This document shows, in pieces, positions 1-64,000 of a DNA stretch of 64,000 bases. The translations under genes were made by a program, and so were the position numbers. Source of the stretch: Candidatus Acidiferrales bacterium (GTDB lineage Bacteria > Bacteroidota > Ignavibacteria > Kryptoniales > JAKASW01); NCBI GenBank assembly GCA_035515795.1, contig DATJAY010000039.1, positions 206,964 to 270,963 on the forward strand, given 5' to 3'. Position 1 is the first letter of the stretch. Every line of letters begins with the position of its first letter. The notes beneath the pieces are model-generated. The model saw only the letters and a program-made list of their open reading frames with translations, did not search any database and had not been told where the DNA came from.

Positions 1-265
1 ACGAGTCGGCACAATTAACATGCGTCAGCAGGCTGACGCTGGCAATACTTCAGAGGAACGCGGAAAAAAATGAAAAGGTAATAGGAAAGTAGTTTCACGT
101 GAGTGCAACATGGATCAAGGCGGGCAATATTCAAAGACGAGAGCCTTTTTCGTGCTTGTATTGCGGAATCAGCCCGTGCCCCGAAACTCTCTTAGAAATG
201 GAACGACGCCGTAAGATTATGTCATCTGTGCAATGGATCTTTTCCCGATCCTGCTTTAACCCGAC

Positions 266-1846
266 TTATGACTTAATGAGATTGAATAAGTAGACATCGT
301 TCTCACGGATCTCTAATTCTTTTGAAAATGTTCCGGTAGAATTTACCCTTATGATTTCTTTGGATACGGCGGAACCATCGTTGAGTTTTTTTATGATTTC
401 GACCTGTTCCTTTGTAAGCTGCTTTGGCCTGTTCATCGCAAGATAAGTAGAATACGGATCGTTCACTTTATAACCGACTTTATATATCTCGAGGAGGTAA
501 TTCCCTTCGGGTATCCCTGAAATGTTAACCTGCACTTTCCCTTTCAGTTTCGCCGGCAGATCGCGGACATAATACGCCTGATTGTTCACTGAATCTCCGG
601 GATGTGTGTTCGTGAAATCCCAGAAGAGTACCTGGATATTGCCGTTCGAGCTTTTACATGCCCACGAGGAACTGTCTCCATTCTGCAATTCCATCTCGCC
701 AAGTTTGTTCAAGAAAGCGAATGAGTAGAAGGCAGGTTTGTTGATGGCCTGATAATTCAGCAATCCGAAGCCGCCATGAAATGGTGTTAACCTCGGTCCC
801 GCTTCTTCAAATATATCCGTGAAAGTCCAGTATGACATCGAATTAGGTGCGTTTCCTACCTGCTTGATTTTATCAAGCACATACGCCGCCTGATGATAAC
901 TGTCATGAATCGGGTCGGCGGGAGTATAGGAGGAGTTCCATTCGGTGTAGTGAAGCTCTAGATTGGGCATCGCAGAATTCGAAATCTGCTTGCGTGAATT
1001 CACAATATCTCCGCTGACGCTCCATGGATTTTTATCCAGTATCGTGCCAGTGTTTCCGGATTCATCTACATACCCTTGCTTCACTCCGTATGAATGCGTG
1101 CTGATAAAATCCAGTGGAATGCCGTTTGTGCTGCAGAAGTTAATCATATCGGGTACCCATGCAGCTCCGGCAGTCGCGGGCCCTCCGACCCGATACTCTT
1201 TATTAATACTCTTTATTGCTTCGGCGGTAAACTTATACAGCTTGAAATATTCTTCTTGACTTCCGGCCCAGAAATAGTTTAGATTCGGTTCGTTCCACAC
1301 TTCGAAGTACCATGTCTTGACTTCATCCGTGCCATAACGTTCCGTGAAGTGAAGGACGAGATTGCGGATGAGATCCGCCCATTTTTGATAATCCTTAGGA
1401 GGAGTAACATTTCCTTTCCACCAGAAGCATGTTTGACTTCCACTGGCGAGATCTGCCGGCATGAAGCTCAATTCTACAAAAGGCTTCATCCCGATGCTCA
1501 GGAGATAATCATAGAGAGCGTCGATGTACTGGAAATTATATCCGGGATTTCCTTTTGAATCTTCCTTATAGACACCCATATCGTCGGTCAACAGTCCGTG
1601 CATGCGGATATATTTGAAGCCGCATTCGTTGTGCACATAAGCCAATTGCTGCTGCCAGTCGGCCCTTAATCCTTCATTAGCTCGGCCGGCACCGACGCAT
1701 TCTTTAAACATCGTATTGAAACGTCCTTTTACTTTATTGAAATCGAGATTGATGACCCGTTCCGGTAAAGGAAAAGGGGTTTGAGCCGGCACGCTGCTGA
1801 CAAGCAGGCCGATGATAGCGAGAAAGAGAAAACGATTTTTCTTCAT
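266..1846 (-). CDS. secreted glycoside hydrolase family 39 (beta-xylosidase-like)
   Basis: Likely exported glycosidase of 526 residues that releases sugar residues from plant-type glycans. I start at the internal Met that opens MKKNRFLFLAIIGLL, because this gives a clean signal peptide ending near VPAQ; the frame stays open 15 codons further upstream. A TIM-barrel follows. The acid/base is probably E186 in EVWNEPN and the nucleophile E302 in HYTEWNSS, the two-glutamate layout of clan GH-A and of GH39 xylosidases. The C-terminal 120 residues look like the beta-sandwich seen in GH39. The next gene (holA) reads the same way but is unrelated. Substrate is not certain: xylosidase is the family default, alpha-L-iduronidase the other known GH39 activity. 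Confidence 0.8.
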   Translation of the reverse strand: MKKNRFLFLAIIGLLVSSVPAQTPFPLPERVINLDFNKVKGRFNTMFKECVGAGRANEGLRADWQQQLAYVHNECGFKYIRMHGLLTDDMGVYKEDSKGNPGYNFQYIDALYDYLLSIGMKPFVELSFMPADLASGSQTCFWWKGNVTPPKDYQKWADLIRNLVLHFTERYGTDEVKTWYFEVWNEPNLNYFWAGSQEEYFKLYKFTAEAIKSINKEYRVGGPATAGAAWVPDMINFCSTNGIPLDFISTHSYGVKQGYVDESGNTGTILDKNPWSVSGDIVNSRKQISNSAMPNLELHYTEWNSSYTPADPIHDSYHQAAYVLDKIKQVGNAPNSMSYWTFTDIFEEAGPRLTPFHGGFGLLNYQAINKPAFYSFAFLNKLGEMELQNGDSSSWACKSSNGNIQVLFWDFTNTHPGDSVNNQAYYVRDLPAKLKGKVQVNISGIPEGNYLLEIYKVGYKVNDPYSTYLAMNRPKQLTKEQVEIIKKLNDGSAVSKEIIRVNSTGTFSKELEIRENDVYLFNLIKS

Positions 1847-1934
1847 TTTTTTATCCGGATTGTTTTTACGACTGTTGAATCTCTGCTCCAAAAACGCACT
1901 TTCTGTTTGAACCTAACCACCACTAATTGAATCT

Positions 1935-2951
1935 TCAAACTTTAGAAGATGCCGCTTTGCCTGTTATTTCTGATATCACTACCACCATGGCATCCACATC
2001 GCTGTAGCCGCCGGTCTTCAGTCTCATGTCGACATCGAGGAGTGATGCCAGGGCATCTTTGATTTCCTTTATCGAAAAGATTTTTGCTGCCGACGTGTAC
2101 TCGTTAATAAATGGATTCCATTTCCCGAAAACGTCCGTCGAGATATCCTTCGAATTTATTCCCTTGGCGGCGAGATGCTTCATTTGAAGAAGATTCAAGA
2201 AATAGCGCGAGAGCATGAAGTTTATATAAACGGGCTTCTCTCCGTTCTCAAGCATCTTCGAAGCGATTTCCTGAGCTCGTTTTGAATTACGCTGTCCGAT
2301 CGCACGCTGAAGCTCGAAGAAGTTGAATGTTCTCGACTTTCCAACTGCGGCAGTGATATCATCTATGTCAACATTCTTTTTGTCGCCGACATAAAGGTTG
2401 AGCTTCTCCAATTCTGCCGACAAATCACCGACTGAATCTCCGGTGAAATCTATCAGCAGTTCGACGGCTCCGGCGCTCAGCTCCTTGCCAAGAGATGCAG
2501 CTGTCTCCGATACGAATTCAGAAAGATCGGCGCCCTTAAGTCTGTTGAATGTAAGTGTCTCGGCGACGGCAGAAAGTTTTTTGTACGGTTCCTCCGATAG
2601 TTTTATTTCGCCCGCGATGATACAGAGAATATTCGTATCGGGCAAATCCAGGATGTGGTCGGCCACGTCAAGACGATATTTCTTATCCATCTTATCAAAT
2701 CTTCTGATGAGCGTAAGCCTGCGCGCTCCCACAAAAGGGAAGCTGAGCATCGATGAAAGAATCGCTTCGGATGTCGTCTCTGTTCCATCGAAGATATCCA
2801 GATTGAAAGACCGCTCGCCCGGTTCGACGGCATTCTCGATCAGGAGGTCGGAAGCCTTGGAGACGAAATAATCTTCATCGCCATGGATGAAGTAGATCTT
2901 CTCGAATTTTTTCCTTGTTACCGCAGCAGCAAATTTCTTGAAGTCACTCAT
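1935..2951 (-). CDS. holA: DNA polymerase III subunit delta
   Basis: Clamp-loader delta subunit, which opens the sliding clamp during replication. The 338 residues match the family length. The start region (FEKIYFIHGDEDYFVSKA) is the typical HolA opening, where the protein folds as a degenerate AAA domain without a working Walker A. Later stretches such as SRTFNFFELQRAIGQRN and the ENGEKPVYINFMLSRYF helix fit the DNA_pol3_delta family and its C-terminal collar domain. I use the ATG (MSDFKKF); an in-frame TTG four codons upstream is possible. No strong ribosome site is visible at either start. Confidence 0.9.
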   Translation of the reverse strand: MSDFKKFAAAVTRKKFEKIYFIHGDEDYFVSKASDLLIENAVEPGERSFNLDIFDGTETTSEAILSSMLSFPFVGARRLTLIRRFDKMDKKYRLDVADHILDLPDTNILCIIAGEIKLSEEPYKKLSAVAETLTFNRLKGADLSEFVSETAASLGKELSAGAVELLIDFTGDSVGDLSAELEKLNLYVGDKKNVDIDDITAAVGKSRTFNFFELQRAIGQRNSKRAQEIASKMLENGEKPVYINFMLSRYFLNLLQMKHLAAKGINSKDISTDVFGKWNPFINEYTSAAKIFSIKEIKDALASLLDVDMRLKTGGYSDVDAMVVVISEITGKAASSKV

Positions 2952-3100
2952 AGACAGGCCCAAAGTTCCAAATACTTAGGTCGAAACAAATTTCAGATTC
3001 CAGGTTCCGGTATTCGAGCTCGAATTCATTGCCTTCCCTTTTGAAGTCTTGTCTTGGAAATTTGGAGCTTCTTTGGACCGTGTAACTTGCTGTTTGAAGC

Positions 3101-3652
3101 TTATTTTTCAAGATAGGCTTTCAGAATATAAACCGGCTTTAATGGCACATCTTGCCCGTCGCGCGGTTGAACAGAGATGCCGTCGACGACGTTCATTCCT
3201 TTCACGACTTCTCCGAACACGGTATATTGCCCGTCCAAATGCGGGATATTTTGTATGCAGATGTAAAACTGGCTTCCGCTGGATCTGCGCTGCGGGTTCA
3301 CTTGATCTCCTTCGCGTGCCATTCCAACTGAGCTTCTTAAATGTGGTTTCCCAATCTCTGCAGGAAGAGTGTATCCGGGTCCGCCCTCGCCGTATTTAAG
3401 CTTGTTCTGCGTCCTCGTGTTTGGATCACCACCCTGGATCACAAAACCCGGAACGATGCGATGGAATTGAAGGCTGTCGTAGAATCCCTGGACGACAAGC
3501 TTGCGAAAGTTTTCGCTGTGAACCGGCGCGTCGTCATCGTAAAGCTTTATTTCGATTATACCGTAGTTCGTTTCTAGTATCACATTTTGTCCTTTCGTGC
3601 TGCAACCGACAATGAGAAGTGAAATAAGAAATGGTAGGAAAACCGATTTCAT
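3101..3652 (-). CDS. cyclophilin-type peptidyl-prolyl cis-trans isomerase, lipoprotein
   Basis: Isomerises prolyl peptide bonds, most likely as a lipid-anchored periplasmic folding helper. The first 17 residues are a lipoprotein signal with the lipobox LIVGC at the cleavage cysteine. The rest is a single cyclophilin domain: FHRIVPGFVIQGGDP holds the catalytic Arg, and SSGSQFYI and LDGQYTVFGEVVKGM are the conserved core of small bacterial cyclophilins. Total length (183) is normal for a secreted PpiB-like enzyme. It stands alone between holA and uppP, all on the minus strand. Confidence 0.92.
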   Translation of the reverse strand: MKSVFLPFLISLLIVGCSTKGQNVILETNYGIIEIKLYDDDAPVHSENFRKLVVQGFYDSLQFHRIVPGFVIQGGDPNTRTQNKLKYGEGGPGYTLPAEIGKPHLRSSVGMAREGDQVNPQRRSSGSQFYICIQNIPHLDGQYTVFGEVVKGMNVVDGISVQPRDGQDVPLKPVYILKAYLEK

Positions 3653-3739
3653 GTCTGCCTCACAGCGTCTTATGTATTATTAAAAAAGTCCGAGCAAAAA
3701 ACTTTTTCTTTGTGGAGCTCTCGTGCGTGAGCGCTTCCA

Positions 3740-4531
3740 TCATGGCTGTCCTCTAAAGAACATAAGCAATAGTAGCCCGAGAGCGATTCGATAGACTGCG
3801 AAAATCGTGAAGCGATGGGATTTAATGTAACGTAACAGCCACCTCACGACGAGGAAGGCTGTGATTGTTGAGACGACAAATGCGATTCCGAGATCGCTCC
3901 AATTCTCTCCGCCGCCGTGTCTATAAGCATCCCACAAAAACTTGCCGCTTGCAGCGTACATAGTAGGGATGCCGACAAGAAATGTGAACTCCGTCGCCGC
4001 GGCCCGATTGCTTGTGCCGAGAAGCATCGCTGCAAAGATTGTTACTCCGGAGCGCGAAGCACCGGGGAAAATTGCAGCAACTATCTGTCCCACACCCACG
4101 GCGACCGCGACGTTCCATGTTATCGCGACCGTATCTGCCTTCCCGGCGGCGATCCACTCTGCGAAGATGATCCATATTCCCCCGATCAGGAGGGCCCACG
4201 CAACCGGCGTGATTGCGGTTGGCAATTCGAAACCCATCTTGGAGACGATAAGACCGAGTATACCTGTAATCACAAATGCGCCGAGAAGCTTGAAGGCATA
4301 ATCGCGGTTCTCCGGCCGGGAGAATCCCGTTGCGAGCGACCATAACCGCTTCCAGTATACCATCGTTATTGCGAGAATAGCTCCCGCTTGAATGACGACG
4401 TTGAATAAATCCGAGCGATGTCCTAAACCCAGTTTCTCTGCGATAAGCAGATGACCGGTGCTGGAGATCGGCAAGAATTCCGTAATGCCTTCGATTATTC
4501 CCAATATTATGCTCGTGATGCTGTGATTCAC
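3740..4531 (-). CDS. uppP: undecaprenyl-diphosphatase (BacA/UppP)
   Basis: Integral membrane phosphatase that recycles undecaprenyl pyrophosphate, the lipid carrier for peptidoglycan and other wall polymers; overproduction gives bacitracin resistance in known members. The 263 residues carry both family signatures: EGITEFLPISSTGHL (residues 14-28) with its catalytic Glu and Ser, and PGASRSGVTIFAAMLLG in the second half. Several hydrophobic helices fill the rest. The start is GTG, chosen because a GAGGAG ribosome site lies a few bases upstream and the protein then begins at the usual place. Confidence 0.95.
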   Translation of the reverse strand: MNHSITSIILGIIEGITEFLPISSTGHLLIAEKLGLGHRSDLFNVVIQAGAILAITMVYWKRLWSLATGFSRPENRDYAFKLLGAFVITGILGLIVSKMGFELPTAITPVAWALLIGGIWIIFAEWIAAGKADTVAITWNVAVAVGVGQIVAAIFPGASRSGVTIFAAMLLGTSNRAAATEFTFLVGIPTMYAASGKFLWDAYRHGGGENWSDLGIAFVVSTITAFLVVRWLLRYIKSHRFTIFAVYRIALGLLLLMFFRGQP

Positions 4532-4557
4532 AATATCTCCTCACAATTCGTATTCAG

Positions 4558-5202
4558 TCAAAAGTAATATACTAAACCGAGCGCGATTCCAACACCGGAA
4601 AAATCTGAGTTAACCTCGGCTGAAGTGACAGCTATTCTTAGCGGGGTTCCGTCTTTCGTCTTAAGAATCCCGGTAAATTCGGCGCGCGCATCAGCATCAA
4701 CTCTCGCGTAGAGATTTTCTCCTAACTTTGAGTCCAGCGCCGCATCAAACTTAAGACCGAGTCCGCTCGAAGAATAGTTTGTTGTGCTTCCATAAGCAAG
4801 AACATCCTGGCCCAAAGATGAAAAATGGTAGCCTATCCCGCCGCCGAACCTGAGATAGTAGTTATCTCCGGTCACGACTCTTCTTACTGTAATTGTCGGA
4901 AGGGAGTAGGAATAACCGATCTGCAGGCCATTGCCGTTGGATTGGTTGGTGAGATAAGCATACTCAATTCCCAATGCCCAATCAGTCGCAACGAAATATT
5001 CGACCGCGGCCTCCAATTGAACGGAAGTGGTATATGTGCCTGGGGTTTGATTTCCCGTCGTAGCCGAAAAATACTGAGACAGGGACGGGGCGTCATAATA
5101 CTCGATGCCTACGCTCGCCGCACCTGAGAAATCCTGGGCCTCCGTGGGTGGCGAAGAGGCAGCAACAAATATTAGAATTAATCCTATGATGTGTTTACTC
5201 AT
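4558..5202 (-). CDS. outer-membrane beta-barrel protein
   Basis: Predicted exported protein of 214 residues. It has a signal peptide (MSKHIIGLILIFVAAS, cleavage near TEAQ) followed by alternating short strands such as AAVEYFVATDWALGIEYAY and YYLRFGGGIGYHFSS, ending in GIALGLVYYF with a terminal Phe, the usual pattern of a small outer-membrane barrel. I start at the Met preceding the signal peptide; the frame is open 13 codons upstream. I cannot name a specific function. It lies 26 bases downstream of the uppP start on the same strand, so the two could share a transcript. Confidence 0.65.
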   Translation of the reverse strand: MSKHIIGLILIFVAASSPPTEAQDFSGAASVGIEYYDAPSLSQYFSATTGNQTPGTYTTSVQLEAAVEYFVATDWALGIEYAYLTNQSNGNGLQIGYSYSLPTITVRRVVTGDNYYLRFGGGIGYHFSSLGQDVLAYGSTTNYSSSGLGLKFDAALDSKLGENLYARVDADARAEFTGILKTKDGTPLRIAVTSAEVNSDFSGVGIALGLVYYF

Positions 5203-5394
5203 GAATTTTTCTTTCGTGTTTGCGACGCTTCGATGTATCAAAAAGTAAAAACTGCGTCTCCGGAATTCGAATTAATTATCTGCAGAATGGATATGGCTCA
5301 CTTCTCTGCCTAAACTAAGACCTCAGTAGTGACTATCCAAAATGTGAGAGTGGAAAACGCCCCGTCGCTCTCTATGATGTCCGCGCATTTTATT

Positions 5395-6042
5395 TCACTC
5401 ATTTTTGTTAATGAAGATTACGTACACTTCTTTGGGGCCGTGAACGCCTGTGACGAGTTCCTTCTCAATGTCTGCAGTTCGACTCGGTCCGCTGATTAAA
5501 AACAAATTGCTCCCTTTGAAATCTTTGTATTCATCCTTGAACAAATCGTCGAGAGACGGAATCAACGAACGTGATTCGGCAATGACGAACAATTTCGTTG
5601 CAAGGGCAGCGGGAAGTCTCATGTTATTTGAGGTGACGACCGTTCCCGTTTCCGCGATACATGCAATGCATGACGATAATGCCGAATCAAACACGGCAGC
5701 GTCCCGTTTATCGTAGCCGAAATTGAAATTTGATGACATACTGACCGGTACACTCACTTCATCGATAAGGTGTTCGTGACCCGATAGAGCCTCGTCATAC
5801 ACAAAGAGACGTTCTCCGGCGTGGCCTGAAATAAATTTCGAAGCGTCCTTTTCATCGTCGAAAACTACCGCTTCGCCGCCGAGGCTCTTCAACTCTGAGT
5901 TAAATTTTTCAAAAAGAGATGCGAAGCCACCATTCAATATTCTCTTTAAAGGGGACCGATCATTTCTTATTGCAACAAACTTTTTTGACTCCCTGAGTCC
6001 GTGTCTTATCGCGGCAAAAATCTTTTCCCGACTATCTTTCAT
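5395..6042 (-). CDS. lutC: lactate utilization protein C (LUD domain)
   Basis: Third subunit of the LutABC system, which oxidises L-lactate to pyruvate in the cytoplasm. The 215-residue protein is one LUD domain; signatures visible are the middle part IACIAETGTVVTSNN and the C-terminal LISGPSRTADIEKELVTG-type segment with GVHGPKEVYV, close to known LutC. It begins 3 bases after lutB stops, so translation is probably coupled. Next to the fucose/rhamnose genes it makes sense as the last step, because lactaldehyde from those sugars ends as L-lactate. Confidence 0.9.
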   Translation of the reverse strand: MKDSREKIFAAIRHGLRESKKFVAIRNDRSPLKRILNGGFASLFEKFNSELKSLGGEAVVFDDEKDASKFISGHAGERLFVYDEALSGHEHLIDEVSVPVSMSSNFNFGYDKRDAAVFDSALSSCIACIAETGTVVTSNNMRLPAALATKLFVIAESRSLIPSLDDLFKDEYKDFKGSNLFLISGPSRTADIEKELVTGVHGPKEVYVIFINKNE

Positions 6043-6045
6043 GGC

Positions 6046-7419
6046 CTACTTATTATTTCTATAGATTTCTCTGAAAGATGAAGGTGGACGCTCCGGAATC
6101 TCCCGATATGCAGTCCACTTTTTCATGAAGGGTTTAAGGAAGTTCGCCATAGAAAAAAGGCGGACGACTTTTCCCATGAATTCATAGCGCCTCGGTCTGA
6201 GCATCACCTTCCTGAAATTCCTGAAAATCAGTCTCTCCATCCACGGCTTCTTTGCCAGTATCATTTCGTGCCGGAGCGAAAGAAGATGGTGGTGTATCTC
6301 AATGCCGACCGGGCAGACTTCCGCGCAATTGCCGCAGAGCGTAGATGCAAATGGAAGGTCGCGAGCAGTTTCCAAACCATAGAACAACGGCGTGACGAGA
6401 GAGCCGATCGGGCCGGGATAAACTGAGCCATAAGCATGGCCGCCGATATTGCGATATATCGGACAGACATTTAAACAAGCACCGCACCTGATACAATGGA
6501 GGACATCCTGATATTCCGTGCCCAGCAAACCGCTTCTTCCATTATCTAATAGAACGATGTGAACCTCTTCAGGTCCGTCTTTTTCTGTTTTTGTCCTTGG
6601 TCCCCGGATGATCGATATGTAGCTTGTGAGCTTTTGTCCCGTGCTGCTACGGCCGAGAACTCTCATGAAGATTCTCAAATCGGAAAATTTCGGGATGACC
6701 TTCTCAATGCCGGTTACGACGACATGCGCCTTCACCGAAGATGTTGAAAGGCGTGCGTTGCCTTCGTTTTCAACAACGACAACGTCGCCTGTCTCCGCGA
6801 TTAGAAAGTTTGCACCTGAAATCCCCACTTCCGCGCCGAGGAATTTTTCACGAAGAACTTTTCGTGCCTCGGCCGTCAGAAATTTTGGATCACTGTTTAG
6901 TTCCGAGCCGATCTTCTCATGGAACAGCTCAGCAATTTCTCTTCGCGACTTATGGATTGCAGGTGTCGTTATGTGAGACGGCTTCTCGTGGGCGAGTTGC
7001 ACGATATATTCGCCGAGGTCGGTCTCCACGGCATCGATGCCATGCTCTCCGAGAAATGGAACCAGCTCGATTTCCTCCGTCACCATCGATTTTGACTTGA
7101 CGATCGTCTTTGCATCGAATTTTCTTGCAACCTCAAGTACATAATCCTTTGCCTCGTCCGGGGATTGAGCATAAAACAACTTGCATCCGTTCCTCTGTGC
7201 CATGTCATCGAACCGGGACAAGTACTCGTTCAGGTGAGAGATGGATTCTTGTTTAATCTTTTTCGCTTGATCTTGCAGGAACGGAAAGTCGACCTCCGCG
7301 AACGACTCCTCACGTTTATCGACCGCTTGAATAGTTGCCTTCTTTAAATTACCTCGAAGCTGATCATTCTCAAATTCTCTTTTGTACAATTCTTTGAAAT
7401 GTTTAGACCCGAGCGCCAT
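6046..7419 (-). CDS. lutB: lactate utilization iron-sulfur protein B
   Basis: LutB-type iron-sulfur protein of 457 residues. The N-terminal two thirds is a LUD domain (GISGANFLIAETGDVVVVEN). The rest is a ferredoxin-like region with two cysteine clusters, CIRCGACLNVCPIY and CGNCAEVCPVGI, which should bind two 4Fe-4S clusters for electron transfer. A C-terminal helical tail follows, as in Bacillus LutB. I use the ATG that gives MALGSKHF; a TTG two codons upstream is in frame. It lies between lutA (35-base gap) and lutC (3-base gap). Confidence 0.92.
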   Translation of the reverse strand: MALGSKHFKELYKREFENDQLRGNLKKATIQAVDKREESFAEVDFPFLQDQAKKIKQESISHLNEYLSRFDDMAQRNGCKLFYAQSPDEAKDYVLEVARKFDAKTIVKSKSMVTEEIELVPFLGEHGIDAVETDLGEYIVQLAHEKPSHITTPAIHKSRREIAELFHEKIGSELNSDPKFLTAEARKVLREKFLGAEVGISGANFLIAETGDVVVVENEGNARLSTSSVKAHVVVTGIEKVIPKFSDLRIFMRVLGRSSTGQKLTSYISIIRGPRTKTEKDGPEEVHIVLLDNGRSGLLGTEYQDVLHCIRCGACLNVCPIYRNIGGHAYGSVYPGPIGSLVTPLFYGLETARDLPFASTLCGNCAEVCPVGIEIHHHLLSLRHEMILAKKPWMERLIFRNFRKVMLRPRRYEFMGKVVRLFSMANFLKPFMKKWTAYREIPERPPSSFREIYRNNK

Positions 7420-7460
7420 CGGCAATTATTCCGCCCTCTTCTTCTCTTGTGCTGTGCGGC

Positions 7461-8237
7461 TCATTTTATACTTTCTGACATTATCTCGGATATGTGCGCG
7501 AAACGCTGGCTCATCCCAATGCGTTTGGCACGACCTTGTAAGTGCATCAGACAGCTCATGTCGCCCGATACGAGGATATCGGCGCGCGTCGAATCGAGGT
7601 GTTTCAGCTTCTCATCAGCCATAGCGGTCGATATCTCGGGAAACTTCACTGCGAACGTCCCGCCGAATCCGCAGCAGACGTCGCTGTAAGGGAGCTCGAC
7701 TAATTTCAGTCCATCTATTCTCTTCAGAATATTTCGCGCTTCCTCTCTTAGCCCAAGCTCTCGCAGGCTGTGACATGAATCGTGGTACGATACTACTGCG
7801 TTCATACGGCCCCTGAAGTTGTCCACTTTGATGACTCTGTTTATGAACTCGGTGAACTCGAATGTTCTAGATGTAAACTTTCCTATTGTGTCCGCAAACT
7901 GAGAGTCGTCAGAAAGCAAAGCCGGATAGAAGTTGCGCATCATTGCAACGCAGGATCCTGATGGACCGACGATGTAGTCACGCTGGACGTCAAATTCAAT
8001 GTTCTTACCTTCAATAGAGGATTTGAATCGCAGGAATGCGTTCACTTCGTGCATCGCCATCAGCCGGGCTTCCTCGAAGTAACCGGAATTGTATGCAGGT
8101 TGACCGCAGCATGTCTGATCCTCGGGAAAAATTACCTCGCAACCAAGATGTTTCAGAATCCTGAGAGTGCTCTCGGCGACGTTTGGGAAGAACTGGTCGA
8201 TGTAACATGGAACAAATAGAAAAACACGGATTTGCAT
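7461..8237 (-). CDS. lutA: lactate utilization protein A (CCG-domain Fe-S oxidoreductase)
   Basis: First gene of the lut operon, 258 residues. It has two cysteine-rich CCG domains: FPEDQTCCGQPAYNSG in the first half and YSDVCCGFGGTFAVK in the second, with VPCYID and YHDSCHSLRELG as the paired cysteine motifs. This is the layout of LutA and of the GlpC/HdrB-type subunits, which bind unusual Fe-S clusters. The start at MQIRVFLFVPC is set by homology; the frame runs 22 codons further up into the divergent intergenic region without any family similarity. Direction is opposite to the symporter at 8688. Confidence 0.93.
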   Translation of the reverse strand: MQIRVFLFVPCYIDQFFPNVAESTLRILKHLGCEVIFPEDQTCCGQPAYNSGYFEEARLMAMHEVNAFLRFKSSIEGKNIEFDVQRDYIVGPSGSCVAMMRNFYPALLSDDSQFADTIGKFTSRTFEFTEFINRVIKVDNFRGRMNAVVSYHDSCHSLRELGLREEARNILKRIDGLKLVELPYSDVCCGFGGTFAVKFPEISTAMADEKLKHLDSTRADILVSGDMSCLMHLQGRAKRIGMSQRFAHISEIMSESIK

Positions 8238-8687
8238 CGGCAAAAATATATGCTTCGGACGAGGAAAATACAATTTACTTTTGACGGGATCACAATGTGT
8301 CACTCCGAAGGGAGTCTTTTGTACAAATTTGGAGATTGCTTCATATGGAATTAAGAATTGCCTGCAGAGTTGGACCGGTTGTGAAGTCGGTAGGCAACGA
8401 GTTAAATTGGAAAGAGCAAATTCCCGTCAGACGAAGGTCGCTACTGCCGGAGGACGCAGAACCTGCGAAGTTAACGTTAACACTTGATAATTCAGGAAGG
8501 GTAATTTAATTTCTTACTCGAGTGTTTAGCGCATGGACAGTTATTAATCTTGCATACGATCTGCTTTTGTTCGATGAGATCGAAAGAAAAGAGAGGTTTG
8601 TTTTTTTATTTCTGCGAATCGTCTGAATTATGAGTGACTTCCGCGCGAACCCAAAATGAAATGTTCAATTGCCGGAAAGGATGATGA
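8238..8687. promoter_or_regulatory. divergent intergenic region between lutA and the sugar symporter
   Basis: A 450-base stretch that must hold the promoters for the lut operon (left) and the fucose/rhamnose operon (right). I see no convincing gene in it. An open frame of 54 codons from 8345 (beginning MELRIACRVG) has no recognisable product. The only striking signal is the perfect palindrome at 8470-8481. The ribosome site of the symporter (GGAAAGGATG) lies just before 8688. Confidence 0.5.
8470..8481. promoter_or_regulatory. candidate operator: perfect 12-base palindrome
   Basis: GTTAACGTTAAC reads the same on both strands and has a central CG. That central CG and the length are typical of LacI-family operators, which often control sugar catabolic genes. 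It sits in the divergent promoter region, roughly midway between lutA and the symporter, where one site could control both directions. No regulator gene is present nearby, so the link is inference. Confidence 0.35.
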
Positions 8688-10496
8688 ATGCGACACTTGA
8701 AGCGACTTGTACTTAGTATTCTTGCGTTAACCTTTCTGAATACATCAGCGTTTGCGGGGACTTTAGGCAGCAACGCTCCGCGATTGTTGTCTATGGCGCC
8801 GGTCGATTGGATTATCATCATCCTCTATTTCGTGGTCGTGCTTCTAATCGGGTTTTATCTGAGGAAATACACCAGTACGGGCGAAGAATTCTTCATGGCT
8901 GGCCGTAAGATAACCGCATGGGTTGCCGGTCTCAGTTTTATTTCGGCGAACCTCAGTTCGCTCGAGACTATGGGCTGGTCCGCCATGTCGTACCAGTATG
9001 GTATGTTAGGCGCACATGCATATCTGATCGGAGCAATTCCGGCGATTCTGTTCCTTGCTATCGTGATGATGCCCTTCTATTACATATCAAGAACTCATTC
9101 TGTGCCGGGGTACTTGAAGCTGCGCTATGGAGAGGCAAGCCGCTCTCTTGCAGGAATCTCTTTCACCTTCATGACCGTTCTCGTCTGTGGTGTCAACATG
9201 TTTGCGATGGCGAAGATCATGCAGATGTTGCTGGGGTGGAACTTTGATGTCTGCATCTGGGTATCATCGATCACCGTTGCTGTCTATGTTGCATTGGGCG
9301 GGCTGCTCTCAGCCGTTTTCAATGAAGTCATGCAGTTCTTTCTTATCTGGCTCGGTACGCTGCTGATTCCCATACTTGGATTGATCGAAGCCGGTGGCTG
9401 GAGCAAGATGATGGAGGCCATCAATGCGCAGCATCCCGGAGAAAACTTCACCAGCTTATGGGCAAACCTCGGTTCCGCGGCAAACAATCCGATGGGAATG
9501 CATTGGACAGGGATGGTGTTCGGATTAGGCCTCGCCGTGTCGTTCGGATACTGGTGTACCGATTTTCTTCAAGTGCAGCGCGTCATGGCTGCGAAGAGCC
9601 TGAAAGCGGCACAGAACGGGACAATCATCGGAGCTGCTTTGAAAATGATGGTCCCCTTGATCGTAACAATTCCCGGATTACTGGGACTTGCCGTTCTGAC
9701 AAAGAAATCGGGAATCGTCTTGGTGCCGGAAAGCGTTGCCCAGACGACGGGCGGTCACAGCTACAATGAAGTACTCCCGCTCATGATGGCGCGTTACCTC
9801 GGGCCGGGTCTTCTCGGTCTCGGGATCACCGCGATGGTAGCAGGATTTATGTCCGGCATGGCAGGAAACGTGAGCGCGTTTTCGACAGTATGGACTTATG
9901 ATGTCTACCGGCCGCTAATCAATAGAAATGCAACTGATGCCCATTACGTCAGCATGGGACGCTGGTCTTCAATTATCGGGGTGTTCATCGCGATCCTTAC
10001 TGCGTACGCCGCAAAGCTTTTCAGCAACATCCTGGTTTATCTGCAAGTACTCGTCATGTTTTTTATAATTCCTCTATTTGGCGTCGTCATACTCGGCATG
10101 TTGTGGAAACGGGCTACGTCTGCCGCGGGATTCTGGGGATTCCTCGCAGGGATCCTGACTTCAATCTGCGAGTTTATTTACGTTCACGTCTTTCCGGGGC
10201 ACTTCGATCCTACTCAACTCAATCCGGTGCATGTGCAATACATCGCTCTGTCTCCGCTGGCACAGGATATGGCCGTCAACATGTACAGTGCTCTATGGTC
10301 GCTTCTCGTGTGCATGGGAGTGACAGTATTGGTGAGCGTGTTCACTAGACCCAAGTCTGACGAAGAATTGAAGGACCTCGTCTACGGTATGACGAAGATT
10401 CCAAACGAGGGTCCATCTCCATGGTACAGGCATCCGAAGTTCTGGGCTGCTGTCGTTTTGTGCGTCCTTATTGGCGTCAATATTATTTTCTGGTGA
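8688..10496 (+). CDS. sodium:solute symporter (SSS family), probable fucose/rhamnose uptake
   Basis: Inner-membrane sodium-coupled transporter of 602 residues with 13 or more hydrophobic segments. Family features include VVLLIGFYLRKYTSTGEEFFMAGR after the first helix and the SANLSSLETMGW segment in the first core helix; TAMVAGFMSGMAGNVSAFST matches the Na-site region of the SGLT type. An extra N-terminal hydrophobic stretch (LVLSILALTFLNTSAFAG) looks like a signal sequence before the usual first helix, which is uncommon. As first gene of the fucose/rhamnose operon it most likely imports L-fucose, L-rhamnose or a related sugar. A 77-residue membrane protein follows within 11 bases. Confidence 0.85.
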   Translation: MRHLKRLVLSILALTFLNTSAFAGTLGSNAPRLLSMAPVDWIIIILYFVVVLLIGFYLRKYTSTGEEFFMAGRKITAWVAGLSFISANLSSLETMGWSAMSYQYGMLGAHAYLIGAIPAILFLAIVMMPFYYISRTHSVPGYLKLRYGEASRSLAGISFTFMTVLVCGVNMFAMAKIMQMLLGWNFDVCIWVSSITVAVYVALGGLLSAVFNEVMQFFLIWLGTLLIPILGLIEAGGWSKMMEAINAQHPGENFTSLWANLGSAANNPMGMHWTGMVFGLGLAVSFGYWCTDFLQVQRVMAAKSLKAAQNGTIIGAALKMMVPLIVTIPGLLGLAVLTKKSGIVLVPESVAQTTGGHSYNEVLPLMMARYLGPGLLGLGITAMVAGFMSGMAGNVSAFSTVWTYDVYRPLINRNATDAHYVSMGRWSSIIGVFIAILTAYAAKLFSNILVYLQVLVMFFIIPLFGVVILGMLWKRATSAAGFWGFLAGILTSICEFIYVHVFPGHFDPTQLNPVHVQYIALSPLAQDMAVNMYSALWSLLVCMGVTVLVSVFTRPKSDEELKDLVYGMTKIPNEGPSPWYRHPKFWAAVVLCVLIGVNIIFW

Positions 10497-10506
10497 GGTG
10501 GATGCG

Positions 10507-10740
10507 ATGAAAGAACTAAGACGAATAGAAATCTGGTTTTTTATTGGAGCACTGTTGACCGTCTACGGAATATTGATTGTCGCATCAGGGATATATTACT
10601 GGCTTGTTCCGCTGGCACATCAAGTGGCGCTGTCAGACCTCCATTCGGATATCTGGTGGGGGGCATTACTGCTGGTTCTGGGATTGATTTATGCTATCAA
10701 GTACTGGCCTTTCAGGACGAACAAAGGAACAGAAACTTGA
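10507..10740 (+). CDS. small two-helix membrane protein next to the symporter
   Basis: Protein of 77 residues with two hydrophobic helices (IWFFIGALLTVYGILIVASG and IWWGALLLVLGLIYAI), a short loop between them and a basic tail. I begin at the ATG giving MKELRRIE, 10 bases after the symporter stops, with GAGGTGGATG just upstream as a possible ribosome site. Small membrane proteins of this form often sit next to SSS transporters in related bacteria and could be accessory subunits; that role is inference. No named family recognised. Confidence 0.65.
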   Translation: MKELRRIEIWFFIGALLTVYGILIVASGIYYWLVPLAHQVALSDLHSDIWWGALLLVLGLIYAIKYWPFRTNKGTET

Positions 10741-10845
10741 GAAATGTGCGGGTCAAGAGAATTGAAAGTGACTCCTTGCAGTCAGCTACCGTGATCTGTA
10801 AGGATTCTTGAATTCAGAATATAAAATGAATAAAGGAATTACATT

Positions 10846-11511
10846 TTGAAAGAGAACGTTGATCGGCTTAGAAAAGAAATCACAGAGATCGGAATAAAAC
10901 TGTACGAACGCGGCTACATTGCCGCGAATGACGGGAATATCAGCGCACGCATCAACAAGAATCGAGTGCTGATAACTCCAACAAGGATGCGCAAAGGCTC
11001 TATGAAGACGAGCGACCTCAGCATAATCGACATGACAGGTAAACTGATCACCGGGAAGAGGAAGCCATCATCGGAGTGCGACTTCCACGTAAAGATTTAC
11101 AGAGATAGACGCGACGTCAACAGTGTGTGTCATGCTCATCCGCCGTACGCGACCGGCTTCGCAGTTGCGGGAGTTCCGCTCGACAAGATGATTTTGCCGG
11201 AAGTAATTATCAGACTTGGAGTTGTTCCGATCGTCGATTATGGCACACCGGGTCACAGCGATCTCTACGACCAGATTCATAAAAAATTAAAAGACCATGA
11301 TGCTTTTCTTTTAGCTAATCACGGAGCGATTACCGTAGGCAACAGCGTCATGGATGCTTACGATAAAATGGAGACTTTGGAGCACCTCGCGAAGATTCAA
11401 TTCATCGCGCATCTCCTCGGAAATGTGAATACACTTACGCCTGAGCAGGTCGAAAAGCTGATTCCGCTTCGGGAAAAATTCGGCGCACGAAAAGATTTAA
11501 GTCTGGAGTAA
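10846..11511 (+). CDS. fucA: class II aldolase, L-fuculose-1-phosphate aldolase type
   Basis: Zinc-dependent aldolase that splits L-fuculose-1-phosphate into dihydroxyacetone phosphate and L-lactaldehyde. The 221 residues carry the class II features: GNISARI near residue 29, the catalytic Glu in SSECDFH (about residue 77), VCHAHPPYATGFAVAG with two zinc-binding His, and LLANHGAITVG with the third. The start is TTG, supported by AAAGGA nine bases upstream and by the normal N-terminus. The operon also has a second aldolase, fused in the gene at 14964, so this one may be specific for the fucose branch. Confidence 0.85.
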   Translation: MKENVDRLRKEITEIGIKLYERGYIAANDGNISARINKNRVLITPTRMRKGSMKTSDLSIIDMTGKLITGKRKPSSECDFHVKIYRDRRDVNSVCHAHPPYATGFAVAGVPLDKMILPEVIIRLGVVPIVDYGTPGHSDLYDQIHKKLKDHDAFLLANHGAITVGNSVMDAYDKMETLEHLAKIQFIAHLLGNVNTLTPEQVEKLIPLREKFGARKDLSLE

Positions 11512-11553
11512 ATGCAGAAGCTCGTGGACGACAAAGTATAGGAGGAATATCTA

Positions 11554-13371
11554 ATGAGTAAACAGATTATAAAAATGAACATACCCGTAAAGCGCCTTCG
11601 GGGAAGCATGCCGAAAATAGGTATTCGTCCAGTGATAGACGGAAGAAGAAAAGGCGTTCGCGAGTCTCTTGAGAATCAGACGATGCAAATGGCAAAGAAT
11701 GCGGCAAAATTCTTGACGGAGAGTCTCCGTCATTCGAACGGATTGCCCGTTGAGTGCGTGATTGCCGATCAGACGATCGGAGGTGCAGCCGAGGCGGCAG
11801 AAGCTGCCGAGAAGTTCGCGCGTGAGGGAGTCGGAGTTTCGCTTACCCTAACTCCGTGCTGGTGCTATGGAACTGAGGTGATGGATTCCGATCCATTGGT
11901 TCCTAAGGCTGTCTGGGGATTCAACGGGACCGAGCGGCCCGGGGCCGTATATCTTGCTGCAGCCCTCGCGGGATATTCGCAAAAAGGATTGCCGACATTT
12001 GGCATTTATGGCAAAGACGTTCAGGACATGTCGGACTCTCGAATTCCGGACGATGTCAAAGAGAAGCTTATGCGATTCGCCAAATCCGGACTCGCCGTCG
12101 CTGAGATGAGAGGCAAGTCATATCTCTCAATCGGTGGAACGTCGATGGGCATCGTGGGTTCCGTAGTCAGTCCTGATTTTTTTGCCGACTATCTCGGTAT
12201 GAGAAACGAATCGGTGGATATGTCCGAGCTCGTAAGGAGAATTGACGAAGGAATATTCGATCGGGATGAATACAGAAAAGCTTTAGAGTGGACAAAGTCA
12301 TACTGCAAAGAAGGTGAAGATGTCAACCTGGAGAAGGACCGTGCTTCGCGCCAAAGAAAAGATAATGAATGGGAAACTGTGGTAAAGATGGCCATCATAG
12401 CCAAGGATTTGATGGTCGGCAACGAGAAGCTTGCGCAGCTTGGCTTTAAGGAAGAGTCGATGGGTCACAACGCGATAGTCGCCGGGTTTCAGGGACAACG
12501 TCAATGGACCGACCATTTCCCGAACGGAGATTTTCTCGAAGCGATACTGAACTCATCGTTCGATTGGAACGGGATTCGCGAGCCGTTCGTGATGGCAACT
12601 GAGAACGACAGCCTGAACGGTACAGCTATGCTCTTCGGGCATCTTCTCGCCGACACTGCGCAGATATTCTCCGATGTCCGGACTTACTGGAGTCCTGCGT
12701 CCGTAAAACGAGTGACGGGAAAATCATTGAAGGGGAGAGCAGCAAACGGGATACTGCATCTCATCAACTCAGGCTCAACTTCGCTCGATGCAACCGGCAG
12801 ACAGCGCTTGAAAGGGAAACCTGTGATGAAACCTTTCTGGGAGATCACTTCAGAAGATGTTGTTGCTTGTCTCGAGGCAACGAAATGGTGTCCTGCTGTC
12901 AGGGAATATTTCAGAGGAGGCGGCTTCTCTTCGCAGTTTCTGACCGAAGGCGAAATGCCCGTTACAATGAGTCGAGTAAACCTTATAAAGGGACTGGGCC
13001 CCGTCCTTCAGATCGCCGAAGGATTCACGATTGATCTCCCCGCCGCCGTCCATAGAAAACTCGACCGTAGAACGAATCCGACCTGGCCCACGACATGGTT
13101 TGCTCCGATACTGACCGGGAAAGGGGCGTTCACCGACGTTTACTCGGTCATGGCAAACTGGGGAGCCAACCATGGTGCGATAAGCTATGGACACATCGGT
13201 CATAAGCTCATAACGCTGGCCTCGATGCTTCGTATCCCGGTGAACATGCACAACGTTTCTCACGAAAGAATTTACAGGCCGAGTGCGTGGAGTGGCTTCG
13301 GGACGCAAGACTTGGAAGGTGCCGATTTCAGAGCGTGCAAAAATTTCGGACCGCTCTACGGGAAAGGCTGA
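11554..13371 (+). CDS. fucI: L-fucose isomerase
   Basis: Converts L-fucose to L-fuculose (known relatives also take D-arabinose). The 605 residues are close to the 591 of the E. coli enzyme. From the spacing I can place the metal ligands: E350 in [11 protein letters not shown]374 in IFSDVRTYW and H540 in NWGANHG, matching E337, D361 and H528 of E. coli. The opening [17 protein letters not shown] is also typical. The ribosome site is AGGAGG. It lies 42 bases after fucA and 96 bases before the kinase. No rhamnose isomerase gene is in the window. Confidence 0.95.
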
Positions 13372-13467
13372 TGAAACTGATTCGAAGAATATTCCTGCAA
13401 AGCATTGAAGGAATCGTGTCTGCCATGTGTACTTTGCGGGGAAACAAGGACAGAGCCGGCTAGCTCC

Positions 13468-14943
13468 ATGTCTGTCTCGAAGTTTCTCGCTGTAGATCTC
13501 GGCGCTGAAAGCGGAAGAGCTTTCGTCGGAGTTTTGAATGACCGAAACATCCATCTCGAAGAAATCCACAGGTTTCCTAATATCCCCATAGTTGTTTCGG
13601 GTCATCTCCATTGGGATGCCGTCGCCTTGTTCAAAGAAATTAAGAAGTCGCTCCGGCTTGCGGTGCAAAAAGGACACGAGGACATCGAGTCTCTAGGCAT
13701 CGATACCTGGGGAGTGGATTTCGGACTCGTGAAAAGGGAAGATGGCGCAGTCGACTCTCCATTTACTTACAGGGATTCACGAACAAATGGAATGATGGAA
13801 AAAGTTTTCGAGAGAATTTCGGGGGAAGAAATCTACGCAAGAACGGGCATCCAGCTCATGCAGATTAATTCACTTTATCAGCTGTATAGTGTGAAGCAGC
13901 AGTCCGGCGGGAGGGTCGACGGATTCGACAAACTCCTCTTCATGCCGGACCTGATGAATTATTTTCTGACGGGGAACAAATTTTCCGAATACACCATTGC
14001 CTCCACTTCCCAGATGCTGAGTGCGAGCTCGAAGGAATGGGACAAAGAAATCTTTTCTAAACTCGATTTGCCAATAGATATCATGGCTCAGGTCGTCCAG
14101 CCAGGAACGGTAATTGGCACGCCGCTGCCCTCAATTATGAAAGAGTCGGGTATGAAAAGAAGAATCAACGTTGTCGCGGTCGGGAGCCATGATACCGCGA
14201 GTGCGATTGCGGCCGTACCGGCTATCGAAGGACATTGGGCATATCTCAGCTCCGGCACCTGGTCGCTCATCGGCATCGAAGCGGAACAGCCGATCATCAA
14301 CGAACTCTCTCGCTCGAGTAATTTCACAAACGAAGGCGGAGTCGGAGGGAAAATAACTTTTTTGCAAAACATCATGGGCTTGTGGCTGCTGCAGGAAGTG
14401 AGAAGGAGCTGGGAGAAGAAAGGCGACCAATATAGCTATGATGAACTTGCAGCGATGGCGCGTGATACGAAGGAGTTCAAGTGTCTTGTGAATCCGAGCG
14501 ACAATTCGTTCTTGAATCCTCCGAACATGCAGGTGGCGATCGTTGACTTCTGCAAGAAGACAAATCAACCGTGTCCTGAAACAAAAGGCGAAATTGTCCG
14601 ATGTATATTTGAGAGTCTGGCTTTCAGCTACAGATCGGCGTTGAAAAAGATAAGACAGATCACGAGCCGTCCTGTTGAAAAACTGCATATCGTCGGCGGC
14701 GGATGTCAAAACGAGATGTTAAACCAATTCACCGCGGATTCCACCGATATTCCTGTGGTCGCTGGACCCGTCGAGGCGACGGCGCTCGGGAATATACTGG
14801 TACAGGCGATGTCAAGCGGAAAGGTCAATTCACTTGAAGAAGGCAGGAAAATTGGCGGCAAATCGTTCCCATTGAAGAAATACTTTCCTCAACAATCGGA
14901 GAAGTGGGGTGAGGTGTATGAAAGAATCCCGTTCAGTTTCTGA
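13468..14943 (+). CDS. rhaB: FGGY-family sugar kinase, rhamnulokinase type
   Basis: Phosphorylates the ketose made by the isomerase, giving L-rhamnulose-1-phosphate or L-fuculose-1-phosphate. The 491-residue protein begins LAVDLGAESGRAFVG, the phosphate-binding start of RhaB proteins. Next come LGIDTWGVDFGLV with the catalytic Asp and SGTWSLIGIE. The C-terminal LHIVGGGCQNEMLNQFTAD is typical of this subfamily. I use the ATG before SVSKFLAV; the frame is open upstream without similarity. The pairing with FucI suggests it serves as the fuculokinase here, a role that RhaB-like kinases are thought to take in other Bacteroidota (inference). Confidence 0.85.
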   Translation: MSVSKFLAVDLGAESGRAFVGVLNDRNIHLEEIHRFPNIPIVVSGHLHWDAVALFKEIKKSLRLAVQKGHEDIESLGIDTWGVDFGLVKREDGAVDSPFTYRDSRTNGMMEKVFERISGEEIYARTGIQLMQINSLYQLYSVKQQSGGRVDGFDKLLFMPDLMNYFLTGNKFSEYTIASTSQMLSASSKEWDKEIFSKLDLPIDIMAQVVQPGTVIGTPLPSIMKESGMKRRINVVAVGSHDTASAIAAVPAIEGHWAYLSSGTWSLIGIEAEQPIINELSRSSNFTNEGGVGGKITFLQNIMGLWLLQEVRRSWEKKGDQYSYDELAAMARDTKEFKCLVNPSDNSFLNPPNMQVAIVDFCKKTNQPCPETKGEIVRCIFESLAFSYRSALKKIRQITSRPVEKLHIVGGGCQNEMLNQFTADSTDIPVVAGPVEATALGNILVQAMSSGKVNSLEEGRKIGGKSFPLKKYFPQQSEKWGEVYERIPFSF

Positions 14944-14963
14944 ATGAATAACAGGTAAACATC

Positions 14964-17084
14964 ATGGCACTAAATCAGAACAGTTTTAAAAACGTAAGTT
15001 ATTTATGGAGCGAAGCGAAAGCGTCCGAGCTCAGCGGAGACGAAGTGGCCTTATTGGTCTACCGCTCAAACCTCCTGGGGACGGACCTCAGGATCACAAA
15101 CTACGGCGGCGGAAACACCTCATGCAAAGCCGTCGGCAAGGATCCGCTGATGGGAAAAGATGTGGAAGTCATGTGGGTGAAAGGATCGGGCGGAGACCTT
15201 GGAACCATGACTAAGAGCGGCCTGGCTGCGCTCTATGTCGATCGGCTCAGGAATTTGCAGAATATCTATCGGGGCATCAAACATGAAGATGAAATGGTTG
15301 AGCTCTTCAACCATTGCATATTCGATCTCAACTCGAAGGCCCCGTCGATCGATACGCCGCTCCATGGTTTTCTTCCTTTCAAACACATCGATCACATGCA
15401 TCCCGACGCAGCCATCGCGATCGCCGCCTCGAAGGACGGGAAAAAGATTATCACGGATTTGTTCGGCGGCATGGTAGGCTGGATAGAATGGCAGCGTCCC
15501 GGCTTCGATTTGGCTCTGAAGCTCAAAAAATTTGTAGATGAACATTCCGGAAGCCGCGGGCTCATCCTCGCCTCGCACGGCCTATTTACCTGGGGCGACA
15601 CTTCATATTCATGCTATGTGAATACTCTGGATGTCATTGAAAAATGCGCCGAGTACATAAATGAAAAAGTCCGCAAGCAACGCTCAGTGTTCGGTGGAGT
15701 GAAAGTTAAGTCGCTTGCCAGAGAGGAGCGGTTGAGGAGTGCCGCATGGCTGTCGCCGATTCTGAGAGGCTATTGTTCTTCGCAGACTAAGATGGTCGGC
15801 CACTTCACGGATGAAGAAGCGGTGCTTGAGTTTGTCAATTCGAAAAATCTCGATAGACTGGCGGAGATGGGCACGAGCTGCCCTGACCATTTTCTGCGCA
15901 CGAAGATCAGACCTCTGGTCCTCAAATTGAAAACCGACCGGACAATGAGGGATGTCGGGGAGGCAAAAGAAAGGATTGCTCCTCAGTTCGAGGCTTACAG
16001 AAAAATGTATTCGGAATATTACGGCAAATGCAAGCATCCCGACAGCCCTGCCATGCGTGATCCTAATCCTGTAGTGATATTACAGCCCGGCGTCGGTATG
16101 TTCACATTCGCAAAGGACAAGCAGACGGCAAGAGTCGCAGCCGAGTTCTACGTTAATGCGATTAACGTGATGAGAGGTGCCGAGGCAATCTCAGACTACG
16201 TCGCACTCAAGAGACAGGAAGCGTTCAACATCGAATACTGGCTGTTGGAGGAAGCTAAACTTGCACGACGGCCGAAACCTAAACCATTATCCGGCAGGGT
16301 AGCATTGATAACCGGGAGCGCGGGCGGAATTGGAAAGGCGATCGCCGAGAAGTTTGTGAAAGAGAGCGCGTGCGTGATCATCTGCGACAACGACAAACAA
16401 AGACTCGAAGGTGCAAAGGCTGAGTTCTCGAAGAAATATGGAAGAGACGTGTTCATCGCCGATACGGTCGATGTTACTAATTCATCCGACGTACAAGAAC
16501 TGTTCGATGAGGCGTCGTTAGCGTTTGGCGGAGTAGACATAGTCGTGAACTGTGCTGGTCTTTCCATTTCAAAGCCATTGGAAGGGCACACGGAGAAGGA
16601 TTGGGACATCCAGTACGACGTGATGGTGAAGGGGCAATTTCTTGTGACACAAAAGGGTGTGGAAGTCATGCGCAAGCAGAACTTCGGCGGCGACGTCCTG
16701 AATATCGTCAGCAAGAACGCGCTTGTCAGCGGACCGAATAACGCGGCATACGGATCTGCCAAAGCAGCGCAACTTCATCTCAGCCGGCTCAACGCAGCCG
16801 AGCTTGGCAAAGACAGGATTAGAGTAAACATCGTGAATCCGGACGCGGTGATCACGGACAGCAAAATCTGGAGCGGGGCATGGGCCGAAGGACGCGCTAA
16901 AGCTTATGGCGTGAAGGTGAAAGAGCTGCCCTCATTCTATGCGAAGAGAACTCTCTTGAACGAAATCATCAATCCGGAAGATATCGCTAATGCCTGTTTC
17001 GCTTTCGTATGTGGACTGTTGGACAAGTCGACAGGCAATGTCCTGAATGTCGACGGCGGAGTGGCTGCGGCATTCGTGAGATAG
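14964..17084 (+). CDS. rhaEW: bifunctional rhamnulose-1-phosphate aldolase / lactaldehyde dehydrogenase (RhaEW)
   Basis: Fusion of two enzymes in 706 residues. The first 410 form a class II aldolase (TPLHGFLPFKHIDHMHPD with zinc-ligand His, and LASHGLFTWG). From about residue 440 there is a short-chain dehydrogenase: ALITGSAGGIGKAI binds NAD, the Ser region is NIVSKNALVSG, and Y595 and K599 form the YxxxK pair (YGSAK). This order is that of RhaEW, known from comparative genomics of rhamnose use, where the aldolase yields L-lactaldehyde and the dehydrogenase turns it into L-lactate. LutABC, encoded divergently, would then give pyruvate. It lies 20 bases after the kinase. Confidence 0.92.
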   Translation: MALNQNSFKNVSYLWSEAKASELSGDEVALLVYRSNLLGTDLRITNYGGGNTSCKAVGKDPLMGKDVEVMWVKGSGGDLGTMTKSGLAALYVDRLRNLQNIYRGIKHEDEMVELFNHCIFDLNSKAPSIDTPLHGFLPFKHIDHMHPDAAIAIAASKDGKKIITDLFGGMVGWIEWQRPGFDLALKLKKFVDEHSGSRGLILASHGLFTWGDTSYSCYVNTLDVIEKCAEYINEKVRKQRSVFGGVKVKSLAREERLRSAAWLSPILRGYCSSQTKMVGHFTDEEAVLEFVNSKNLDRLAEMGTSCPDHFLRTKIRPLVLKLKTDRTMRDVGEAKERIAPQFEAYRKMYSEYYGKCKHPDSPAMRDPNPVVILQPGVGMFTFAKDKQTARVAAEFYVNAINVMRGAEAISDYVALKRQEAFNIEYWLLEEAKLARRPKPKPLSGRVALITGSAGGIGKAIAEKFVKESACVIICDNDKQRLEGAKAEFSKKYGRDVFIADTVDVTNSSDVQELFDEASLAFGGVDIVVNCAGLSISKPLEGHTEKDWDIQYDVMVKGQFLVTQKGVEVMRKQNFGGDVLNIVSKNALVSGPNNAAYGSAKAAQLHLSRLNAAELGKDRIRVNIVNPDAVITDSKIWSGAWAEGRAKAYGVKVKELPSFYAKRTLLNEIINPEDIANACFAFVCGLLDKSTGNVLNVDGGVAAAFVR

Positions 17085-17100
17085 GCCGTCAACGGCAGCG

Positions 17101-17949
17101 TCAGCGAGCGGTCTCGGTCGAAATCCCGCAAAGCTTTTCGCTCAACTCTTTGAGCTGCCTGCGCGCATCGGGATCGTATGCCTGATCAAGCGCTCTGGAT
17201 TTCCTTTTCCCGTCGAAATATGTACCTGTGACTTTCCCGGTTTCTTCCGAGAGTGCGACATATTCAAGCGCTTCGGCCCCGTCTTCGACCGAGCTCATTG
17301 TGCTTCCGAAAAATTCGTAAACCATATTGGTGTTCATTAGAGTCGCCGGATGCAGGCAATTCACTACGACTCCCGTTCCCTTAAGCTCCTCCGACAGATC
17401 AATCGTGAACATTATTTGTGCCAGCTTGCTCTGCCTGTAGGCACGAAAGCTCTCGTAGCTTTTTGCGAGCATGACGTCGCCGAAATCTATATTATGCTGT
17501 CCGATCGAAGACACGTTGATGATTCGAGAAGGAGCGCTTGCCTTGATGAGCGGCAACAGGCGGTGTGTCAGAAGAAAATGCGAAAGATAGTTCACTGCAA
17601 ATCTCAACTCATAGCCGTTACGGCTCAGCTCCCTGTTCCCGGTACCTCGGGGTCCGCCGCCGATGCCGGCATTATTCACGAGAAGATGGAGTTCTTTGTG
17701 TTCTGCGAGGACACTTTCTGCCATGGCATTTACTTCATCAAGAGATGATAAATCTGCATTGTAATATTCGAGCTTCTTAGACCCCGTTGACTCTTTGATT
17801 GCCGACAACACTTCTTTTCCTTTCTGCCGGTTTCGACCGTGCAGGAGAACTGTGGCTCCCCGGGACGCTATATGTTGCGCTGTCAACATACCCAGGCCGG
17901 CAGTAGAGCCGGTTATTAATACTACTTTGCTCAACAGATCTTGTGTCAT
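17101..17949 (-). CDS. short-chain dehydrogenase/reductase
   Basis: Cytoplasmic NAD(P)-dependent oxidoreductase of 282 residues. It has VVLITGSTAGLGMLTA as cofactor site, LLVNNAGIGGG as the NNAG motif, INVSSIGQ with the catalytic Ser and YRQSKLAQ with the YxxxK-type dyad (Y and K four apart). This arrangement resembles the retinol-dehydrogenase/WWOX-like group, for which substrates cannot be predicted. I start at the ATG before TQDLLSKV; the frame opens 13 codons upstream without similarity. It runs toward rhaEW with only 16 bases between the stops. Confidence 0.85.
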   Translation of the reverse strand: MTQDLLSKVVLITGSTAGLGMLTAQHIASRGATVLLHGRNRQKGKEVLSAIKESTGSKKLEYYNADLSSLDEVNAMAESVLAEHKELHLLVNNAGIGGGPRGTGNRELSRNGYELRFAVNYLSHFLLTHRLLPLIKASAPSRIINVSSIGQHNIDFGDVMLAKSYESFRAYRQSKLAQIMFTIDLSEELKGTGVVVNCLHPATLMNTNMVYEFFGSTMSSVEDGAEALEYVALSEETGKVTGTYFDGKRKSRALDQAYDPDARRQLKELSEKLCGISTETAR

Positions 17950-18304
17950 ATCTCTTTCAAACTTAATTTTCAGGAAGGTTTCAGTCAAAATGTGTATCGT
18001 AACTCACGAAGGATAATATTCGACTCGTCACAACATCCGGGACATAAATCCTCATCTGCAGTGCGTACCGTTATGTTTTTCATCTTCACATTCACGAATG
18101 TAAACATCTGATATCATGTGTAGTTCCATTTAATTCGCGCAGATCCCTTCATACTTGCCAATGTTTGGAATGATTGCTATCTTGATAAGGTTCAAGGTGC
18201 TCAGATCCAAAGGGATGACACGGACGGGTGGACTGGAAACGTGAATTGCGGAAAAGACTTCGACTCGGTAAATCCATAAAACACAATCGAATAATGGAGG
18301 AAAA
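17950..18304. other. intergenic region, nothing recognised
   Basis: A 355-base divergent spacer between the short-chain dehydrogenase and the secreted protein at 18305. I see no gene, no long inverted repeat and no copy of the dispersed repeats found elsewhere. The only clear signal is the GGAGGAAAA ribosome site just before 18305. Confidence 0.4.
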
Positions 18305-19126
18305 ATGAAATTCGTGGGAGTTGTTTTTTCGGCCGCATTCTTGATGGCGGTCGGTGGGGCACACAAGCTGGAGTACAAATCTACCGGTCCGACTCCGGTC
18401 CATTATAGATATCACAGCAGCATGGAGACTGTCCAAACCGTGAACGGCCAGAAGATCAAAGTTACACTAGTTTCATCTCAGACTCTCAGCATGACCAGCG
18501 CAAAGGCCGATAGTGTATTAGTCTTTTCGGTGACTGTCGATACTGCGGAGAATAAGATTACGCTGCCGGGTGGAAAGACAGAGAAGGTCCCATCGATCAC
18601 CATTGGAAAGGTCGTCAGGACACGGCTCCTTCCCAACGGCGAAGAGCTTTCCAGCGAGTGGGCTGACACACAATTTGCCAAATCGTCGGCGGCAAGCTTG
18701 AATAACATCGGGGGATTCTTCTTCCGGCTGCCGTCCACAAGCGCCGACGTAGGTGCGACATGGACAGAGGATAAATCCGACACCACCGGCGCCCCGGGAA
18801 CCGGCGAGGATGGAAGCATTGTAATCGCAGGAAAGATACATTACAAATTGACGGAGATGGAAGATGTCGGCGGCGTCTCGTGTGCAAGAATCGAGTTTAC
18901 AGGAAAGTATACCATGACCGGATCGCTCATTATTCAAGCAAACTATGTTTCGGCTGAGGGCACCGGAACGATCACGGGCAGCTTTCTATTTGACTGCGCC
19001 GGAGGAAAAGTGATGAAAAGTGTCGGCGCATCGACTCAAAACTTTACCATGTCGACGGCTGGAGAAAACGGGATGTCTATTCCGATGAGTCAAAAAATAA
19101 AATACGATGTCTCTTTGGTGAAATAG
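18305..19126 (+). CDS. secreted beta-rich protein of unknown function
   Basis: Exported protein of 273 residues, not recognised. A short signal peptide (MKFVGVVFSAAFLMAVGGAH) is followed by a beta-rich body with repeated patterns of alternating polar and non-polar residues. One segment, VGGVSCARIEFTGKYTMTG, resembles the Cys-Arg-Ile region of secreted DUF6263-like proteins, but I would not claim membership. Strong ribosome site (GGAGGAAAA before ATG). It stands alone, with a divergent dehydrogenase upstream and a convergent gene downstream. Confidence 0.6.
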   Translation: MKFVGVVFSAAFLMAVGGAHKLEYKSTGPTPVHYRYHSSMETVQTVNGQKIKVTLVSSQTLSMTSAKADSVLVFSVTVDTAENKITLPGGKTEKVPSITIGKVVRTRLLPNGEELSSEWADTQFAKSSAASLNNIGGFFFRLPSTSADVGATWTEDKSDTTGAPGTGEDGSIVIAGKIHYKLTEMEDVGGVSCARIEFTGKYTMTGSLIIQANYVSAEGTGTITGSFLFDCAGGKVMKSVGASTQNFTMSTAGENGMSIPMSQKIKYDVSLVK

Positions 19127-19286
19127 GAGCGCACTTCCGTGATTGTCGAAATGGAATCCACGGTGACGAGGAGTCTGACAACTTCGCTCATTGTGAAAGC
19201 GTCCCCCTTCGCGAGCGGCCTATCGGATTAAGATGCCGTAAACTTCATTAAAAGACCGGTGCCTTTGGGATAGGACTTTTTGCCGC

Positions 19287-20507
19287 TCAATACAGCAAAT
19301 ACTTTTCCCTTGTATCCTGAAACCTCTTCAGCCCTTTAGACCACCCCTCGAAGATCTCCTCCGGTGTTTTTCCCGCAAGGATACCAAGCCGAACATCTTT
19401 TGTTCCACAGAGCCTGTCGAAATCCGCATCGTTGAACTTCAACTCGTCCGGATACAATTTGTTGATTGCCCACACAAGCGTCACTCCCATCTCTGCCGGT
19501 CTCAGAACGTCTCTGTCGGTCACGTCTATTTCGACGCCATGGCACAGCAGCCGGTTGTACTTCGGATTGGCAGCCGATGGACGCGATTGCGGTGTGAAAT
19601 CTGTCGGCTCGAATTCGACGCCCGCAAGACCCTGACCGTTGAGGAGATCGGCAAGCGTCTGGGAATTTATGAAAGGCGCACCTACGGATGTAAAAGGATG
19701 ATCTGTGCCGCGTCCTTCCGAAAGGTTCGTTCCCTCGATCACCACATCTCCCGGATAGACCTCTATTGAATTCATGTCAGGTAAGTTCGGTGATGGCGTG
19801 ATCCACTTCAGTCCGGTCTCATCGTACCACATCCTCCTCCGATAATTCTGCATCCTGATGACTCTCAGGTCCGCCTGCACGCCGTTTTTCAACATGTGCT
19901 CGCCGTTGAACATTGACGCAAGCTCGCCTGCCGTCATGGCGTAAACGCTCGGGATCGGTTGTATGCCGACGAATGATCGCAGCGAATCTTCCAGCACAGG
20001 CCCATCGATGAGGTCCGACCGGATCATATCTGGCCTATCGAGCACGATATACCTGATATGGTTCTCTGCCGCGGCTTCGAGAGTCAGATCGAGAGTGCTG
20101 ATATATGTATAGAACCTTGCACCGACATCCTGGATGTCGTAGAGCAGGAGATCGATCCCTTTCAGCATTTCGGGTGTCGGCTTGAGCGTCTCACCATACA
20201 GGGAATACACACGTACGCCGGCTCTCACTCCGTTATTCACCGGCGCACCAGCAGATGCGTTTCCGCTCAACCCATGTTCGGGAGAAAAGACAACGACGGA
20301 GTCGGCCACCGATGCCAGCACGTCGATGATGTCTCTTCCATCCTGCAGCACGCCGCTCTGATTGGTGATGATGCCGACCTTCTTTCCTACTATTGTCGGA
20401 AGGTCGTCTTCAACAAACACTTCGTCGCCGGTCTTCACCACATCCTGGCACAGCGATGCTGCCGGCAGAATGAGGCTTAACAAAATCGCTGCTGCCGGAA
20501 ATTTCAT
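19287..20507 (-). CDS. exported DUF1343 protein, NamZ-like exo-N-acetylmuramidase
   Basis: Likely periplasmic or surface enzyme that removes terminal N-acetylmuramic acid from peptidoglycan fragments, by relation to Bacillus NamZ (YbbC). The 406 residues begin with a signal peptide ending near ASLCQ. The family core is visible: GKKVGIITNQSG, VFSPEHGLSGNASAG, LLYDIQDVGARFYTYISTL, VLDRPDMI, and LSEGRGTDHPFTSVGAPFI. All of these lie in the DUF1343 region and include the conserved acidic and His residues. No other peptidoglycan-recycling genes lie beside it in this window. Confidence 0.85.
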   Translation of the reverse strand: MKFPAAAILLSLILPAASLCQDVVKTGDEVFVEDDLPTIVGKKVGIITNQSGVLQDGRDIIDVLASVADSVVVFSPEHGLSGNASAGAPVNNGVRAGVRVYSLYGETLKPTPEMLKGIDLLLYDIQDVGARFYTYISTLDLTLEAAAENHIRYIVLDRPDMIRSDLIDGPVLEDSLRSFVGIQPIPSVYAMTAGELASMFNGEHMLKNGVQADLRVIRMQNYRRRMWYDETGLKWITPSPNLPDMNSIEVYPGDVVIEGTNLSEGRGTDHPFTSVGAPFINSQTLADLLNGQGLAGVEFEPTDFTPQSRPSAANPKYNRLLCHGVEIDVTDRDVLRPAEMGVTLVWAINKLYPDELKFNDADFDRLCGTKDVRLGILAGKTPEEIFEGWSKGLKRFQDTREKYLLY

Positions 20508-20801
20508 ACTCTTACGCTCTCCCTTTTTGATTAAACGAATCCTGTCTAAAACGCTAAGATATTTTCAGCAAATAATCAACAGGAGGTTCTTTGGAGAATC
20601 AAGTGCTGTTTCGAGCCTGCACCGGAACCATGGCTGTCGTTGTCCTGATGGGATCACTTCGGGATGAGGAACTCCGCAGGACGACAAATATCCTGTTAAA
20701 TAATTATTGATATTACGGACGAGACATGGTACATTTCCGTGCGGCCGCAATAATTTCGAGGATAGCATGGGTGCGGTTTAAAAAAAGAAGGAGGATGAAT
20801 C

Positions 20802-22004
20802 ATGTCTGACACGGAGAGAACGAAAAGAAATTCGGACTCACAGAGCGACGCGGGGCCCGCGAGCTCGCTTCCGCCACCATTCAATTGGATCGCCAATTTC
20901 ATAGACAAATATTTTATAAGGATGCCGCGACCGGTTCAGGTAGGAGTCTTCGTGGTCTTCGTCCTGTATTTCCTTGTCGGATCGGTTAAGCTATTCGCCC
21001 CGGAAATTTGGGACTCGGTTTGGTCGGCGGATATCGAGATAGAGGGTGTTCTGACAGGATCCGGCGGGAATGTAGTGGTCGATACCGTAGGCCAGTATTC
21101 ATTATCCGGTCAGTCGCTTTTTGTTACTAAAGATTTTCCCAATCCCATGGTACCAACCGAATGTGAATTTCACTGGATCCTGAAAGTACCCCGGCAGGAT
21201 ATGGATCAACAGCGTACCTTCACGCTCATGGATGGCTTTCTTGAAAAAGGGGCCATAAGAACGACTCCGCGGACACTCTTGAATCACCGTACAGGGAACG
21301 AGGTTAAGCTGGCATTGACCGAAATCCCGGCGACTGTGAAAGTAAAAATCGACTACCTCGATACATCAGGTACACAGCTCTCGTCTATGAATATGTTTTC
21401 GGGAAATCTGTTATTCCCCCCGGCTTGGTATGGCCGCGTACAGCAGAGCTCAGTCAGACCTGATTCGGTCGGAATTCTTCTTGAGAGATTGACGGAACCG
21501 AAATATGCTCGTGTGCAGCTTCAAATCCGGCAGCTGTTGACAAATGGCGGATCTGACGTAATGAAGATTGTTGCGGACAGTCTAAGAAATGCTCTCCTCG
21601 GCGGACGGGTTTCGAATGCCGGACTCTACGCGCTCGCGCTGTCGGATTTCGATTCGTTAGCTTTGTTCTCTGCTTCTCCACTATACCGCAAGATTTTCGC
21701 GGATCCATTCTACGAAAAGGCGGCAGATTTGATTCGCACGGGCGACCAGCTGCAGAGCAACTACATGGCGACGCTGCTCCATAATCTCCAGGATGCGAGG
21801 AGCACCAAGTACGTTATCCAGGCGTTTCAACAGTCAAGCTCCGAATCTGCGCAGGGGTTATGCCTTTATGTTATCGGGGCATTCTCCGCAAACAGCAGCA
21901 AAGAACTCAAGAGCAGTATCAAGTCGCAGCTGCAAGCTCTCAATGCAAGCAACCTTTCCCAGACGATTCGTGATGCGCTGGGCCAAACAATACAGAAGTT
22001 TTGA
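20802..22004 (+). CDS. membrane-anchored protein with helical repeats, unknown function
   Basis: A 400-residue protein I do not recognise. About 35 polar N-terminal residues precede one hydrophobic helix (VQVGVFVVFVLYFLVGSVKLF, about residues 45-65), so the bulk should lie on the periplasmic side. Residues 80-210 look beta-rich. The C-terminal 180 residues are helical with a regular pattern suggestive of HEAT-like repeats (for example SNYMATLLHNLQDARSTKYV). Excellent ribosome site (AAGGAGGATGAATC). It ends before a terminator-like hairpin at 22135 and converges on the receiver gene. Confidence 0.6.
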   Translation: MSDTERTKRNSDSQSDAGPASSLPPPFNWIANFIDKYFIRMPRPVQVGVFVVFVLYFLVGSVKLFAPEIWDSVWSADIEIEGVLTGSGGNVVVDTVGQYSLSGQSLFVTKDFPNPMVPTECEFHWILKVPRQDMDQQRTFTLMDGFLEKGAIRTTPRTLLNHRTGNEVKLALTEIPATVKVKIDYLDTSGTQLSSMNMFSGNLLFPPAWYGRVQQSSVRPDSVGILLERLTEPKYARVQLQIRQLLTNGGSDVMKIVADSLRNALLGGRVSNAGLYALALSDFDSLALFSASPLYRKIFADPFYEKAADLIRTGDQLQSNYMATLLHNLQDARSTKYVIQAFQQSSSESAQGLCLYVIGAFSANSSKELKSSIKSQLQALNASNLSQTIRDALGQTIQKF

Positions 22005-22134
22005 TCTAAACGCAGAACGGAAATGCAGCGTGGAGGAATAACCAGACTCCCGTTCCTATACTTGCGTTTGCCTATGGCCGCACGAGCCGATAGCCGGCCC
22101 CTCAGTACACTTGTGCCATGGGGTATAAATAGTA

Positions 22135-22155
22135 CCTCTCCCTTGATGGGAGAGG
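22135..22155. terminator. hairpin between convergent genes
   Basis: CCTCTCCC and GGGAGAGG form a perfect 8-base stem around a TTGAT loop, in the gap between the convergent genes 20802 and 22210. There is no clear T run on the plus side. The stem belongs to a family of CCCTCTC/GAGAGGG hairpins also found at 37507, 40832 and 56596, so it may be a dispersed repeat as much as a terminator. Confidence 0.45.
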
Positions 22156-22209
22156 ATTGAGCCTGCCCGGGAATGAGCCGGGGTGAGGGAGATTATTCGT
22201 TACGCCTTT

Positions 22210-22602
22210 TCAAGGCTGTGAGTGATTAGATATTTGGCATCTCGCGAGTACCGCGCCTACTCGAGCAGCAAATTCCTGTACCCTGAAGGGCTTGGTGATG
22301 TAATCATCCGCACCGAGATCGAGACCTTCGACTATTTCCGACTCGTTCGACAGTGCCGTAAGTATTATCACCGGAATTGCTTTAAGAGCTTCGTCACTTT
22401 TTAAAGCTTTCATCATCTCCAGACCGTTCATAATAGGCATCATTACATCGAGTATTATCAAATCCGGCCGGCTGCGTTTGGCCACCTCCAGGCCCGCCTT
22501 CCCATTTTCCGCTTGAACGACCTGGTACCCCGAATGCGTCAGCTTGAACTTTAAAAGTGCTGCAATTTCTTCGTTGTCTTCGACTACAAGTATTGTTTCC
22601 AC
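22210..22602 (-). CDS. single-domain response regulator (receiver)
   Basis: CheY-like receiver of 130 residues. Acid pocket E8/D9 (VVEDNEE), phospho-acceptor D52 (IILDVMMP), T82 (ILTAL) and K104 (ITKPF) are all in place. Only about 25 residues follow, so it has no output domain and must signal to a partner protein. I take GTG as start, because GGAGGT lies exactly nine bases upstream and the domain begins at once (VETILVVED). The frame is open 19 codons further up with no similarity. No histidine kinase is adjacent. Confidence 0.88.
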   Translation of the reverse strand: METILVVEDNEEIAALLKFKLTHSGYQVVQAENGKAGLEVAKRSRPDLIILDVMMPIMNGLEMMKALKSDEALKAIPVIILTALSNESEIVEGLDLGADDYITKPFRVQEFAARVGAVLARCQISNHSQP

Positions 22603-23158
22603 AGTAGAGACACCTCCATTTCCAACATTTGTAATGTAATGCGAACCTTTGCTCTCCAATTCCTTTCACTGCGAAAACAATGCCACGAATAAATAGTCCT
22701 TAGTGTGAGGATAACGCGGACATAATTCATTGATTTATGTTCATTTAGACATATGGTGCGAGATGGCTTTGGAAAGATCGGAAGGACTACAGGTAAATTC
22801 TTCCAATTGCAGTGTTCAAAATACAGGGTTGGTTCGATCCAGATCAGGCGGCTTCCTCTTTGGTGAATTCAAATTTAGGAATCTCGCTGCGGTTGGATAA
22901 AAGGGAGTTGGCGATGCCAGTCCGATAGGTACACTCAAGCACAGGTTCAAACAATGTGTCCGACGCGCCGGACTGAATGACAACCGGACGACTTATTAGA
23001 GTTTGTGAGTAAACTCACGACGAACTGAGTTGAGCAAGCTCGCCGTTTGCATTTATCATGGTGGTCAACCAAATTGGAGCCGAAGAGAGAACTTGACAGT
23101 AGAGCAGAAAGAGGGGCAAACTCAATAAGCACGTAAATAAAACAAAAAGGAGGGCAAA
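22603..23158. other. intergenic region, nothing recognised
   Basis: A 556-base divergent spacer between the receiver gene and the T9SS cargo gene. I see no credible gene. A short inverted repeat (GTGAGTAAACTCAC, 23006-23019) could be a protein site or chance. The stretch ends in the AAGGAGGGCAAA ribosome site of the gene at 23159. Confidence 0.35.
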
Positions 23159-25792
23159 ATGAACAACCATACCGAAACACGGTGCGTTTGTTCGAACCGT
23201 TTCTACTTTGTATTTGCTGCTTTCACACTGTTACTTTTCGCGACGGCAGCATCCGCACAATCACCACCCTTGGGATCTCCGACTTCCCGTTCCATCCAAT
23301 CCATTCTAAATCCCGACGGAAGCATAAGAGCTTCTGCGACACAAGGGAGCTTCGATGCCCATGGATACACGATGGTTACAGGAAAGGATGGCGCACCACG
23401 ATTCATACAGGCCGCGTCCGATCCCAACGATAAAAACTGGGATCCGTCGTTCACCGTTGCCGGAGTCGGTGGATTAGCTTATATAGCTGCGGTGAACGGA
23501 GACACGCTCTATGTCGGTGGCATGTTTGGCAATGCCGGCCATGTCGTCGCCAACGGCATAGCAGCATATAACTTGACCACTAACACATGGTCGGCGCTCG
23601 ATACGACAAGCCCGGACCGCGGCGTAAGCGGCACCGGTGTCGCTTCCATACTTGTAAATGGCAACGATATCTATATCGGCGGATCGTTCAGCTCGGCAGG
23701 CGGCGTTGCGGCGAACGACATAGTGGATTACAACACTGCAACACGAACATGGACGGCGCTCGGTTCCGGCACAAGCAATGGAGTCGATAATTGGGTCGCG
23801 GCCATGTTGTATGTCGGGGGCAACCTGTATGTTGGCGGAGAGTTTACTCACGCGGGCGGAGCCGCTGCAAATTACATCGCAAGATGGGATGGATCCTCAT
23901 GGCACACTCTCGGATCGGGAGTCGACAGTTGGGTTTACACTCTCGCGATCAACGGTGGAAACCTGTACGCCGGAGGATATTTTAAGAATGCAGGAGGTGA
24001 TACGGCAAATTACATCGCAAAGTGGGACGGGACGAATTGGAGCCACGTCGGGACCTCTAAGACAGATCTCAATGGCATTGTTAACTCGATCGTCCTTGCA
24101 GGAAACTCAATGTACCTCGGCGGTGCCTTCACGACTGCAGGTAGCACAACCGTGAATGGAATCGCAAAGTGGAGCGGAACTTCATGGAGTGCCGTTGGAT
24201 CCGGAGTAAGTGGCGCGGTGATCGGTCTCATGTGGTTCGGCAACAAGCTCTATGCCTGCGGTTCATTCACAACAGCAGGTTTAGTCACTGTTAACAATGT
24301 CGTGGAAATAGATACGTCCACTAATACGTATTCTGCGCTGGGCTCAGGTACAACTGTAGGCAGCAACGGCCAGCTTTGGTGGGGTACTGTTGCCAACGGA
24401 AAACTTTATCTGCCGGGGCAACTTACTACCGCGGGCGGGTCAAGCGCCTTTGGAATAGCACGCTGGGATGGCACGAATTGGTCGTCATTAGGCGGTTCAA
24501 CGAACGCTCCGGGCGGAAACGTTTTTGCGCTCGCACTGAGCGGCTCCAACGTTTATGTCGGAGGATATTTCCCCACTGCGGGATCAATAGTGGCGAACAA
24601 CATTGCCGTTTTCAACAAGAGCACTTCGACATGGTCTTCGCTCGGGACTACGACAGCGAACGGAGTTGACAGTCACGTTGATGCCATTGCGGTGTCCGGC
24701 AGTAATGTATATGCGGGAGGAGGATTCACTCATGCCGGAGGCCTCCCGGCCAACCACATTGCAATGTGGAACGGCACGAAGTGGAACACGCTCGGGACGA
24801 CTCCGAATGACGGAGTCGACAACAATATTAATGCGTTAGCCGCATTCGGAACGGACCTGTATGTTGGTGGAGGCTTCACACACGCAGGTGGGTCTTCTGC
24901 CAACTTTGTTGCGAAGTGGAACGGGACGGCATGGTCGGCTCTTGGCTCCGGCGTCGACAATACTGTGTATGCAGTTGCCTCCGGGACAAGCGAGATTTAT
25001 TTCGGCGGTCATTTTGCAAATGCCGGAGGGAGCCTGGCAGCACACATTGCATCATGGAACGGGTCGACCTGGTCTGCACTCGGCTCGCCTACAAACGGAG
25101 TCGATAATGACGTAAAGGCATTGGCAGCTTATGGCGACACCGTGTTCGTCGGAGGCAACTTCGCGAATGCCGGCGGAAGCGCCGCCAATCACCTTGCGAA
25201 GTGGAACACACACCAGTGGACTCCTCTTGCGGCAGGTGTTAATGGCAATGTGGCTGCTTTAGCAATCGACGGCACAAACCTCTTTATCGGAGGAAGTTTT
25301 ACGGCAAGCGGACTCGTTAATGCTAACCACGTAGTCGAGTGGAGCATTGCAGACAGCTCATTCTCAACTCTTGGCGACGGGTTGAACTTAGGGTCCGATG
25401 CAATCGCTTCAGCCGGGAACGACACTTATGTCGGCGGCAATTTCAGTACCGCAGGAAATAAACCATCGTATTGCCTGGCCAGGTACAATCCCAACCTCGT
25501 TGCGGTAAAAGATCGACCGCCTGTTGCCGGGTCTTTCGAGCTTTTGCAAAACTATCCTAACCCCTTTAACCCGACAACGACTATCGACTATAAGCTTTCA
25601 TCGGTCAGCCATGTTACTCTGAAGGTATACGATATACTGGGAAGAGAAGTGGCGACACTTGTTAACGAGACGGAAAGCCCGGGTGAATACAGCGCTAGGT
25701 TCGACGGGAGCAATCTTGCCAGCGGCGTGTATTTCTACCGGATACAAGCCGGTGCATTTAACGCAACAAAGAAACTGATGTTGATGAAGTAG
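23159..25792 (+). CDS. secreted 14-repeat beta-propeller-like protein with T9SS sorting domain
   Basis: Exported protein of 877 residues. A signal peptide (to about ASAQ, residue 34) is followed by 14 repeats of about 40-60 residues, each centred on a YVGGxFTxAGGxxANxIAxWDG pattern and usually followed by WSALGSG. Repeats of this type also occur in Rax2-like and kelch-like proteins and should fold as one or two beta-propellers. The last 80 residues, from NYPNPFNPTT to LMLMK, with VYDILGREVATLVN, are a type A sorting domain of type IX secretion. The protein should therefore be secreted or attached to the surface. Ligand unknown. Confidence 0.85.
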   Translation: MNNHTETRCVCSNRFYFVFAAFTLLLFATAASAQSPPLGSPTSRSIQSILNPDGSIRASATQGSFDAHGYTMVTGKDGAPRFIQAASDPNDKNWDPSFTVAGVGGLAYIAAVNGDTLYVGGMFGNAGHVVANGIAAYNLTTNTWSALDTTSPDRGVSGTGVASILVNGNDIYIGGSFSSAGGVAANDIVDYNTATRTWTALGSGTSNGVDNWVAAMLYVGGNLYVGGEFTHAGGAAANYIARWDGSSWHTLGSGVDSWVYTLAINGGNLYAGGYFKNAGGDTANYIAKWDGTNWSHVGTSKTDLNGIVNSIVLAGNSMYLGGAFTTAGSTTVNGIAKWSGTSWSAVGSGVSGAVIGLMWFGNKLYACGSFTTAGLVTVNNVVEIDTSTNTYSALGSGTTVGSNGQLWWGTVANGKLYLPGQLTTAGGSSAFGIARWDGTNWSSLGGSTNAPGGNVFALALSGSNVYVGGYFPTAGSIVANNIAVFNKSTSTWSSLGTTTANGVDSHVDAIAVSGSNVYAGGGFTHAGGLPANHIAMWNGTKWNTLGTTPNDGVDNNINALAAFGTDLYVGGGFTHAGGSSANFVAKWNGTAWSALGSGVDNTVYAVASGTSEIYFGGHFANAGGSLAAHIASWNGSTWSALGSPTNGVDNDVKALAAYGDTVFVGGNFANAGGSAANHLAKWNTHQWTPLAAGVNGNVAALAIDGTNLFIGGSFTASGLVNANHVVEWSIADSSFSTLGDGLNLGSDAIASAGNDTYVGGNFSTAGNKPSYCLARYNPNLVAVKDRPPVAGSFELLQNYPNPFNPTTTIDYKLSSVSHVTLKVYDILGREVATLVNETESPGEYSARFDGSNLASGVYFYRIQAGAFNATKKLMLMK

Positions 25793-25814
25793 AAACTGAA
25801 GTTGACCCTGTTAT

Positions 25815-25865
25815 CCCCCTTCTCTGGTCCTTCCTTTCGTCAGGACAGGTTATTAGAGAAGGGGG
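25815..25865. terminator. strong hairpin downstream of the T9SS cargo gene
   Basis: CCCCCTTCTCT and AGAGAAGGGGG make a perfect 11-base stem, and GTCCT/AGGAC pair again inside. The hairpin starts 22 bases after the stop codon at 25792. It has the position of a terminator but no T run follows. Confidence 0.5.
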
Positions 25866-25877
25866 CAGGTCAAATCT

Positions 25878-25945
25878 CATCTCCGGATCGTTGAATCTAA
25901 AATCCACATCGCTTACTTTTAACCGGATTACCAATTAGAAAAGGA
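25878..25945 (+). repeat. dispersed repeat family 2, copy A (partial)
   Basis: Shares CTCCGG..CGTTGAATCTAAAATCC and TCGCTTACTTTTAACC with copies near 29979, 37365, 41745 and 43266. This copy lies directly upstream of the gene at 25955 and carries its ribosome site (AAAAGGAGAAAA) at the right end. Confidence 0.6.
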
Positions 25946-25954
25946 GAAAATTTC

Positions 25955-26407
25955 ATGTCTCTATACCATCTTCGCCAATTTCGAAATGCAGCTCTTGCGG
26001 CAATCGTTCTAACACTATCATCACAAGTTTTACTCGCCCAGACGCCGGTTCTCAAGAAGAAAGTGCCGACGAGGCAGCCGGCCAAGACTGTGCAGGGAAG
26101 AATCACAAAGGTCGAGGTCGGTGTTAAGCCTGCATCATACACCGGCCATTGTCCGAAGACATTCGATTTCCATTGCACAATCACTGTGAACCACTCACCG
26201 GTCACAGTGGAATATGAGTGGGTGCGCAGCGACGGCGCCAAAGGACCAAGAGCGCAGGTGGAAATCCGTCATGGCTCGGTGACTGTCAGCGACAGGTGGG
26301 AGCTTGGCGAGGGAAAGGAACACTTACGTGAATGGGAAATGGTCCATATTTTTTCTCCGAAAGATATGAATTCCCACAAAGCCGTTATCACCCTCAACTG
26401 TAGATAG
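25955..26407 (+). CDS. small secreted protein of unknown function
   Basis: Exported protein of 150 residues, not recognised. Its signal peptide is AALAAIVLTLSSQVLLAQ, cleaved near residue 29. A Lys/Arg-rich stretch (KKKVPTRQPAKTVQGRITK) and then a beta-rich domain of about 100 residues follow. Cys in GHCPKTFDFHCT and a final Cys (TLNCR) suggest disulfides. The pattern FHCTITVNHSPVTVEYEW resembles an Ig-like fold. The ribosome site AAGGAGAAAA lies inside a copy of dispersed repeat family 2. Confidence 0.6.
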   Translation: MSLYHLRQFRNAALAAIVLTLSSQVLLAQTPVLKKKVPTRQPAKTVQGRITKVEVGVKPASYTGHCPKTFDFHCTITVNHSPVTVEYEWVRSDGAKGPRAQVEIRHGSVTVSDRWELGEGKEHLREWEMVHIFSPKDMNSHKAVITLNCR

Positions 26408-26420
26408 ACCACTTCTTGTG

Positions 26421-26488
26421 TTTTTTCGGGCTCCCGCTTGACGGAATGAATGAGCACTCCTATTCCCACACGAGAGCCCGGGAAAAAA
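26421..26488. terminator. possible two-way terminator between convergent genes
   Basis: TTTTTTCGGGCTC and the later GAGCCCGGGAAAAAA can pair across a loop of about 40 bases. It lies between the convergent genes 25955 and 26608, with the A and T runs placed so that either strand would give a U-rich arm. The loop is long, so confidence is modest. Confidence 0.35.
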
Positions 26489-26607
26489 GAAAAAGCAAAC
26501 CTTGAATAGAAAAATATGACGTGCGCGATCCCGTTCCGCATGTCATGCCGAAGCTCTACGCTTCCTCTCGGAGTCAAGTCACAGCAGAGACCGAAATGCA
26601 GCGGGGA

Positions 26608-28929
26608 TTAATTCCCAAACTCCAGATCATAATTCAACTGAAAGCCCCGTCCAGGCTGCGGTATGAAGTCCTTGATGACGGAGAGGTTGTCACGATAGAC
26701 CTGGTTTAGCAAATTATCGCAATGGAGACTGATATTATGTATCAGCCCTTCCTGTGTGAGTCGTAACCCCGCACCTATATTTACCACCCCGTATCCTGCG
26801 GTATACGTGTCGCCGACACCAAGCCGCTTCTGACTTGCGGCCAAACGCCATTCCAACGTCGCAGAATACGTGTTGTCCTGGTAGATCATCTTAAACAATC
26901 CGCGGAGTGGCGGGGTAAAGGGAAGCGGTACGTTGTTTCGCGTGTCTTCCGCATTAACGTAATCGGCCTGGCACTGTAAAGCCATGAAATCCATCGGTTG
27001 AACTGCGGCAGTTATCTCGAAGCCCATCAAGCGGGAATTCGTCGCGGCAAATTGACGGACGGGAAGATCCTGTATCGTGTCTCCCCTCAGGTAAGTATAG
27101 ATATAGTTGCTTATCAAATCTACGTAGGGAGTAAGCTCGAAAGAGACGTTCGTGAATCTCCCTTTCAGAGATGCGTCGATGCCGACGGACGTCTCCGACA
27201 CGAGGTTCGCGTCGCCGATCGAGTACGTGTTGCTGGCGGCATCCGCTCCATCGGCGAAAAGCTCCTGAACCGTCGGAGCTCTGAAAGAACGGGCGATGCT
27301 CAAAGATGCGGTCATCCCAGATGGGAAATCCCGGATCGCACCGATAGATGCAGTCACGGCGCCGGAATGGCGCGTGACGTCGATCGTCTGGAAAACCGAA
27401 TCGAGCGAAGCGGAATATGGAACGGCATGAATGCGGTTATAGTCATAGCGCAGTCCGGCCTGCAGGCGCATCTCGTCGCCAGCCAAATACTCTTCGAAAA
27501 TATATCCTGCAAGTCCCGTCGTGATGGAATTAGGACCCAGCGGCTGTTCGCCTTCGATAGTCAGATTCTCGACGTTAGTCCAGAGCCCGATCGTACCACG
27601 GAATGGGCCGAACTGCGGGTGCTGGAGCTGTACCATGGCATTGACAGCCTGCTTGTGGAAGTGGTTTGCCTCCGGATTTGATACTCCCGTCGAGTCCTGC
27701 TGTGTGGGGAATTCCGAATGGTTGTAATCGACATAGTTTGCGGTCACTCTTATCTGCTGGATTGCCGGGCCGTCCACCACAAAAAGGCTTCGCGCCTCGA
27801 CGGAGTTTTTGGTCTGGTCGATGAGAGATGTAGTAGGCGGATCGTCGATCCAGTCCGGATTCGGCGGCGTGCCGGGAATACCGTAGCTCATCTCGTAATG
27901 CTTATATCCGACCCCGACCATTCCGAAATCGCCCTGGTATGAATAGCCCGCGCCTTCTTCCTGCGAATGATCGAACGATTGCGGCATTCGGTCGAGGTGC
28001 AGACTATTCACTCCGTCGAAATAATTTCCGGCAGGAATGCGGATATCCTGAGAATGAAGACCTCCTGCAGAAATGCCGAGCGCATGCCCGCCGCTGCTGT
28101 AAATAGTGTTGAGATAACCCGTATATTCGTCGCTCGCACTGTTGCCTGACAACGATACGCGGCCCGAAACCGGACTCGAAGATGCTGTCGGAATTGTGTT
28201 CGTGATTGCATCGATCAGACCGCCGATAGTATTCGGTCCGTACATGATACAGGCAGGTCCCCGCACAACTTCGATCCGGGAAATGCTCAGCGGCTCAATA
28301 GGCACCGAATGGGCCGGGTCGTAGGTGGAAACGTCGCCCGTGCGGAGTCCATTCTCCAGAATCAAAACCTCGTTGTCGGAAAGCCCGCGAATCATCGGCC
28401 TGGCAGGCGCGGAGCCGTTATAACGGACCTCAATGCCTGGAAGATCCGAAATCTTCTCAGCAAAACTCGAGCCGGGGCTGTCATGCAATTCGACCATGGA
28501 CTTCGACTGAGCGGATTGATACTCTTTATCGGCAGGACGTGCATAAGGCGAGGCGGAGACTACTACTTCCGCGGCTTCAATTGCAGATTCATGCAGAGCG
28601 AAGGACGTCGTGACATCTGCGCCGGCTACTGAGACTTTATTGCTTGCCGAAGCATATCCGATCACGTGCACGAAAACATTATATGTCCCATTCGGTACGC
28701 CGGGAAACGTGAAACGTCCATTGACATCGGAGAAAGCGGAGCGATCGAGTTCGAGAAGCCGGATTGTCGCACCTGCGATGGGTTTGCCTCCCGATTTTAC
28801 CGTACCATGGATGGCACCGCCGGTCGATGCTCCACGATCTGGTTCCTGTGAATATGCCTCGATGGTGAGCTGAAGGCTCAGCACCAATGAAACCAATAAA
28901 GGGATGTACTTCGTGCTGTTGAATCTCAT
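26608..28929 (-). CDS. TonB-dependent outer-membrane receptor
   Basis: Outer-membrane importer of 773 residues driven by TonB. A signal peptide (to about EAYSQ) is followed by a carboxypeptidase-regulatory-like domain (AIHGTVKSGGKPIAGATIRL to about residue 115), common in Bacteroidota. The plug comes next: PGIEVRYNGSAPARPMIRGLSDNEVLILENG and SRIEVVRGPACIMYGPNTIGG are its typical motifs. The remaining 500 residues are a beta-barrel with many short strands. There is no SusD-like gene beside it, so it belongs to the metal, siderophore or vitamin type more than the glycan SusC type. Substrate unknown. Confidence 0.9.
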   Translation of the reverse strand: MRFNSTKYIPLLVSLVLSLQLTIEAYSQEPDRGASTGGAIHGTVKSGGKPIAGATIRLLELDRSAFSDVNGRFTFPGVPNGTYNVFVHVIGYASASNKVSVAGADVTTSFALHESAIEAAEVVVSASPYARPADKEYQSAQSKSMVELHDSPGSSFAEKISDLPGIEVRYNGSAPARPMIRGLSDNEVLILENGLRTGDVSTYDPAHSVPIEPLSISRIEVVRGPACIMYGPNTIGGLIDAITNTIPTASSSPVSGRVSLSGNSASDEYTGYLNTIYSSGGHALGISAGGLHSQDIRIPAGNYFDGVNSLHLDRMPQSFDHSQEEGAGYSYQGDFGMVGVGYKHYEMSYGIPGTPPNPDWIDDPPTTSLIDQTKNSVEARSLFVVDGPAIQQIRVTANYVDYNHSEFPTQQDSTGVSNPEANHFHKQAVNAMVQLQHPQFGPFRGTIGLWTNVENLTIEGEQPLGPNSITTGLAGYIFEEYLAGDEMRLQAGLRYDYNRIHAVPYSASLDSVFQTIDVTRHSGAVTASIGAIRDFPSGMTASLSIARSFRAPTVQELFADGADAASNTYSIGDANLVSETSVGIDASLKGRFTNVSFELTPYVDLISNYIYTYLRGDTIQDLPVRQFAATNSRLMGFEITAAVQPMDFMALQCQADYVNAEDTRNNVPLPFTPPLRGLFKMIYQDNTYSATLEWRLAASQKRLGVGDTYTAGYGVVNIGAGLRLTQEGLIHNISLHCDNLLNQVYRDNLSVIKDFIPQPGRGFQLNYDLEFGN

Positions 28930-29390
28930 TGAATTTCTCTCTCTTTCGAGAAAATATACTTAAGAAAACGTGCCATGTCAAGAATCCCGGGCTCAGGGTG
29001 GGATGGTAGCTTCTCGGAAAATCATTTCTCAACTATTCCTCAATGTCGTTTCCGAGTCTCCGCATCTATCAAGGGGGATCTACTGGGACCTCCGGCGGAA
29101 GCAACAACTGGATTCCCGCTAAAAGCGTGCGGGAATGACAAGTGAGGAGAGAGTGTACAAAGTCCGGATTCCCGCTTGGTCGCCGCTAAGACCACGCGGT
29201 GACAGGAGAACTGATGTCGGAACCTCTGCGCAATATGAGCTTGCTGCGTTTCATCGAAGTACCTATATTTAGACAAGGACATGGTGGAACCAGCACCATG
29301 ATCTCAGTTGATGACTGATCCCCCTCACATGGATGAAGGGAGTCATCGTGAGTTACAGAAGAACAATGACAGAATCAAATGGGAGGTAAA
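28930..29390. other. intergenic region with degenerate repeats
   Basis: No gene seen. It holds two stretches (about 29080-29140 and 29165-29200) containing GGATTCCCGCT followed by GCGGGAATGAC-type text, the look of short palindromic intergenic repeats found again near 39110 and 54640. The upstream region of the gene at 29391 starts near 29300. Confidence 0.4.
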
Positions 29391-29978
29391 ATGGAAACTG
29401 CACGCTACGAGGTCAAAGACTCATCAGGCAATCCGGCCGCGCTCGGACTTCTCGCCTTCGGAATGACAACCGTACTCTTGAACGTACACAACGCCGGGCT
29501 CATCGAAATGAGCTCCATGATACTTGCGATGGGAATATTCTACGGCGGGATCGCACAGATAATTGCCGGTGCCATGGAATGGAAGAAAGGCAACACCTTC
29601 GGACTCGTCGCCTTTTCATCTTACGGATTGTTCTGGCTTACGCTTGTCGCACTTATCGTCATGCCGAAGTCAGGATGGACCGGCGCGACATCCGGAGCAG
29701 GTATGGTGTACTACCTCATAATGTGGGGGATATTCACACTCCTCATGTTCTTCGGCACGATAAGATTATCCAGGGCACTTCAGGTTGTGTTCGCCACGCT
29801 GACGATTTTGTTTTTCCTCCTGGCAATAGCAGAAGGAACGGAGAACGAGTCCGTGGGCAGGATTGCCGGATACGAAGGAATTCTTTGCGGAGCGTCTGCG
29901 ATCTACACAGGGATTGCAATAGTATTGAACGAAGTTTATGGAAGGCCGGTGCTTCCTCTCGGTATCGTGTCGAAATGA
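29391..29978 (+). CDS. acetate uptake transporter family protein (GPR1/FUN34/YaaH)
   Basis: Inner-membrane protein of 195 residues with six hydrophobic helices. The family signature [18 protein letters not shown] (NPxPLGL type) occurs at about residue 14, and the middle helices contain [21 protein letters not shown], as in E. coli SatP, which moves acetate or succinate with protons. I start at the ATG preceded by GGAGGT; the earlier in-frame ATG overlaps that ribosome site. It stands alone; its stop is followed immediately by a copy of dispersed repeat family 2. Confidence 0.88.
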
Positions 29979-30095
29979 GTGTTGACGGTAGTGCGGCAGG
30001 TGTATCTCGCAGTTAAGAGATGCCTGTAAATCTCCGGGCTGGAACGTTGATTCTAAAATCCATGTCGCTTCCTTTCGAACAACTTGGAGAAAAAA
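29979..30095 (+). repeat. dispersed repeat family 2, copy B (long form)
   Basis: Begins at the base after the transporter stop codon with GTGTTGACGGTAGTGCGGCA and runs through CTCCGGGCTGGAACGTTGAT to AACTTGGAGAAAA. The copy at 41745 shares this full length, with GTGTTGACGGTGGTGTGGCA at its left end. Both are on the plus strand and both start at the end of a gene. Confidence 0.7.
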
Positions 30096-30254
30096 GCCTG
30101 GTGCGGGAATAGTTGACGGGATACACTGTACGCGAAATAAATCACGGGTTGCTGCAGCGAGACAAAAAATAGAAAAGGGAAGAGGTCCGAAGCTAAAGAA
30201 GCGCAGGGGAACTCCGATATATATTCAGTTAACAATTTAGAAAGGCGTAGAACA

Positions 30255-30947
30255 ATGGATATCAGCAGCATATCCCCTACAACAAGTGCCTACCAGCTCG
30301 CTCAAACCAACTCCAACCAAAACATAATCGGACAACAATTCATGCAGCTGGAACAGGCACTTCAATCAGGCGACGTGTCGGCGGCACAATCCGCATACTC
30401 GACGATCCAGAGTAGTTTTCAAAACTCGAGCAGCGGGCTGGGCGCTTTGTCAGGCACAAGCCTGAGTGACTTCCAGGCAATCGGTACCGCTCTTCAATCC
30501 GGAGATGTCTCCTCGGCAGAAAGCGCGCTTGCAGCGCTCCAGCAGGACGCGCAGGCAGCGACAGGCTCTTCATCAGGTTCAGGCGCTGTGCATCATCACC
30601 ACCATCATCATAAAGGACAGGTGAACAGCTCGATGGCGCAGCAGATGAGCGACCTGAACTCCCTCGGCAGCGCACTCCAATCCGGCAGCGCTTCTTCTGC
30701 GCAGTCCGCGTTCAGTGCATTGCTGCAGGACGTTCAGAACGACAGCGGCTCATCGAGTCTATTCTCGGGAAACAGCCAATCGAGCATCGACCTCCAGGGC
30801 ATTCAGAGCGCGCTCCAGTCAAATAATTTGTCGGCCGCTCAAAGCTCTTACGCGTTTCTCCTGCAGGACTTAATGCCGACTAGTTCCTCACCTTACAGCA
30901 CTAACCAGCGATTCCCGCTCGGGAACATAGTAAACGTTACTGCCTGA
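30255..30947 (+). CDS. low-complexity protein with four internal repeats and a His tract
   Basis: Protein of 230 residues without a signal peptide. Four copies of a repeat of the form ALQSGDVSAAQSAYSTIQ are seen (about residues 34, 75, 135 and 190), with Ser/Gly-rich linkers. A natural seven-His run followed by Lys lies at about residues 114-121. Similar proteins, each with the LQSGDxxxAQxAF repeat and a His patch, occur scattered in other bacteria as hypotheticals. The repeat looks like a pair of short helices. Metal binding by the His run is inference. Confidence 0.65.
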   Translation: MDISSISPTTSAYQLAQTNSNQNIIGQQFMQLEQALQSGDVSAAQSAYSTIQSSFQNSSSGLGALSGTSLSDFQAIGTALQSGDVSSAESALAALQQDAQAATGSSSGSGAVHHHHHHHKGQVNSSMAQQMSDLNSLGSALQSGSASSAQSAFSALLQDVQNDSGSSSLFSGNSQSSIDLQGIQSALQSNNLSAAQSSYAFLLQDLMPTSSSPYSTNQRFPLGNIVNVTA

Positions 30948-31305
30948 GGGTACGCATCGATCTTCATCTTTACAAGGGTTGTCCGGAAAGTTGATTTGTC
31001 TTCTTTATCCGGATGACCCTCACCAGTCACTGCGACCACGACCCATCAATTGACCCGTCATTGCGAGCGGCTCCATCGCGAAGCAATCCCATTCATGAAA
31101 CCACAAAATAACGGATTGCCGCGTGGCGCGAGGCGCGCCACTCGCAATGACAAGAGGCTTTTAGGTTTGGGCTCCTCGCAATGACAAGAGGCATGAGGGA
31201 ACGTCCTCTCAATCAACCCATCATCACGAGGAATGAAGTGACGACACAATCTCTTTGTTATTATGATTTGCGATGGATGCTGAGGTGTGGTATCTTAGCC
31301 CATCC
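30948..31305. other. intergenic region with a palindromic repeat
   Basis: Mostly occupied by the palindromic repeat listed at 31057-31151 and by a trailing decayed segment (CTCGCAATGACAAGAGGCATGAGG) up to about 31200. No gene seen apart from the start of the GIY-YIG frame. Confidence 0.5.
31057..31151. repeat. palindromic repeat family 3, copy 1
   Basis: Ends are perfect inverted repeats, GTCATTGCGAG at the left and CTCGCAATGAC at the right, with a second inner pair GCAATCC/GGATTGC. The whole 95 bases could fold into one long hairpin. Copies lie at 31617 and 56290, and decayed relatives near 33980 and 56147. Such units are common bacterial interspersed repeats. Confidence 0.8.
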
Positions 31306-31596
31306 ATGAAAAGATTATTTCTCGTCTATATTATGACCAACAAAAACAACACCACCCTCTATACTGGAATGACGAGCAGTCTCGCCAATAGAATAAGACA
31401 GCACAAAGAGAAAAACATCCCGGGGTTCACGAAGAGGTATAACCTCACGAAGCTCGTCTATTATGAACTCTGTGATAGCGCGTATGGAGCGATAAGTCGA
31501 GAGAAGCAGATCAAAGCGGGGTCGAGGAAGAAGAAGGAAGAGTTGATTAATAGCGTAAATCCCGAGTGGAATGATTTGAGCGAGGGACTTTATTGA
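31306..31596 (+). CDS. GIY-YIG domain nuclease, single-domain
   Basis: Protein of 96 residues made only of a GIY-YIG nuclease domain. It has LVYIMTN and LYTGMTSSLANRIRQHK (the GIY and YIG positions and the catalytic Arg), and a C-terminal KKKEELINSVNPEWNDLSE typical of the UPF0213-like bacterial group. I start at MKRLFLVYIM; no ribosome site is visible there, and the frame is open 11 codons upstream. It lies between two copies of palindromic repeat family 3 (31057 and 31617), the second only 20 bases after the stop. Confidence 0.85.
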   Translation: MKRLFLVYIMTNKNNTTLYTGMTSSLANRIRQHKEKNIPGFTKRYNLTKLVYYELCDSAYGAISREKQIKAGSRKKKEELINSVNPEWNDLSEGLY

Positions 31597-32009
31597 GCGA
31601 AACCTATAATTTACCCGTCATTGCGAGCGGTTCCATCGCGAAGCAATCCCATTCATGAAGCCACTAACCAAGGGATTGCTTCGTCGCCCTGCAAGCAGGT
31701 CTCCTCGCAATGACAAGAGACCTACGGGGTTCTGCTCCGCGACAATGACAGGAGGCATGAGGGAAAGACCAACCCTCTCACTTAACCCGTCATCGCTAGG
31801 GAAGAAGTCCCGTGGCGATCCCCCATTCATGAATCCAGCAGAATCCAGAACACCTCTAAGGATTTAGTCGGAAATTCCGAAATAAAGAAGGACGTATGAC
31901 ATTTCATGCATGCATTCATTGAAGAACGTCAGAGCAGAAAACTGAAAGGAAAACATGTATGGCGGGCCAGGTCAAGGCATTAATCGACAAGATCATTAAC
32001 ATGACTTCG
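31597..32009. other. intergenic region with a palindromic repeat
   Basis: Holds the second palindromic repeat (31617-31714) and a decayed third one to about 31850. The rest, to the lipoprotein start, shows no recognised feature. Confidence 0.5.
31617..31714. repeat. palindromic repeat family 3, copy 2
   Basis: Same ends as copy 1 (GTCATTGCGAG and CTCGCAATGAC) with the inner AAGCAATCCCATTCATGAA text nearly unchanged. The right half differs from copy 1 but is close to the copy at 56290 (TTCGTCGCCCTGCAAGCAGG). Confidence 0.8.
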
Positions 32010-32534
32010 ATGAAGAATTTATTTTTACTCATAATCGCCGCAGGTTTGATACTCGATGGTTGTGGCGGAGGCCTTGAGATGACGATGAAACCAAGCACGA
32101 GTTTTAAACTGACTTCGCCGGTGGCAGTCAGGAGCGGCAACTTTGACGGTGCAGACCTTCGACCGAAAATTGAAGAAGCCTTATTTAGAAATGGAGTCAA
32201 CGTCATGTCGCCTTCATTCGCCCGGACGGAAATCCAGCTTCAGGATAATTCGAACAACCAGCCTTCAAATCAGTCCTCACAGGGAACGTCGGATTCTGCT
32301 TCCGTTCACTCCTCGAGAATTAATGGGCAGGGAAATGAGTACTTGCTGGAATTCACATATGATTTCGAATATACCCTTTCAGGGAAACTGGTTACAGATT
32401 TCTCTGCGGCGATAGTTGAACCTCAAACCGGAGAGGTTGTTGGAATAATAAGTTATCACGGCAAAGGCGACGGAGTTGCGCCGGACGAGCTGGCAAACAG
32501 CGTCGGCAAAAAGATTTCACAGCAATTGAAGTGA
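32010..32534 (+). CDS. lipoprotein of unknown function
   Basis: Lipid-anchored protein of 174 residues, not recognised. Signal MKNLFLLIIAAGLILDGC with the lipobox Cys, then a Gly-rich start. A conserved-looking mid part (LRPKIEEALFRNGVNVMSPSF) resembles small outer-membrane lipoproteins that join subunits, and a Ser/Gln-rich linker lies at about residues 80-105. I take the Met closest to the hydrophobic stretch; two Mets upstream (31959, 32001) are in frame. Confidence 0.6.
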   Translation: MKNLFLLIIAAGLILDGCGGGLEMTMKPSTSFKLTSPVAVRSGNFDGADLRPKIEEALFRNGVNVMSPSFARTEIQLQDNSNNQPSNQSSQGTSDSASVHSSRINGQGNEYLLEFTYDFEYTLSGKLVTDFSAAIVEPQTGEVVGIISYHGKGDGVAPDELANSVGKKISQQLK

Positions 32535-32643
32535 CTGCATAAACAAAAACCTCCTGAGCCTTATGACGTACTGCCTCCTTTGATTAGTGCTTCTTTCACG
32601 CACCCGGCAAAAAGCCCCTGGGGGATTTGTTCAGAGAATAAAA

Positions 32644-32988
32644 TCACCGGACACTTAAGTGAATCTTTCCATCGTTCCCTGTTGCAGCGGTAACAATTTT
32701 AGTATCACCCGGATTGATATCGACAGGGTTCGTGGACGTTGAGATGTTGCCGTCTACTGTTGCCACGATCAACACATGCGTGCCGGACTCAACGCTGGCT
32801 ACGCATACGCCGCCGTTAGCCGGGGCGGGGCCGCAGACGAGATTATTCCCGTTGTCCAGAAAAAGACAAAGGTCATACTGGGTATTGTTCTGAAGCGTTA
32901 CTTGTACCGGGTCCGAGTTTTTCTGTGCCTTGCCGGAAATGGAAAAGAGAGCCACGATTATCATGAACAATAGTGTCGACTTCTTCAT
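32644..32988 (-). CDS. small secreted protein
   Basis: Exported protein of 114 residues, not recognised. A signal peptide (MKKSTLLFMIIVALFSISGKAQ) precedes a compact beta-rich domain with three Cys (LCLF, VCGP, VCVAS). Strands such as VQVTLQNNTQYDLCLFLDN look like a small beta-sandwich. Strong ribosome site (AGGAGGATTCG). It converges on the lipoprotein gene at 32010. Confidence 0.6.
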   Translation of the reverse strand: MKKSTLLFMIIVALFSISGKAQKNSDPVQVTLQNNTQYDLCLFLDNGNNLVCGPAPANGGVCVASVESGTHVLIVATVDGNISTSTNPVDINPGDTKIVTAATGNDGKIHLSVR

Positions 32989-34270
32989 CGAATCCTCCTA
33001 ATCTTATGTGAACTTGTACATTTTCGGAACCCGTTCAAGCCAGGGTTTCGAGTCAGCGGACGCTGCTATGAACAGCCGTCCTCAATCTATGGACAGCACA
33101 GTGAAGGTTCAAGAACACATCGTCCTCGGTACTGGTTCAGTCAGGACTTGAGTGGCTCAGTTAGCGTGATCTGAATAATCCCATGCGAAAATGGAGTCCC
33201 GTTTGGGAGGAGGAATTTTACGGAATTAGTAGTACGGTCGTAGCGATTTTTTGTCGAACGTTGGTTTGTCGTAGCTATTCAAAAAATCGCATATTCTCCG
33301 TACGGGACGATCCGCCTGTGGCGGACCATTTTCGCACGGCGCCCTTTTTCCCGCTCCGACATAATAGTCTTTTTATAGATGCGGGATGGCGCAAGGCGCT
33401 CACTTTTGGTTCGTTTTCTTTTGGGCGAGCAAAAGAAAATGAACAATGGAGAATCAACAAACCTTGTGAGGATTTATAGTACTTTCTCTTGTCTTGACAC
33501 AAGAGAAAGTACGAAAGAGAAAGTCAAGGCTTGCGGAAAAAATGGCTGGAAATTCCCCCTCTGAAGAAACGAATAAACTAGGCGCCTTCGGCGCCGTCGG
33601 ACAGTATTCGTTTCTTAAACCGAAGAAGGGAATTTCCTAATGGCCATTTTTTCCTGATGCCGTACGCTACACTCTTCCATTCCGATTCAAACTGAACCAC
33701 CTAAAGGCAAATTGAGCCAGTACCTCGTCCTCTTTAGGGTTATTCCAAGCGTGGAGTTGGCCCGCCGGACACCACCTCAGTCCGGTGGGGGAGTTGTTTG
33801 GAGAATGAGGGGCGATCTCTGCTGCAGCAATCCCAATGGTTGTACCACGAAGCAGCGGATTGTCGCAGTCAAACAAAAAAACACAGTGTGTGCGATCCCT
33901 TTTCGCGGGACCGCGTGATGCCGAAGCTCACTCGCAAAGACGGGAGGCCGGTAGGGAACCCCTCACTCATTTGTCATTTCGGGGAGTGAAACGACGTGGC
34001 AATCCTATCAACCACAGGATTGTTCACTGAAGGTGAACCTGCTGAAGACATGACTTCTCCCTCTTATCTCTTTGACTTTTCTCCCTGCCAAGCGTTATCA
34101 TTAAGAGTTAAAGAGACAGAAGAAGTCCTTTTTGAGAAAGACAGTCTCACTTGATTGTGATGGTGAAACCAGTTTCAAGTTAGACCTTGACTTTTCCAAA
34201 GAGTGTTTCTACCCAAAAATGAAAACCACAGGCGGGATGACGTCGCCTCGCCTCTAATGGAGTTATATCT
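32989..34270. other. 1.3-kb gene-free stretch dominated by a mobile repeat
   Basis: No credible gene. Bases 33128-33724 are the MITE-like element described separately. Bases 33725-34030 hold decayed short repeats, including GTCATTTCGGGGAGTGAAACG near 33982. The last 240 bases lie upstream of the GH78 gene and contain its ribosome site (GGAGTTATATCT). Short frames inside the element (for example from 33179 and 33438) recur only because the element recurs. Confidence 0.6.
33128..33724. mobile_element. MITE-like element, copy 1 (597 bases, intact ends)
   Basis: Terminal inverted repeats start GGTACTGGTTCAG at the left and end ATTGAGCCAGTACC at the right, imperfect over about 35 bases. The 8 bases TCGTCCTC stand directly outside both ends (33120-33127 and 33725-33732), a target duplication. 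Inside lie three strong hairpins: 33409-33444 (15-base arms around GGCGAG), 33480-33511 (perfect 13-base arms around CTTGAC) and an imperfect one of about 120 bases (33534-33655) with GGCGCCTTCGGCGCC at its tip. There is no transposase, so it must be moved by a protein coded elsewhere. Confidence 0.8.
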
Positions 34271-37096
34271 ATGAAATCACTCTTGTCCACTGTCCACAGG
34301 ACCCTGCTGGAATCCTTCAGACTTTTTGTCTTCTGCGGAGTTTTATTTTTGTCACCCTTTAATTCCCGGGAGGCAGCGAAAGACACGCATCATTCTAATG
34401 AGGTCCAAATCGCGAATTTGAATTGCGAGTACATATCTAACCCGGCAGCGATTGACGTGAGGATCCCGCGACTGAGTTGGGAATTCAAAACCGACCTGCG
34501 AAATGTCCGTCAGCTTGCTTACAGGATCATAGTCTCTTCATCTCCTGAAATCCTCGCCGCGAGCAAAGGCGATCTATGGGATTCAAAGAAAGTGAATTCG
34601 AGCAGCACTTCAGGTATAGTTTATGCCGGGAGACCGCTGACCAGTCGGGTGAGATGTTACTGGAAAGTGCAAGCATGGACAAATAAGGGGAGAACCGAAT
34701 GGAGCGAATCCGCACACTGGGCGATGGGGCTGATGGACAGCTCGGACTGGACTGCAAAGTGGATCGGGCTCGATAAATTGTTTCCTGGAGAAAATTCCGA
34801 TTCCGCACACTCAAGACTTGCAGCACGATATTTTCGGAAAGGATTCACTATCGGCGACAGTGTGAAGAGAGCCGCTATCTATATCAGCGGTTTAGGGTTG
34901 TACGAGTTATTCATCAATGGTAGGAAAGTCGGAGACCAGGTGATGGCGCCGGCTCCTTCGGATTATTCCAAGAGAGTTTACTACAATAAATTTGATGTCA
35001 CGAGTATTCTCATGAAAGGGGCGAATTCAATAGGAGTAACGCTCGGCAACGGGCGATTTTTCAGCATGAGACCTATTGGCAGAGGAACGCCTGTGGTCAC
35101 GGATTACGGTTTTCCGAAGATGCTGCTTCAACTTGAGATCGAGATGGCGGACGGTTCCAAACAAATCGTTGTCAGCGACGAATCATGGAAAGTGACTGCG
35201 AACGGGCCTATCCGTTCGAACAACGAGTACGACGGTGAAGACTACGATGCGAGATTGGAGATGCCGGGATGGAACAACATAGGGTTCAACGACTCCGCCT
35301 GGTCGAATGCCGAATTGGTAAAGCGGTCATGCAGCGTTATTGAAGCTCAACCGAATCCGAACATCGCAATCATGGATACCGTTCACCCTGTTTCGATTGG
35401 TGAACCCAGAACCGGCGTATACATCGTGGATATGGGACAGAACATGGTCGGTTGGGTACAGACGACCGAGAAAGGAGCCGCGGGGACTCGCATGAAGCTG
35501 CGCTTCGCCGAGCGCCTGAATGATTCCAAAGATTCTCTCTATACTGCAAACCTTCGCGGGGCTGAGCAGACGGACAATTACATTTTCAAGGGAGAGGGTG
35601 AAGAGACATGGGAGCCTGATTTCGTGTACCATGGATTCCGCTACATCGAGATCACCGGTTTGAATCATAAACCCGCCCTCAATTCAATTGTGGGGAAAGT
35701 TGTTTACGACAAGATGCAAACCATCGGGAGCTTCGAGACTTCAAATCCGCTGCTGAACAAGATCTACAAGGCAGCTTATTGGGGGATTCGCGGCAACTAC
35801 AGGGGAATGCCTACGGATTGCCCGCAGCGCGACGAGAGAATGGGATGGCTTGGCGACCGCGCTACGAATTCCTACGGCGAGAGTTTCATCTTCGATAACA
35901 ACTTGCTTTATTCGAAGTGGCTGACCGATATCGTCGATGCGCAGAAGCCTGATGGAAGCCTTCCGAATGCTGCGCCGCCATACTGGATAGTCTACACAGA
36001 CAACATGACATGGCCATGCGCGATCATATTGATAGCCGACCATCTTTACAGGCAATTCGGGAACGAGGCAGTTATCTCGAATCATTACGCTGCGATGAGA
36101 AAATGGCTTCTGTATATGCGCGATAAATACATGAAGGATTATCTTCTTCCGAAGGACACATACGGCGATTGGTGCATGCCGCCGGAGCGAATGGAGCTTA
36201 TCCATTCGAAAGACACGACACGAATTACTCCCGGGGCATTCATCGGCTCCGCGTACTTCTATTATTGTCTCAATCTTATGAAGCAAAACGCTCTTCTCCT
36301 CAAAAAGAGTGATGATGCCGCTGAATATGCGTCGTTGGCGGAGAAGGTAAGGAATGCAATAAACAAAACTTACTTGAACAGTGAAGATTTCTACTATGCG
36401 AACAACACTGTCACCGCCAATGTGCTGGCGCTTTATTTCGGGATCGCGCCGGCGGAGATCGGAGAAAAAGTATTCGACAACATAGTGAAGAAAACGATGG
36501 ACGATTTCAACGGCCATATCAGCACCGGTATGATCGGCGGACAGTGGCTTATGCGGACGCTCACCGACTACGGCAGAACGGACCTTGCGTACAAGATAGC
36601 CACGAACACGACATACCCAAGCTGGGGATACATGTTGGAGAATGGAGCCACGACAATCTGGGAGCTGTGGAACGGAAATACGGCCGATCCTGCCATGAAT
36701 TCGGGAAACCATGTCATGCTCCTCGGCGATCTCGTGATCTGGTTCTACCAGGACCTGGCGGGAATAGAGTCGAGCCCGGGGAAGCCGGGATATGAGCAGT
36801 TAATTATGGATCCAAGAGAGATCGACAGCCTTAGCTATGTTAAGGCATCGTACCACACTGTCCATGGCCTCGTTAAAAGCGAGTGGAAGAAAGAAGGCGA
36901 CAAGTTTTACTGGAACGTATCCATTCCGGCCAACACTTCTGCTATAGTCCATGTCCCGGCGAAATCGTCCGGCGACGTTATGGAAGGAAAGGTGAATGCC
37001 GGTCGATCATACGGTGTGAAGTTTCTTGGGATGGAGAACAACAGAGCTGTCTACAAAGTGGAGTCGGGAGATTACGAGTTCACGTCACATCGTTGA
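34271..37096 (+). CDS. alpha-L-rhamnosidase, glycoside hydrolase family 78
   Basis: Probably exported enzyme of 941 residues that releases L-rhamnose from plant or bacterial glycans. After a signal-like segment (LFVFCGVLFLSPF) come beta-sandwich domains and, from about residue 480, the alpha6/alpha6 barrel. The general acid should be E522 in QRDERMGWLGD and the general base E798 in TIWELWNG, the two GH78 motifs. The ribosome site is GGAGTTATATCT. It stands alone after a repeat-rich stretch. Its product, L-rhamnose, would fit the RhaB/RhaEW genes 20 kb away. Confidence 0.93.
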   Translation: MKSLLSTVHRTLLESFRLFVFCGVLFLSPFNSREAAKDTHHSNEVQIANLNCEYISNPAAIDVRIPRLSWEFKTDLRNVRQLAYRIIVSSSPEILAASKGDLWDSKKVNSSSTSGIVYAGRPLTSRVRCYWKVQAWTNKGRTEWSESAHWAMGLMDSSDWTAKWIGLDKLFPGENSDSAHSRLAARYFRKGFTIGDSVKRAAIYISGLGLYELFINGRKVGDQVMAPAPSDYSKRVYYNKFDVTSILMKGANSIGVTLGNGRFFSMRPIGRGTPVVTDYGFPKMLLQLEIEMADGSKQIVVSDESWKVTANGPIRSNNEYDGEDYDARLEMPGWNNIGFNDSAWSNAELVKRSCSVIEAQPNPNIAIMDTVHPVSIGEPRTGVYIVDMGQNMVGWVQTTEKGAAGTRMKLRFAERLNDSKDSLYTANLRGAEQTDNYIFKGEGEETWEPDFVYHGFRYIEITGLNHKPALNSIVGKVVYDKMQTIGSFETSNPLLNKIYKAAYWGIRGNYRGMPTDCPQRDERMGWLGDRATNSYGESFIFDNNLLYSKWLTDIVDAQKPDGSLPNAAPPYWIVYTDNMTWPCAIILIADHLYRQFGNEAVISNHYAAMRKWLLYMRDKYMKDYLLPKDTYGDWCMPPERMELIHSKDTTRITPGAFIGSAYFYYCLNLMKQNALLLKKSDDAAEYASLAEKVRNAINKTYLNSEDFYYANNTVTANVLALYFGIAPAEIGEKVFDNIVKKTMDDFNGHISTGMIGGQWLMRTLTDYGRTDLAYKIATNTTYPSWGYMLENGATTIWELWNGNTADPAMNSGNHVMLLGDLVIWFYQDLAGIESSPGKPGYEQLIMDPREIDSLSYVKASYHTVHGLVKSEWKKEGDKFYWNVSIPANTSAIVHVPAKSSGDVMEGKVNAGRSYGVKFLGMENNRAVYKVESGDYEFTSHR

Positions 37097-37364
37097 GGAA
37101 ACGACCTTCCCGCTAACCTGTCATTGTCCCAACGGGATCCCTTCGGGACGATCCCGACTTTGCCGGGAGAAGCGCCCCCCCCCATTTATCCTCTATTGCA
37201 ATTCCTTTTTGCGTGATGACATGGTTGTGCCTTTGGCAGATTCACCTCTGGCGAACAATCCTTTCGATTTACTCTTCTTCGCTATCCCAACCATTCTTGC
37301 CGTCCGCTCCGCCGAAATCCGTAGGACGTAGGCGAGCTTAACGCTTATTCCCGATCGCTTACCG

Positions 37365-37424
37365 CTTGCAATCGCTGAATCTAAAGTCTGCGCCGGTTAC
37401 TTTTAGTCAACCTGGAAAAAGAAG
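37365..37424 (+). repeat. dispersed repeat family 2, copy C (partial)
   Basis: Matches the right half of the family: CTGAATCTAAAGTCTGCGCC, GGTTACTTTTAGTCAACCTGG, AAAAAG. It follows a short GC-rich stretch and has no gene directly attached. Confidence 0.6.
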
Positions 37425-37506
37425 GGCGATCCCTGCTGCAGCAATTCCAGTGTTGTACCATGACGAACTCATCCCGTGTAAGAACATCACGGGGCAGGCC
37501 CGGCCT

Positions 37507-37529
37507 CCCTCTCCCAAATCGGGAGAGGG
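37507..37529. terminator. hairpin downstream of the DUF6266-like gene
   Basis: CCCTCTCCC and GGGAGAGGG form a perfect 9-base stem around AAATC, about 50 bases beyond the stop of the minus-strand gene at 37578. Same sequence family as the hairpins at 22135, 40832 and 56596. Confidence 0.45.
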
Positions 37530-37577
37530 AGAAGCGAGTCGGCCGCGAGTCCATGACATGAAGAGCCTGCGGGCTCA

Positions 37578-38279
37578 TTATGTACCGGTGAGAACCCTCT
37601 GGAGTGTGCCGGAATACTTCACCGGTTTGTTTGCGGAGTCGAGAGTCACGAGTGCAAAGAGGAGCCTCTTGTCCCCGTAATTTCCGACGCCCGCCGCTTC
37701 CTGACCGAACAGCGGAATGCTGAACGTCATCGGGGTGTCGAGGACAGTGGGCTGTGCGGCGGCTGCACCTGCCACAAACCAGAAGTCGGGGAGCGATTTG
37801 TTCGCGGGATTGACCAGCGACAGGACATAAGCTAACTTCACGTTCGGCTCACTGCTTATGTCTATGCCGGTCGTGCGGCCGAGCGCCGCAAGTGCGACGG
37901 AGACGGCATTCGCCGAGAGGGCTGCATCGGTACAGTTGGCGGCGAACCCGAGACCGGGCGTTATCGCAGTAAGGTCGGTTACCGCATCGGGGTTCACCAG
38001 CGTGATGTTCTTCTGGATGATGTAGTTGTAAGCCGACATCCCCGATGGAGTCACAGGGAGCCAAAGCGCGGCAAGCTCCGGGACGGAGTAGATCGACTGC
38101 GCAAGCTTCGCAGAGAACGCGAAGCGCGACCGGCGGTCGATCGAGCCTTGATCGGCAGCAGGGGTGTACGGCTTCTTAGGTCTCAAGGCGATGATGTTCT
38201 TTCCGTTTCGTTGCCGGAAGGCCATGTCGCCAAGCTTCCCCTGGACTTTTCCAAGGGGTGACTTATTTAGTTGTGCCAT
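37578..38279 (-). CDS. hypothetical protein, DUF6266-like
   Basis: Protein of 233 residues with no signal peptide. The N-terminus (LNKSPLGKVQGKLGDMAFRQRNGKNII, then Arg-Pro-Lys-Lys-Pro-Tyr) resembles the start of DUF6266 proteins of Bacteroidota, which share a GxxxGKxGxxVxxxWKGxxYxR pattern; the similarity is weak. The rest is predicted beta-rich. The ribosome site is AAAGGAGAATTAAC. Directly upstream lies an array of 11-base tandem repeats (38323-38465), which is the oddest feature near this gene. Confidence 0.5.
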   Translation of the reverse strand: MAQLNKSPLGKVQGKLGDMAFRQRNGKNIIALRPKKPYTPAADQGSIDRRSRFAFSAKLAQSIYSVPELAALWLPVTPSGMSAYNYIIQKNITLVNPDAVTDLTAITPGLGFAANCTDAALSANAVSVALAALGRTTGIDISSEPNVKLAYVLSLVNPANKSLPDFWFVAGAAAAQPTVLDTPMTFSIPLFGQEAAGVGNYGDKRLLFALVTLDSANKPVKYSGTLQRVLTGT

Positions 38280-38322
38280 GTTAATTCTCCTTTCTTGGAT
38301 TTAATGGCAATTGTTTGAATAA

Positions 38323-38465
38323 GGGAACCGGTACGTAATTGAACGAGAGTCAAGCGAGACTTGACCGAGAGTTAATCGAGGGCATATCGGGAGTTAACCG
38401 GGACTCAACCGAGAATTGATCGGGAACCGCGTGGGAAACATGCGAGGGTCATCCGGAATTCAGAG
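38323..38465. repeat. array of 13 degenerate 11-base tandem repeats
   Basis: Units such as GAGAGTCAAGC, GAGACTTGACC, GAGAGTTAATC, GGGAGTTAACC and GGGACTCAACC follow each other with an exact 11-base step and no spacers; consensus about GRGARTYAAYC. The best ten run from 38345 to 38454, weaker units at both ends. The step equals about one helical turn and is not a multiple of three, so this is not coding. It lies 44 bases upstream of the start of the gene on the minus strand at 38279. Confidence 0.75.
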
Positions 38466-38589
38466 GGATGGATTTTCAAATTGTCAAAGAACTTGTTGAT
38501 GCCACATTGTAAATACTGTTTGATGGTACAGCTTTTGCAATTGCAGATATTTTTGGCAGTGCACTAGCTTAAGAAAAAGTCTCTGCTCA

Positions 38590-38981
38590 CGTACTGGCTC
38601 ACTTTGCGATTAGGTGGTTCGGTTTGCTTAATTGTTGTCGTGCAGAAAGATTGGAGTTTCCTCGTCTTCATACATGTATTTATACGATTCCTTATCTTTT
38701 GGGCGAGCAAAAGAAAATGAACAATGGAGAATCAACAAACCTTGTGCGGACTTATAGTACTTTCTCTTGTCTTGACACAAGAGAAAGTACGAAAGAGAAA
38801 GTCAAGGCTTACGGAAAAAATGGCTGGAAATTCCCCCTCCGAAGAAACGAATAAACTAGGCGCCTTCGGCGCCGTCGGACAGTATTCGTTTCTTAAACCG
38901 AAGGAGGGAATTTCCTAATCGCCATTTTTTCCTAATGCCGTACCCTACAGTCTTCCATTCCGATTCAAACTGAACCACTAC
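38590..38981. mobile_element. MITE-like element, copy 2 (shorter)
   Basis: Bases 38695-38978 match 33417-33700 of copy 1 over 284 bases with about nine differences and no gaps. The left end (GTACTGGCTCACTTTGCGAT, then TAGGTGGTTCGGTTT) matches the inverse of copy 1's right end. The right end is ACTGAACCACTACC, an inner-type end. The inner left part of copy 1 is missing here. I see no clear target duplication. Confidence 0.7.
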
Positions 38982-39299
38982 CCAAACCCAGCACACCACT
39001 ATATTTTTCTGTACGATGGTAAATTCGGGGGAAGTTAGTAGTATTTATGGTGGAGGTGGGTCCGTACAAGCCGGCCCATGAGAAAGCGAACTCGGAGGTG
39101 GAGCTGGCGGCACCGTTTCGATCCCGGGGTCATTCTGGCTTCCGCCGGAATCCACTTCTTTGGTTCTGGATGCCAGCTGGAGTTTATCCCGCGCTTGACA
39201 CGGGGCTGGCATGACAATCGTTATTTTGTTTGGAACTATCAAACTGAGTCGGTACCGAGATGCAGAGATGCTGCATAGAACTCAAACCGGAGAGCATCG

Positions 39300-39995
39300 A
39301 TGAAAGAGGCAGATTTACAGGATACGCGAGAGGAAGTTAAAAAGTTAATGGCGAACCAGGATGAGCTCGCGATACTGTACTCATCCGCCGAGAGAATGAT
39401 TCGTTCGTTGAAGCCCCGCGCAAAACGCGAGTTCGGCGGAAACGATGTGGCAAACAGGGTGCTGATTGCCCTGTACCATGGCAGCCGCACATGGGACCGG
39501 AAGAAGTTTCCCGTGCTGAAGGATTTCATATACTCAAGATTATTATTGAGTGAAATAAGAAACATGCTGGACCATGACAAGAAACTCGTCAGGGAGGGGG
39601 AAGAAAGAATCGGGGATTGCGACGGCGGAGACGGCGAGGAAGTATACGGAAAAAACGAACTATCGGATGCGGCACCCTTCTCGCCGGATTACGAGGGGGA
39701 GCTGGACCGCAAAATGATGATAGACGAGGCAGAGAGGGATCTGGAATCGGACGAGAAAAGATTTTTTGTATTTCAAGGGATGATGGAAGGAAAATCCGTG
39801 CAGGAGATTGCCGATGCAAACAAATACTCCGTGCCGGATGTTCGAAACGAGGTGCGCAACGTGAGAAGGACCCTCGACAGAAAATTCAAAGAGCAGCGGG
39901 AATCCATAAGCGATCCCAAGAAATTCAGAAAGCTAACGAAAAACGCCTACGAGGAATCAGATTCCGAAATAGGTGGTCAAAATACTGAGACGTAG
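39300..39995 (+). CDS. sigma-70-like regulatory protein
   Basis: Cytoplasmic protein of 231 residues. The middle part (NDVANRVLIALYHGSRTW and FPVLKDFIYSRLLLSEIRNMLDH) resembles sigma region 2. After an acidic linker, residues 160-200 (FFVFQGMMEGKSVQEIADA followed by NKYSVPDVRNEVRNVRRTLD) look like a region 4 helix-turn-helix. The family is the ECF-like group that runs with the small gene and peptidase downstream. The ribosome site is GGAGAG five bases before ATG. Not clearly a canonical sigma factor, so DNA binding is likely but promoter choice is inference. Confidence 0.6.
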   Translation: MKEADLQDTREEVKKLMANQDELAILYSSAERMIRSLKPRAKREFGGNDVANRVLIALYHGSRTWDRKKFPVLKDFIYSRLLLSEIRNMLDHDKKLVREGEERIGDCDGGDGEEVYGKNELSDAAPFSPDYEGELDRKMMIDEAERDLESDEKRFFVFQGMMEGKSVQEIADANKYSVPDVRNEVRNVRRTLDRKFKEQRESISDPKKFRKLTKNAYEESDSEIGGQNTET

Positions 39996-40155
39996 CAACC
40001 GGTCAACAAGATTGCAGGCGGTTGGTTCCGAACATTACAGCTCGAGAATGGCTTTGCTGTTTCGTTCGTGACCGGCTGAGGGAGTCGCACCGGAGATAAG
40101 AATCGCCGGCGCTTGTTCGATGATTCGGCTTACAAAAAATCATTTGGGAGGAAAA

Positions 40156-40572
40156 ATGGAGTTGTTAAAGTTCCTGAAATTCTATGCCGATATGTCCGGC
40201 GAAGAGCCGGAGTATATCCGGGAATACTTAAAGGAGGCGGGGATTGATCTTGAGAAATCGAGAGGGGAATTGATCGATGCAATTCAGGAAATCGATGCGC
40301 AGGAAATGCTGGCGAAGGGGAAAACGTTCAAGGAAAAATATTATCATATGCTGGGCCGCTTGAAGAAGAAAAGCGGTCCGCCTGCCGTGCAAACCAGAGG
40401 AGGCGGAAAGTCGGAAGGGAATTCAGGCGAATTCGGATTCGCGTTCAGGAAACTTTCGCATATGAGCAAAGAGGAGGCGTCGAAAATATTGGCCGACAAA
40501 GAAGAGCTGGACATCATTGCGCGGGCGAAGGAAGAAAGCGAAGGGAAGAAGGAGGATGGGAAGGAAGAGTGA
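40156..40572 (+). CDS. small charged helical protein between the sigma-like gene and the peptidase
   Basis: Protein of 138 residues, not recognised. I use the ATG preceded by GGGAGGAAAA; the frame begins 12 codons earlier. It is rich in Glu and Lys with predicted long helices (EYLKEAGIDLEKSRGELIDA; SKEEASKILADKEELDIIAR) around a Gly/Ser-rich linker at about residues 80-95, and ends in KEESEGKKEDGKEE. It lies 160 bases after the sigma-like gene. It could be a partner or substrate for the peptidase at 40983 (inference from order only). Confidence 0.6.
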   Translation: MELLKFLKFYADMSGEEPEYIREYLKEAGIDLEKSRGELIDAIQEIDAQEMLAKGKTFKEKYYHMLGRLKKKSGPPAVQTRGGGKSEGNSGEFGFAFRKLSHMSKEEASKILADKEELDIIARAKEESEGKKEDGKEE

Positions 40573-40982
40573 TTCGTCATTTCGAGCGATCCGCCAAAAA
40601 GACGGCGGACGCGTCCGCCGCAGGTGGAGAGAAATCTTCTGTAGTGCTCATGAAAGTCCTGTTGACAGGTACTCCACACAAGATTCCTCCGCGCACTTAT
40701 CGCGACTTCGTCGTGATAAGTTTGGTCGGAATGACATGCACTTTCTTTCTGCTGAGGCGATCCGGCGGGTAAGTATGGGAGGATCCCCTCATGTACCACC
40801 GAACTCACCCTCTTCCCGCCGAGCGGGATTTCCCCCTCTCTTCTCGGGAAGAGAGGGGGACAAAAGGGGTGAGTTAGAGATTAGGACTTGAAGGAATCCC
40901 GGGCATGAAGCGGATGGCTCCTCGCGATGACAGGAGGCATTCAGGGAAGAACCTCATTGGATTTTACTTAACTAACGAAACT
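40573..40982. other. intergenic region with repeats and a long hairpin
   Basis: No gene. Contains text of the palindromic repeat kind (GTCATTTCGAGCGATCCGCC, 40577-40596), a G/C-rich inverted pair (GGCGGACGCGTCCGCC, 40603-40618) and the long hairpin listed at 40802-40875. Confidence 0.5.
40802..40875. terminator. long compound hairpin
   Basis: Outer arms AACTCACC and GGTGAGTT enclose a small stem (CCCGC/GCGGG) and a perfect 12-base stem CCCCCTCTCTTC/GAAGAGAGGGGG with loop TCGG. A nearly identical compound hairpin lies at 56566-56638. It may work as a terminator upstream of the peptidase gene, but the recurrence points to a dispersed element. Confidence 0.5.
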
Positions 40983-41771
40983 ATGTATCCATTACCCGAA
41001 GCGAAGGCGCGTGAGCTGTTGAGGAAACTCAACGCAAAAAACCCGGAGAGGATCATAGACATCGAAGCGGTCGCCAACGCCGTCGGCCTCATCGTGAAAG
41101 AAACGGACGCGGAGAACAGCGAGGGATACTCGGTGCGGACCGAATCTTCGGGGCTGATAAAAGTGTCGGCGTCTTCAAAGGAGCCGGGACAGAGACGGTT
41201 CACAATCGCCCACGAGATAGGCCACTTCCTCTTAGACAAGAACCCAATTCACCTTTGCAGGATGGAAGACATGGTTGGATACAAATCAAAGAAGGAAGAG
41301 GAGAACGCGGCCAACGCCTTCGCCGCCGAGCTCCTGATGAAGAAGGAGTGGTACGCCGGGTTCGTGAAGGACAAAGCGCCGGGTATCGAGACGATCAAAC
41401 AAGCCGCGGAATATTTCGGGGTCTCGCTCAGCGCAAGTGCGATAAGGTATTCTCAAGCCGGAAACTTTCCCGTCGCGGTGATAATGAGCTGCAAGGGAGC
41501 GCATAACGAAGGAAGGGTGTCATGGTCTGCGATAAGCGAATCATTCCCGTACCGGTATGTCGGGAAGGGGTATAAAGTGAACAAGTTTTCGGAAGCCGAT
41601 AAATTCTTTTCGCAAGGGTCGGGAAAGAAAATGGACCTTAAGCCTCACAGGGTCCTTGCGGATTCATGGTTCTCGGATACCCGCGGCTTCCGTCCGAACC
41701 ACTACTTAGTAGAGCAGTGCCTGCCGATGCCAAACTACGATTGCGTGTTGACGGTGGTGTGGCAGGCGTAG
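40983..41771 (+). CDS. ImmA/IrrE-family metallopeptidase
   Basis: Zinc peptidase of 262 residues. The catalytic motif HEIGH is at residues 77-81 (RFTIAHEIGHFLLDK), and the second acidic helix includes EEENAANAFAAELLMKK. The C-terminal 100 residues fit the sensory part seen in IrrE-like proteins. ImmA/IrrE enzymes cut a partner repressor, usually an XRE protein; none is here, and the neighbours are a sigma-like protein and a small helical one. I use the ATG opening MYPLPEAKARELL; the frame begins 26 codons upstream in repeat sequence. The last eight codons and the stop lie inside a copy of dispersed repeat family 2. Confidence 0.85.
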   Translation: MYPLPEAKARELLRKLNAKNPERIIDIEAVANAVGLIVKETDAENSEGYSVRTESSGLIKVSASSKEPGQRRFTIAHEIGHFLLDKNPIHLCRMEDMVGYKSKKEEENAANAFAAELLMKKEWYAGFVKDKAPGIETIKQAAEYFGVSLSASAIRYSQAGNFPVAVIMSCKGAHNEGRVSWSAISESFPYRYVGKGYKVNKFSEADKFFSQGSGKKMDLKPHRVLADSWFSDTRGFRPNHYLVEQCLPMPNYDCVLTVVWQA

Positions 41772-41862
41772 ATCGCAGCTAAGAGATCCCGGTATGCATC
41801 TCCGGGGTTGGGAACGTTGAATCTAAAGGCTGCGTCGCTTACTTTTGACCCACTCGGAAGAA
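41745..41862 (+). repeat. dispersed repeat family 2, copy D (long form)
   Basis: Runs from GTGTTGACGGTGGTGTGGCA through CTCCGGGGTTGGGAACGTTG to CACTCGGAAGAAA, the same order as copy B. Its first 27 bases code the final VLTVVWQA and the stop of the peptidase at 40983. Confidence 0.7.
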
Positions 41863-41866
41863 AGAG

Positions 41867-41962
41867 ATGCGCGATAATCAGGTCGAGGAAACCTTTGAAC
41901 TGGACGAACCCAACAAAGAGTTCGAGGTCTACTCAAAGGTCACTCTGAACCGGATTTCCTGA
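41867..41962 (+). CDS. possible 31-residue peptide
   Basis: A short frame MRDNQVEETFELDEPNKEFE.. that ends 12 bases before the methyltransferase start. GGAAGAAAGAG precedes the ATG. It could be a small gene, a leader, or the remnant of a longer gene cut by the repeat at 41745-41862. I have no family for it. Confidence 0.25.
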   Translation: MRDNQVEETFELDEPNKEFEVYSKVTLNRIS

Positions 41963-41974
41963 GGCGCCGGCGAG

Positions 41975-42559
41975 ATGAAAGTATCCGACAGCGGGATGCC
42001 GGATGAGACATACTGGAACAGCCTTTTTCATATTCCCGGAATTGTAGAATGGCTTGATATAAAAAACGCAGCCGGCCCGATCGTGGAGATCGGATGCGGC
42101 TACGGATCGTTCACTGTCACCGTTGCAAAGGAAACCGGCAGCGAAGTTTATTCATTCGACATAGACCCACAGATGCTTGCCGCTGCACGGAACAACGCCG
42201 AGAGGGCTGCACTCACGAACGTACATTTCTTTCTTCGCGATGTTCTCGAGGAAGGAACCGGGCTCGACTCCGCGGGCTCCGGAATGGTTCTGCTTTTCAA
42301 CATCTTGCATTTCAACGAACGACGGGTTCTCCTTCAAGAAGCTTCGCGAATCCTCAAACCTTCGGGAGTGGCAGCCATTATCCACTGGCGAAAAGATATC
42401 GAGACGCCGCGCGGGCCTCGCATCGAGACGCGGCCTGACAAAGAGATGATTCTCGCCAGTATCGGCGGCCTCGATTTGCATTTCAACGGCGACAGCAGGA
42501 TTTTAGAACCGTATCACTGGGGAATCAAGCTTATCAAAGAAATAAAACGGCGGTCATGA
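41975..42559 (+). CDS. class I SAM-dependent methyltransferase
   Basis: Cytoplasmic enzyme of 194 residues, one Rossmann-type methyltransferase domain. SAM-binding motif I is PIVEIGCGYGSFTVTVA (about residues 32-48), the acidic residue ending strand 2 is in YSFDIDPQM, and motif IV is LLFNILHF. A late strand (VAAIIHWRKDIETPRGP) follows. Substrate unknown. Its stop overlaps the start of the next gene (ATGA, 42556-42559), so both are translated together; a pair of methyltransferase and metal transporter might deal with a metalloid, but this is inference. Confidence 0.82.
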   Translation: MKVSDSGMPDETYWNSLFHIPGIVEWLDIKNAAGPIVEIGCGYGSFTVTVAKETGSEVYSFDIDPQMLAAARNNAERAALTNVHFFLRDVLEEGTGLDSAGSGMVLLFNILHFNERRVLLQEASRILKPSGVAAIIHWRKDIETPRGPRIETRPDKEMILASIGGLDLHFNGDSRILEPYHWGIKLIKEIKRRS

Positions 42560-43194
42560 ACGATAATTCAGAGAGACTCTATAGAACCGCATTCAGGCTG
42601 GCCATCTTCACCATAGCCTACAACCTTGCCGAAGGGCTTGTCGCTATTTTCTTCGGCCAGAGGGACGGAAGCCTTACTCTTTTCGGCTTCGGCATCGACA
42701 GCTTCATCGAGGTAATTTCAGGACTTGGTATTGCTCACATGGTATCGCGTATCCGGCGTGACCCGGAGAGCAGCAAAGATAAATTTGAAAAGACCGCCCT
42801 GACAATCACCGGCATTTCATTTTACGTCCTTGTTTTCGGGCTTCTTGCGACGAGTATTTACAAACTGCTTACGGGAGAAAGACCCGGGACAACATTTGCG
42901 GGCGTAGTGCTTTCATTAATTTCAATTGGAGTCATGCTTGCCCTCATGTATTCGAAGCTCACGGTGGGAAAGGCGCTGGACTCAGACGCGATAATCGCGG
43001 ATGCACAGTGTACCAGGGTTTGTGTTTACATGTCCGTAGTCTTGCTTGTTGCGAGCGGCATTTACGAGCTGACGAAAGTCGGTTATGTCGATATCCTCGG
43101 TTCGTTGGCGTTAGCCTACTTCTCATTCAACGAGGGACGTGAATCTCTTGAGAAGGCAAGGAATGATAAATCATGCGCTTGTGAGGATCCCTGA
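42556..43194 (+). CDS. cation-diffusion-facilitator-like membrane protein
   Basis: Inner-membrane protein of 212 residues with six helices. The helix with GSLTLFGFGIDSFIEVISG and the later LDSDAIIADAQCTRVCVYMSV carry paired polar residues in the positions of the CDF metal site (D/E in the second and fifth helices). The usual cytoplasmic C-terminal domain is absent; instead a short tail ends CACEDP. Start codon overlaps the methyltransferase stop. Likely moves a divalent metal; which one cannot be told. Confidence 0.75.
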   Translation: MNDNSERLYRTAFRLAIFTIAYNLAEGLVAIFFGQRDGSLTLFGFGIDSFIEVISGLGIAHMVSRIRRDPESSKDKFEKTALTITGISFYVLVFGLLATSIYKLLTGERPGTTFAGVVLSLISIGVMLALMYSKLTVGKALDSDAIIADAQCTRVCVYMSVVLLVASGIYELTKVGYVDILGSLALAYFSFNEGRESLEKARNDKSCACEDP

Positions 43195-43265
43195 GGAGAG
43201 AGGCCCCTCACTTTTCAATCATCTAAATTCCTACGAGCTGCGAGCCATGATCTATCAGCTAACCG

Positions 43266-43320
43266 CATCCCCGTTGATTCTTCGGTTCATGTCGATTACT
43301 TTTAATCAACTTGGAAAAAG
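43266..43320 (+). repeat. dispersed repeat family 2, copy E (partial)
   Basis: Carries ATCCCCGTTGATTC, then TCATGTCGATTACTTTTAATC and AACTTGGAAAAAG, matching the right half of the family. It lies between the metal transporter and the restriction operon, and ends 28 bases before the ribosome site of the gene at 43361. Confidence 0.6.
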
Positions 43321-43360
43321 AATTGGAGTGGGAAAAATTGCAATTGCGGGGAGGCGTTGT

Positions 43361-43765
43361 ATGCTCCTAAAGCCTTTGCCGACAGAACGCATATATCATT
43401 ACCTTCACACTGATGTAAGTCTAATAAACGATGATACCCTGAAAATCCTTTTTGCCGAGATTGTAGGTCTTCGCGGGGGGACGATTCAAGGGGTTGTCCT
43501 TGATTTTTTGGTCCGATCGCTTCACCCATACATGGGCGACGAAAAGCGAAAGCCGTTCGAGAAGACGGAGTTCCTACTTGAGATATATCTCCCGTCAAAA
43601 ATCGGTGAACTATGGGAGACAGAAATCTATAAGCTGTGCATTGATCTCGCACTGTTTTCAGGACTAAGAAGTGCCGAAGACATTGATAAAATGAGTCTTT
43701 ACGTTTTGCTGAATAGAACAGTTCCTCGCGTGAAGAAAGCCAAGAAGCGGAGGACCCCGTATTAA
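43361..43765 (+). CDS. small protein coupled to the type III modification gene
   Basis: Protein of 134 residues, not recognised. The ATG at 43361 has GGGGAGG six bases upstream; the frame stays open for 74 further codons, but those cover the previous gene's end and a repeat, so I reject them. No signal or membrane helix. It is Leu-rich and helical, ending in a basic tail (RVKKAKKRRTPY). The stop overlaps the mod start (TAATG), so the two are translated together. That position suggests a role in the restriction system, perhaps a regulator or a modification partner. Confidence 0.7.
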   Translation: MLLKPLPTERIYHYLHTDVSLINDDTLKILFAEIVGLRGGTIQGVVLDFLVRSLHPYMGDEKRKPFEKTEFLLEIYLPSKIGELWETEIYKLCIDLALFSGLRSAEDIDKMSLYVLLNRTVPRVKKAKKRRTPY

Positions 43766-45738
43766 TGGACGGTAAATCTCAAAACATCAGGGAGCAGCAG
43801 CTAAGTAAGCTGAAAGAACTTTTCCCGGAAGTTGTTTCGGATGGGAAGGTGGATTGGGAAAAGCTCAAGCTAACCTTGGGCGAAGACACAACAATCGACA
43901 ACGAACGGTACGTTCTCAACTGGGCTGGCAAAAGTGACGCCTTCAGAGCGATCCAGACTCAGACCACCGCAACGCTGAAGCCGCAGCGCGAACAGTCGGT
44001 TGATTTTGACACGACGCAAAATATCTTCATCGAAGGCGAAAACCTTGAAGTGCTGAAAGTGCTACAGAAGTCGTACTATGGGAAGGTGAAGATGATCTAC
44101 ATCGACCCGCCATACAACACGGGCAACGACAGCTTCATTTATCCCGACAAGTTCAGCGAGAGCAAAGATGAATACCTGAAGCGCATCGGCGACAAAGATG
44201 AGGCGGGTTACCTGACGAAGGAAGGATTCTTCAGAAAGAACAGCAAAGAGAACGGGCAGTACCATTCCAACTGGCTATCCATGATGTACCCGCGGCTCTT
44301 CCTCGCGAGGAATCTTCTGCTCGACGACGGTGTGATATTCGTTTCGATTGACGACAACGAGATGCACAACCTGCGGCTAATGATGAATGAGGTTTTTGGA
44401 GAAGAGAATTTTGTGGCCGCGTTTGTCTGGTTTGGAGGGAGGAAAAACGATTCGAAGCAGGTTAGTGTAAGCCATGAATATATTTTGTCTTATGGCAAGT
44501 CGTCAGCGGCTAAAATTTCATCTGGGAATGTATGGAAAGAAAAAAAGGAAGGTATAGATCGGATTTATTCTCAGTATGAGAAATTGAAGAGGAAATATGG
44601 CAAAGATTGGTCTGCTGTCAGCGAAGGTTTACAAGAATGGTATCGCGGCCTTAAGCCATATGATCCTGCAAAAGAACATGAACACTACCACTGGGCGGAT
44701 AAAGAAGGTGTCTATTTTGCGAGTGATATATCCGGCCCAGACGATGGAAGGAAAAATCGACCAAGGTATGAAGTCCTCCACCCAGTGACCAAGAAGCCCG
44801 TTCAAATCCCAGCAAGAGGATGGAGATGGGAATATCCAAGGATGCAAGAAGAGTTAGCCGCTGATCGCGTGCATTTTGGACCCGATGAGTCTTCAGTGCC
44901 AAACATTAAAGTCTATTTGCGTGAGAATGAGTATCAAGCACCCAGTAGCGTATTTTATAGAGATAGGAGAGGGGCAAGTGCTGATCTGAAGGGCATCTTG
45001 CAGGAAAAAGTTTTCGACTTTCCAAAGGACGCGGGAGTAATTAGACGACTCATTTCGCTCGTGACTTACACAGATAGCATCGTCCTCGACTTCTTTGCCG
45101 GCAGTGGCACAACGGCACAAGCTGTCATGGAACTGAACAAGGAAGACGGCGGTAACAGAAAGTTTATCCTGATACAGCTTCCAGAGAAGATTGATGAGGA
45201 GTCGGATGCGTACAAAGCGAACTACAAAACGATCGCGGATATTTGCAGAGTGCGTATCCGAAGGGTGAGTGAGAAGATCAATGAAGAAATCGAAACACAG
45301 CGTGACCTGTTCAAAGACAAATCCTTGGACCTCGGATTCAAAGCCTTCACGCTTGAGCCGTCGACCTTCAAGGTCTGGCGGACAGATACGATTGAGAACG
45401 GCGACGATCTGAAAAAACAGATGGATGCTTTTACTGATCCCGTCAAGACTGGCTCTGACGCCAACGACATGGCGTGGGAGATACTTGTTAAGTCGGGGTA
45501 TGAGTTGACAACGAAGATGGAGAAGCGAACAGTCGGCAATGTCGCGATCTATTCGATTGCCGAAGGCGAGATTGCGCTTGCGCTTGAAAAGATTACCCAA
45601 AAGGCAATAGCTGAGGTCGTCAAAATGAAGCCGAAGAATTTTATTTGCCTCGACCGCCTCTTCGCAGGCAACGATCAGTTAAAGACAAATACCGCGTTGC
45701 AGATGAAGGACGCGGGAGTGGAGTTTAGGACGATATGA
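43765..45738 (+). CDS. mod: type III restriction-modification DNA methyltransferase (Mod)
   Basis: Adenine-N6 methyltransferase and specificity subunit of 657 residues. Motif IV is IYIDPPYNTG (DPPY at 114-117) and motif I is DFFAGSGTTAQAV (FAGSG at 444-448), i.e. the beta order of type III Mod proteins. The 300 residues between them hold the target recognition region. A helical C-terminal part follows. It begins on the stop of the preceding small gene (TAATG). The partner res gene is not adjacent: an ATPase and a PIN-like gene are placed between them. Confidence 0.93.
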   Translation: MDGKSQNIREQQLSKLKELFPEVVSDGKVDWEKLKLTLGEDTTIDNERYVLNWAGKSDAFRAIQTQTTATLKPQREQSVDFDTTQNIFIEGENLEVLKVLQKSYYGKVKMIYIDPPYNTGNDSFIYPDKFSESKDEYLKRIGDKDEAGYLTKEGFFRKNSKENGQYHSNWLSMMYPRLFLARNLLLDDGVIFVSIDDNEMHNLRLMMNEVFGEENFVAAFVWFGGRKNDSKQVSVSHEYILSYGKSSAAKISSGNVWKEKKEGIDRIYSQYEKLKRKYGKDWSAVSEGLQEWYRGLKPYDPAKEHEHYHWADKEGVYFASDISGPDDGRKNRPRYEVLHPVTKKPVQIPARGWRWEYPRMQEELAADRVHFGPDESSVPNIKVYLRENEYQAPSSVFYRDRRGASADLKGILQEKVFDFPKDAGVIRRLISLVTYTDSIVLDFFAGSGTTAQAVMELNKEDGGNRKFILIQLPEKIDEESDAYKANYKTIADICRVRIRRVSEKINEEIETQRDLFKDKSLDLGFKAFTLEPSTFKVWRTDTIENGDDLKKQMDAFTDPVKTGSDANDMAWEILVKSGYELTTKMEKRTVGNVAIYSIAEGEIALALEKITQKAIAEVVKMKPKNFICLDRLFAGNDQLKTNTALQMKDAGVEFRTI

Positions 45739-45822
45739 TATTTGGGTCGGATTGGTCTTGGCATCATGTTCCTATGGCAGTCAACAGAAGACCGATCTCG
45801 TTTTATTTTTAAGGAGTGAGAC

Positions 45823-47154
45823 ATGAAAGAAGATTCTACGATGGAAGATCCAGAGATCCAAGGTATAACCAAGATCTCTGTAACCGGATTTAAATCGCTA
45901 AGTAGCACTTGCGAAATCCCCGTTAGACGGCTCACCGTCTTGGCAGGAGCAAACTGTTCAGGAAAGTCCAGCATTATGCAACCCATGCTCATGATGAAAC
46001 AGACCCTTGAGTCTCCATATGACCCGGGACCGCTTTTGCTCAATGGTCCTAACGTTAGGTTCACGTCGGCTGGCCAGTTCTTTAGCAACATGGGCGGAAA
46101 CGAATACGCCAAGGAAATGGTGGTTGCTATCGAGACAGATGGCAGTTACTACATAAAGTCAATATTTTCAAAAGGCACTTCAGGCCCCCAACTTGCCAAG
46201 ATGGAATACGGTGGAGATGGCAAGCTATTTGAGTTCAAGAATGGTATGATCGTTGATAGTGCCTCTTACGTAATTCCCGCCCAATTGAAGGAACTTGCAG
46301 AGGCGTTTTCCAAGGAAAGGAAAACGACTCTTTCATGGCAAGTCCAACGCGACCGCTGTTTTTTTGCCCTTGCCCTGACGGAAAATATCGAGAAGACGGT
46401 GAGGACTGTTTTAAGTGCTGCCCCGCTATCTCCAAGCTTCGAACTCCAAGCACGGCTGCGAGATATCATCCATGTTCCTGGATTGCGCGGAAATCCTGAG
46501 AGAACCTATCCTGTAACTGCAATAGGCGGGGAATTCCCAGGGAGATTTCAGGACTACGTGGCGAGCATCATAAATATGTGGCAATCAGAGGACAACAAGA
46601 GACTCCAACAACTCTTTAATGACCTTCAGGTCTTGGGTTTGACTTGGAAAATTGAAGCTCACCCCTTAGACGATGTACAAGTGGAGTTGAGGGTAGGTCG
46701 GCTCGTCACAGCCAGAAGAGGCGGCGCTCAGGATCTGGTGAGTATTGCGGACGTAGGCTTCGGGGTCTCACAAACAATTCCGGTTTTGGTGGCCCTTCTC
46801 GCAGCGCGAAAGAACCAACTTGTCTACATCGAAGAGCCTGAGATTCATCTTCATCCCAATGCGCAAGCGGCGTTGGCTGAGATATTTTTGAGGGCGGCAA
46901 GTCGGGGAGTGCGCGTTGTTGTAGAAACCCACAGCAGTCTCTTCCTTCGCAAGCTTCAAGCCCTTGTAGCTGAGCGTCCCGAATACAGAAGACTAGTGGC
47001 TCTCCACTGGTTTGACAGAAACAAGGACGGATACACCAAGGTGACTAGTGCAGAGCTCGACCAGACAGGAGCATTCGGCGAATGGCCATCCGACTTCGAC
47101 GAAGTTTCTCTTCGAGTGGAGAAGGAGTATATCAACGCAGGTGTTCGTAAGTAA
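45823..47154 (+). CDS. AAA ATPase of the SMC/OLD-like (AAA15/AAA21) kind
   Basis: Predicted ATPase of 443 residues. Walker A is GANCSGKSS (42-50), the signature-like region lies around GFGVSQTIPVL, Walker B is LVYIEEPEIHLHP (Glu pair at 337-338), and the H-loop His is in ETHSSLFLRKL (about 370). A long insertion sits between the Walker motifs, as in defence ATPases such as RloA, PARIS AriA, Septu PtuA and OLD. There is no nuclease domain of its own; the PIN-like protein follows after 10 bases. Ribosome site AAGGAG seven bases before ATG. Likely the sensor or motor of a two-gene system. Confidence 0.85.
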   Translation: MKEDSTMEDPEIQGITKISVTGFKSLSSTCEIPVRRLTVLAGANCSGKSSIMQPMLMMKQTLESPYDPGPLLLNGPNVRFTSAGQFFSNMGGNEYAKEMVVAIETDGSYYIKSIFSKGTSGPQLAKMEYGGDGKLFEFKNGMIVDSASYVIPAQLKELAEAFSKERKTTLSWQVQRDRCFFALALTENIEKTVRTVLSAAPLSPSFELQARLRDIIHVPGLRGNPERTYPVTAIGGEFPGRFQDYVASIINMWQSEDNKRLQQLFNDLQVLGLTWKIEAHPLDDVQVELRVGRLVTARRGGAQDLVSIADVGFGVSQTIPVLVALLAARKNQLVYIEEPEIHLHPNAQAALAEIFLRAASRGVRVVVETHSSLFLRKLQALVAERPEYRRLVALHWFDRNKDGYTKVTSAELDQTGAFGEWPSDFDEVSLRVEKEYINAGVRK

Positions 47155-47164
47155 CTTTCCCCGG

Positions 47165-47695
47165 ATGAGTAAGCCTTTCAAGAAGCAACTGGTTATAGAT
47201 GCGTCGATCGCGCGCGCAGCGGGTTTTAAGTCCGTGAGGGGTGTGACCTGTATTGAGTTCATGGAGCGTGTCAGAGATATATGTAATCAACTTGTAATGA
47301 CAGAGAAGATACATGAAGAATGGAACCGCAATGCCTCAAAGTATGCTTTTCAGTGGGCCGCAAGTATGAAATCATTAGGCAAACTCCGCGATCTTGAAGC
47401 TGGCGACCCAACCACTTTGCTAAAAAAGATAGAATCACTCGAAATTGGAGATGCCCAGAAGCGGGCGATGCTCAAAGACGTATGCCTTATTGTGGCCGCA
47501 AAATCAAGTGAATGTCGAGTCGTGTCTCTTGATGAAGAAGCGCGAGAGTTATACCGGAAATTCGGAGACCCTCTCCAAGAATTGAATGGTGTCTTGTGGA
47601 TAAATCCTGAGAAGCAAGATGACGATGCCATGGGATGGCTGGAGAGGGGTACACCAAGTGAAGATGCCCTCCTTCTTCGACAGAAACAGGCATAA
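47165..47695 (+). CDS. PIN-like nuclease partner of the ATPase
   Basis: Protein of 176 residues with the fold pattern of PIN nucleases. D12 in LVIDASIARAAG stands at the end of the first strand; E51/E52 are in IHEEWNRN; D105 is in MLKDVCLIVAA; D123 is in VVSLDEEARELY. These four acidic positions fit a two-metal RNase site. Overall similarity to known PIN families is low. I start at the ATG 10 bases after the ATPase stop (GGATG context). The stop is 2 bases before res. Such nucleases usually cut RNA, so an abortive-infection role is plausible. Confidence 0.65.
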   Translation: MSKPFKKQLVIDASIARAAGFKSVRGVTCIEFMERVRDICNQLVMTEKIHEEWNRNASKYAFQWAASMKSLGKLRDLEAGDPTTLLKKIESLEIGDAQKRAMLKDVCLIVAAKSSECRVVSLDEEARELYRKFGDPLQELNGVLWINPEKQDDDAMGWLERGTPSEDALLLRQKQA

Positions 47696-47697
47696 CG

Positions 47698-50370
47698 ATG
47701 AAACTCCAATTCGACTCACATCAAGACTTCCAGATACAGGCTATCCAATCCGTAGTGGACATTTTTGAAGGACAGCCGCTTAACACTGGCGACTATGAAT
47801 TCTCGCTTCAGCAGGGAGACACAAGTCTTGCATTCACAGAAAACGGTGTCGGGAATGCAATCAGATTGACGGAGCAGGAAATACTTAAGAATGTCCACTC
47901 TATTCAGAAACGAAATGGAATAGAAGAATCCTCCGAATTGAAAGGCCTCAACTTCTCAGTCGAGATGGAAACTGGTACAGGGAAGACATATGTTTATCTT
48001 CGCACCATATACGAGCTCAACAAAACTTACGGCTTCAAGAAATTCATTATTGTCGTGCCAAGCATTGCGATTCGCGAAGGAGTTCTCAAGAATCTCCAGA
48101 TAACATACGGCCACTTTCAAAGCCTTTACAACCGCGCCCCTTTGACATACACCGTCTATGGCTCGAAGAATGTCTCAGCTCTGCGTGGCTTTGCTTTAAG
48201 TAACACGATCCAGGTGCTCGTCATCAATATTGACTCCTTTGCTAAGGATGAGAATATCATCAACAAGCCGAACGACAAGCTCACGGGAAAGCGGCCGATA
48301 GAATTCATTCAATACACAAATCCGATTGTCATCGTGGATGAGCCGCAGAACATGGAAACCGATCTTCGGAAGGAGGCAATTGCTAACCTAAAGCCATCAT
48401 GCACTCTCCGATATTCCGCAACGCATCGGGATGTTTATAATCTTGTCTATAAACTGAGTCCTGTCAAAGCTTATGACCTTGGATTGGTAAAGCAGATCGA
48501 AGTCGATTCGGTAGTCAGCGAGGACAGTTTCAACCAGGCATTTGTGAAGCTTGAAGGGATAAAGACGCAGAAGAAAAGACCTCCGAGAGCAAAGCTCTCA
48601 TTTGATTATGAAGGCGCAGAATCGGTCTTGAGGAAGTCCGCCTATCTCGATAATGGCGATAACCTGTATGACCTATCGAACAAAAGAGAGATGTACCGTG
48701 ATGGGTATATAGTAAACTCAATAGATGCCGATGAGGGCTTTGTCGAATTTTCGGGAGGGTTAAGAATAAGTCTTGGAGAGACTACGGGCGGCCTTCGGGA
48801 CGACATAATGAAAGTCCAGATAAGAAAGACGGTCGAGGAACATTTCCGAAAGGAAGCAGTCCTGAGGCCAAAAGGCATCAAGGTTTTATCTCTCCTGTTC
48901 ATAGACAAAGTAAATAACTACCGCCTCTATGAAGATGGCAAGAAGGGAGACGGAAAGTTCGCTGTCTGGTTTGAAGAAATCTTCAAAGAGTACGCAGGCA
49001 AACCTGAGTTTAGAGGAGTGATACCATTCGGCGCTGCTCAGGTCCACAACGGCTACTTTGCCCAGGACAAGAAAGGCTTGATGAAAGATTCCCGCGAGGG
49101 GAAAACTTCTGAAACCGATACCGAGGCTTACGAACTCATCATGAAAGACAAGGAGAAGCTCCTTGAAATTAATGAGCCTCTCCGGTTTATCTTCAGCCAT
49201 TCAGCCTTGCGCGAAGGCTGGGACAATCCCAATGTCTTCCAGCTTTGCACACTGAACGAGACCACCTCCGAGCTAAAGAAGCGGCAGGAGATTGGACGGG
49301 GGCTCAGGCTTGCTGTCAACTCCGACGGAAACAGGGTGTTTGAGAAGGCGGTAAACAGATTGACCGTAATCGCGAATGAGAGCTACGAGCAATTTGCAAA
49401 AAAGCTCCAGAAAGAAATCGAAGACGAGACGGGAGAGAAGTTCGAAGGAAGGATAAAGAACAAGAATGAAAAGAAGAAAGTCACTCTGCGGAAAGGGTAC
49501 GACGCAGATCCGAAATTCATTGAGCTTTGGGAACGCATAAGACAGAAGACAACGTACCGCGTCGAATACCTAACCGACGAACTGACTCGCAAGGCTGCGA
49601 AGCGGGTTAGCAAGATGTGTGAGATTCTTGCGCCTCGAATCGTTGCCCAGCGAACCAAGCTTGTCATGGAAAAATCAGGCGTCACTGGTGAAGGGAAGTC
49701 GATTGAGTTTCATGCTCCGGAATACGGCACAGTGGCAATCCCCGATATTGTCGGCTACATCGAGCAAAGAACGCATCTTACGCGTTCTACCATAATGGAA
49801 ATCCTACGCCAATCGGGAAGGCTCCTTGATTGCCTGAAGAATCCGCAGTTGTTTCTTGAAAGTACAGTGCACGAGATAAAGACTGAACTGGAAGCAACTA
49901 TGGTCGATGGTGTCAAATACCAAAAGATAGAGAACGAGTATTACGAGATGCACCAGTTCCAGACTGACGAGATAGAAGAGTATCTATCAAATCTTTACGG
50001 TGTCAAGAACAAAGAGAAGACTATCTTCGACAACATAGAGATAGATTCGCTGTCGGAGACAGAGCGCAAATTTGCCAACGCTTGTGATACCAGCGATGAC
50101 GTAGAGTTTTTCTTGAAGCTCCCGCGGTGGTTTGAGATAGAAACTCCGGTTGGGAAATACAGACCCGATTGGGCTTTGATGCTGAAGAAAGAAAAGCGGC
50201 TTTACTTCGTGGCGGAAACGAAATCGACCCTCGATAAATCCAAGCGCCTCGAAAGCGAGAACCAGAAGATCGAATGCGGGAAGAAGCACTTTGCAGAGCT
50301 CAAGGAAGTTTATTTCACAGAGGCGACAAAGCTTGAAGATGTGGAAAGGGAAGCAAGCCAAATAAAGTGA
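47698..50370 (+). CDS. res: type III restriction enzyme subunit (Res)
   Basis: ATP-driven restriction subunit of 890 residues. The SF2 helicase motifs are present: Walker A METGTGKT (90-97), DEPQ (214-217), SATHRD (about 240-245), and the HSALREGWDNPNVFQ and RQEIGRGLRLAV segments of motifs V and VI. The C-terminal nuclease has PD (823-824) and ETK (840-842) in YRPDWALML and YFVAETKST. It should cut DNA with unmethylated sites together with Mod. It starts 2 bases after the PIN-like gene. Confidence 0.95.
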   Translation: MKLQFDSHQDFQIQAIQSVVDIFEGQPLNTGDYEFSLQQGDTSLAFTENGVGNAIRLTEQEILKNVHSIQKRNGIEESSELKGLNFSVEMETGTGKTYVYLRTIYELNKTYGFKKFIIVVPSIAIREGVLKNLQITYGHFQSLYNRAPLTYTVYGSKNVSALRGFALSNTIQVLVINIDSFAKDENIINKPNDKLTGKRPIEFIQYTNPIVIVDEPQNMETDLRKEAIANLKPSCTLRYSATHRDVYNLVYKLSPVKAYDLGLVKQIEVDSVVSEDSFNQAFVKLEGIKTQKKRPPRAKLSFDYEGAESVLRKSAYLDNGDNLYDLSNKREMYRDGYIVNSIDADEGFVEFSGGLRISLGETTGGLRDDIMKVQIRKTVEEHFRKEAVLRPKGIKVLSLLFIDKVNNYRLYEDGKKGDGKFAVWFEEIFKEYAGKPEFRGVIPFGAAQVHNGYFAQDKKGLMKDSREGKTSETDTEAYELIMKDKEKLLEINEPLRFIFSHSALREGWDNPNVFQLCTLNETTSELKKRQEIGRGLRLAVNSDGNRVFEKAVNRLTVIANESYEQFAKKLQKEIEDETGEKFEGRIKNKNEKKKVTLRKGYDADPKFIELWERIRQKTTYRVEYLTDELTRKAAKRVSKMCEILAPRIVAQRTKLVMEKSGVTGEGKSIEFHAPEYGTVAIPDIVGYIEQRTHLTRSTIMEILRQSGRLLDCLKNPQLFLESTVHEIKTELEATMVDGVKYQKIENEYYEMHQFQTDEIEEYLSNLYGVKNKEKTIFDNIEIDSLSETERKFANACDTSDDVEFFLKLPRWFEIETPVGKYRPDWALMLKKEKRLYFVAETKSTLDKSKRLESENQKIECGKKHFAELKEVYFTEATKLEDVEREASQIK

Positions 50371-50441
50371 CTAGATCAAAAGGGCGGCTTCAAGTAAGAA
50401 GCAGATAAAAAAATCAAAAACTAAATCATAGGAGGCTTAAG

Positions 50442-50744
50442 ATGGCTTTTTCTGAAGAAGAAATTCAAAAGGTATGGAACGATGGTAAAGCCGTCGCAGG
50501 CTATGACCCGGACGTATGGAGAAAAGACCAGTGCGGTGCGTGGATTCATCGCATGCAATACGGAAACAGAAAATCCGATTACGGATGGGAGATTGACCAT
50601 ATATCCCCGGGAGGCCCAGATACGAAAGACAATCTTAGACCCTTACAATGGCAGAACAATTTAAGCAAAAGTGACAGTAGACTAGGATGCAAGGTAACGT
50701 CTTCGGGAAAGAAAAATGTTGAGATTAAGGAATCTGAAGATTAA
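50442..50744 (+). CDS. HNH endonuclease domain protein
   Basis: Small protein of 100 residues with one HNH domain: WEIDHISPGGPDTKDNLRPL, then QWQNNLSKSD, the metal-binding His, Asn and second His/Asn positions. Ribosome site AGGAGG. It lies 71 bases after res. HNH proteins of this size occur singly beside many restriction and defence genes; it could be a nicking component or an independent gene. No DNA-recognition domain is visible. Confidence 0.8.
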   Translation: MAFSEEEIQKVWNDGKAVAGYDPDVWRKDQCGAWIHRMQYGNRKSDYGWEIDHISPGGPDTKDNLRPLQWQNNLSKSDSRLGCKVTSSGKKNVEIKESED

Positions 50745-50829
50745 CTGACCAAGTTAGAAAAATCTGCCTGCGCTTAATCGGGCAGAGTATTTTGTAATAA
50801 ATGATAATGTTTATAGGAGTGTATTTGCT

Positions 50830-52095
50830 ATGTTGAAAGATCAATTCGAGCAATTCCTTACTATCTATGATGCCGATGCGAAGGATGCGATCTGGGCTGA
50901 ACAGAGTCGGACCTTTCGTCGGTTTTGGAATGATAAAATTGTAAATGGTTCACCCGATTCACTTACGGATGACAACATCGACCCTATTGTAAGGATACTT
51001 GATCGACATGGGAAAGGGAACAATAGCGAATCCGAAGCCATCGCGAAAGCCATGGTTGCACAGGGGGCATGGCGAAGAATGTTTCACGAGTTATGCTCAA
51101 AGAAAGATTTGTCAAAGCTCATAACTCAGATATTTGAAACGGCCGATACAGGAGAGAGAGCCGCTAACGTTGATTCACTTTATGAGATGAATAAAGGCAG
51201 GAAGAATAATCTAACTGGGCCGAGCGGGAACGTGATCAACGCTTTCCTTGCGGCGTACGACCCGATGAGCAATATCAGCATAATCTCTATGAAAGACAGA
51301 AGGCTCATTATTGAACACTTTGGATTTCCAATGACATTTGATTATGACAATGCCACTTCAGGTGTCAGGTTCGCAAACACGAACGAAATAATCCTCCGGG
51401 GATTTAGGTCTGAAGGTGTGGAAGGGTCCGCTCGAACGATTTCGGAATTCTGTTATCGCTCGCCGGCAAAGGCTCTCTGGAGAGGTACACATACTGTTGA
51501 GATCGGAAAGAAACCTGTGGAGGTGAGTATACCGCGCGACGATGATGACGATACCTCCTATGATGCCGAAGAGGAAGGACCTAGGGAGTCAATTGCAATG
51601 CAGGCAATCGTAGCGGAAATCGGAGCAAAAATGGGAATGCAGATTTGGATTCCCAAAGGAGATCGATCAAGAATTCTCAGGGTCTGGCATCCTACAGGAG
51701 AAGAACTGCTTGACAGACTGCCATTGAACTATGACGAAACAGCCATGAAGACAATCGAGAACATAGATGTGCTCTGGCTAAACCGACGAGCAATTGTTAG
51801 AGCCTTCGAGGTCGAGCATACAACTTCCATCTATTCGGGATTGTTACGAATGGCCGATCTTCTTGCTTTGCTACCCAATATTGATATCAAATTGCACATT
51901 GTCGCGCCACCTTCAAGAAGCGAGAAAGTATTTGAAGAAATCAAACGTCCAGTGTTTTCCTTGTTGGAAGGCGGAGCACTTTCTGAAAAGTGTACATATA
52001 TTTCCTACGACAGACTTCGTGAACTGTATAACGATAAGCAATTGGAATTCCTTAAGTCGGACGTGCTCGAAAAATATTGTGAACAAGCTGAATGA
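50830..52095 (+). CDS. putative nuclease-like protein at the end of the island
   Basis: Protein of 421 residues, not named. The C-terminal part contains IDVLWLNRRAIVRAFEVEHT, then TSIYSGLLRMADLLAL, a pattern of Asp, Glu-x-Glu and a following helix that fits a PD-(D/E)XK nuclease fold. The N-terminal 200 residues are helical with no known motif, and an acidic run (DDDDDTSYDAEEE) divides the halves. Ribosome site AGGAGT. It lies 85 bases after the HNH gene and is followed by a hairpin at 52165. It may be a separate restriction-type nuclease. Confidence 0.55.
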   Translation: MLKDQFEQFLTIYDADAKDAIWAEQSRTFRRFWNDKIVNGSPDSLTDDNIDPIVRILDRHGKGNNSESEAIAKAMVAQGAWRRMFHELCSKKDLSKLITQIFETADTGERAANVDSLYEMNKGRKNNLTGPSGNVINAFLAAYDPMSNISIISMKDRRLIIEHFGFPMTFDYDNATSGVRFANTNEIILRGFRSEGVEGSARTISEFCYRSPAKALWRGTHTVEIGKKPVEVSIPRDDDDDTSYDAEEEGPRESIAMQAIVAEIGAKMGMQIWIPKGDRSRILRVWHPTGEELLDRLPLNYDETAMKTIENIDVLWLNRRAIVRAFEVEHTTSIYSGLLRMADLLALLPNIDIKLHIVAPPSRSEKVFEEIKRPVFSLLEGGALSEKCTYISYDRLRELYNDKQLEFLKSDVLEKYCEQAE

Positions 52096-52164
52096 GGGAT
52101 AGGCTGTCGTTCAAGAGTATCTCTTCGGATTAATTCACGTGTCCACTTCCCCATAAATAACCAA

Positions 52165-52184
52165 GGGCACGTTCACACGTGCCC
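52165..52184. terminator. terminator-like hairpin after the restriction island
   Basis: GGGCACGT and ACGTGCCC form a perfect 8-base stem around a TCAC loop, 70 bases after the nuclease-like gene stops. No T run follows on the plus side. Confidence 0.45.
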
Positions 52185-52346
52185 CCGCTGTCATTCCAAA
52201 TAGCTTCGCGAAACGCAAACTGCTTTTACTTCTTTGCCTGCCGGCGGCGGCATATTGATGTCTCGATGTGGCTTTTCCTCTACCGGACAATCAGGTACGA
52301 CGCAAGGAAATCTAATTATTTCTCCATACATTATCAGAAAAACTTC

Positions 52347-53060
52347 ATGAGTAATTCAAAACCAGATTACGGCTTTGACGGAAATCCCGCGGCATTGGTT
52401 ATCTCTCTATGCGCCGTCGCTATCGTCGATCTCCTTTTGTTCTTGTCGTCTTCACTCCTCATCAGGATCGCCGCGTATATAGTATTCGCATTTGGATTGG
52501 GGTTTCTCGTCGTTACGGCGTGGCATTTTTCGTATGTCAGGTTCGGGAAGCTGAGGCACCGTGATGCCCTCCTGTCTTTAGTGGATTGGAAGGGGAACGA
52601 GACGGTACTCGATGTCGGGACAGGACGCGGCCTCCTCCTCATCGGCGCGGCAAAGAGGGCCGGGAAGACCGTCGGCGTAGATATCTGGAGAAAGCAGGAC
52701 ATGGCAAACAACGCTCCCGAAGGAGCATTGCACAATTCCGAGCTGGAGGGCGTACGTGACAAAATCGAGATCAGGAACGAAGATATACGGAAGACATCTT
52801 TCCCATCCGGATCCTTCGACGTGGTTCTTTCAAACCTCTGTCTGCATAACATTAAGGGTAAGGAAGGAAGGGATCAGGCATGCAGGGAGATCGCGCGGGT
52901 CTTGAAGCCCGGCGGGACTGCAGTCATATCCGATGGAGGTTTCACAAAAGCGTACCGCGATGTATTCAGGAATGAGGGGATGGAGGCGAAGATCGTGAAG
53001 GCAAGGTTCCCGCACAGGTCGCTGTGGCTTCATGCGGTAGTCGCAAAGAAAAAAGAATGA
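52347..53060 (+). CDS. membrane-anchored SAM-dependent methyltransferase
   Basis: Protein of 237 residues. Two hydrophobic helices (LVISLCAVAIVDLLLFLSSS and LIRIAAYIVFAFGLGFLVVT) come first, then a class I methyltransferase domain. The SAM motif is VLDVGTGRGLLLIGAAKRAG (about residues 96-115), the acidic strand is GVDIWR, and motif IV is DVVLSNLCLHNI. Start at the ATG giving MSNSKPDYGF; the long upstream frame has no similarity. Substrate unknown; a membrane lipid or quinone is possible. Confidence 0.78.
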   Translation: MSNSKPDYGFDGNPAALVISLCAVAIVDLLLFLSSSLLIRIAAYIVFAFGLGFLVVTAWHFSYVRFGKLRHRDALLSLVDWKGNETVLDVGTGRGLLLIGAAKRAGKTVGVDIWRKQDMANNAPEGALHNSELEGVRDKIEIRNEDIRKTSFPSGSFDVVLSNLCLHNIKGKEGRDQACREIARVLKPGGTAVISDGGFTKAYRDVFRNEGMEAKIVKARFPHRSLWLHAVVAKKKE

Positions 53061-53166
53061 GCGCCGTCGGAGGGCACATGACAAACGCTGTTATTAATCC
53101 GTCGTCGGTACAATAGTAGAGTGCATTCCGTGTCCGAAAGGAGTTGATAAGAACAGAAGGGAAATC

Positions 53167-53826
53167 ATGGCAAAACGTATACCTGTTTATGTCTATTGCA
53201 TTTTGATGGCCTTTGTATTCCTACCGCTTATAGTGAAGAGTGCCTATTCGTTCTTTTTATACCACGGAGTGGACGTTCCTGCCTCGAACACTCGTTTCGC
53301 TATTCTACTCGCTGAAGAGCTTATCTGTTTACTTGTAGCGTTCCTGTTGTTTCGAAAAATGGGGTATGATATGTCGGTCTTTGGTTTCAAGTTGAGGTCG
53401 GGCCAGATTTTATGGTCGATCGGACTCTTCCTGATTTGCTTATTGGCGACCACCCTGGTCCTTTCGGTTCTCGTTCATGTTCTCGCTCCTAATTATCATC
53501 ACACGACATCAACTTTCAGCACCGCCACAAAAGTAATCGCGCCTCTGGTTATAGTGTTGTCGATAGTGAACGCGTACTTTGAGGAGTTTTTCTTATTGAG
53601 ACTTTCGTACCACGCTTTGGAGGGGAGGATCTCCGCCATATCGATTGGTGTCTTAACGATCGTGATCCGAATCTCATACCACACTTATCAGGGCGTCTAC
53701 GGAATGGCTTTCGTTTTTATCTTCGGCGCGATCATGGCTCTGTACTATACCAAATACAGATCGATAGAAGCCCCGGTGATCGTCCACGCTTTGTGGGATA
53801 TACTGGCTTTTGTGAGATACATGTGA
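53167..53826 (+). CDS. CPBP-family intramembrane metalloprotease
   Basis: Polytopic membrane protein of 219 residues. The catalytic core is in AYFEEFFLLRLSYHA (EE at 139-140, R145), with later His in YHTYQGVYG (H172) and in VHALWDIL (H207), the EExxxR, FxxxH and HxxxN/D pattern of CAAX/bacteriocin-processing proteases (here HALWD gives Asp in the last place). Function is often self-protection or secretion; here no neighbour points to a substrate. Confidence 0.8.
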   Translation: MAKRIPVYVYCILMAFVFLPLIVKSAYSFFLYHGVDVPASNTRFAILLAEELICLLVAFLLFRKMGYDMSVFGFKLRSGQILWSIGLFLICLLATTLVLSVLVHVLAPNYHHTTSTFSTATKVIAPLVIVLSIVNAYFEEFFLLRLSYHALEGRISAISIGVLTIVIRISYHTYQGVYGMAFVFIFGAIMALYYTKYRSIEAPVIVHALWDILAFVRYM

Positions 53827-53929
53827 GACAGGACAGCGGGTGACATCGCTAGATCTAAGTGCGCATGTATTGCTGCACGGCCGAAGGCGATTGCGGTGAT
53901 CGATAATAAACTATATCAAGGAGGCTTAA

Positions 53930-54559
53930 ATGTTCAAGATTCTTCTGACTTTTGTGCTGTCAATGTCCCTGACAATCTGTGGATTTTCACAGGACCTACC
54001 ATCAGGCTCGAAAGCAGGGCCGATGGACTCTGTGGAGTACTCCGTAGTCGCTGCGGTAGTCAAAGCAGATCACTTGCCGAAGCATCCGCGCTGGTTCATG
54101 CTGTCCAATCGGACGACGACATTTGAGTGCGATCCGCCCGCTAATACCGGTTTCAGCTTTGTGGGCTGCAGCGGCATGCGGACTCAGGACCAATCCCCGC
54201 AGGACGTGTACAATATGCTTGCGGGCAGCCTCCACTCCCTGACGACAGAGGTCTTTCTCGACCTGATGTCGAAGTCGGAGACCAGCACTGTCGTAGATAA
54301 GACTCTGCCATTGAATGTCAAACAAATCATCTGGGGACCAACGTCAACTTCGAGTGTCCCGAAAGAGCTCGGCGCTCCGGACTTTGCCGTCTACCATTCG
54401 CGGGTAGGCTTCAATAAGGAAAAGACGCTTGCTCTTGTGTACGTTGCCGCGGCAAACTGGACCGACAGCTCGAAGACCTACGGGGAATACGTCATGCTCG
54501 GGTGGCAAGAAGGGGGCTGGACGATCCTCGAAAGGTATAAGATGTGGAGTATGAAGTAA
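53930..54559 (+). CDS. small secreted protein of unknown function
   Basis: Exported protein of 209 residues, not recognised. Signal peptide MFKILLTFVLSMSLTICGFS, cleavage near residue 20. The mature part has two Cys (FECDPP and VGCSG) that may pair, and ends in a region of Trp-rich strands (LVYVAAANWTDSS, MLGWQEGGWTIL). That last segment reads like a NTF2-like or SnoaL-type edge but is too weak to name. Excellent ribosome site (AAGGAGG). Confidence 0.6.
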   Translation: MFKILLTFVLSMSLTICGFSQDLPSGSKAGPMDSVEYSVVAAVVKADHLPKHPRWFMLSNRTTTFECDPPANTGFSFVGCSGMRTQDQSPQDVYNMLAGSLHSLTTEVFLDLMSKSETSTVVDKTLPLNVKQIIWGPTSTSSVPKELGAPDFAVYHSRVGFNKEKTLALVYVAAANWTDSSKTYGEYVMLGWQEGGWTILERYKMWSMK

Positions 54560-54900
54560 GTCGGGTTCAATAGATATTGTCACTGCGCTGACGGAGGGGC
54601 GTGTGCCAGGATGCGCTCGGGTAGCCCGGCATCGCGGCTTGGATTTCCACTAAGAGCATATCCCGCCCAAAATACTTTATATGAGGGGATCCCGCAAGGC
54701 GGTGAGGGGAATGAGAACTGAAAAGGGAGAGTGCCATCAAGTGACGGATTGCCGTCACTCGAAAACTCGGGACATGCTAGTCGCACGAAGCAAGGTACTC
54801 CTCTCGCGTTTCATGAGACGAAAATAGATTCACCTCCATACCCGTGCAACCATTTCAACGTTCCTGCATTATTGATTCAGATGTATTACAATATGGTACG
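54560..54900. other. intergenic region, repeat remnants only
   Basis: A 341-base spacer before the sigma factor gene. Around 54630-54720 there are GGATTTCCACTAAGAGC and GGGATCCCGCAAGGCGG segments of the decayed interspersed-repeat kind. No gene seen. Confidence 0.4.
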
Positions 54901-55452
54901 ATGACCGACCCGGAACTTCTCGAAAGAATCAAGGCCGACCCTGGAGCTTTCTCGGTCGTCTTCAAGGAATACTATAAGCCGATCTTTGGCTACGTGCTTA
55001 GGAGAACGGGGAAAGTGGACGACTCAGCTGACATCGCGGCGGAGACATTTTACAAGGCGCTGAAATACATAAATGCATTCACATATAAGGGTGTATCTCT
55101 CAAGGTTTGGCTCTATCGCATCGCGACAAACGAACTCAATATGTATTTCAGAAAAAAGAGATCCTCACTCCTGGATAGGGTCGACATCGAGTCCGCCGGG
55201 TCGCTGAGAGCATCGCTCAACGAAGATCGAAAGCAGATCGAAGAGGAGTTCCATAGACACGAGGAATTCCAGGCGGTTCTCGCCGCGCTCAAGACGCTCC
55301 CGATCAAATACCAGGAAGTGATCTCACTTCGTTACTTCGAAGAGAAGGACAACGGGGAGATATGCGCGATACTCGGGATCAAGGAAGGAACACTGAAGTC
55401 GCTCATTTCCAGAGGGCTTCGAAAACTTCACGAGATGTGCAACCAATTCTGA
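54901..55452 (+). CDS. ECF-type RNA polymerase sigma factor
   Basis: Sigma factor of 183 residues. Region 2 covers about residues 17-80 (FKEYYKPIFGYVLRRTG, then the SADIAAETFYKAL segment and VWLYRIATNEL), region 4 about 130-180 (LPIKYQEVISLRYFEEKDN then GEICAILGIKEGTLKSLISR). The linker between them is long and charged. I start at the ATG giving MTDPELLERI; 19 upstream codons are in frame. The membrane protein at 55468 begins 15 bases after the stop and is probably the anti-sigma partner. Confidence 0.88.
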   Translation: MTDPELLERIKADPGAFSVVFKEYYKPIFGYVLRRTGKVDDSADIAAETFYKALKYINAFTYKGVSLKVWLYRIATNELNMYFRKKRSSLLDRVDIESAGSLRASLNEDRKQIEEEFHRHEEFQAVLAALKTLPIKYQEVISLRYFEEKDNGEICAILGIKEGTLKSLISRGLRKLHEMCNQF

Positions 55453-55467
55453 GGCGAGGAATTAACG

Positions 55468-55887
55468 ATGGAAGAAATGCAGGAATTTGAAGAGAGACTG
55501 AAACATATGGAGAAACCCATGGTTGATGAACTGAAACACCAGGATGTCCTGGCAAATGCGATCGCCGAGGCCCGCAACAGGTCTCTCGTGAGCTGGTGGT
55601 GGCTTGGCGTTTCGCTATACGTCTTGGTCGCGCTTTTCATGAAGACATTGTTTGTTCCGCATGAGACCCTGACGAGGAACCTCCACGAATTCGCGACGAG
55701 AGACGGATGGTTGTCCATCCTCGTGTTCCTGATTCTTCCAGGATTATCTATAGCCATGAATTTACCTGCGATGCTGAGGATCTATCGTGAAGCTGGAAAG
55801 CCTCAGGCTTCCGGACTCCTGCGGATAGTGTGGCTGAACGTTGTTATAGTTTTAGTGTCGATTATCGTCATATTCATTTACTTATAA
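55468..55887 (+). CDS. three-helix membrane protein, probable anti-sigma partner
   Basis: Protein of 139 residues. About 40 polar, charged N-terminal residues (MEEMQEFEERLKHMEKPMVD) are followed by three hydrophobic helices (SWWWLGVSLYVLVALF, WLSILVFLILPGLSIAM, IVWLNVVIVLVSIIVIFIYL). A cytoplasmic head plus membrane anchor beside an ECF sigma gene is the usual anti-sigma layout; no zinc-binding motif is present, so it is not the ZAS type. Ribosome site GAGGAATTAACG. Confidence 0.6.
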   Translation: MEEMQEFEERLKHMEKPMVDELKHQDVLANAIAEARNRSLVSWWWLGVSLYVLVALFMKTLFVPHETLTRNLHEFATRDGWLSILVFLILPGLSIAMNLPAMLRIYREAGKPQASGLLRIVWLNVVIVLVSIIVIFIYL

Positions 55888-55901
55888 TGGAGCGGAGCAA
55901 A

Positions 55902-56141
55902 ATGAAATTACTTTGGTTCAGGCGGAAAGGGATATTCTACCTCCCGGCTTCCTTGGCAGGGTGGCTCGTTTTTGTCGCCGGTGTAGTAGGTGCAGTTTAC
56001 GCATTCCTGAGGATCGACAGCCACTCTCACTCCGCAAGCGATACCTTGATCAACTGGGTGTTCTATCTCCTGATAATTGGTGCCTTGTATAATCTGATCG
56101 CGTACTTCACGACGGGTGCGGGGTGGCATTCTCATACTTAA
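55902..56141 (+). CDS. small two-helix membrane protein
   Basis: Protein of 79 residues with two hydrophobic helices (LAGWLVFVAGVVGAVYAFLR and LINWVFYLLIIGALYNLIAY), not recognised. It is third in the sigma operon. An in-frame ATG at 55887 overlaps the previous stop (TAATG), and the one I use (55902) is preceded by GGAGCGGAG; either could serve. The stop codon coincides with the start of a decayed copy of palindromic repeat family 3. Confidence 0.55.
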   Translation: MKLLWFRRKGIFYLPASLAGWLVFVAGVVGAVYAFLRIDSHSHSASDTLINWVFYLLIIGALYNLIAYFTTGAGWHSHT

Positions 56142-56289
56142 CCCGTCATCGCGAGGGACAAATTAAGGCATCCATTAGAAATGGACGCCTTGCTAGAGCG
56201 CCAATCCGCCCGCGGCGGATTTCGAGATTCGTTGAGCCGTCCAATTTATTGGATGGTGATTCAAGGATTTTACCGCTCTCATCTAACCC

Positions 56290-56391
56290 GTCATTGCGGT
56301 GGCGCCTTAAGCGCCAGAAGCAATCCTATTCGTGAAATCACTAACCAAGGGATTGCTTCGTCGCCCTGCAAGCAGGCCTCCTCGCAATGAC
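56290..56391. repeat. palindromic repeat family 3, copy 3
   Basis: Left end GTCATTGCGG, right end CTCGCAATGAC; the inner AAGCAATCC and GGGATTGC pair again. The right half is nearly identical to that of the copy at 31617 (TCGTCGCCCTGCAAGCAGG). An added GGCGCCTTAAGCGCC stem lies near the left. Confidence 0.75.
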
Positions 56392-56477
56392 AGGAGACGT
56401 GAGGGGGATTGTAACACTACAGGTTTGTCATTTCAGCGAGCGCTCTTTGCGAGGAGAAATCTTCTATGGAGATCGTA

Positions 56478-56721
56478 AATGCTGGCTCAACTTGAATCGG
56501 AATGGAAGAGTGTGGTGTACGGACTTAGGAAAAAATGGCAATTACGAAATTCCCTTCTTCGATCTAACTCACCCTCTTCGCGCAAAGCGCGATTTCCCCC
56601 TCTCTAATTTATTAGAGAGGGGGACTAAGGAGGTGAGTTCGACGCGACGGGACTCCATTTTCGCAAGGGATTATTCAGATCACGCAAACTGAGCCACTCA
56701 ACTCCTAACTGAATCAGTACC
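56478..56721. mobile_element. MITE-like element, copy 3 (short, reversed)
   Basis: Reversed relative to copy 1: 56492-56561 matches the inverse of about 33690-33620, and 56646-56721 matches the inverse of about 33203-33128. The middle is a compound hairpin not present in copy 1. The right end is ACTGAATCAGTACC. GATCGT stands just outside both ends (56471-56476 and 56723-56728), followed by similar text (AATGCTGG and AATGCCGG). Confidence 0.65.
56566..56638. terminator. long compound hairpin inside MITE copy 3
   Basis: AACTCACC and GGTGAGTT as outer arms, then CGCG pair and a perfect 13-base stem CCCCCTCTCTAAT/ATTAGAGAGGGGG. It is the same unit as at 40802-40875, here placed inside the mobile element. 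Confidence 0.5.
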
Positions 56722-56995
56722 CGATCGTGAATGCCGGATTGAGTGGAAGCTAATGCAAGATTCCTCTCCGCCTATTCATCGGACAGGCGGATCCCTTCGA
56801 GACACGCACTTGTTTGGTCGGAATGACAAGAGACGCAGAGGGATTGCCGCCCCCCGCCACTCGAAAGGGATAGACTACCGCAATTCTTGGAGGAGAAAAA
56901 AAGGATATAATCTTCTGTCGATTTCCCGCCTTCTCAAACGACTACTTAATGTGAACGATAATTTAGCAAATAAAAAACAAGAGGAGGAAAAAGTC

Positions 56996-57424
56996 ATGGA
57001 AGCAACAATAGATTATTCAGCAACTGCTCGGCGCTCGCACGGTCGAGGCGCTGTCTGGACAGGTCGAATCATAACCGGCATTGTCGTGTTATTTATGCTC
57101 TTCGACAGCATCACAAAGATACTGAAGGTGGACGCCGTGGTGAAAGCCTCTGCCCAGCTCGGATATTCGGCAAACACGATCATGGCAGTAGGCATAATCT
57201 TATTCGCGTGTCTGGTAGTTTACTTATATCCGCGCACTGCGATTCTCGGAGCGGTCTTGTTGACGGGATACCTCGGCGGCGCAGTCGAAGCTAACTTGCG
57301 CGTTGGCACACCCCTCTTCAGCAACATCCTGTTCCCGGTTTACTTCGGCATACTGGTCTGGGCGGGACTCTATCTTCGCAACAGCCGCGTGCGCGAATTC
57401 TTGTCGTTTCGAAAAGCTGAATAA
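56996..57424 (+). CDS. DoxX-like membrane protein
   Basis: Inner-membrane protein of 142 residues with four helices (GRIITGIVVLFMLFDSITKI; TIMAVGIILFACLVVYLYP; AILGAVLLTGYLGGAVEANL; LFSNILFPVYFGILVWAGLY). The last two match the DoxX-like (PF13564) group, where GGAVATHLRVGxPLFSHILFP is typical. Start at the ATG after GAGGAGGAAAAAGTC. Members are linked to redox balance or quinone metabolism, but the role is not settled. A terminator follows. Confidence 0.8.
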   Translation: MEATIDYSATARRSHGRGAVWTGRIITGIVVLFMLFDSITKILKVDAVVKASAQLGYSANTIMAVGIILFACLVVYLYPRTAILGAVLLTGYLGGAVEANLRVGTPLFSNILFPVYFGILVWAGLYLRNSRVREFLSFRKAE

Positions 57425-57446
57425 CATCAATGACTGATCTGATATT

Positions 57447-57478
57447 GGGGGAGTTGAAAACGTATTCTCAGCTCCCCC
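57447..57478. terminator. terminator-like hairpin after the DoxX-like gene
   Basis: GGGGGAGTTGA and TCAGCTCCCCC pair (one mismatch) around a 10-base loop, 22 bases after the stop. No long T run follows. Confidence 0.5.
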
Positions 57479-57629
57479 CTGATTTACTTGAAGTATCCGG
57501 ATCATGGAACAGCATGGTCACGCATCGTGTTAGTATAATAAATCAGATCGCTAAGGCAAGCTACGACAGGACATAGAATGAGTCCACCGACAAGTTCATT
57601 GAAGAATAAAAAAGAGGGAGGAAATAACA

Positions 57630-58193
57630 GTGCGTAAAGTGATCGTTTTCAATTTCATATCGCTGGATGGCTATTTCGTCGACGCGAAAGGCGACATGAG
57701 CTGGGCTCACGACAGTGATCCCGAATTTCAGGCGTTTGTTCAGGACAACGCAAAGGGCGGCGGCGAATTTCTGTTCGGCAGAAAAACCTATGACTTGATG
57801 GCAAGTTACTGGCCAACGGAGATGGCGCGTACGAATGACCCCATCGTTGCACAGGCAATGAACAACCAGCCGAAGGTTGTTTTCTCGAGGTCTATGGAGA
57901 AAGCCGCATGGAGCAACACGAAGCTAATCAAAGATAATGTAGTCGGCGAGGTACGAAAGATGAAGAAAGAATCCGGGCCGGGCCTGGTGATCTTCGGAAG
58001 CGGAACGATCGTATCCCAACTGGCTGAGGAAGACATGATCGATGAATATCAGTTCATCGTCGTTCCAATCGTTCTCGGCAAGGGAAGGACAATGTTCGAA
58101 GGCGTGAAAGAGAAATTGAAACTGAAGTTGACTAAATCGAGAGCCTTCAGGAGTGGGAGTGTCTTCCTTTGCTATGAACCTATACGCGATTAA
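57630..58193 (+). CDS. dihydrofolate-reductase-like (RibD C-terminal) protein
   Basis: Protein of 187 residues of the YyaP/RibD C-terminal group. It has KVIVFNFISLDGYFVDAKGD at the start, EFLFGRKTYDLMASYWP in the middle, FSRSMEKAAWSNTKL and LVIFGSGTIVSQLAEEDMID toward the end, and VPIVLGKGRTMF at the substrate side. Start is GTG with GGGAGGAAATAACA upstream. These NADPH-binding enzymes are distinct from true folate reductases and their substrates are unknown. It opens a run of small genes with two broken relatives (59201, 62700). Confidence 0.85.
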   Translation: MRKVIVFNFISLDGYFVDAKGDMSWAHDSDPEFQAFVQDNAKGGGEFLFGRKTYDLMASYWPTEMARTNDPIVAQAMNNQPKVVFSRSMEKAAWSNTKLIKDNVVGEVRKMKKESGPGLVIFGSGTIVSQLAEEDMIDEYQFIVVPIVLGKGRTMFEGVKEKLKLKLTKSRAFRSGSVFLCYEPIRD

Positions 58194-58297
58194 AAAGGGA
58201 TCTATGAGAATCCTTTTTTCCCATGTCGATTTTGTCTGACCTCAATCGACTACTTAGTGAACAAGATGACAATTCGAAAACTATCGACGAGGGAGAA

Positions 58298-58672
58298 ATG
58301 AACGAAGTCGGTTATTTTGAAATCCAGTCGTCGGAACCGAAAAGAGAGTTAGAATTCTATAAAGAAGTGTTCGGATGGAAATTTGTCAGGGAAGAACTTG
58401 TTCCGATCGAGTATAGAATCGAAACCGACGGCATCAATGGAGGACTCTTAAAAAGGCCGGCAAAGGTGCCTCCAACGGAACATGGTACGAATGCGTTTGT
58501 TTGTTCTGTTCAAGTCGACAACTTTGACAAAACAAGCGACTTGATATTGAAAAATGGCGGGCAAGTTGCACTCCCAAAATTTGCTGTACCAGGACGGTGC
58601 TGGCAAGGCTATTTTCTCGATCAGGACAACAATACCTTCGGAGTTTTCGAAGTAGATGAACATGCGAAATAA
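58298..58672 (+). CDS. VOC-family (glyoxalase-like) protein
   Basis: Cytoplasmic protein of 124 residues with the glyoxalase fold. The start VGYFEIQSSEPKRELEFYKE and the middle VFGWKFVREEL are standard; the end WQGYFLDQDNNTFGVFEVDE holds the last metal-ligand position (Glu). Start chosen at the ATG after GAGGGAGAA. Substrate unknown; close relatives occur beside DGPF-type genes as here. Confidence 0.82.
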   Translation: MNEVGYFEIQSSEPKRELEFYKEVFGWKFVREELVPIEYRIETDGINGGLLKRPAKVPPTEHGTNAFVCSVQVDNFDKTSDLILKNGGQVALPKFAVPGRCWQGYFLDQDNNTFGVFEVDEHAK

Positions 58673-58705
58673 ATTTCATTAACGATCAACATAGGAGATA
58701 CTACA

Positions 58706-59176
58706 ATGCGATTCATGATGTTTATGATCCCGCCGGAATACCAGCCAAACGCATCGCCGAAACAAAAGGCGGATGCGAACTTTGCTCCTCCAAAGGAAGC
58801 AGTAGAAGCGATGAACAAGTACAACGAGGAAATGGCAAAAGCCGGAATCCTCATATCACTCGATGGTCTTCATCCTTTATTGAAAGGTGCCCGCGTTACG
58901 TACAAAGGCGGTAAAGCAACCGTAACCGACGGGCCCTTCGTGGAAGCGAAGGAAGTGGTCGGCGGCTACTGGCTGATCGATGTGAAGTCAAAAGAAGAAG
59001 CGGTCGAGTGGGCAAAGAAATGCCCGGCAGTTAAAGTCGACAGCGGCGCAGTCATAGAGGTGAGACAGATATTTGAGATGTCTGAGATGCCTCCTGAAGT
59101 CCGGAAAGCCGGAGAAAGCAAAGTGGTACAGGAAGCGATCGAGAAAAAAAGAAAATCTAAAGTACCCGCCCGTTAG
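58706..59176 (+). CDS. YciI-like (DGPF domain) protein
   Basis: Protein of 156 residues with one YCII-related domain. MRFMMFMIPPEY at the start and TDGPFVEAKEVVGGYWLIDV in the middle are the defining motifs. A charged tail of about 35 residues follows. DGPF-type proteins are known as partners of ECF42 sigma factors; the ECF factor here lies 4 kb upstream. Ribosome site AGGAGATACTACA. Confidence 0.88.
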   Translation: MRFMMFMIPPEYQPNASPKQKADANFAPPKEAVEAMNKYNEEMAKAGILISLDGLHPLLKGARVTYKGGKATVTDGPFVEAKEVVGGYWLIDVKSKEEAVEWAKKCPAVKVDSGAVIEVRQIFEMSEMPPEVRKAGESKVVQEAIEKKRKSKVPAR

Positions 59177-59200
59177 TCGATCGGGAAGCGGTAGTTAAAA

Positions 59201-59538
59201 ATGAACAAAGTGATTGTTTACCTTGGTCTCAAACTCGACGGCGTCATGCAGGCGCCGGCGCGGCCCGACGAGGACACCCGCGGCGACTTCAAGCACGGCG
59301 GCTGGGCGGTGCCGTACATCGACTCCGTCAGCATGGCAGCGGAATTCTTGTCCGATCGTTGATGAAGCACAATTTGATCGACGAGTACCACCTTTCCATT
59401 CACCCATTGGTTCTCGGATCGGGAAGCCGCCTCTTTCCGGATGGCAGCCCATTTTCTGCCCTTAAGCTGATCGACAGTAAGATTACGACAACCGGAGTGA
59501 TAATGGCAACCTATCGACCAACTTCTGGGCAGGAGTGA
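59201..59538 (+). pseudogene. broken dihydrofolate-reductase-like gene
   Basis: The N-terminal part (MNKVIVYLGLKLDGVMQAPA) runs 53 codons to a TGA at 59360-59362. A second part in another frame, starting at 59362 (MKHNLIDEYHLSIHPLVLGS), carries the C-terminal part of the same family. About 80 residues of the middle, with the cofactor motif, are missing, and the frame is shifted. The first part, about 59225-59320, is visibly richer in G and C than its surroundings. Most likely a decayed paralogue of the gene at 57630, or one gained by transfer. Confidence 0.75.
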
Positions 59539-59591
59539 AAATAACTGACTCAAAGTATAAGAAACCATTGCAAAAAAGATAAGGAATAGCC

Positions 59592-60008
59592 ATGAAATAC
59601 ATTTGTCTTGGTTACATGGACGAAAAAATTTTCGAGGAATTTTCCGAAAGCGAACGGAGTAATTTTGTGGATCAGTGTTTTTCGTATGATGAAGAGCTGA
59701 AGAGAACCGGCCGTTACGTCGGCGGCGAAGCTCTTCAACCTGCACTGAACGCGGCCACCTTACGAATCAAGAATGGCCGCGTGTCGGTCACGGATGGGCC
59801 GTTCGCCGAAACGAAAGAACAGATCGGTGGAATCATGATACTTGAGGCGGACGACCTGAACCATGCAATACAGCTTATGTCGAAACATCCGTCGCTCGCT
59901 CTTAATAAAGGAGGAGGATGTTGGGAGATTCGGCCCGCCGCCGATCTAAGCGCGATGATTGAGGAAAGCGAGAAAAGACGCGGTGAAAAGGAACAGGATG
60001 TGCCGTGA
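59592..60008 (+). CDS. YciI-like (DGPF domain) protein
   Basis: Protein of 138 residues with MKYICLGYMDEKIFEEF and TDGPFAETKEQIGGIMILEA, the DGPF core. The middle LNKGGGCWEIRP is shared with the next gene's IEIRPVEN. Its stop overlaps the GTG of the following paralogue (60005-60008), so the two are coupled. Confidence 0.87.
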   Translation: MKYICLGYMDEKIFEEFSESERSNFVDQCFSYDEELKRTGRYVGGEALQPALNAATLRIKNGRVSVTDGPFAETKEQIGGIMILEADDLNHAIQLMSKHPSLALNKGGGCWEIRPAADLSAMIEESEKRRGEKEQDVP

Positions 60009-60385
60009 AGTACATTTGCCTCGCATACGAGGAAGAGCATAAGCTGAACACCCTCACGAAGAGTGAATGGGATTCCTTGCGAACTCAAACGATGAATTAT
60101 GTTGAAGATCTTAGACGCCGTGGTAAATTCATTTCAGCAGAACCATTGCAGAGCGTCCGCAACGCGACGACGGTTCGAGTTCGCAATAGGAAACTATCCA
60201 TCACCGACGGCCCTTTCTCTGAAACCAAAGAAACGCTTGGTGGGTTCTTTCTTATCGAAGCATCTGATTTGAATGAGGCGATACAGATCGCATCAGAGTG
60301 GCCTTCAGCTCGTTTCGGTAGCATTGAGATACGACCGGTCGAGAACGGATTGAGAGAAGACGGGCGGTATGAAACTGTTCGGTGA
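60005..60385 (+). CDS. YciI-like (DGPF domain) protein
   Basis: Protein of 126 residues, paralogue of the previous gene: KYICLAYEEEHKLNTLTKSE and TDGPFSETKETLGGFFLIEA. Starts with GTG overlapping the stop of the previous gene (GTGA). Such tandem pairs usually form heterodimers. Confidence 0.87.
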   Translation: MKYICLAYEEEHKLNTLTKSEWDSLRTQTMNYVEDLRRRGKFISAEPLQSVRNATTVRVRNRKLSITDGPFSETKETLGGFFLIEASDLNEAIQIASEWPSARFGSIEIRPVENGLREDGRYETVR

Positions 60386-60445
60386 TAGATGCCGGTTGTC
60401 GATTTCCATGATCACCAATCGACTATTAATAGAAGGAGAACAAAG

Positions 60446-60919
60446 ATGACATCAAAACAGAAAATAACCCCGTTCCTATGGTTCGATAAGGAAGCCGGTG
60501 AAGCGGCAGAGTTTTACAACTCTATTTTTAAGGGATCGAAAATCAAGGAGACAAGAAAACTTGGAAATACGCCGTCCGGTACTGTAGAGATTGTGACCAT
60601 CGAGTTGCTAGGCCAGGACTTTACATTCATGAGCGCAGGTCCGTTTGTTAAATTCAATGAGTCAATCTCGTTCGTAGTACCGTGTGAAACCCAAAAGGAG
60701 ATAGACTACTACTGGGAGAAGCTGTCTGCAGATCCGAAAGCCGAACAATGCGGCTGGCTTAAGGATAAATACGGTCTGTCATGGCAGATTATTCCGACCA
60801 TTTTGGCTAAGATGCAAAAAGATAAGGACAAGACCAAGGTGGCACGTGTAACACAGGCTTTTCTGAAGATGAAAAAGTTCGATATCGGGGAATTGAAACG
60901 AGCTTACGAAGGAAAATAA
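60446..60919 (+). CDS. PhnB-like VOC-family protein
   Basis: Protein of 157 residues of the PhnB/3-demethylubiquinone-methyltransferase-like group. ITPFLWFDKEAGEAAEFYNS at the start, then FTFMSAGPFVKFNESISFVV and QCGWLKDKYGLSWQIIP, are the family landmarks. Start set by AGAAGGAGAACAAAG before the ATG. It has no SAM motif, so it is not a methyltransferase despite the family name. Function unknown. Confidence 0.87.
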   Translation: MTSKQKITPFLWFDKEAGEAAEFYNSIFKGSKIKETRKLGNTPSGTVEIVTIELLGQDFTFMSAGPFVKFNESISFVVPCETQKEIDYYWEKLSADPKAEQCGWLKDKYGLSWQIIPTILAKMQKDKDKTKVARVTQAFLKMKKFDIGELKRAYEGK

Positions 60920-60949
60920 TGAAGGACAATAATAAAAGGAGATGCAATT

Positions 60950-61381
60950 ATGGCAACATTCAATCCATACTTGAACTTCAAAGGAAATACCGAAGAAGCA
61001 TTTAATTTCTACAAATCGGTTTTCGGCGGAGAGTTCGTCGCGATCCAGCGATTTAAGGAGACTCCCTTCGGGGATCAAGTTCCGGCCGATGCGAAAGACA
61101 AAATCATGCATGTCTCTTTGCCCATCGGCAAAGGAAATATTCTGATGGGTACGGACGCTCTCGAATCCATGGGGCATAAATTGTCGTATGGCAATAATTT
61201 CAATATTTCAATTGAGGCAGACAGCAAAGAAGAAGCAAGAAAACTATACGATAAACTCTCCATAGACGGCAAAATAGAGACGCCGATCCATGACGAATTC
61301 TGGGGCGCCTACTTCGGGATGTTCACCGACAGGTTCGGAACAAGATGGATGATCAATTATACTTATCCGAAACAGAAGTGA
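60950..61381 (+). CDS. PhnB-like VOC-family protein
   Basis: Protein of 143 residues, second PhnB-like paralogue. Landmarks: FNPYLNFKGNTEEAFNFYKS, VFGGEFVAIQRFKE, and WGAYFGMFTDRFGTRWMINY at the end. Ribosome site AAAGGAGATGCAATT. It lies 30 bases after the previous paralogue and continues the same operon-like run. Confidence 0.88.
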   Translation: MATFNPYLNFKGNTEEAFNFYKSVFGGEFVAIQRFKETPFGDQVPADAKDKIMHVSLPIGKGNILMGTDALESMGHKLSYGNNFNISIEADSKEEARKLYDKLSIDGKIETPIHDEFWGAYFGMFTDRFGTRWMINYTYPKQK

Positions 61382-61400
61382 TCTTGAAAGGAAATCAACG

Positions 61401-62267
61401 GTGTTTCAAGAATCTTTCGAAATGATAGCAGTCGGATTGACCATGTTGGCTGTTGCGCGCGGCCAAGACAGCAGTGGCTATGCTCCTGTGGGTGCATTGA
61501 AAATGTATTACGAGATTCATGAGACCAGCCATGACAGGGTTCCGCTCGTTCTGCTTCACGGCGGCGGTTCGACGATTCAAACGTCCTTCGGAGCGATTTT
61601 ACCGTTGCTCTGCAAAGATAGGGAAGTCGTCGCGGTTGAACTGCAGGGGCACGGGCATACCGCAGATATTGACCGTCCCGAATCTTTCGAGCAAGATGCA
61701 GATGATGTCGCGGCTCTGATGCATTACTTGAAAATTGATAAAGCCGACTTCTTTGGGTTCAGCAACGGAGGAGGGGATGCTCTGCAGATCGCAATCCGGC
61801 ATCCCAAGCTTGTCCGTAAGCTTGTCGTTGCTTCGGCCGCGTTCAAACGAGATGCGTTTTCAAAACAGTTCTGGGACAGGATGGAACATGGCACACTTGA
61901 CGATATGCCCTCAGCTTTGAAGGAGGCTTACCTGAAGGTGGCACCGCACCCGAATGATTTGCAGGTTATGTTTCAAGAAGACAGGAATAGAATGCTGCAG
62001 TTCAAAGACTGGCCCGCAGACGAAATTCGTTCTATAGAATCGCCGGTGTTGATAATGAATGGTGACCACGACGTTGTCAGACCCGAACACACAATCAAGA
62101 TGTATCGTCTCCTGCCGCATGGACGATTGGCGATCCTTCCCGGGGCTCACGGAGAGTACATCGGTACAGCAGAAACAACAAAGGAAGGAAACAAACCGCC
62201 GGCGGCCGCTGCTTCAATAATAGAAGGATTTCTCGTCGAACCTATGCCGCAAGCGGCTACTAAATAA
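61401..62267 (+). CDS. alpha/beta hydrolase
   Basis: Hydrolase of 288 residues. The oxyanion motif is VLLHGGGST (HGGG at 53-56). The nucleophile is S121 in FFGFSNGGGDAL, the acid probably D222 or D224 in IMNGDHDVV, and the His H250 in LPGAHGEYI. Start is GTG with GAAAGGAAATCAACG upstream; the first residues are not a clear signal peptide. It follows the second PhnB-like gene by 19 bases. Substrate unknown. Confidence 0.88.
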   Translation: MFQESFEMIAVGLTMLAVARGQDSSGYAPVGALKMYYEIHETSHDRVPLVLLHGGGSTIQTSFGAILPLLCKDREVVAVELQGHGHTADIDRPESFEQDADDVAALMHYLKIDKADFFGFSNGGGDALQIAIRHPKLVRKLVVASAAFKRDAFSKQFWDRMEHGTLDDMPSALKEAYLKVAPHPNDLQVMFQEDRNRMLQFKDWPADEIRSIESPVLIMNGDHDVVRPEHTIKMYRLLPHGRLAILPGAHGEYIGTAETTKEGNKPPAAAASIIEGFLVEPMPQAATK

Positions 62268-62288
62268 AAATATTAAGGAGCATGATCA

Positions 62289-62660
62289 ATGAAAAGTATA
62301 TCGAAGACGGTCGATGGATACCTTGGTGCTTTAGATGAAGACAAGCGCATAGCACTTGAGAAGCTTCGGAAGATCATCAAAGGTGTTGCACCGGGAGCTG
62401 AAGAATGCATAAGCTACCAGATGCCGGCATTCAGGATGGAAGGAAGAGTTCTCCTGTGGTTTGGTGCCGGAGCAAATCATTGCGCTTTCTATCCGGGGGG
62501 CATTGTAGAGCAATACAAATCTGAGCTCAAGGACTACAAGACCAGTAAAGGCACTATTCAATTTCAGCCTGACAAACCGATACCGACATTGCTTGTGAAG
62601 AAAATAGTAAAAGCGAGAATTGCCGAGAATAAGAACCGGTTCTCAAAGAAGAGAGCGTGA
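62289..62660 (+). CDS. DUF1801 protein (YdhG-like)
   Basis: Protein of 123 residues. MKSISKTVDGYLGALDEDKR, then ECISYQMPAFRMEGR and ALLWFGAGANHCAFYPG-type strands, define DUF1801. Members have been called iron chaperones after frataxin-like folds, but function is not settled. Ribosome site TAAGGAGCATGATCA. It continues the run 21 bases after the hydrolase. Confidence 0.85.
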   Translation: MKSISKTVDGYLGALDEDKRIALEKLRKIIKGVAPGAEECISYQMPAFRMEGRVLLWFGAGANHCAFYPGGIVEQYKSELKDYKTSKGTIQFQPDKPIPTLLVKKIVKARIAENKNRFSKKRA

Positions 62661-62699
62661 ATTTGGCAACGCCTCATTTAGAGCACGATGTTTTCTGAG

Positions 62700-63251
62700 A
62701 TGAGAAAACTAATCTTAGCTATAAACGTTTCGCTCGATGGATTCGGCGATCATACCGTCGCGGTCGCTGACGATGAATTGCATGAGTTTTACAGCGGCTT
62801 GCTCGACACATCGGATCTCGCGGTGTTCGGCAGAGTGACTTACTAGCTCATGGAAAGCTATTGGCCTCATGTACACGATGATCCCGCTGCTACGAGAAGC
62901 ATTCTCGATTTTGCCGATAAGTTCAATGCCATCCCTAAGATTGTGTTTTCACGGACTCTCCAGAAAGCGGAATGGAACAATACGAGATTGGTTAAGGATA
63001 ACATGGCGGAAGAAGTCATCACGTTAAAACAACAGCCGGGCAAGAACATCTCATTGGGTGGAATAAGTGTTGCTCAAGAGTTTATGAGGCGAGATTTGAT
63101 CGATGAATATTGGCTCGCGATTCAACCGGTAGTTTGCGGAAAGGGAAGACGGTTGTTCGATGGTGTGAGCCACATGATTAGATTGAAACTCATAGACAGA
63201 AAAACATTCAAATCCGGCGTTGTGGTCTTACACTGCGTGTCCGCAAGGTGA
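62700..63251 (+). pseudogene. dihydrofolate-reductase-like gene with one in-frame stop
   Basis: From the ATG at 62700 the frame reads MRKLILAINVSLDGFGDH and LAVFGRVTY, then a TAG at 62844-62846, then LMESYWPHV and on to 63251. The family has Gln or a similar residue at that place (compare RKTYDLMASYWP in the gene at 57630), so a single CAG to TAG change may have broken it. The rest, including KIVFSRTLQKAEWNNTRL and VVCGKGRRLF, is intact. An inactive copy is likely; readthrough or a sequencing error cannot be excluded. Confidence 0.8.
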
Positions 63252-63426
63252 CTTGTTCTTGACAAACGAGAAACACCGGTAGGAAGTCTCGGGGGAAATT
63301 ATTAAGTTTAATTACCATGTATTAACAAGCACGCCGTCTCTCGGAGTAATTGCCGGGAATCCCGAAAGGATTGAACCAGAGAAAGGTCTCTGAGACTTTT
63401 CTCTTCGATTTAGTCTATCCCTATTC

Positions 63427-64000
63427 ATGTCATTATCGTTCAATGAATTTCAAATCAAGATGCTTAAGATAAGAAACGCTATTTCAATAATTAGACAGTC
63501 GCTCAGAAGCGAGGAGCTGGATTATACACAGGGGAGCGTTCCGAAGGCTGTAATACTGCTCGCGATACCGATGATCCTTGAGCTGAGTTTGGAGAGTGTT
63601 TTCGCTCTTGTAGATATGTTCTTCGTAGGAAAATTGGGGCGGAACGCAATTGCTACTGTCGGCTTGACGGAATCCGTCATCACGATTATTTATTCCATCT
63701 CGTTTGGATTGAGTTCGGCTGCGACGGCTATTGTCGCCAGGAGAATTGGCGAGAAAAATCATGAGGCTGCGTCAAAGGCCGGTGCCCAATCACTTTTAGT
63801 TGCCCTGGTTGTGGCGGTTGCCCTAGGTACGGTTGGGATGATATTTTCCGGAAATATCTTGGCACTTATGGGTGCAACTCCCGATGTTGTGAGGGATGGA
63901 GCGATATTTACCCGCATAATGTTTGGCGGGAGTCTGTCGATCATACTTTTGTTTCTCATTAACGGCATTTTCCGTGGAGCAGGCGACCCTGCGATGGCGA
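63427..64000 (+). CDS. MATE-family efflux transporter (runs off the window)
   Basis: First 191 codons of a multidrug and toxin extrusion protein. After a polar start it shows GSVPKAVILLAIPMILELSL, then ESVFALVDMFFVGKLG, the usual first two helices, followed by GLTESVITIIYSISFGLSSA and GAGDPAMA near the edge. I give the ATG at 63427; one at 63460 is in frame and equally possible, and neither has a good ribosome site. The family exports drugs or metabolites using proton or sodium gradients. Confidence 0.88.
   Translation, partial: MSLSFNEFQIKMLKIRNAISIIRQSLRSEELDYTQGSVPKAVILLAIPMILELSLESVFALVDMFFVGKLGRNAIATVGLTESVITIIYSISFGLSSAATAIVARRIGEKNHEAASKAGAQSLLVALVVAVALGTVGMIFSGNILALMGATPDVVRDGAIFTRIMFGGSLSIILLFLINGIFRGAGDPAMA

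Follow-up and report, generated by a model that had tools for sequence, protein, structure and literature searches.

The window, the whole stretch of 64,000 nucleotides analysed here, contains a type III restriction operon in which two further genes lie between those for the modification and restriction subunits, all on the forward strand. The first subunit gene, mod (43765..45738), encodes a type III N6/N4 DNA methyltransferase of 657 aa (Pfam N6_N4_Mtase, 1.6e-35; PADLOC MTase_III, E 7.5e-200), and res (47698..50370) encodes a type III restriction helicase-nuclease of 890 aa (Pfam ResIII and RE_endonuc; PADLOC REase_III, E 4.3e-284). By the Pfam and PADLOC profiles, both are genuine type III subunits. 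A gap of 84 bp after mod (45739..45822, forward strand) holds a good ribosome-binding site, TTTTTAAGGAGTGAGACATG, for a gene encoding a 443-aa AAA_15/AAA_21 ATPase of the OLD/ABC type that resembles NsnB (45823..47154; Pfam AAA_15 2e-24, AAA_21 6.5e-24). Ten bases beyond its stop codon begins the gene for a 176-aa PIN-fold protein (47165..47695), recognized by its AlphaFold2 model, Foldseek matches and an invariant tetrad of acidic residues, D12, E52, D105 and D123; only 2 bases then separate it from the res ATG at 47698. The earlier note on this DNA had given these positions, the strand, both gaps and the Walker motifs of the ATPase, and all were right on re-reading of the sequence.

A mechanical listing of open reading frames begins the PIN frame earlier, at a GTG at 47048, and comparison with homologues favours the ATG at 47165 as the probable start. 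No consensus forward promoter was found in the mod-res interval, and the pair is therefore probably transcribed with the operon. The two are not a chance pair of reading frames, as homologous pairs occur in 8 other loci, both proteins are conserved, and the four acidic residues are invariant in 8 homologues. Just upstream of mod lies an ORF of up to 208 aa without a family match (43139-43765), whose stop shares one base with the mod start and which may be the operon's first gene. An IrrE-type peptidase gene (capP-like; 40905-41771) lies on the upstream side of the locus, and downstream of res are genes for a small HNH-like protein (50442-50744) and a protein of 421 aa (50830-52095) that matches a type II restriction enzyme weakly (PADLOC 1e-11). 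With these genes around the type III operon, the region looks like a defence island.

An OLD/ABC-type ATPase and its PIN-fold partner

The ATPase carries the Walker A motif GANCSGKSS and the Walker B motif LVYIEEPEIHLHP, and its C-terminus is DUF3696-like, although the Pfam match is below threshold. Among PADLOC profiles it scores highest on NsnB of Menshen (172.8 bits), followed by HEC-03B (124.1), PDC-M55A (117) and AriA of PARIS (94). The Walker A core, an E-PE-HLHP motif at Walker B and an E-HS switch are kept in all 14 aligned ATPase relatives, and identity to the ATPases of the paired homologues is 38-46%. In a tree of these 14 sequences, nine close ones form a single group with 99/97 support, made up of eight paired ATPases, with a near copy left out, and one from a locus (L018) where the DNA covered includes the ATPase but not the partner position. 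Judged by its sequence, the ATPase is a member of the large OLD/ABC-type group of defence-system ATPases, and we presume that it acts as a sensor or regulator of the PIN protein.

The 176-aa protein gave no meaningful match in sequence searches of Pfam, NCBIfam, PADLOC, PHROGs and the PDB; weak matches to Frigida, LARP1 and JetB were regarded as chance. Likewise, no PIN family of Pfam matched any of the 8 members of the small-protein family. Many divergent PIN proteins are missed by curated PIN profiles, and we therefore did not count this failure as excluding a PIN domain. An alignment of 8 homologues, taken from loci that scans by protein and by DNA pattern had located, has 15 invariant positions, at which the only acidic residues are D12, E52, D105 and D123, matching a PIN active site in their order and context. 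A ninth homologue has all four as well. An AlphaFold2 model built on the 8 homologue rows reached a pLDDT of 85.8 and a pTM of 0.83, and its top Foldseek matches among solved structures were VapC (7vwo, E 2.1e-4), the HARP RNase P (7og5, E 1.2e-3), VapBC2 and Nob1; among viral models, Foldseek found nothing at E <= 0.001. The matches to VapC, HARP RNase P and Nob1 identify the protein as a PIN domain, and TM-scores of about 0.5 (0.4-0.6) mark it as a divergent one. The modelled fold and the invariant tetrad thus bear out both the PIN-like nature and the four acidic site positions that the earlier note had read from a single sequence. The VapC, HARP RNase P, VapBC2 and Nob1 families cut RNA, and on the basis of the model we presume that the 176-aa protein is an RNase effector.

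The two proteins recur together: the PIN gene directly follows the ATPase gene in all nine loci readable downstream (the window, L001, L010, L015, L026, L019, L020, L022 and L027), a thin sample that includes two near-identical copies, L015 and L026. The ATPase and PIN sequences diverge in step (Mantel r 0.90, p 0.0003), a strong correlation that would also arise from linked inheritance by itself. One pair (L001), in Propionivibrio dicarboxylicus, belongs to an integrative element that has integrase and excisionase-like genes to one side and a recombinase gene to the opposite side; another (L010) adjoins uppP in a different genome from the phylum of the window. The viral contigs that carry the pair are prophages, with terminase, portal and capsid-protease genes among its neighbours and a Bacillota origin judged by gene content. 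In most of these prophage copies the pair is flanked by a small XerC-like recombinase gene and HNH/terminase genes, an interval that is a spot for cargo. A tblastn search with the PIN protein found no homologues in plasmids and phages.

When the DNA around each of the 8 other pairs was examined, no type III mod or res was found beside any of them. Thus, only the window copy, one of nine, sits inside a type III operon, which indicates that the pair is an autonomous module independent of restriction. Separately, the prophage P2-EC5 carries a related ATPase (ORF555) with a different partner of 333 aa that has no family assignment (ORF333; L013:243-2913).

Relation to catalogued systems

The earlier note could assign the pair to no named system. 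This stands insofar as none matches both proteins, but a catalogued candidate of like layout exists, HEC-03, and the pair lies outside it. HEC-03, one of the embedded candidates of PADLOC, consists of two genes, a DUF3696-type AAA_21 ATPase (HEC-03B) and then a PIN-like partner of ~175 aa (HEC-03A) with a PIN-like N-terminus (VIDTNV), and is found on plasmids. However, the window ATPase reaches 124 bits on HEC-03B, below its own NsnB score, whereas a true HEC-03B reaches 445 bits, and in the tree it belongs to a separate group (99/97). None of the 8 PIN members matched the HEC-03A profile at E<=1, and a comparison of the PIN family with that profile was weak, although in register (P 0.036). 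With both proteins failing, identity with HEC-03 was rejected. In three HEC-03 plasmids (from Aeromonas, Rhodococcus and Azotobacter), a gene of the RNA ligase family comes directly after the ATPase and PIN-like genes (L003:5925-6623, L004:5961-6560 and L006:5924-6616). A further HEC-03 locus, L005, has an HNH gene in this position. No RNA ligase gene was seen beside the present pair.

Menshen (NsnA-NsnB-NsnC) supplies the best PADLOC profile for the window ATPase, NsnB, but a HEC-03 ATPase scores higher still on this profile (199 against 172.8 bits), and these scores were read without a curated cut-off. Menshen identity was rejected on gene content: the neighbours in the window are mod, the PIN gene and res, with neither an NsnA-like DUF262 protein nor NsnC, and the NsnC of an annotated Menshen locus (L012) does not have the PIN start motif. 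The Menshen ATPases, like those of HEC-03, fall outside the nine-member tree group (99/97). PARIS is similar in that an ABC/OLD-type ATPase, AriA, controls a small nuclease, AriB, but AriB is a Toprim nuclease that cuts tRNA (PMC12409363), whereas the effector in the window is a PIN protein. The AriA profiles also score lower on the window ATPase, at 94 bits, and the AriB profile of PADLOC gave no match at the locus. Septu and the retron PtuA-PtuB systems likewise pair an ATPase with a nuclease, but theirs is an HNH protein, and the PtuA profile match is very weak.

PIN RNases are already known to be needed for phage protection in DS-3 and DS-5 of DefensePredictor (PMC13092281). DS-3 consists of one protein, DS-5 of PIN together with a DUF5830/AcrIF4-like protein; as described, neither has an ATPase partner. 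A literature search found no paper combining DUF3696 with PIN. The window pair is thus a family separate from HEC-03 and Menshen but of the same broad kind, and by analogy it may work much as PARIS and HEC-03 do.

The mod-res junction as a cargo slot

G007, which belongs to the same genus as the window genome, encodes a res 87% identical and a mod 62% identical to those of the window. The DNA alignment between the two ends exactly at the mod stop (45738) and restarts exactly at the res start (47698), and within the stretch compared there is no synteny outside mod and res. The slot in G007 holds other genes. One encodes an ATPase of 874 aa (L049:1931-4555) that is related to PADLOC Ppl and has a PHP-like start (HLHTH) and an AAA_21 C-terminus; it is paired with one for a SLFN_AlbA_2 protein.

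Related systems were sampled more widely, within the limit of res proteins related to that of the window. The counts concern the gene adjoining res, which is not always the whole slot, and in several loci of both samples mod lies beyond the stretch. In the phylum, a gene other than mod directly precedes res in 17 of the 17 other loci with readable upstream DNA. These genes include HEC-01 (an ATPase with DUF4276), SoFic, DUF1016/YhcG (PDC-S02), Bro-N (PDC-S13), PDC-M59A with Fic, DUF488 with PDC-M19B, AlbA_2 with ParA, and a transposase-like gene; RhuM and Fic genes occupy the slot in other relatives. In the class of Propionivibrio, res is preceded by a non-mod gene in 13 and directly by mod in 5 of 18 loci (readable upstream DNA, reversed gene order left out). 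One genome of this class (L064) has a gene for a 314-aa protein, not assigned to a family, between mod and res, upstream of res. Taken over all the junctions viewed (45739-47697 in the window; L049-L052, L054, L055, L035-L048 and L057-L076), the genes are diverse and on the same strand, and most match catalogued defence candidates.

The mod-res junction of related type III systems is therefore a general cargo slot, and between the two same-genus genomes the exchange of modules respects the mod stop and the start of res exactly. Homologues of the window pair lie between mod and res in the window alone (1/9 loci). Cargo genes in prophages and in restriction-modification loci are not all defence genes. 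The rlo genes, DarTG2 and the 'guilt by embedding' candidates of PADLOC are likewise cargo between the subunit genes of restriction operons; DarTG2, for example, sits between hsdS and hsdR (PMC12255303). In the window, by contrast, a type III operon is the host and the cargo lies at the mod-res junction. The nesting of defence genes within other such loci has been proposed before (Payne et al. 2024, as cited in PMC12255303 and PMC12988326), and the contents of that work and the candidates of Millman et al. 2022 are given here as they appear in PADLOC profiles and citing papers. No description of the mod-res slot was found in the literature searched.

Proposed mechanism and competing explanations

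We consider it probable that the two genes make up a conflict module that is autonomous and moves horizontally, and in which a phage-triggered ATPase controls a PIN RNase and brings about abortive infection. This reading combines computed elements (the conserved pair, the PIN fold and tetrad, parallel divergence, carriage on prophages and mobile elements, and the cargo slot) with a defence function, an RNase activity, a trigger, a target and an abortive outcome that we infer. The OLD/ABC-type ATPase would sense infection and would keep the PIN RNase inactive, or activate it; upon a phage trigger, the ATPase would free or switch on the PIN protein. The freed protein would then cut RNA (judging from VapC, PARIS and Septu, most likely tRNA), so that translation would stop and the infected cell would release no phage. 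The RNA ligase genes of the three HEC-03 plasmid loci would suit RNA damage, and its repair, in such systems. In the genome of the window, the module would ride as mod-res cargo, probably sharing transcription with the operon.

Some of the same evidence could be read as a toxin-antitoxin addiction module, with a VapC-like PIN toxin and the ATPase as antitoxin, that stabilizes a prophage or the restriction operon without any sensing of phage. The PIN fold is indeed closest to VapC, the layout has two genes, mobile elements carry it, and toxin-type genes (Fic, RelE/BrnT-like) are present in mod-res slots. The ATPase-first order and a 443-aa AAA_21 ATPase with Walker motifs and a His switch differ from VapB antitoxins, however, and the nearest PADLOC ATPases (NsnB, HEC-03B and AriA) come from defence systems or candidates. 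We regard pure addiction as unlikely, although toxin-antitoxin and defence roles are compatible rather than exclusive. A different alternative concerns the substrate: like flap-type PIN relatives, the small protein might cleave DNA, and under the control of the ATPase it would cut phage DNA in a non-abortive defence. The PIN superfamily does include DNA nucleases, and OLD/ABC ATPases frequently act on DNA. Yet the closest solved folds are the RNA-cutting proteins VapC, HARP and Nob1, and an RNA ligase gene is present in related HEC-03 loci, making DNA cutting distinctly improbable here.

The position between mod and res, with gaps of 10 and 2 bases, one strand and no consensus internal promoter, might instead indicate a working part of type III restriction that, for example, tunes Res or acts on the products of failed restriction. 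But 8 of the 9 homologous pairs have neither mod nor res alongside, the slot of relatives contains unrelated genes or none, and the same-genus system has different cargo. With 8/9 pairs located elsewhere, we rejected a functional tie to type III restriction, which appears very improbable. The earlier note had suggested that the pair may fire as a backup when restriction fails; with the type III link found in only 1/9 loci, and so not conserved, such a role does not characterize the pair.

On our preferred reading of an autonomous, phage-triggered module, the two genes are most likely an anti-virus module, complete in itself and not yet described, that occupies a position filled in relatives by other defence genes. 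More broadly, we lean towards an uncatalogued two-gene anti-phage family, an NsnB-like ATPase with a divergent PIN RNase, that is autonomous on prophages and other elements, together with a general mod-res cargo slot that swaps defence modules. A predicted ATPase-controlled PIN RNase would extend the list of defence systems that pair an ATPase with an effector, and its own effector is too divergent for present profiles to detect. Type III restriction operons would, as type I operons do, offer a swap site for defence cargo, and since the known cargo includes catalogued candidates as well as unassigned genes, the mod-res slot is a place to seek new systems. Elsewhere in the window, two stretches of ~190 bp each (33474-33661 and 38751-38939) match one and the same stretch of G007 (L056:88-283) at 74-76%, and are thus likely copies of a dispersed repeat.
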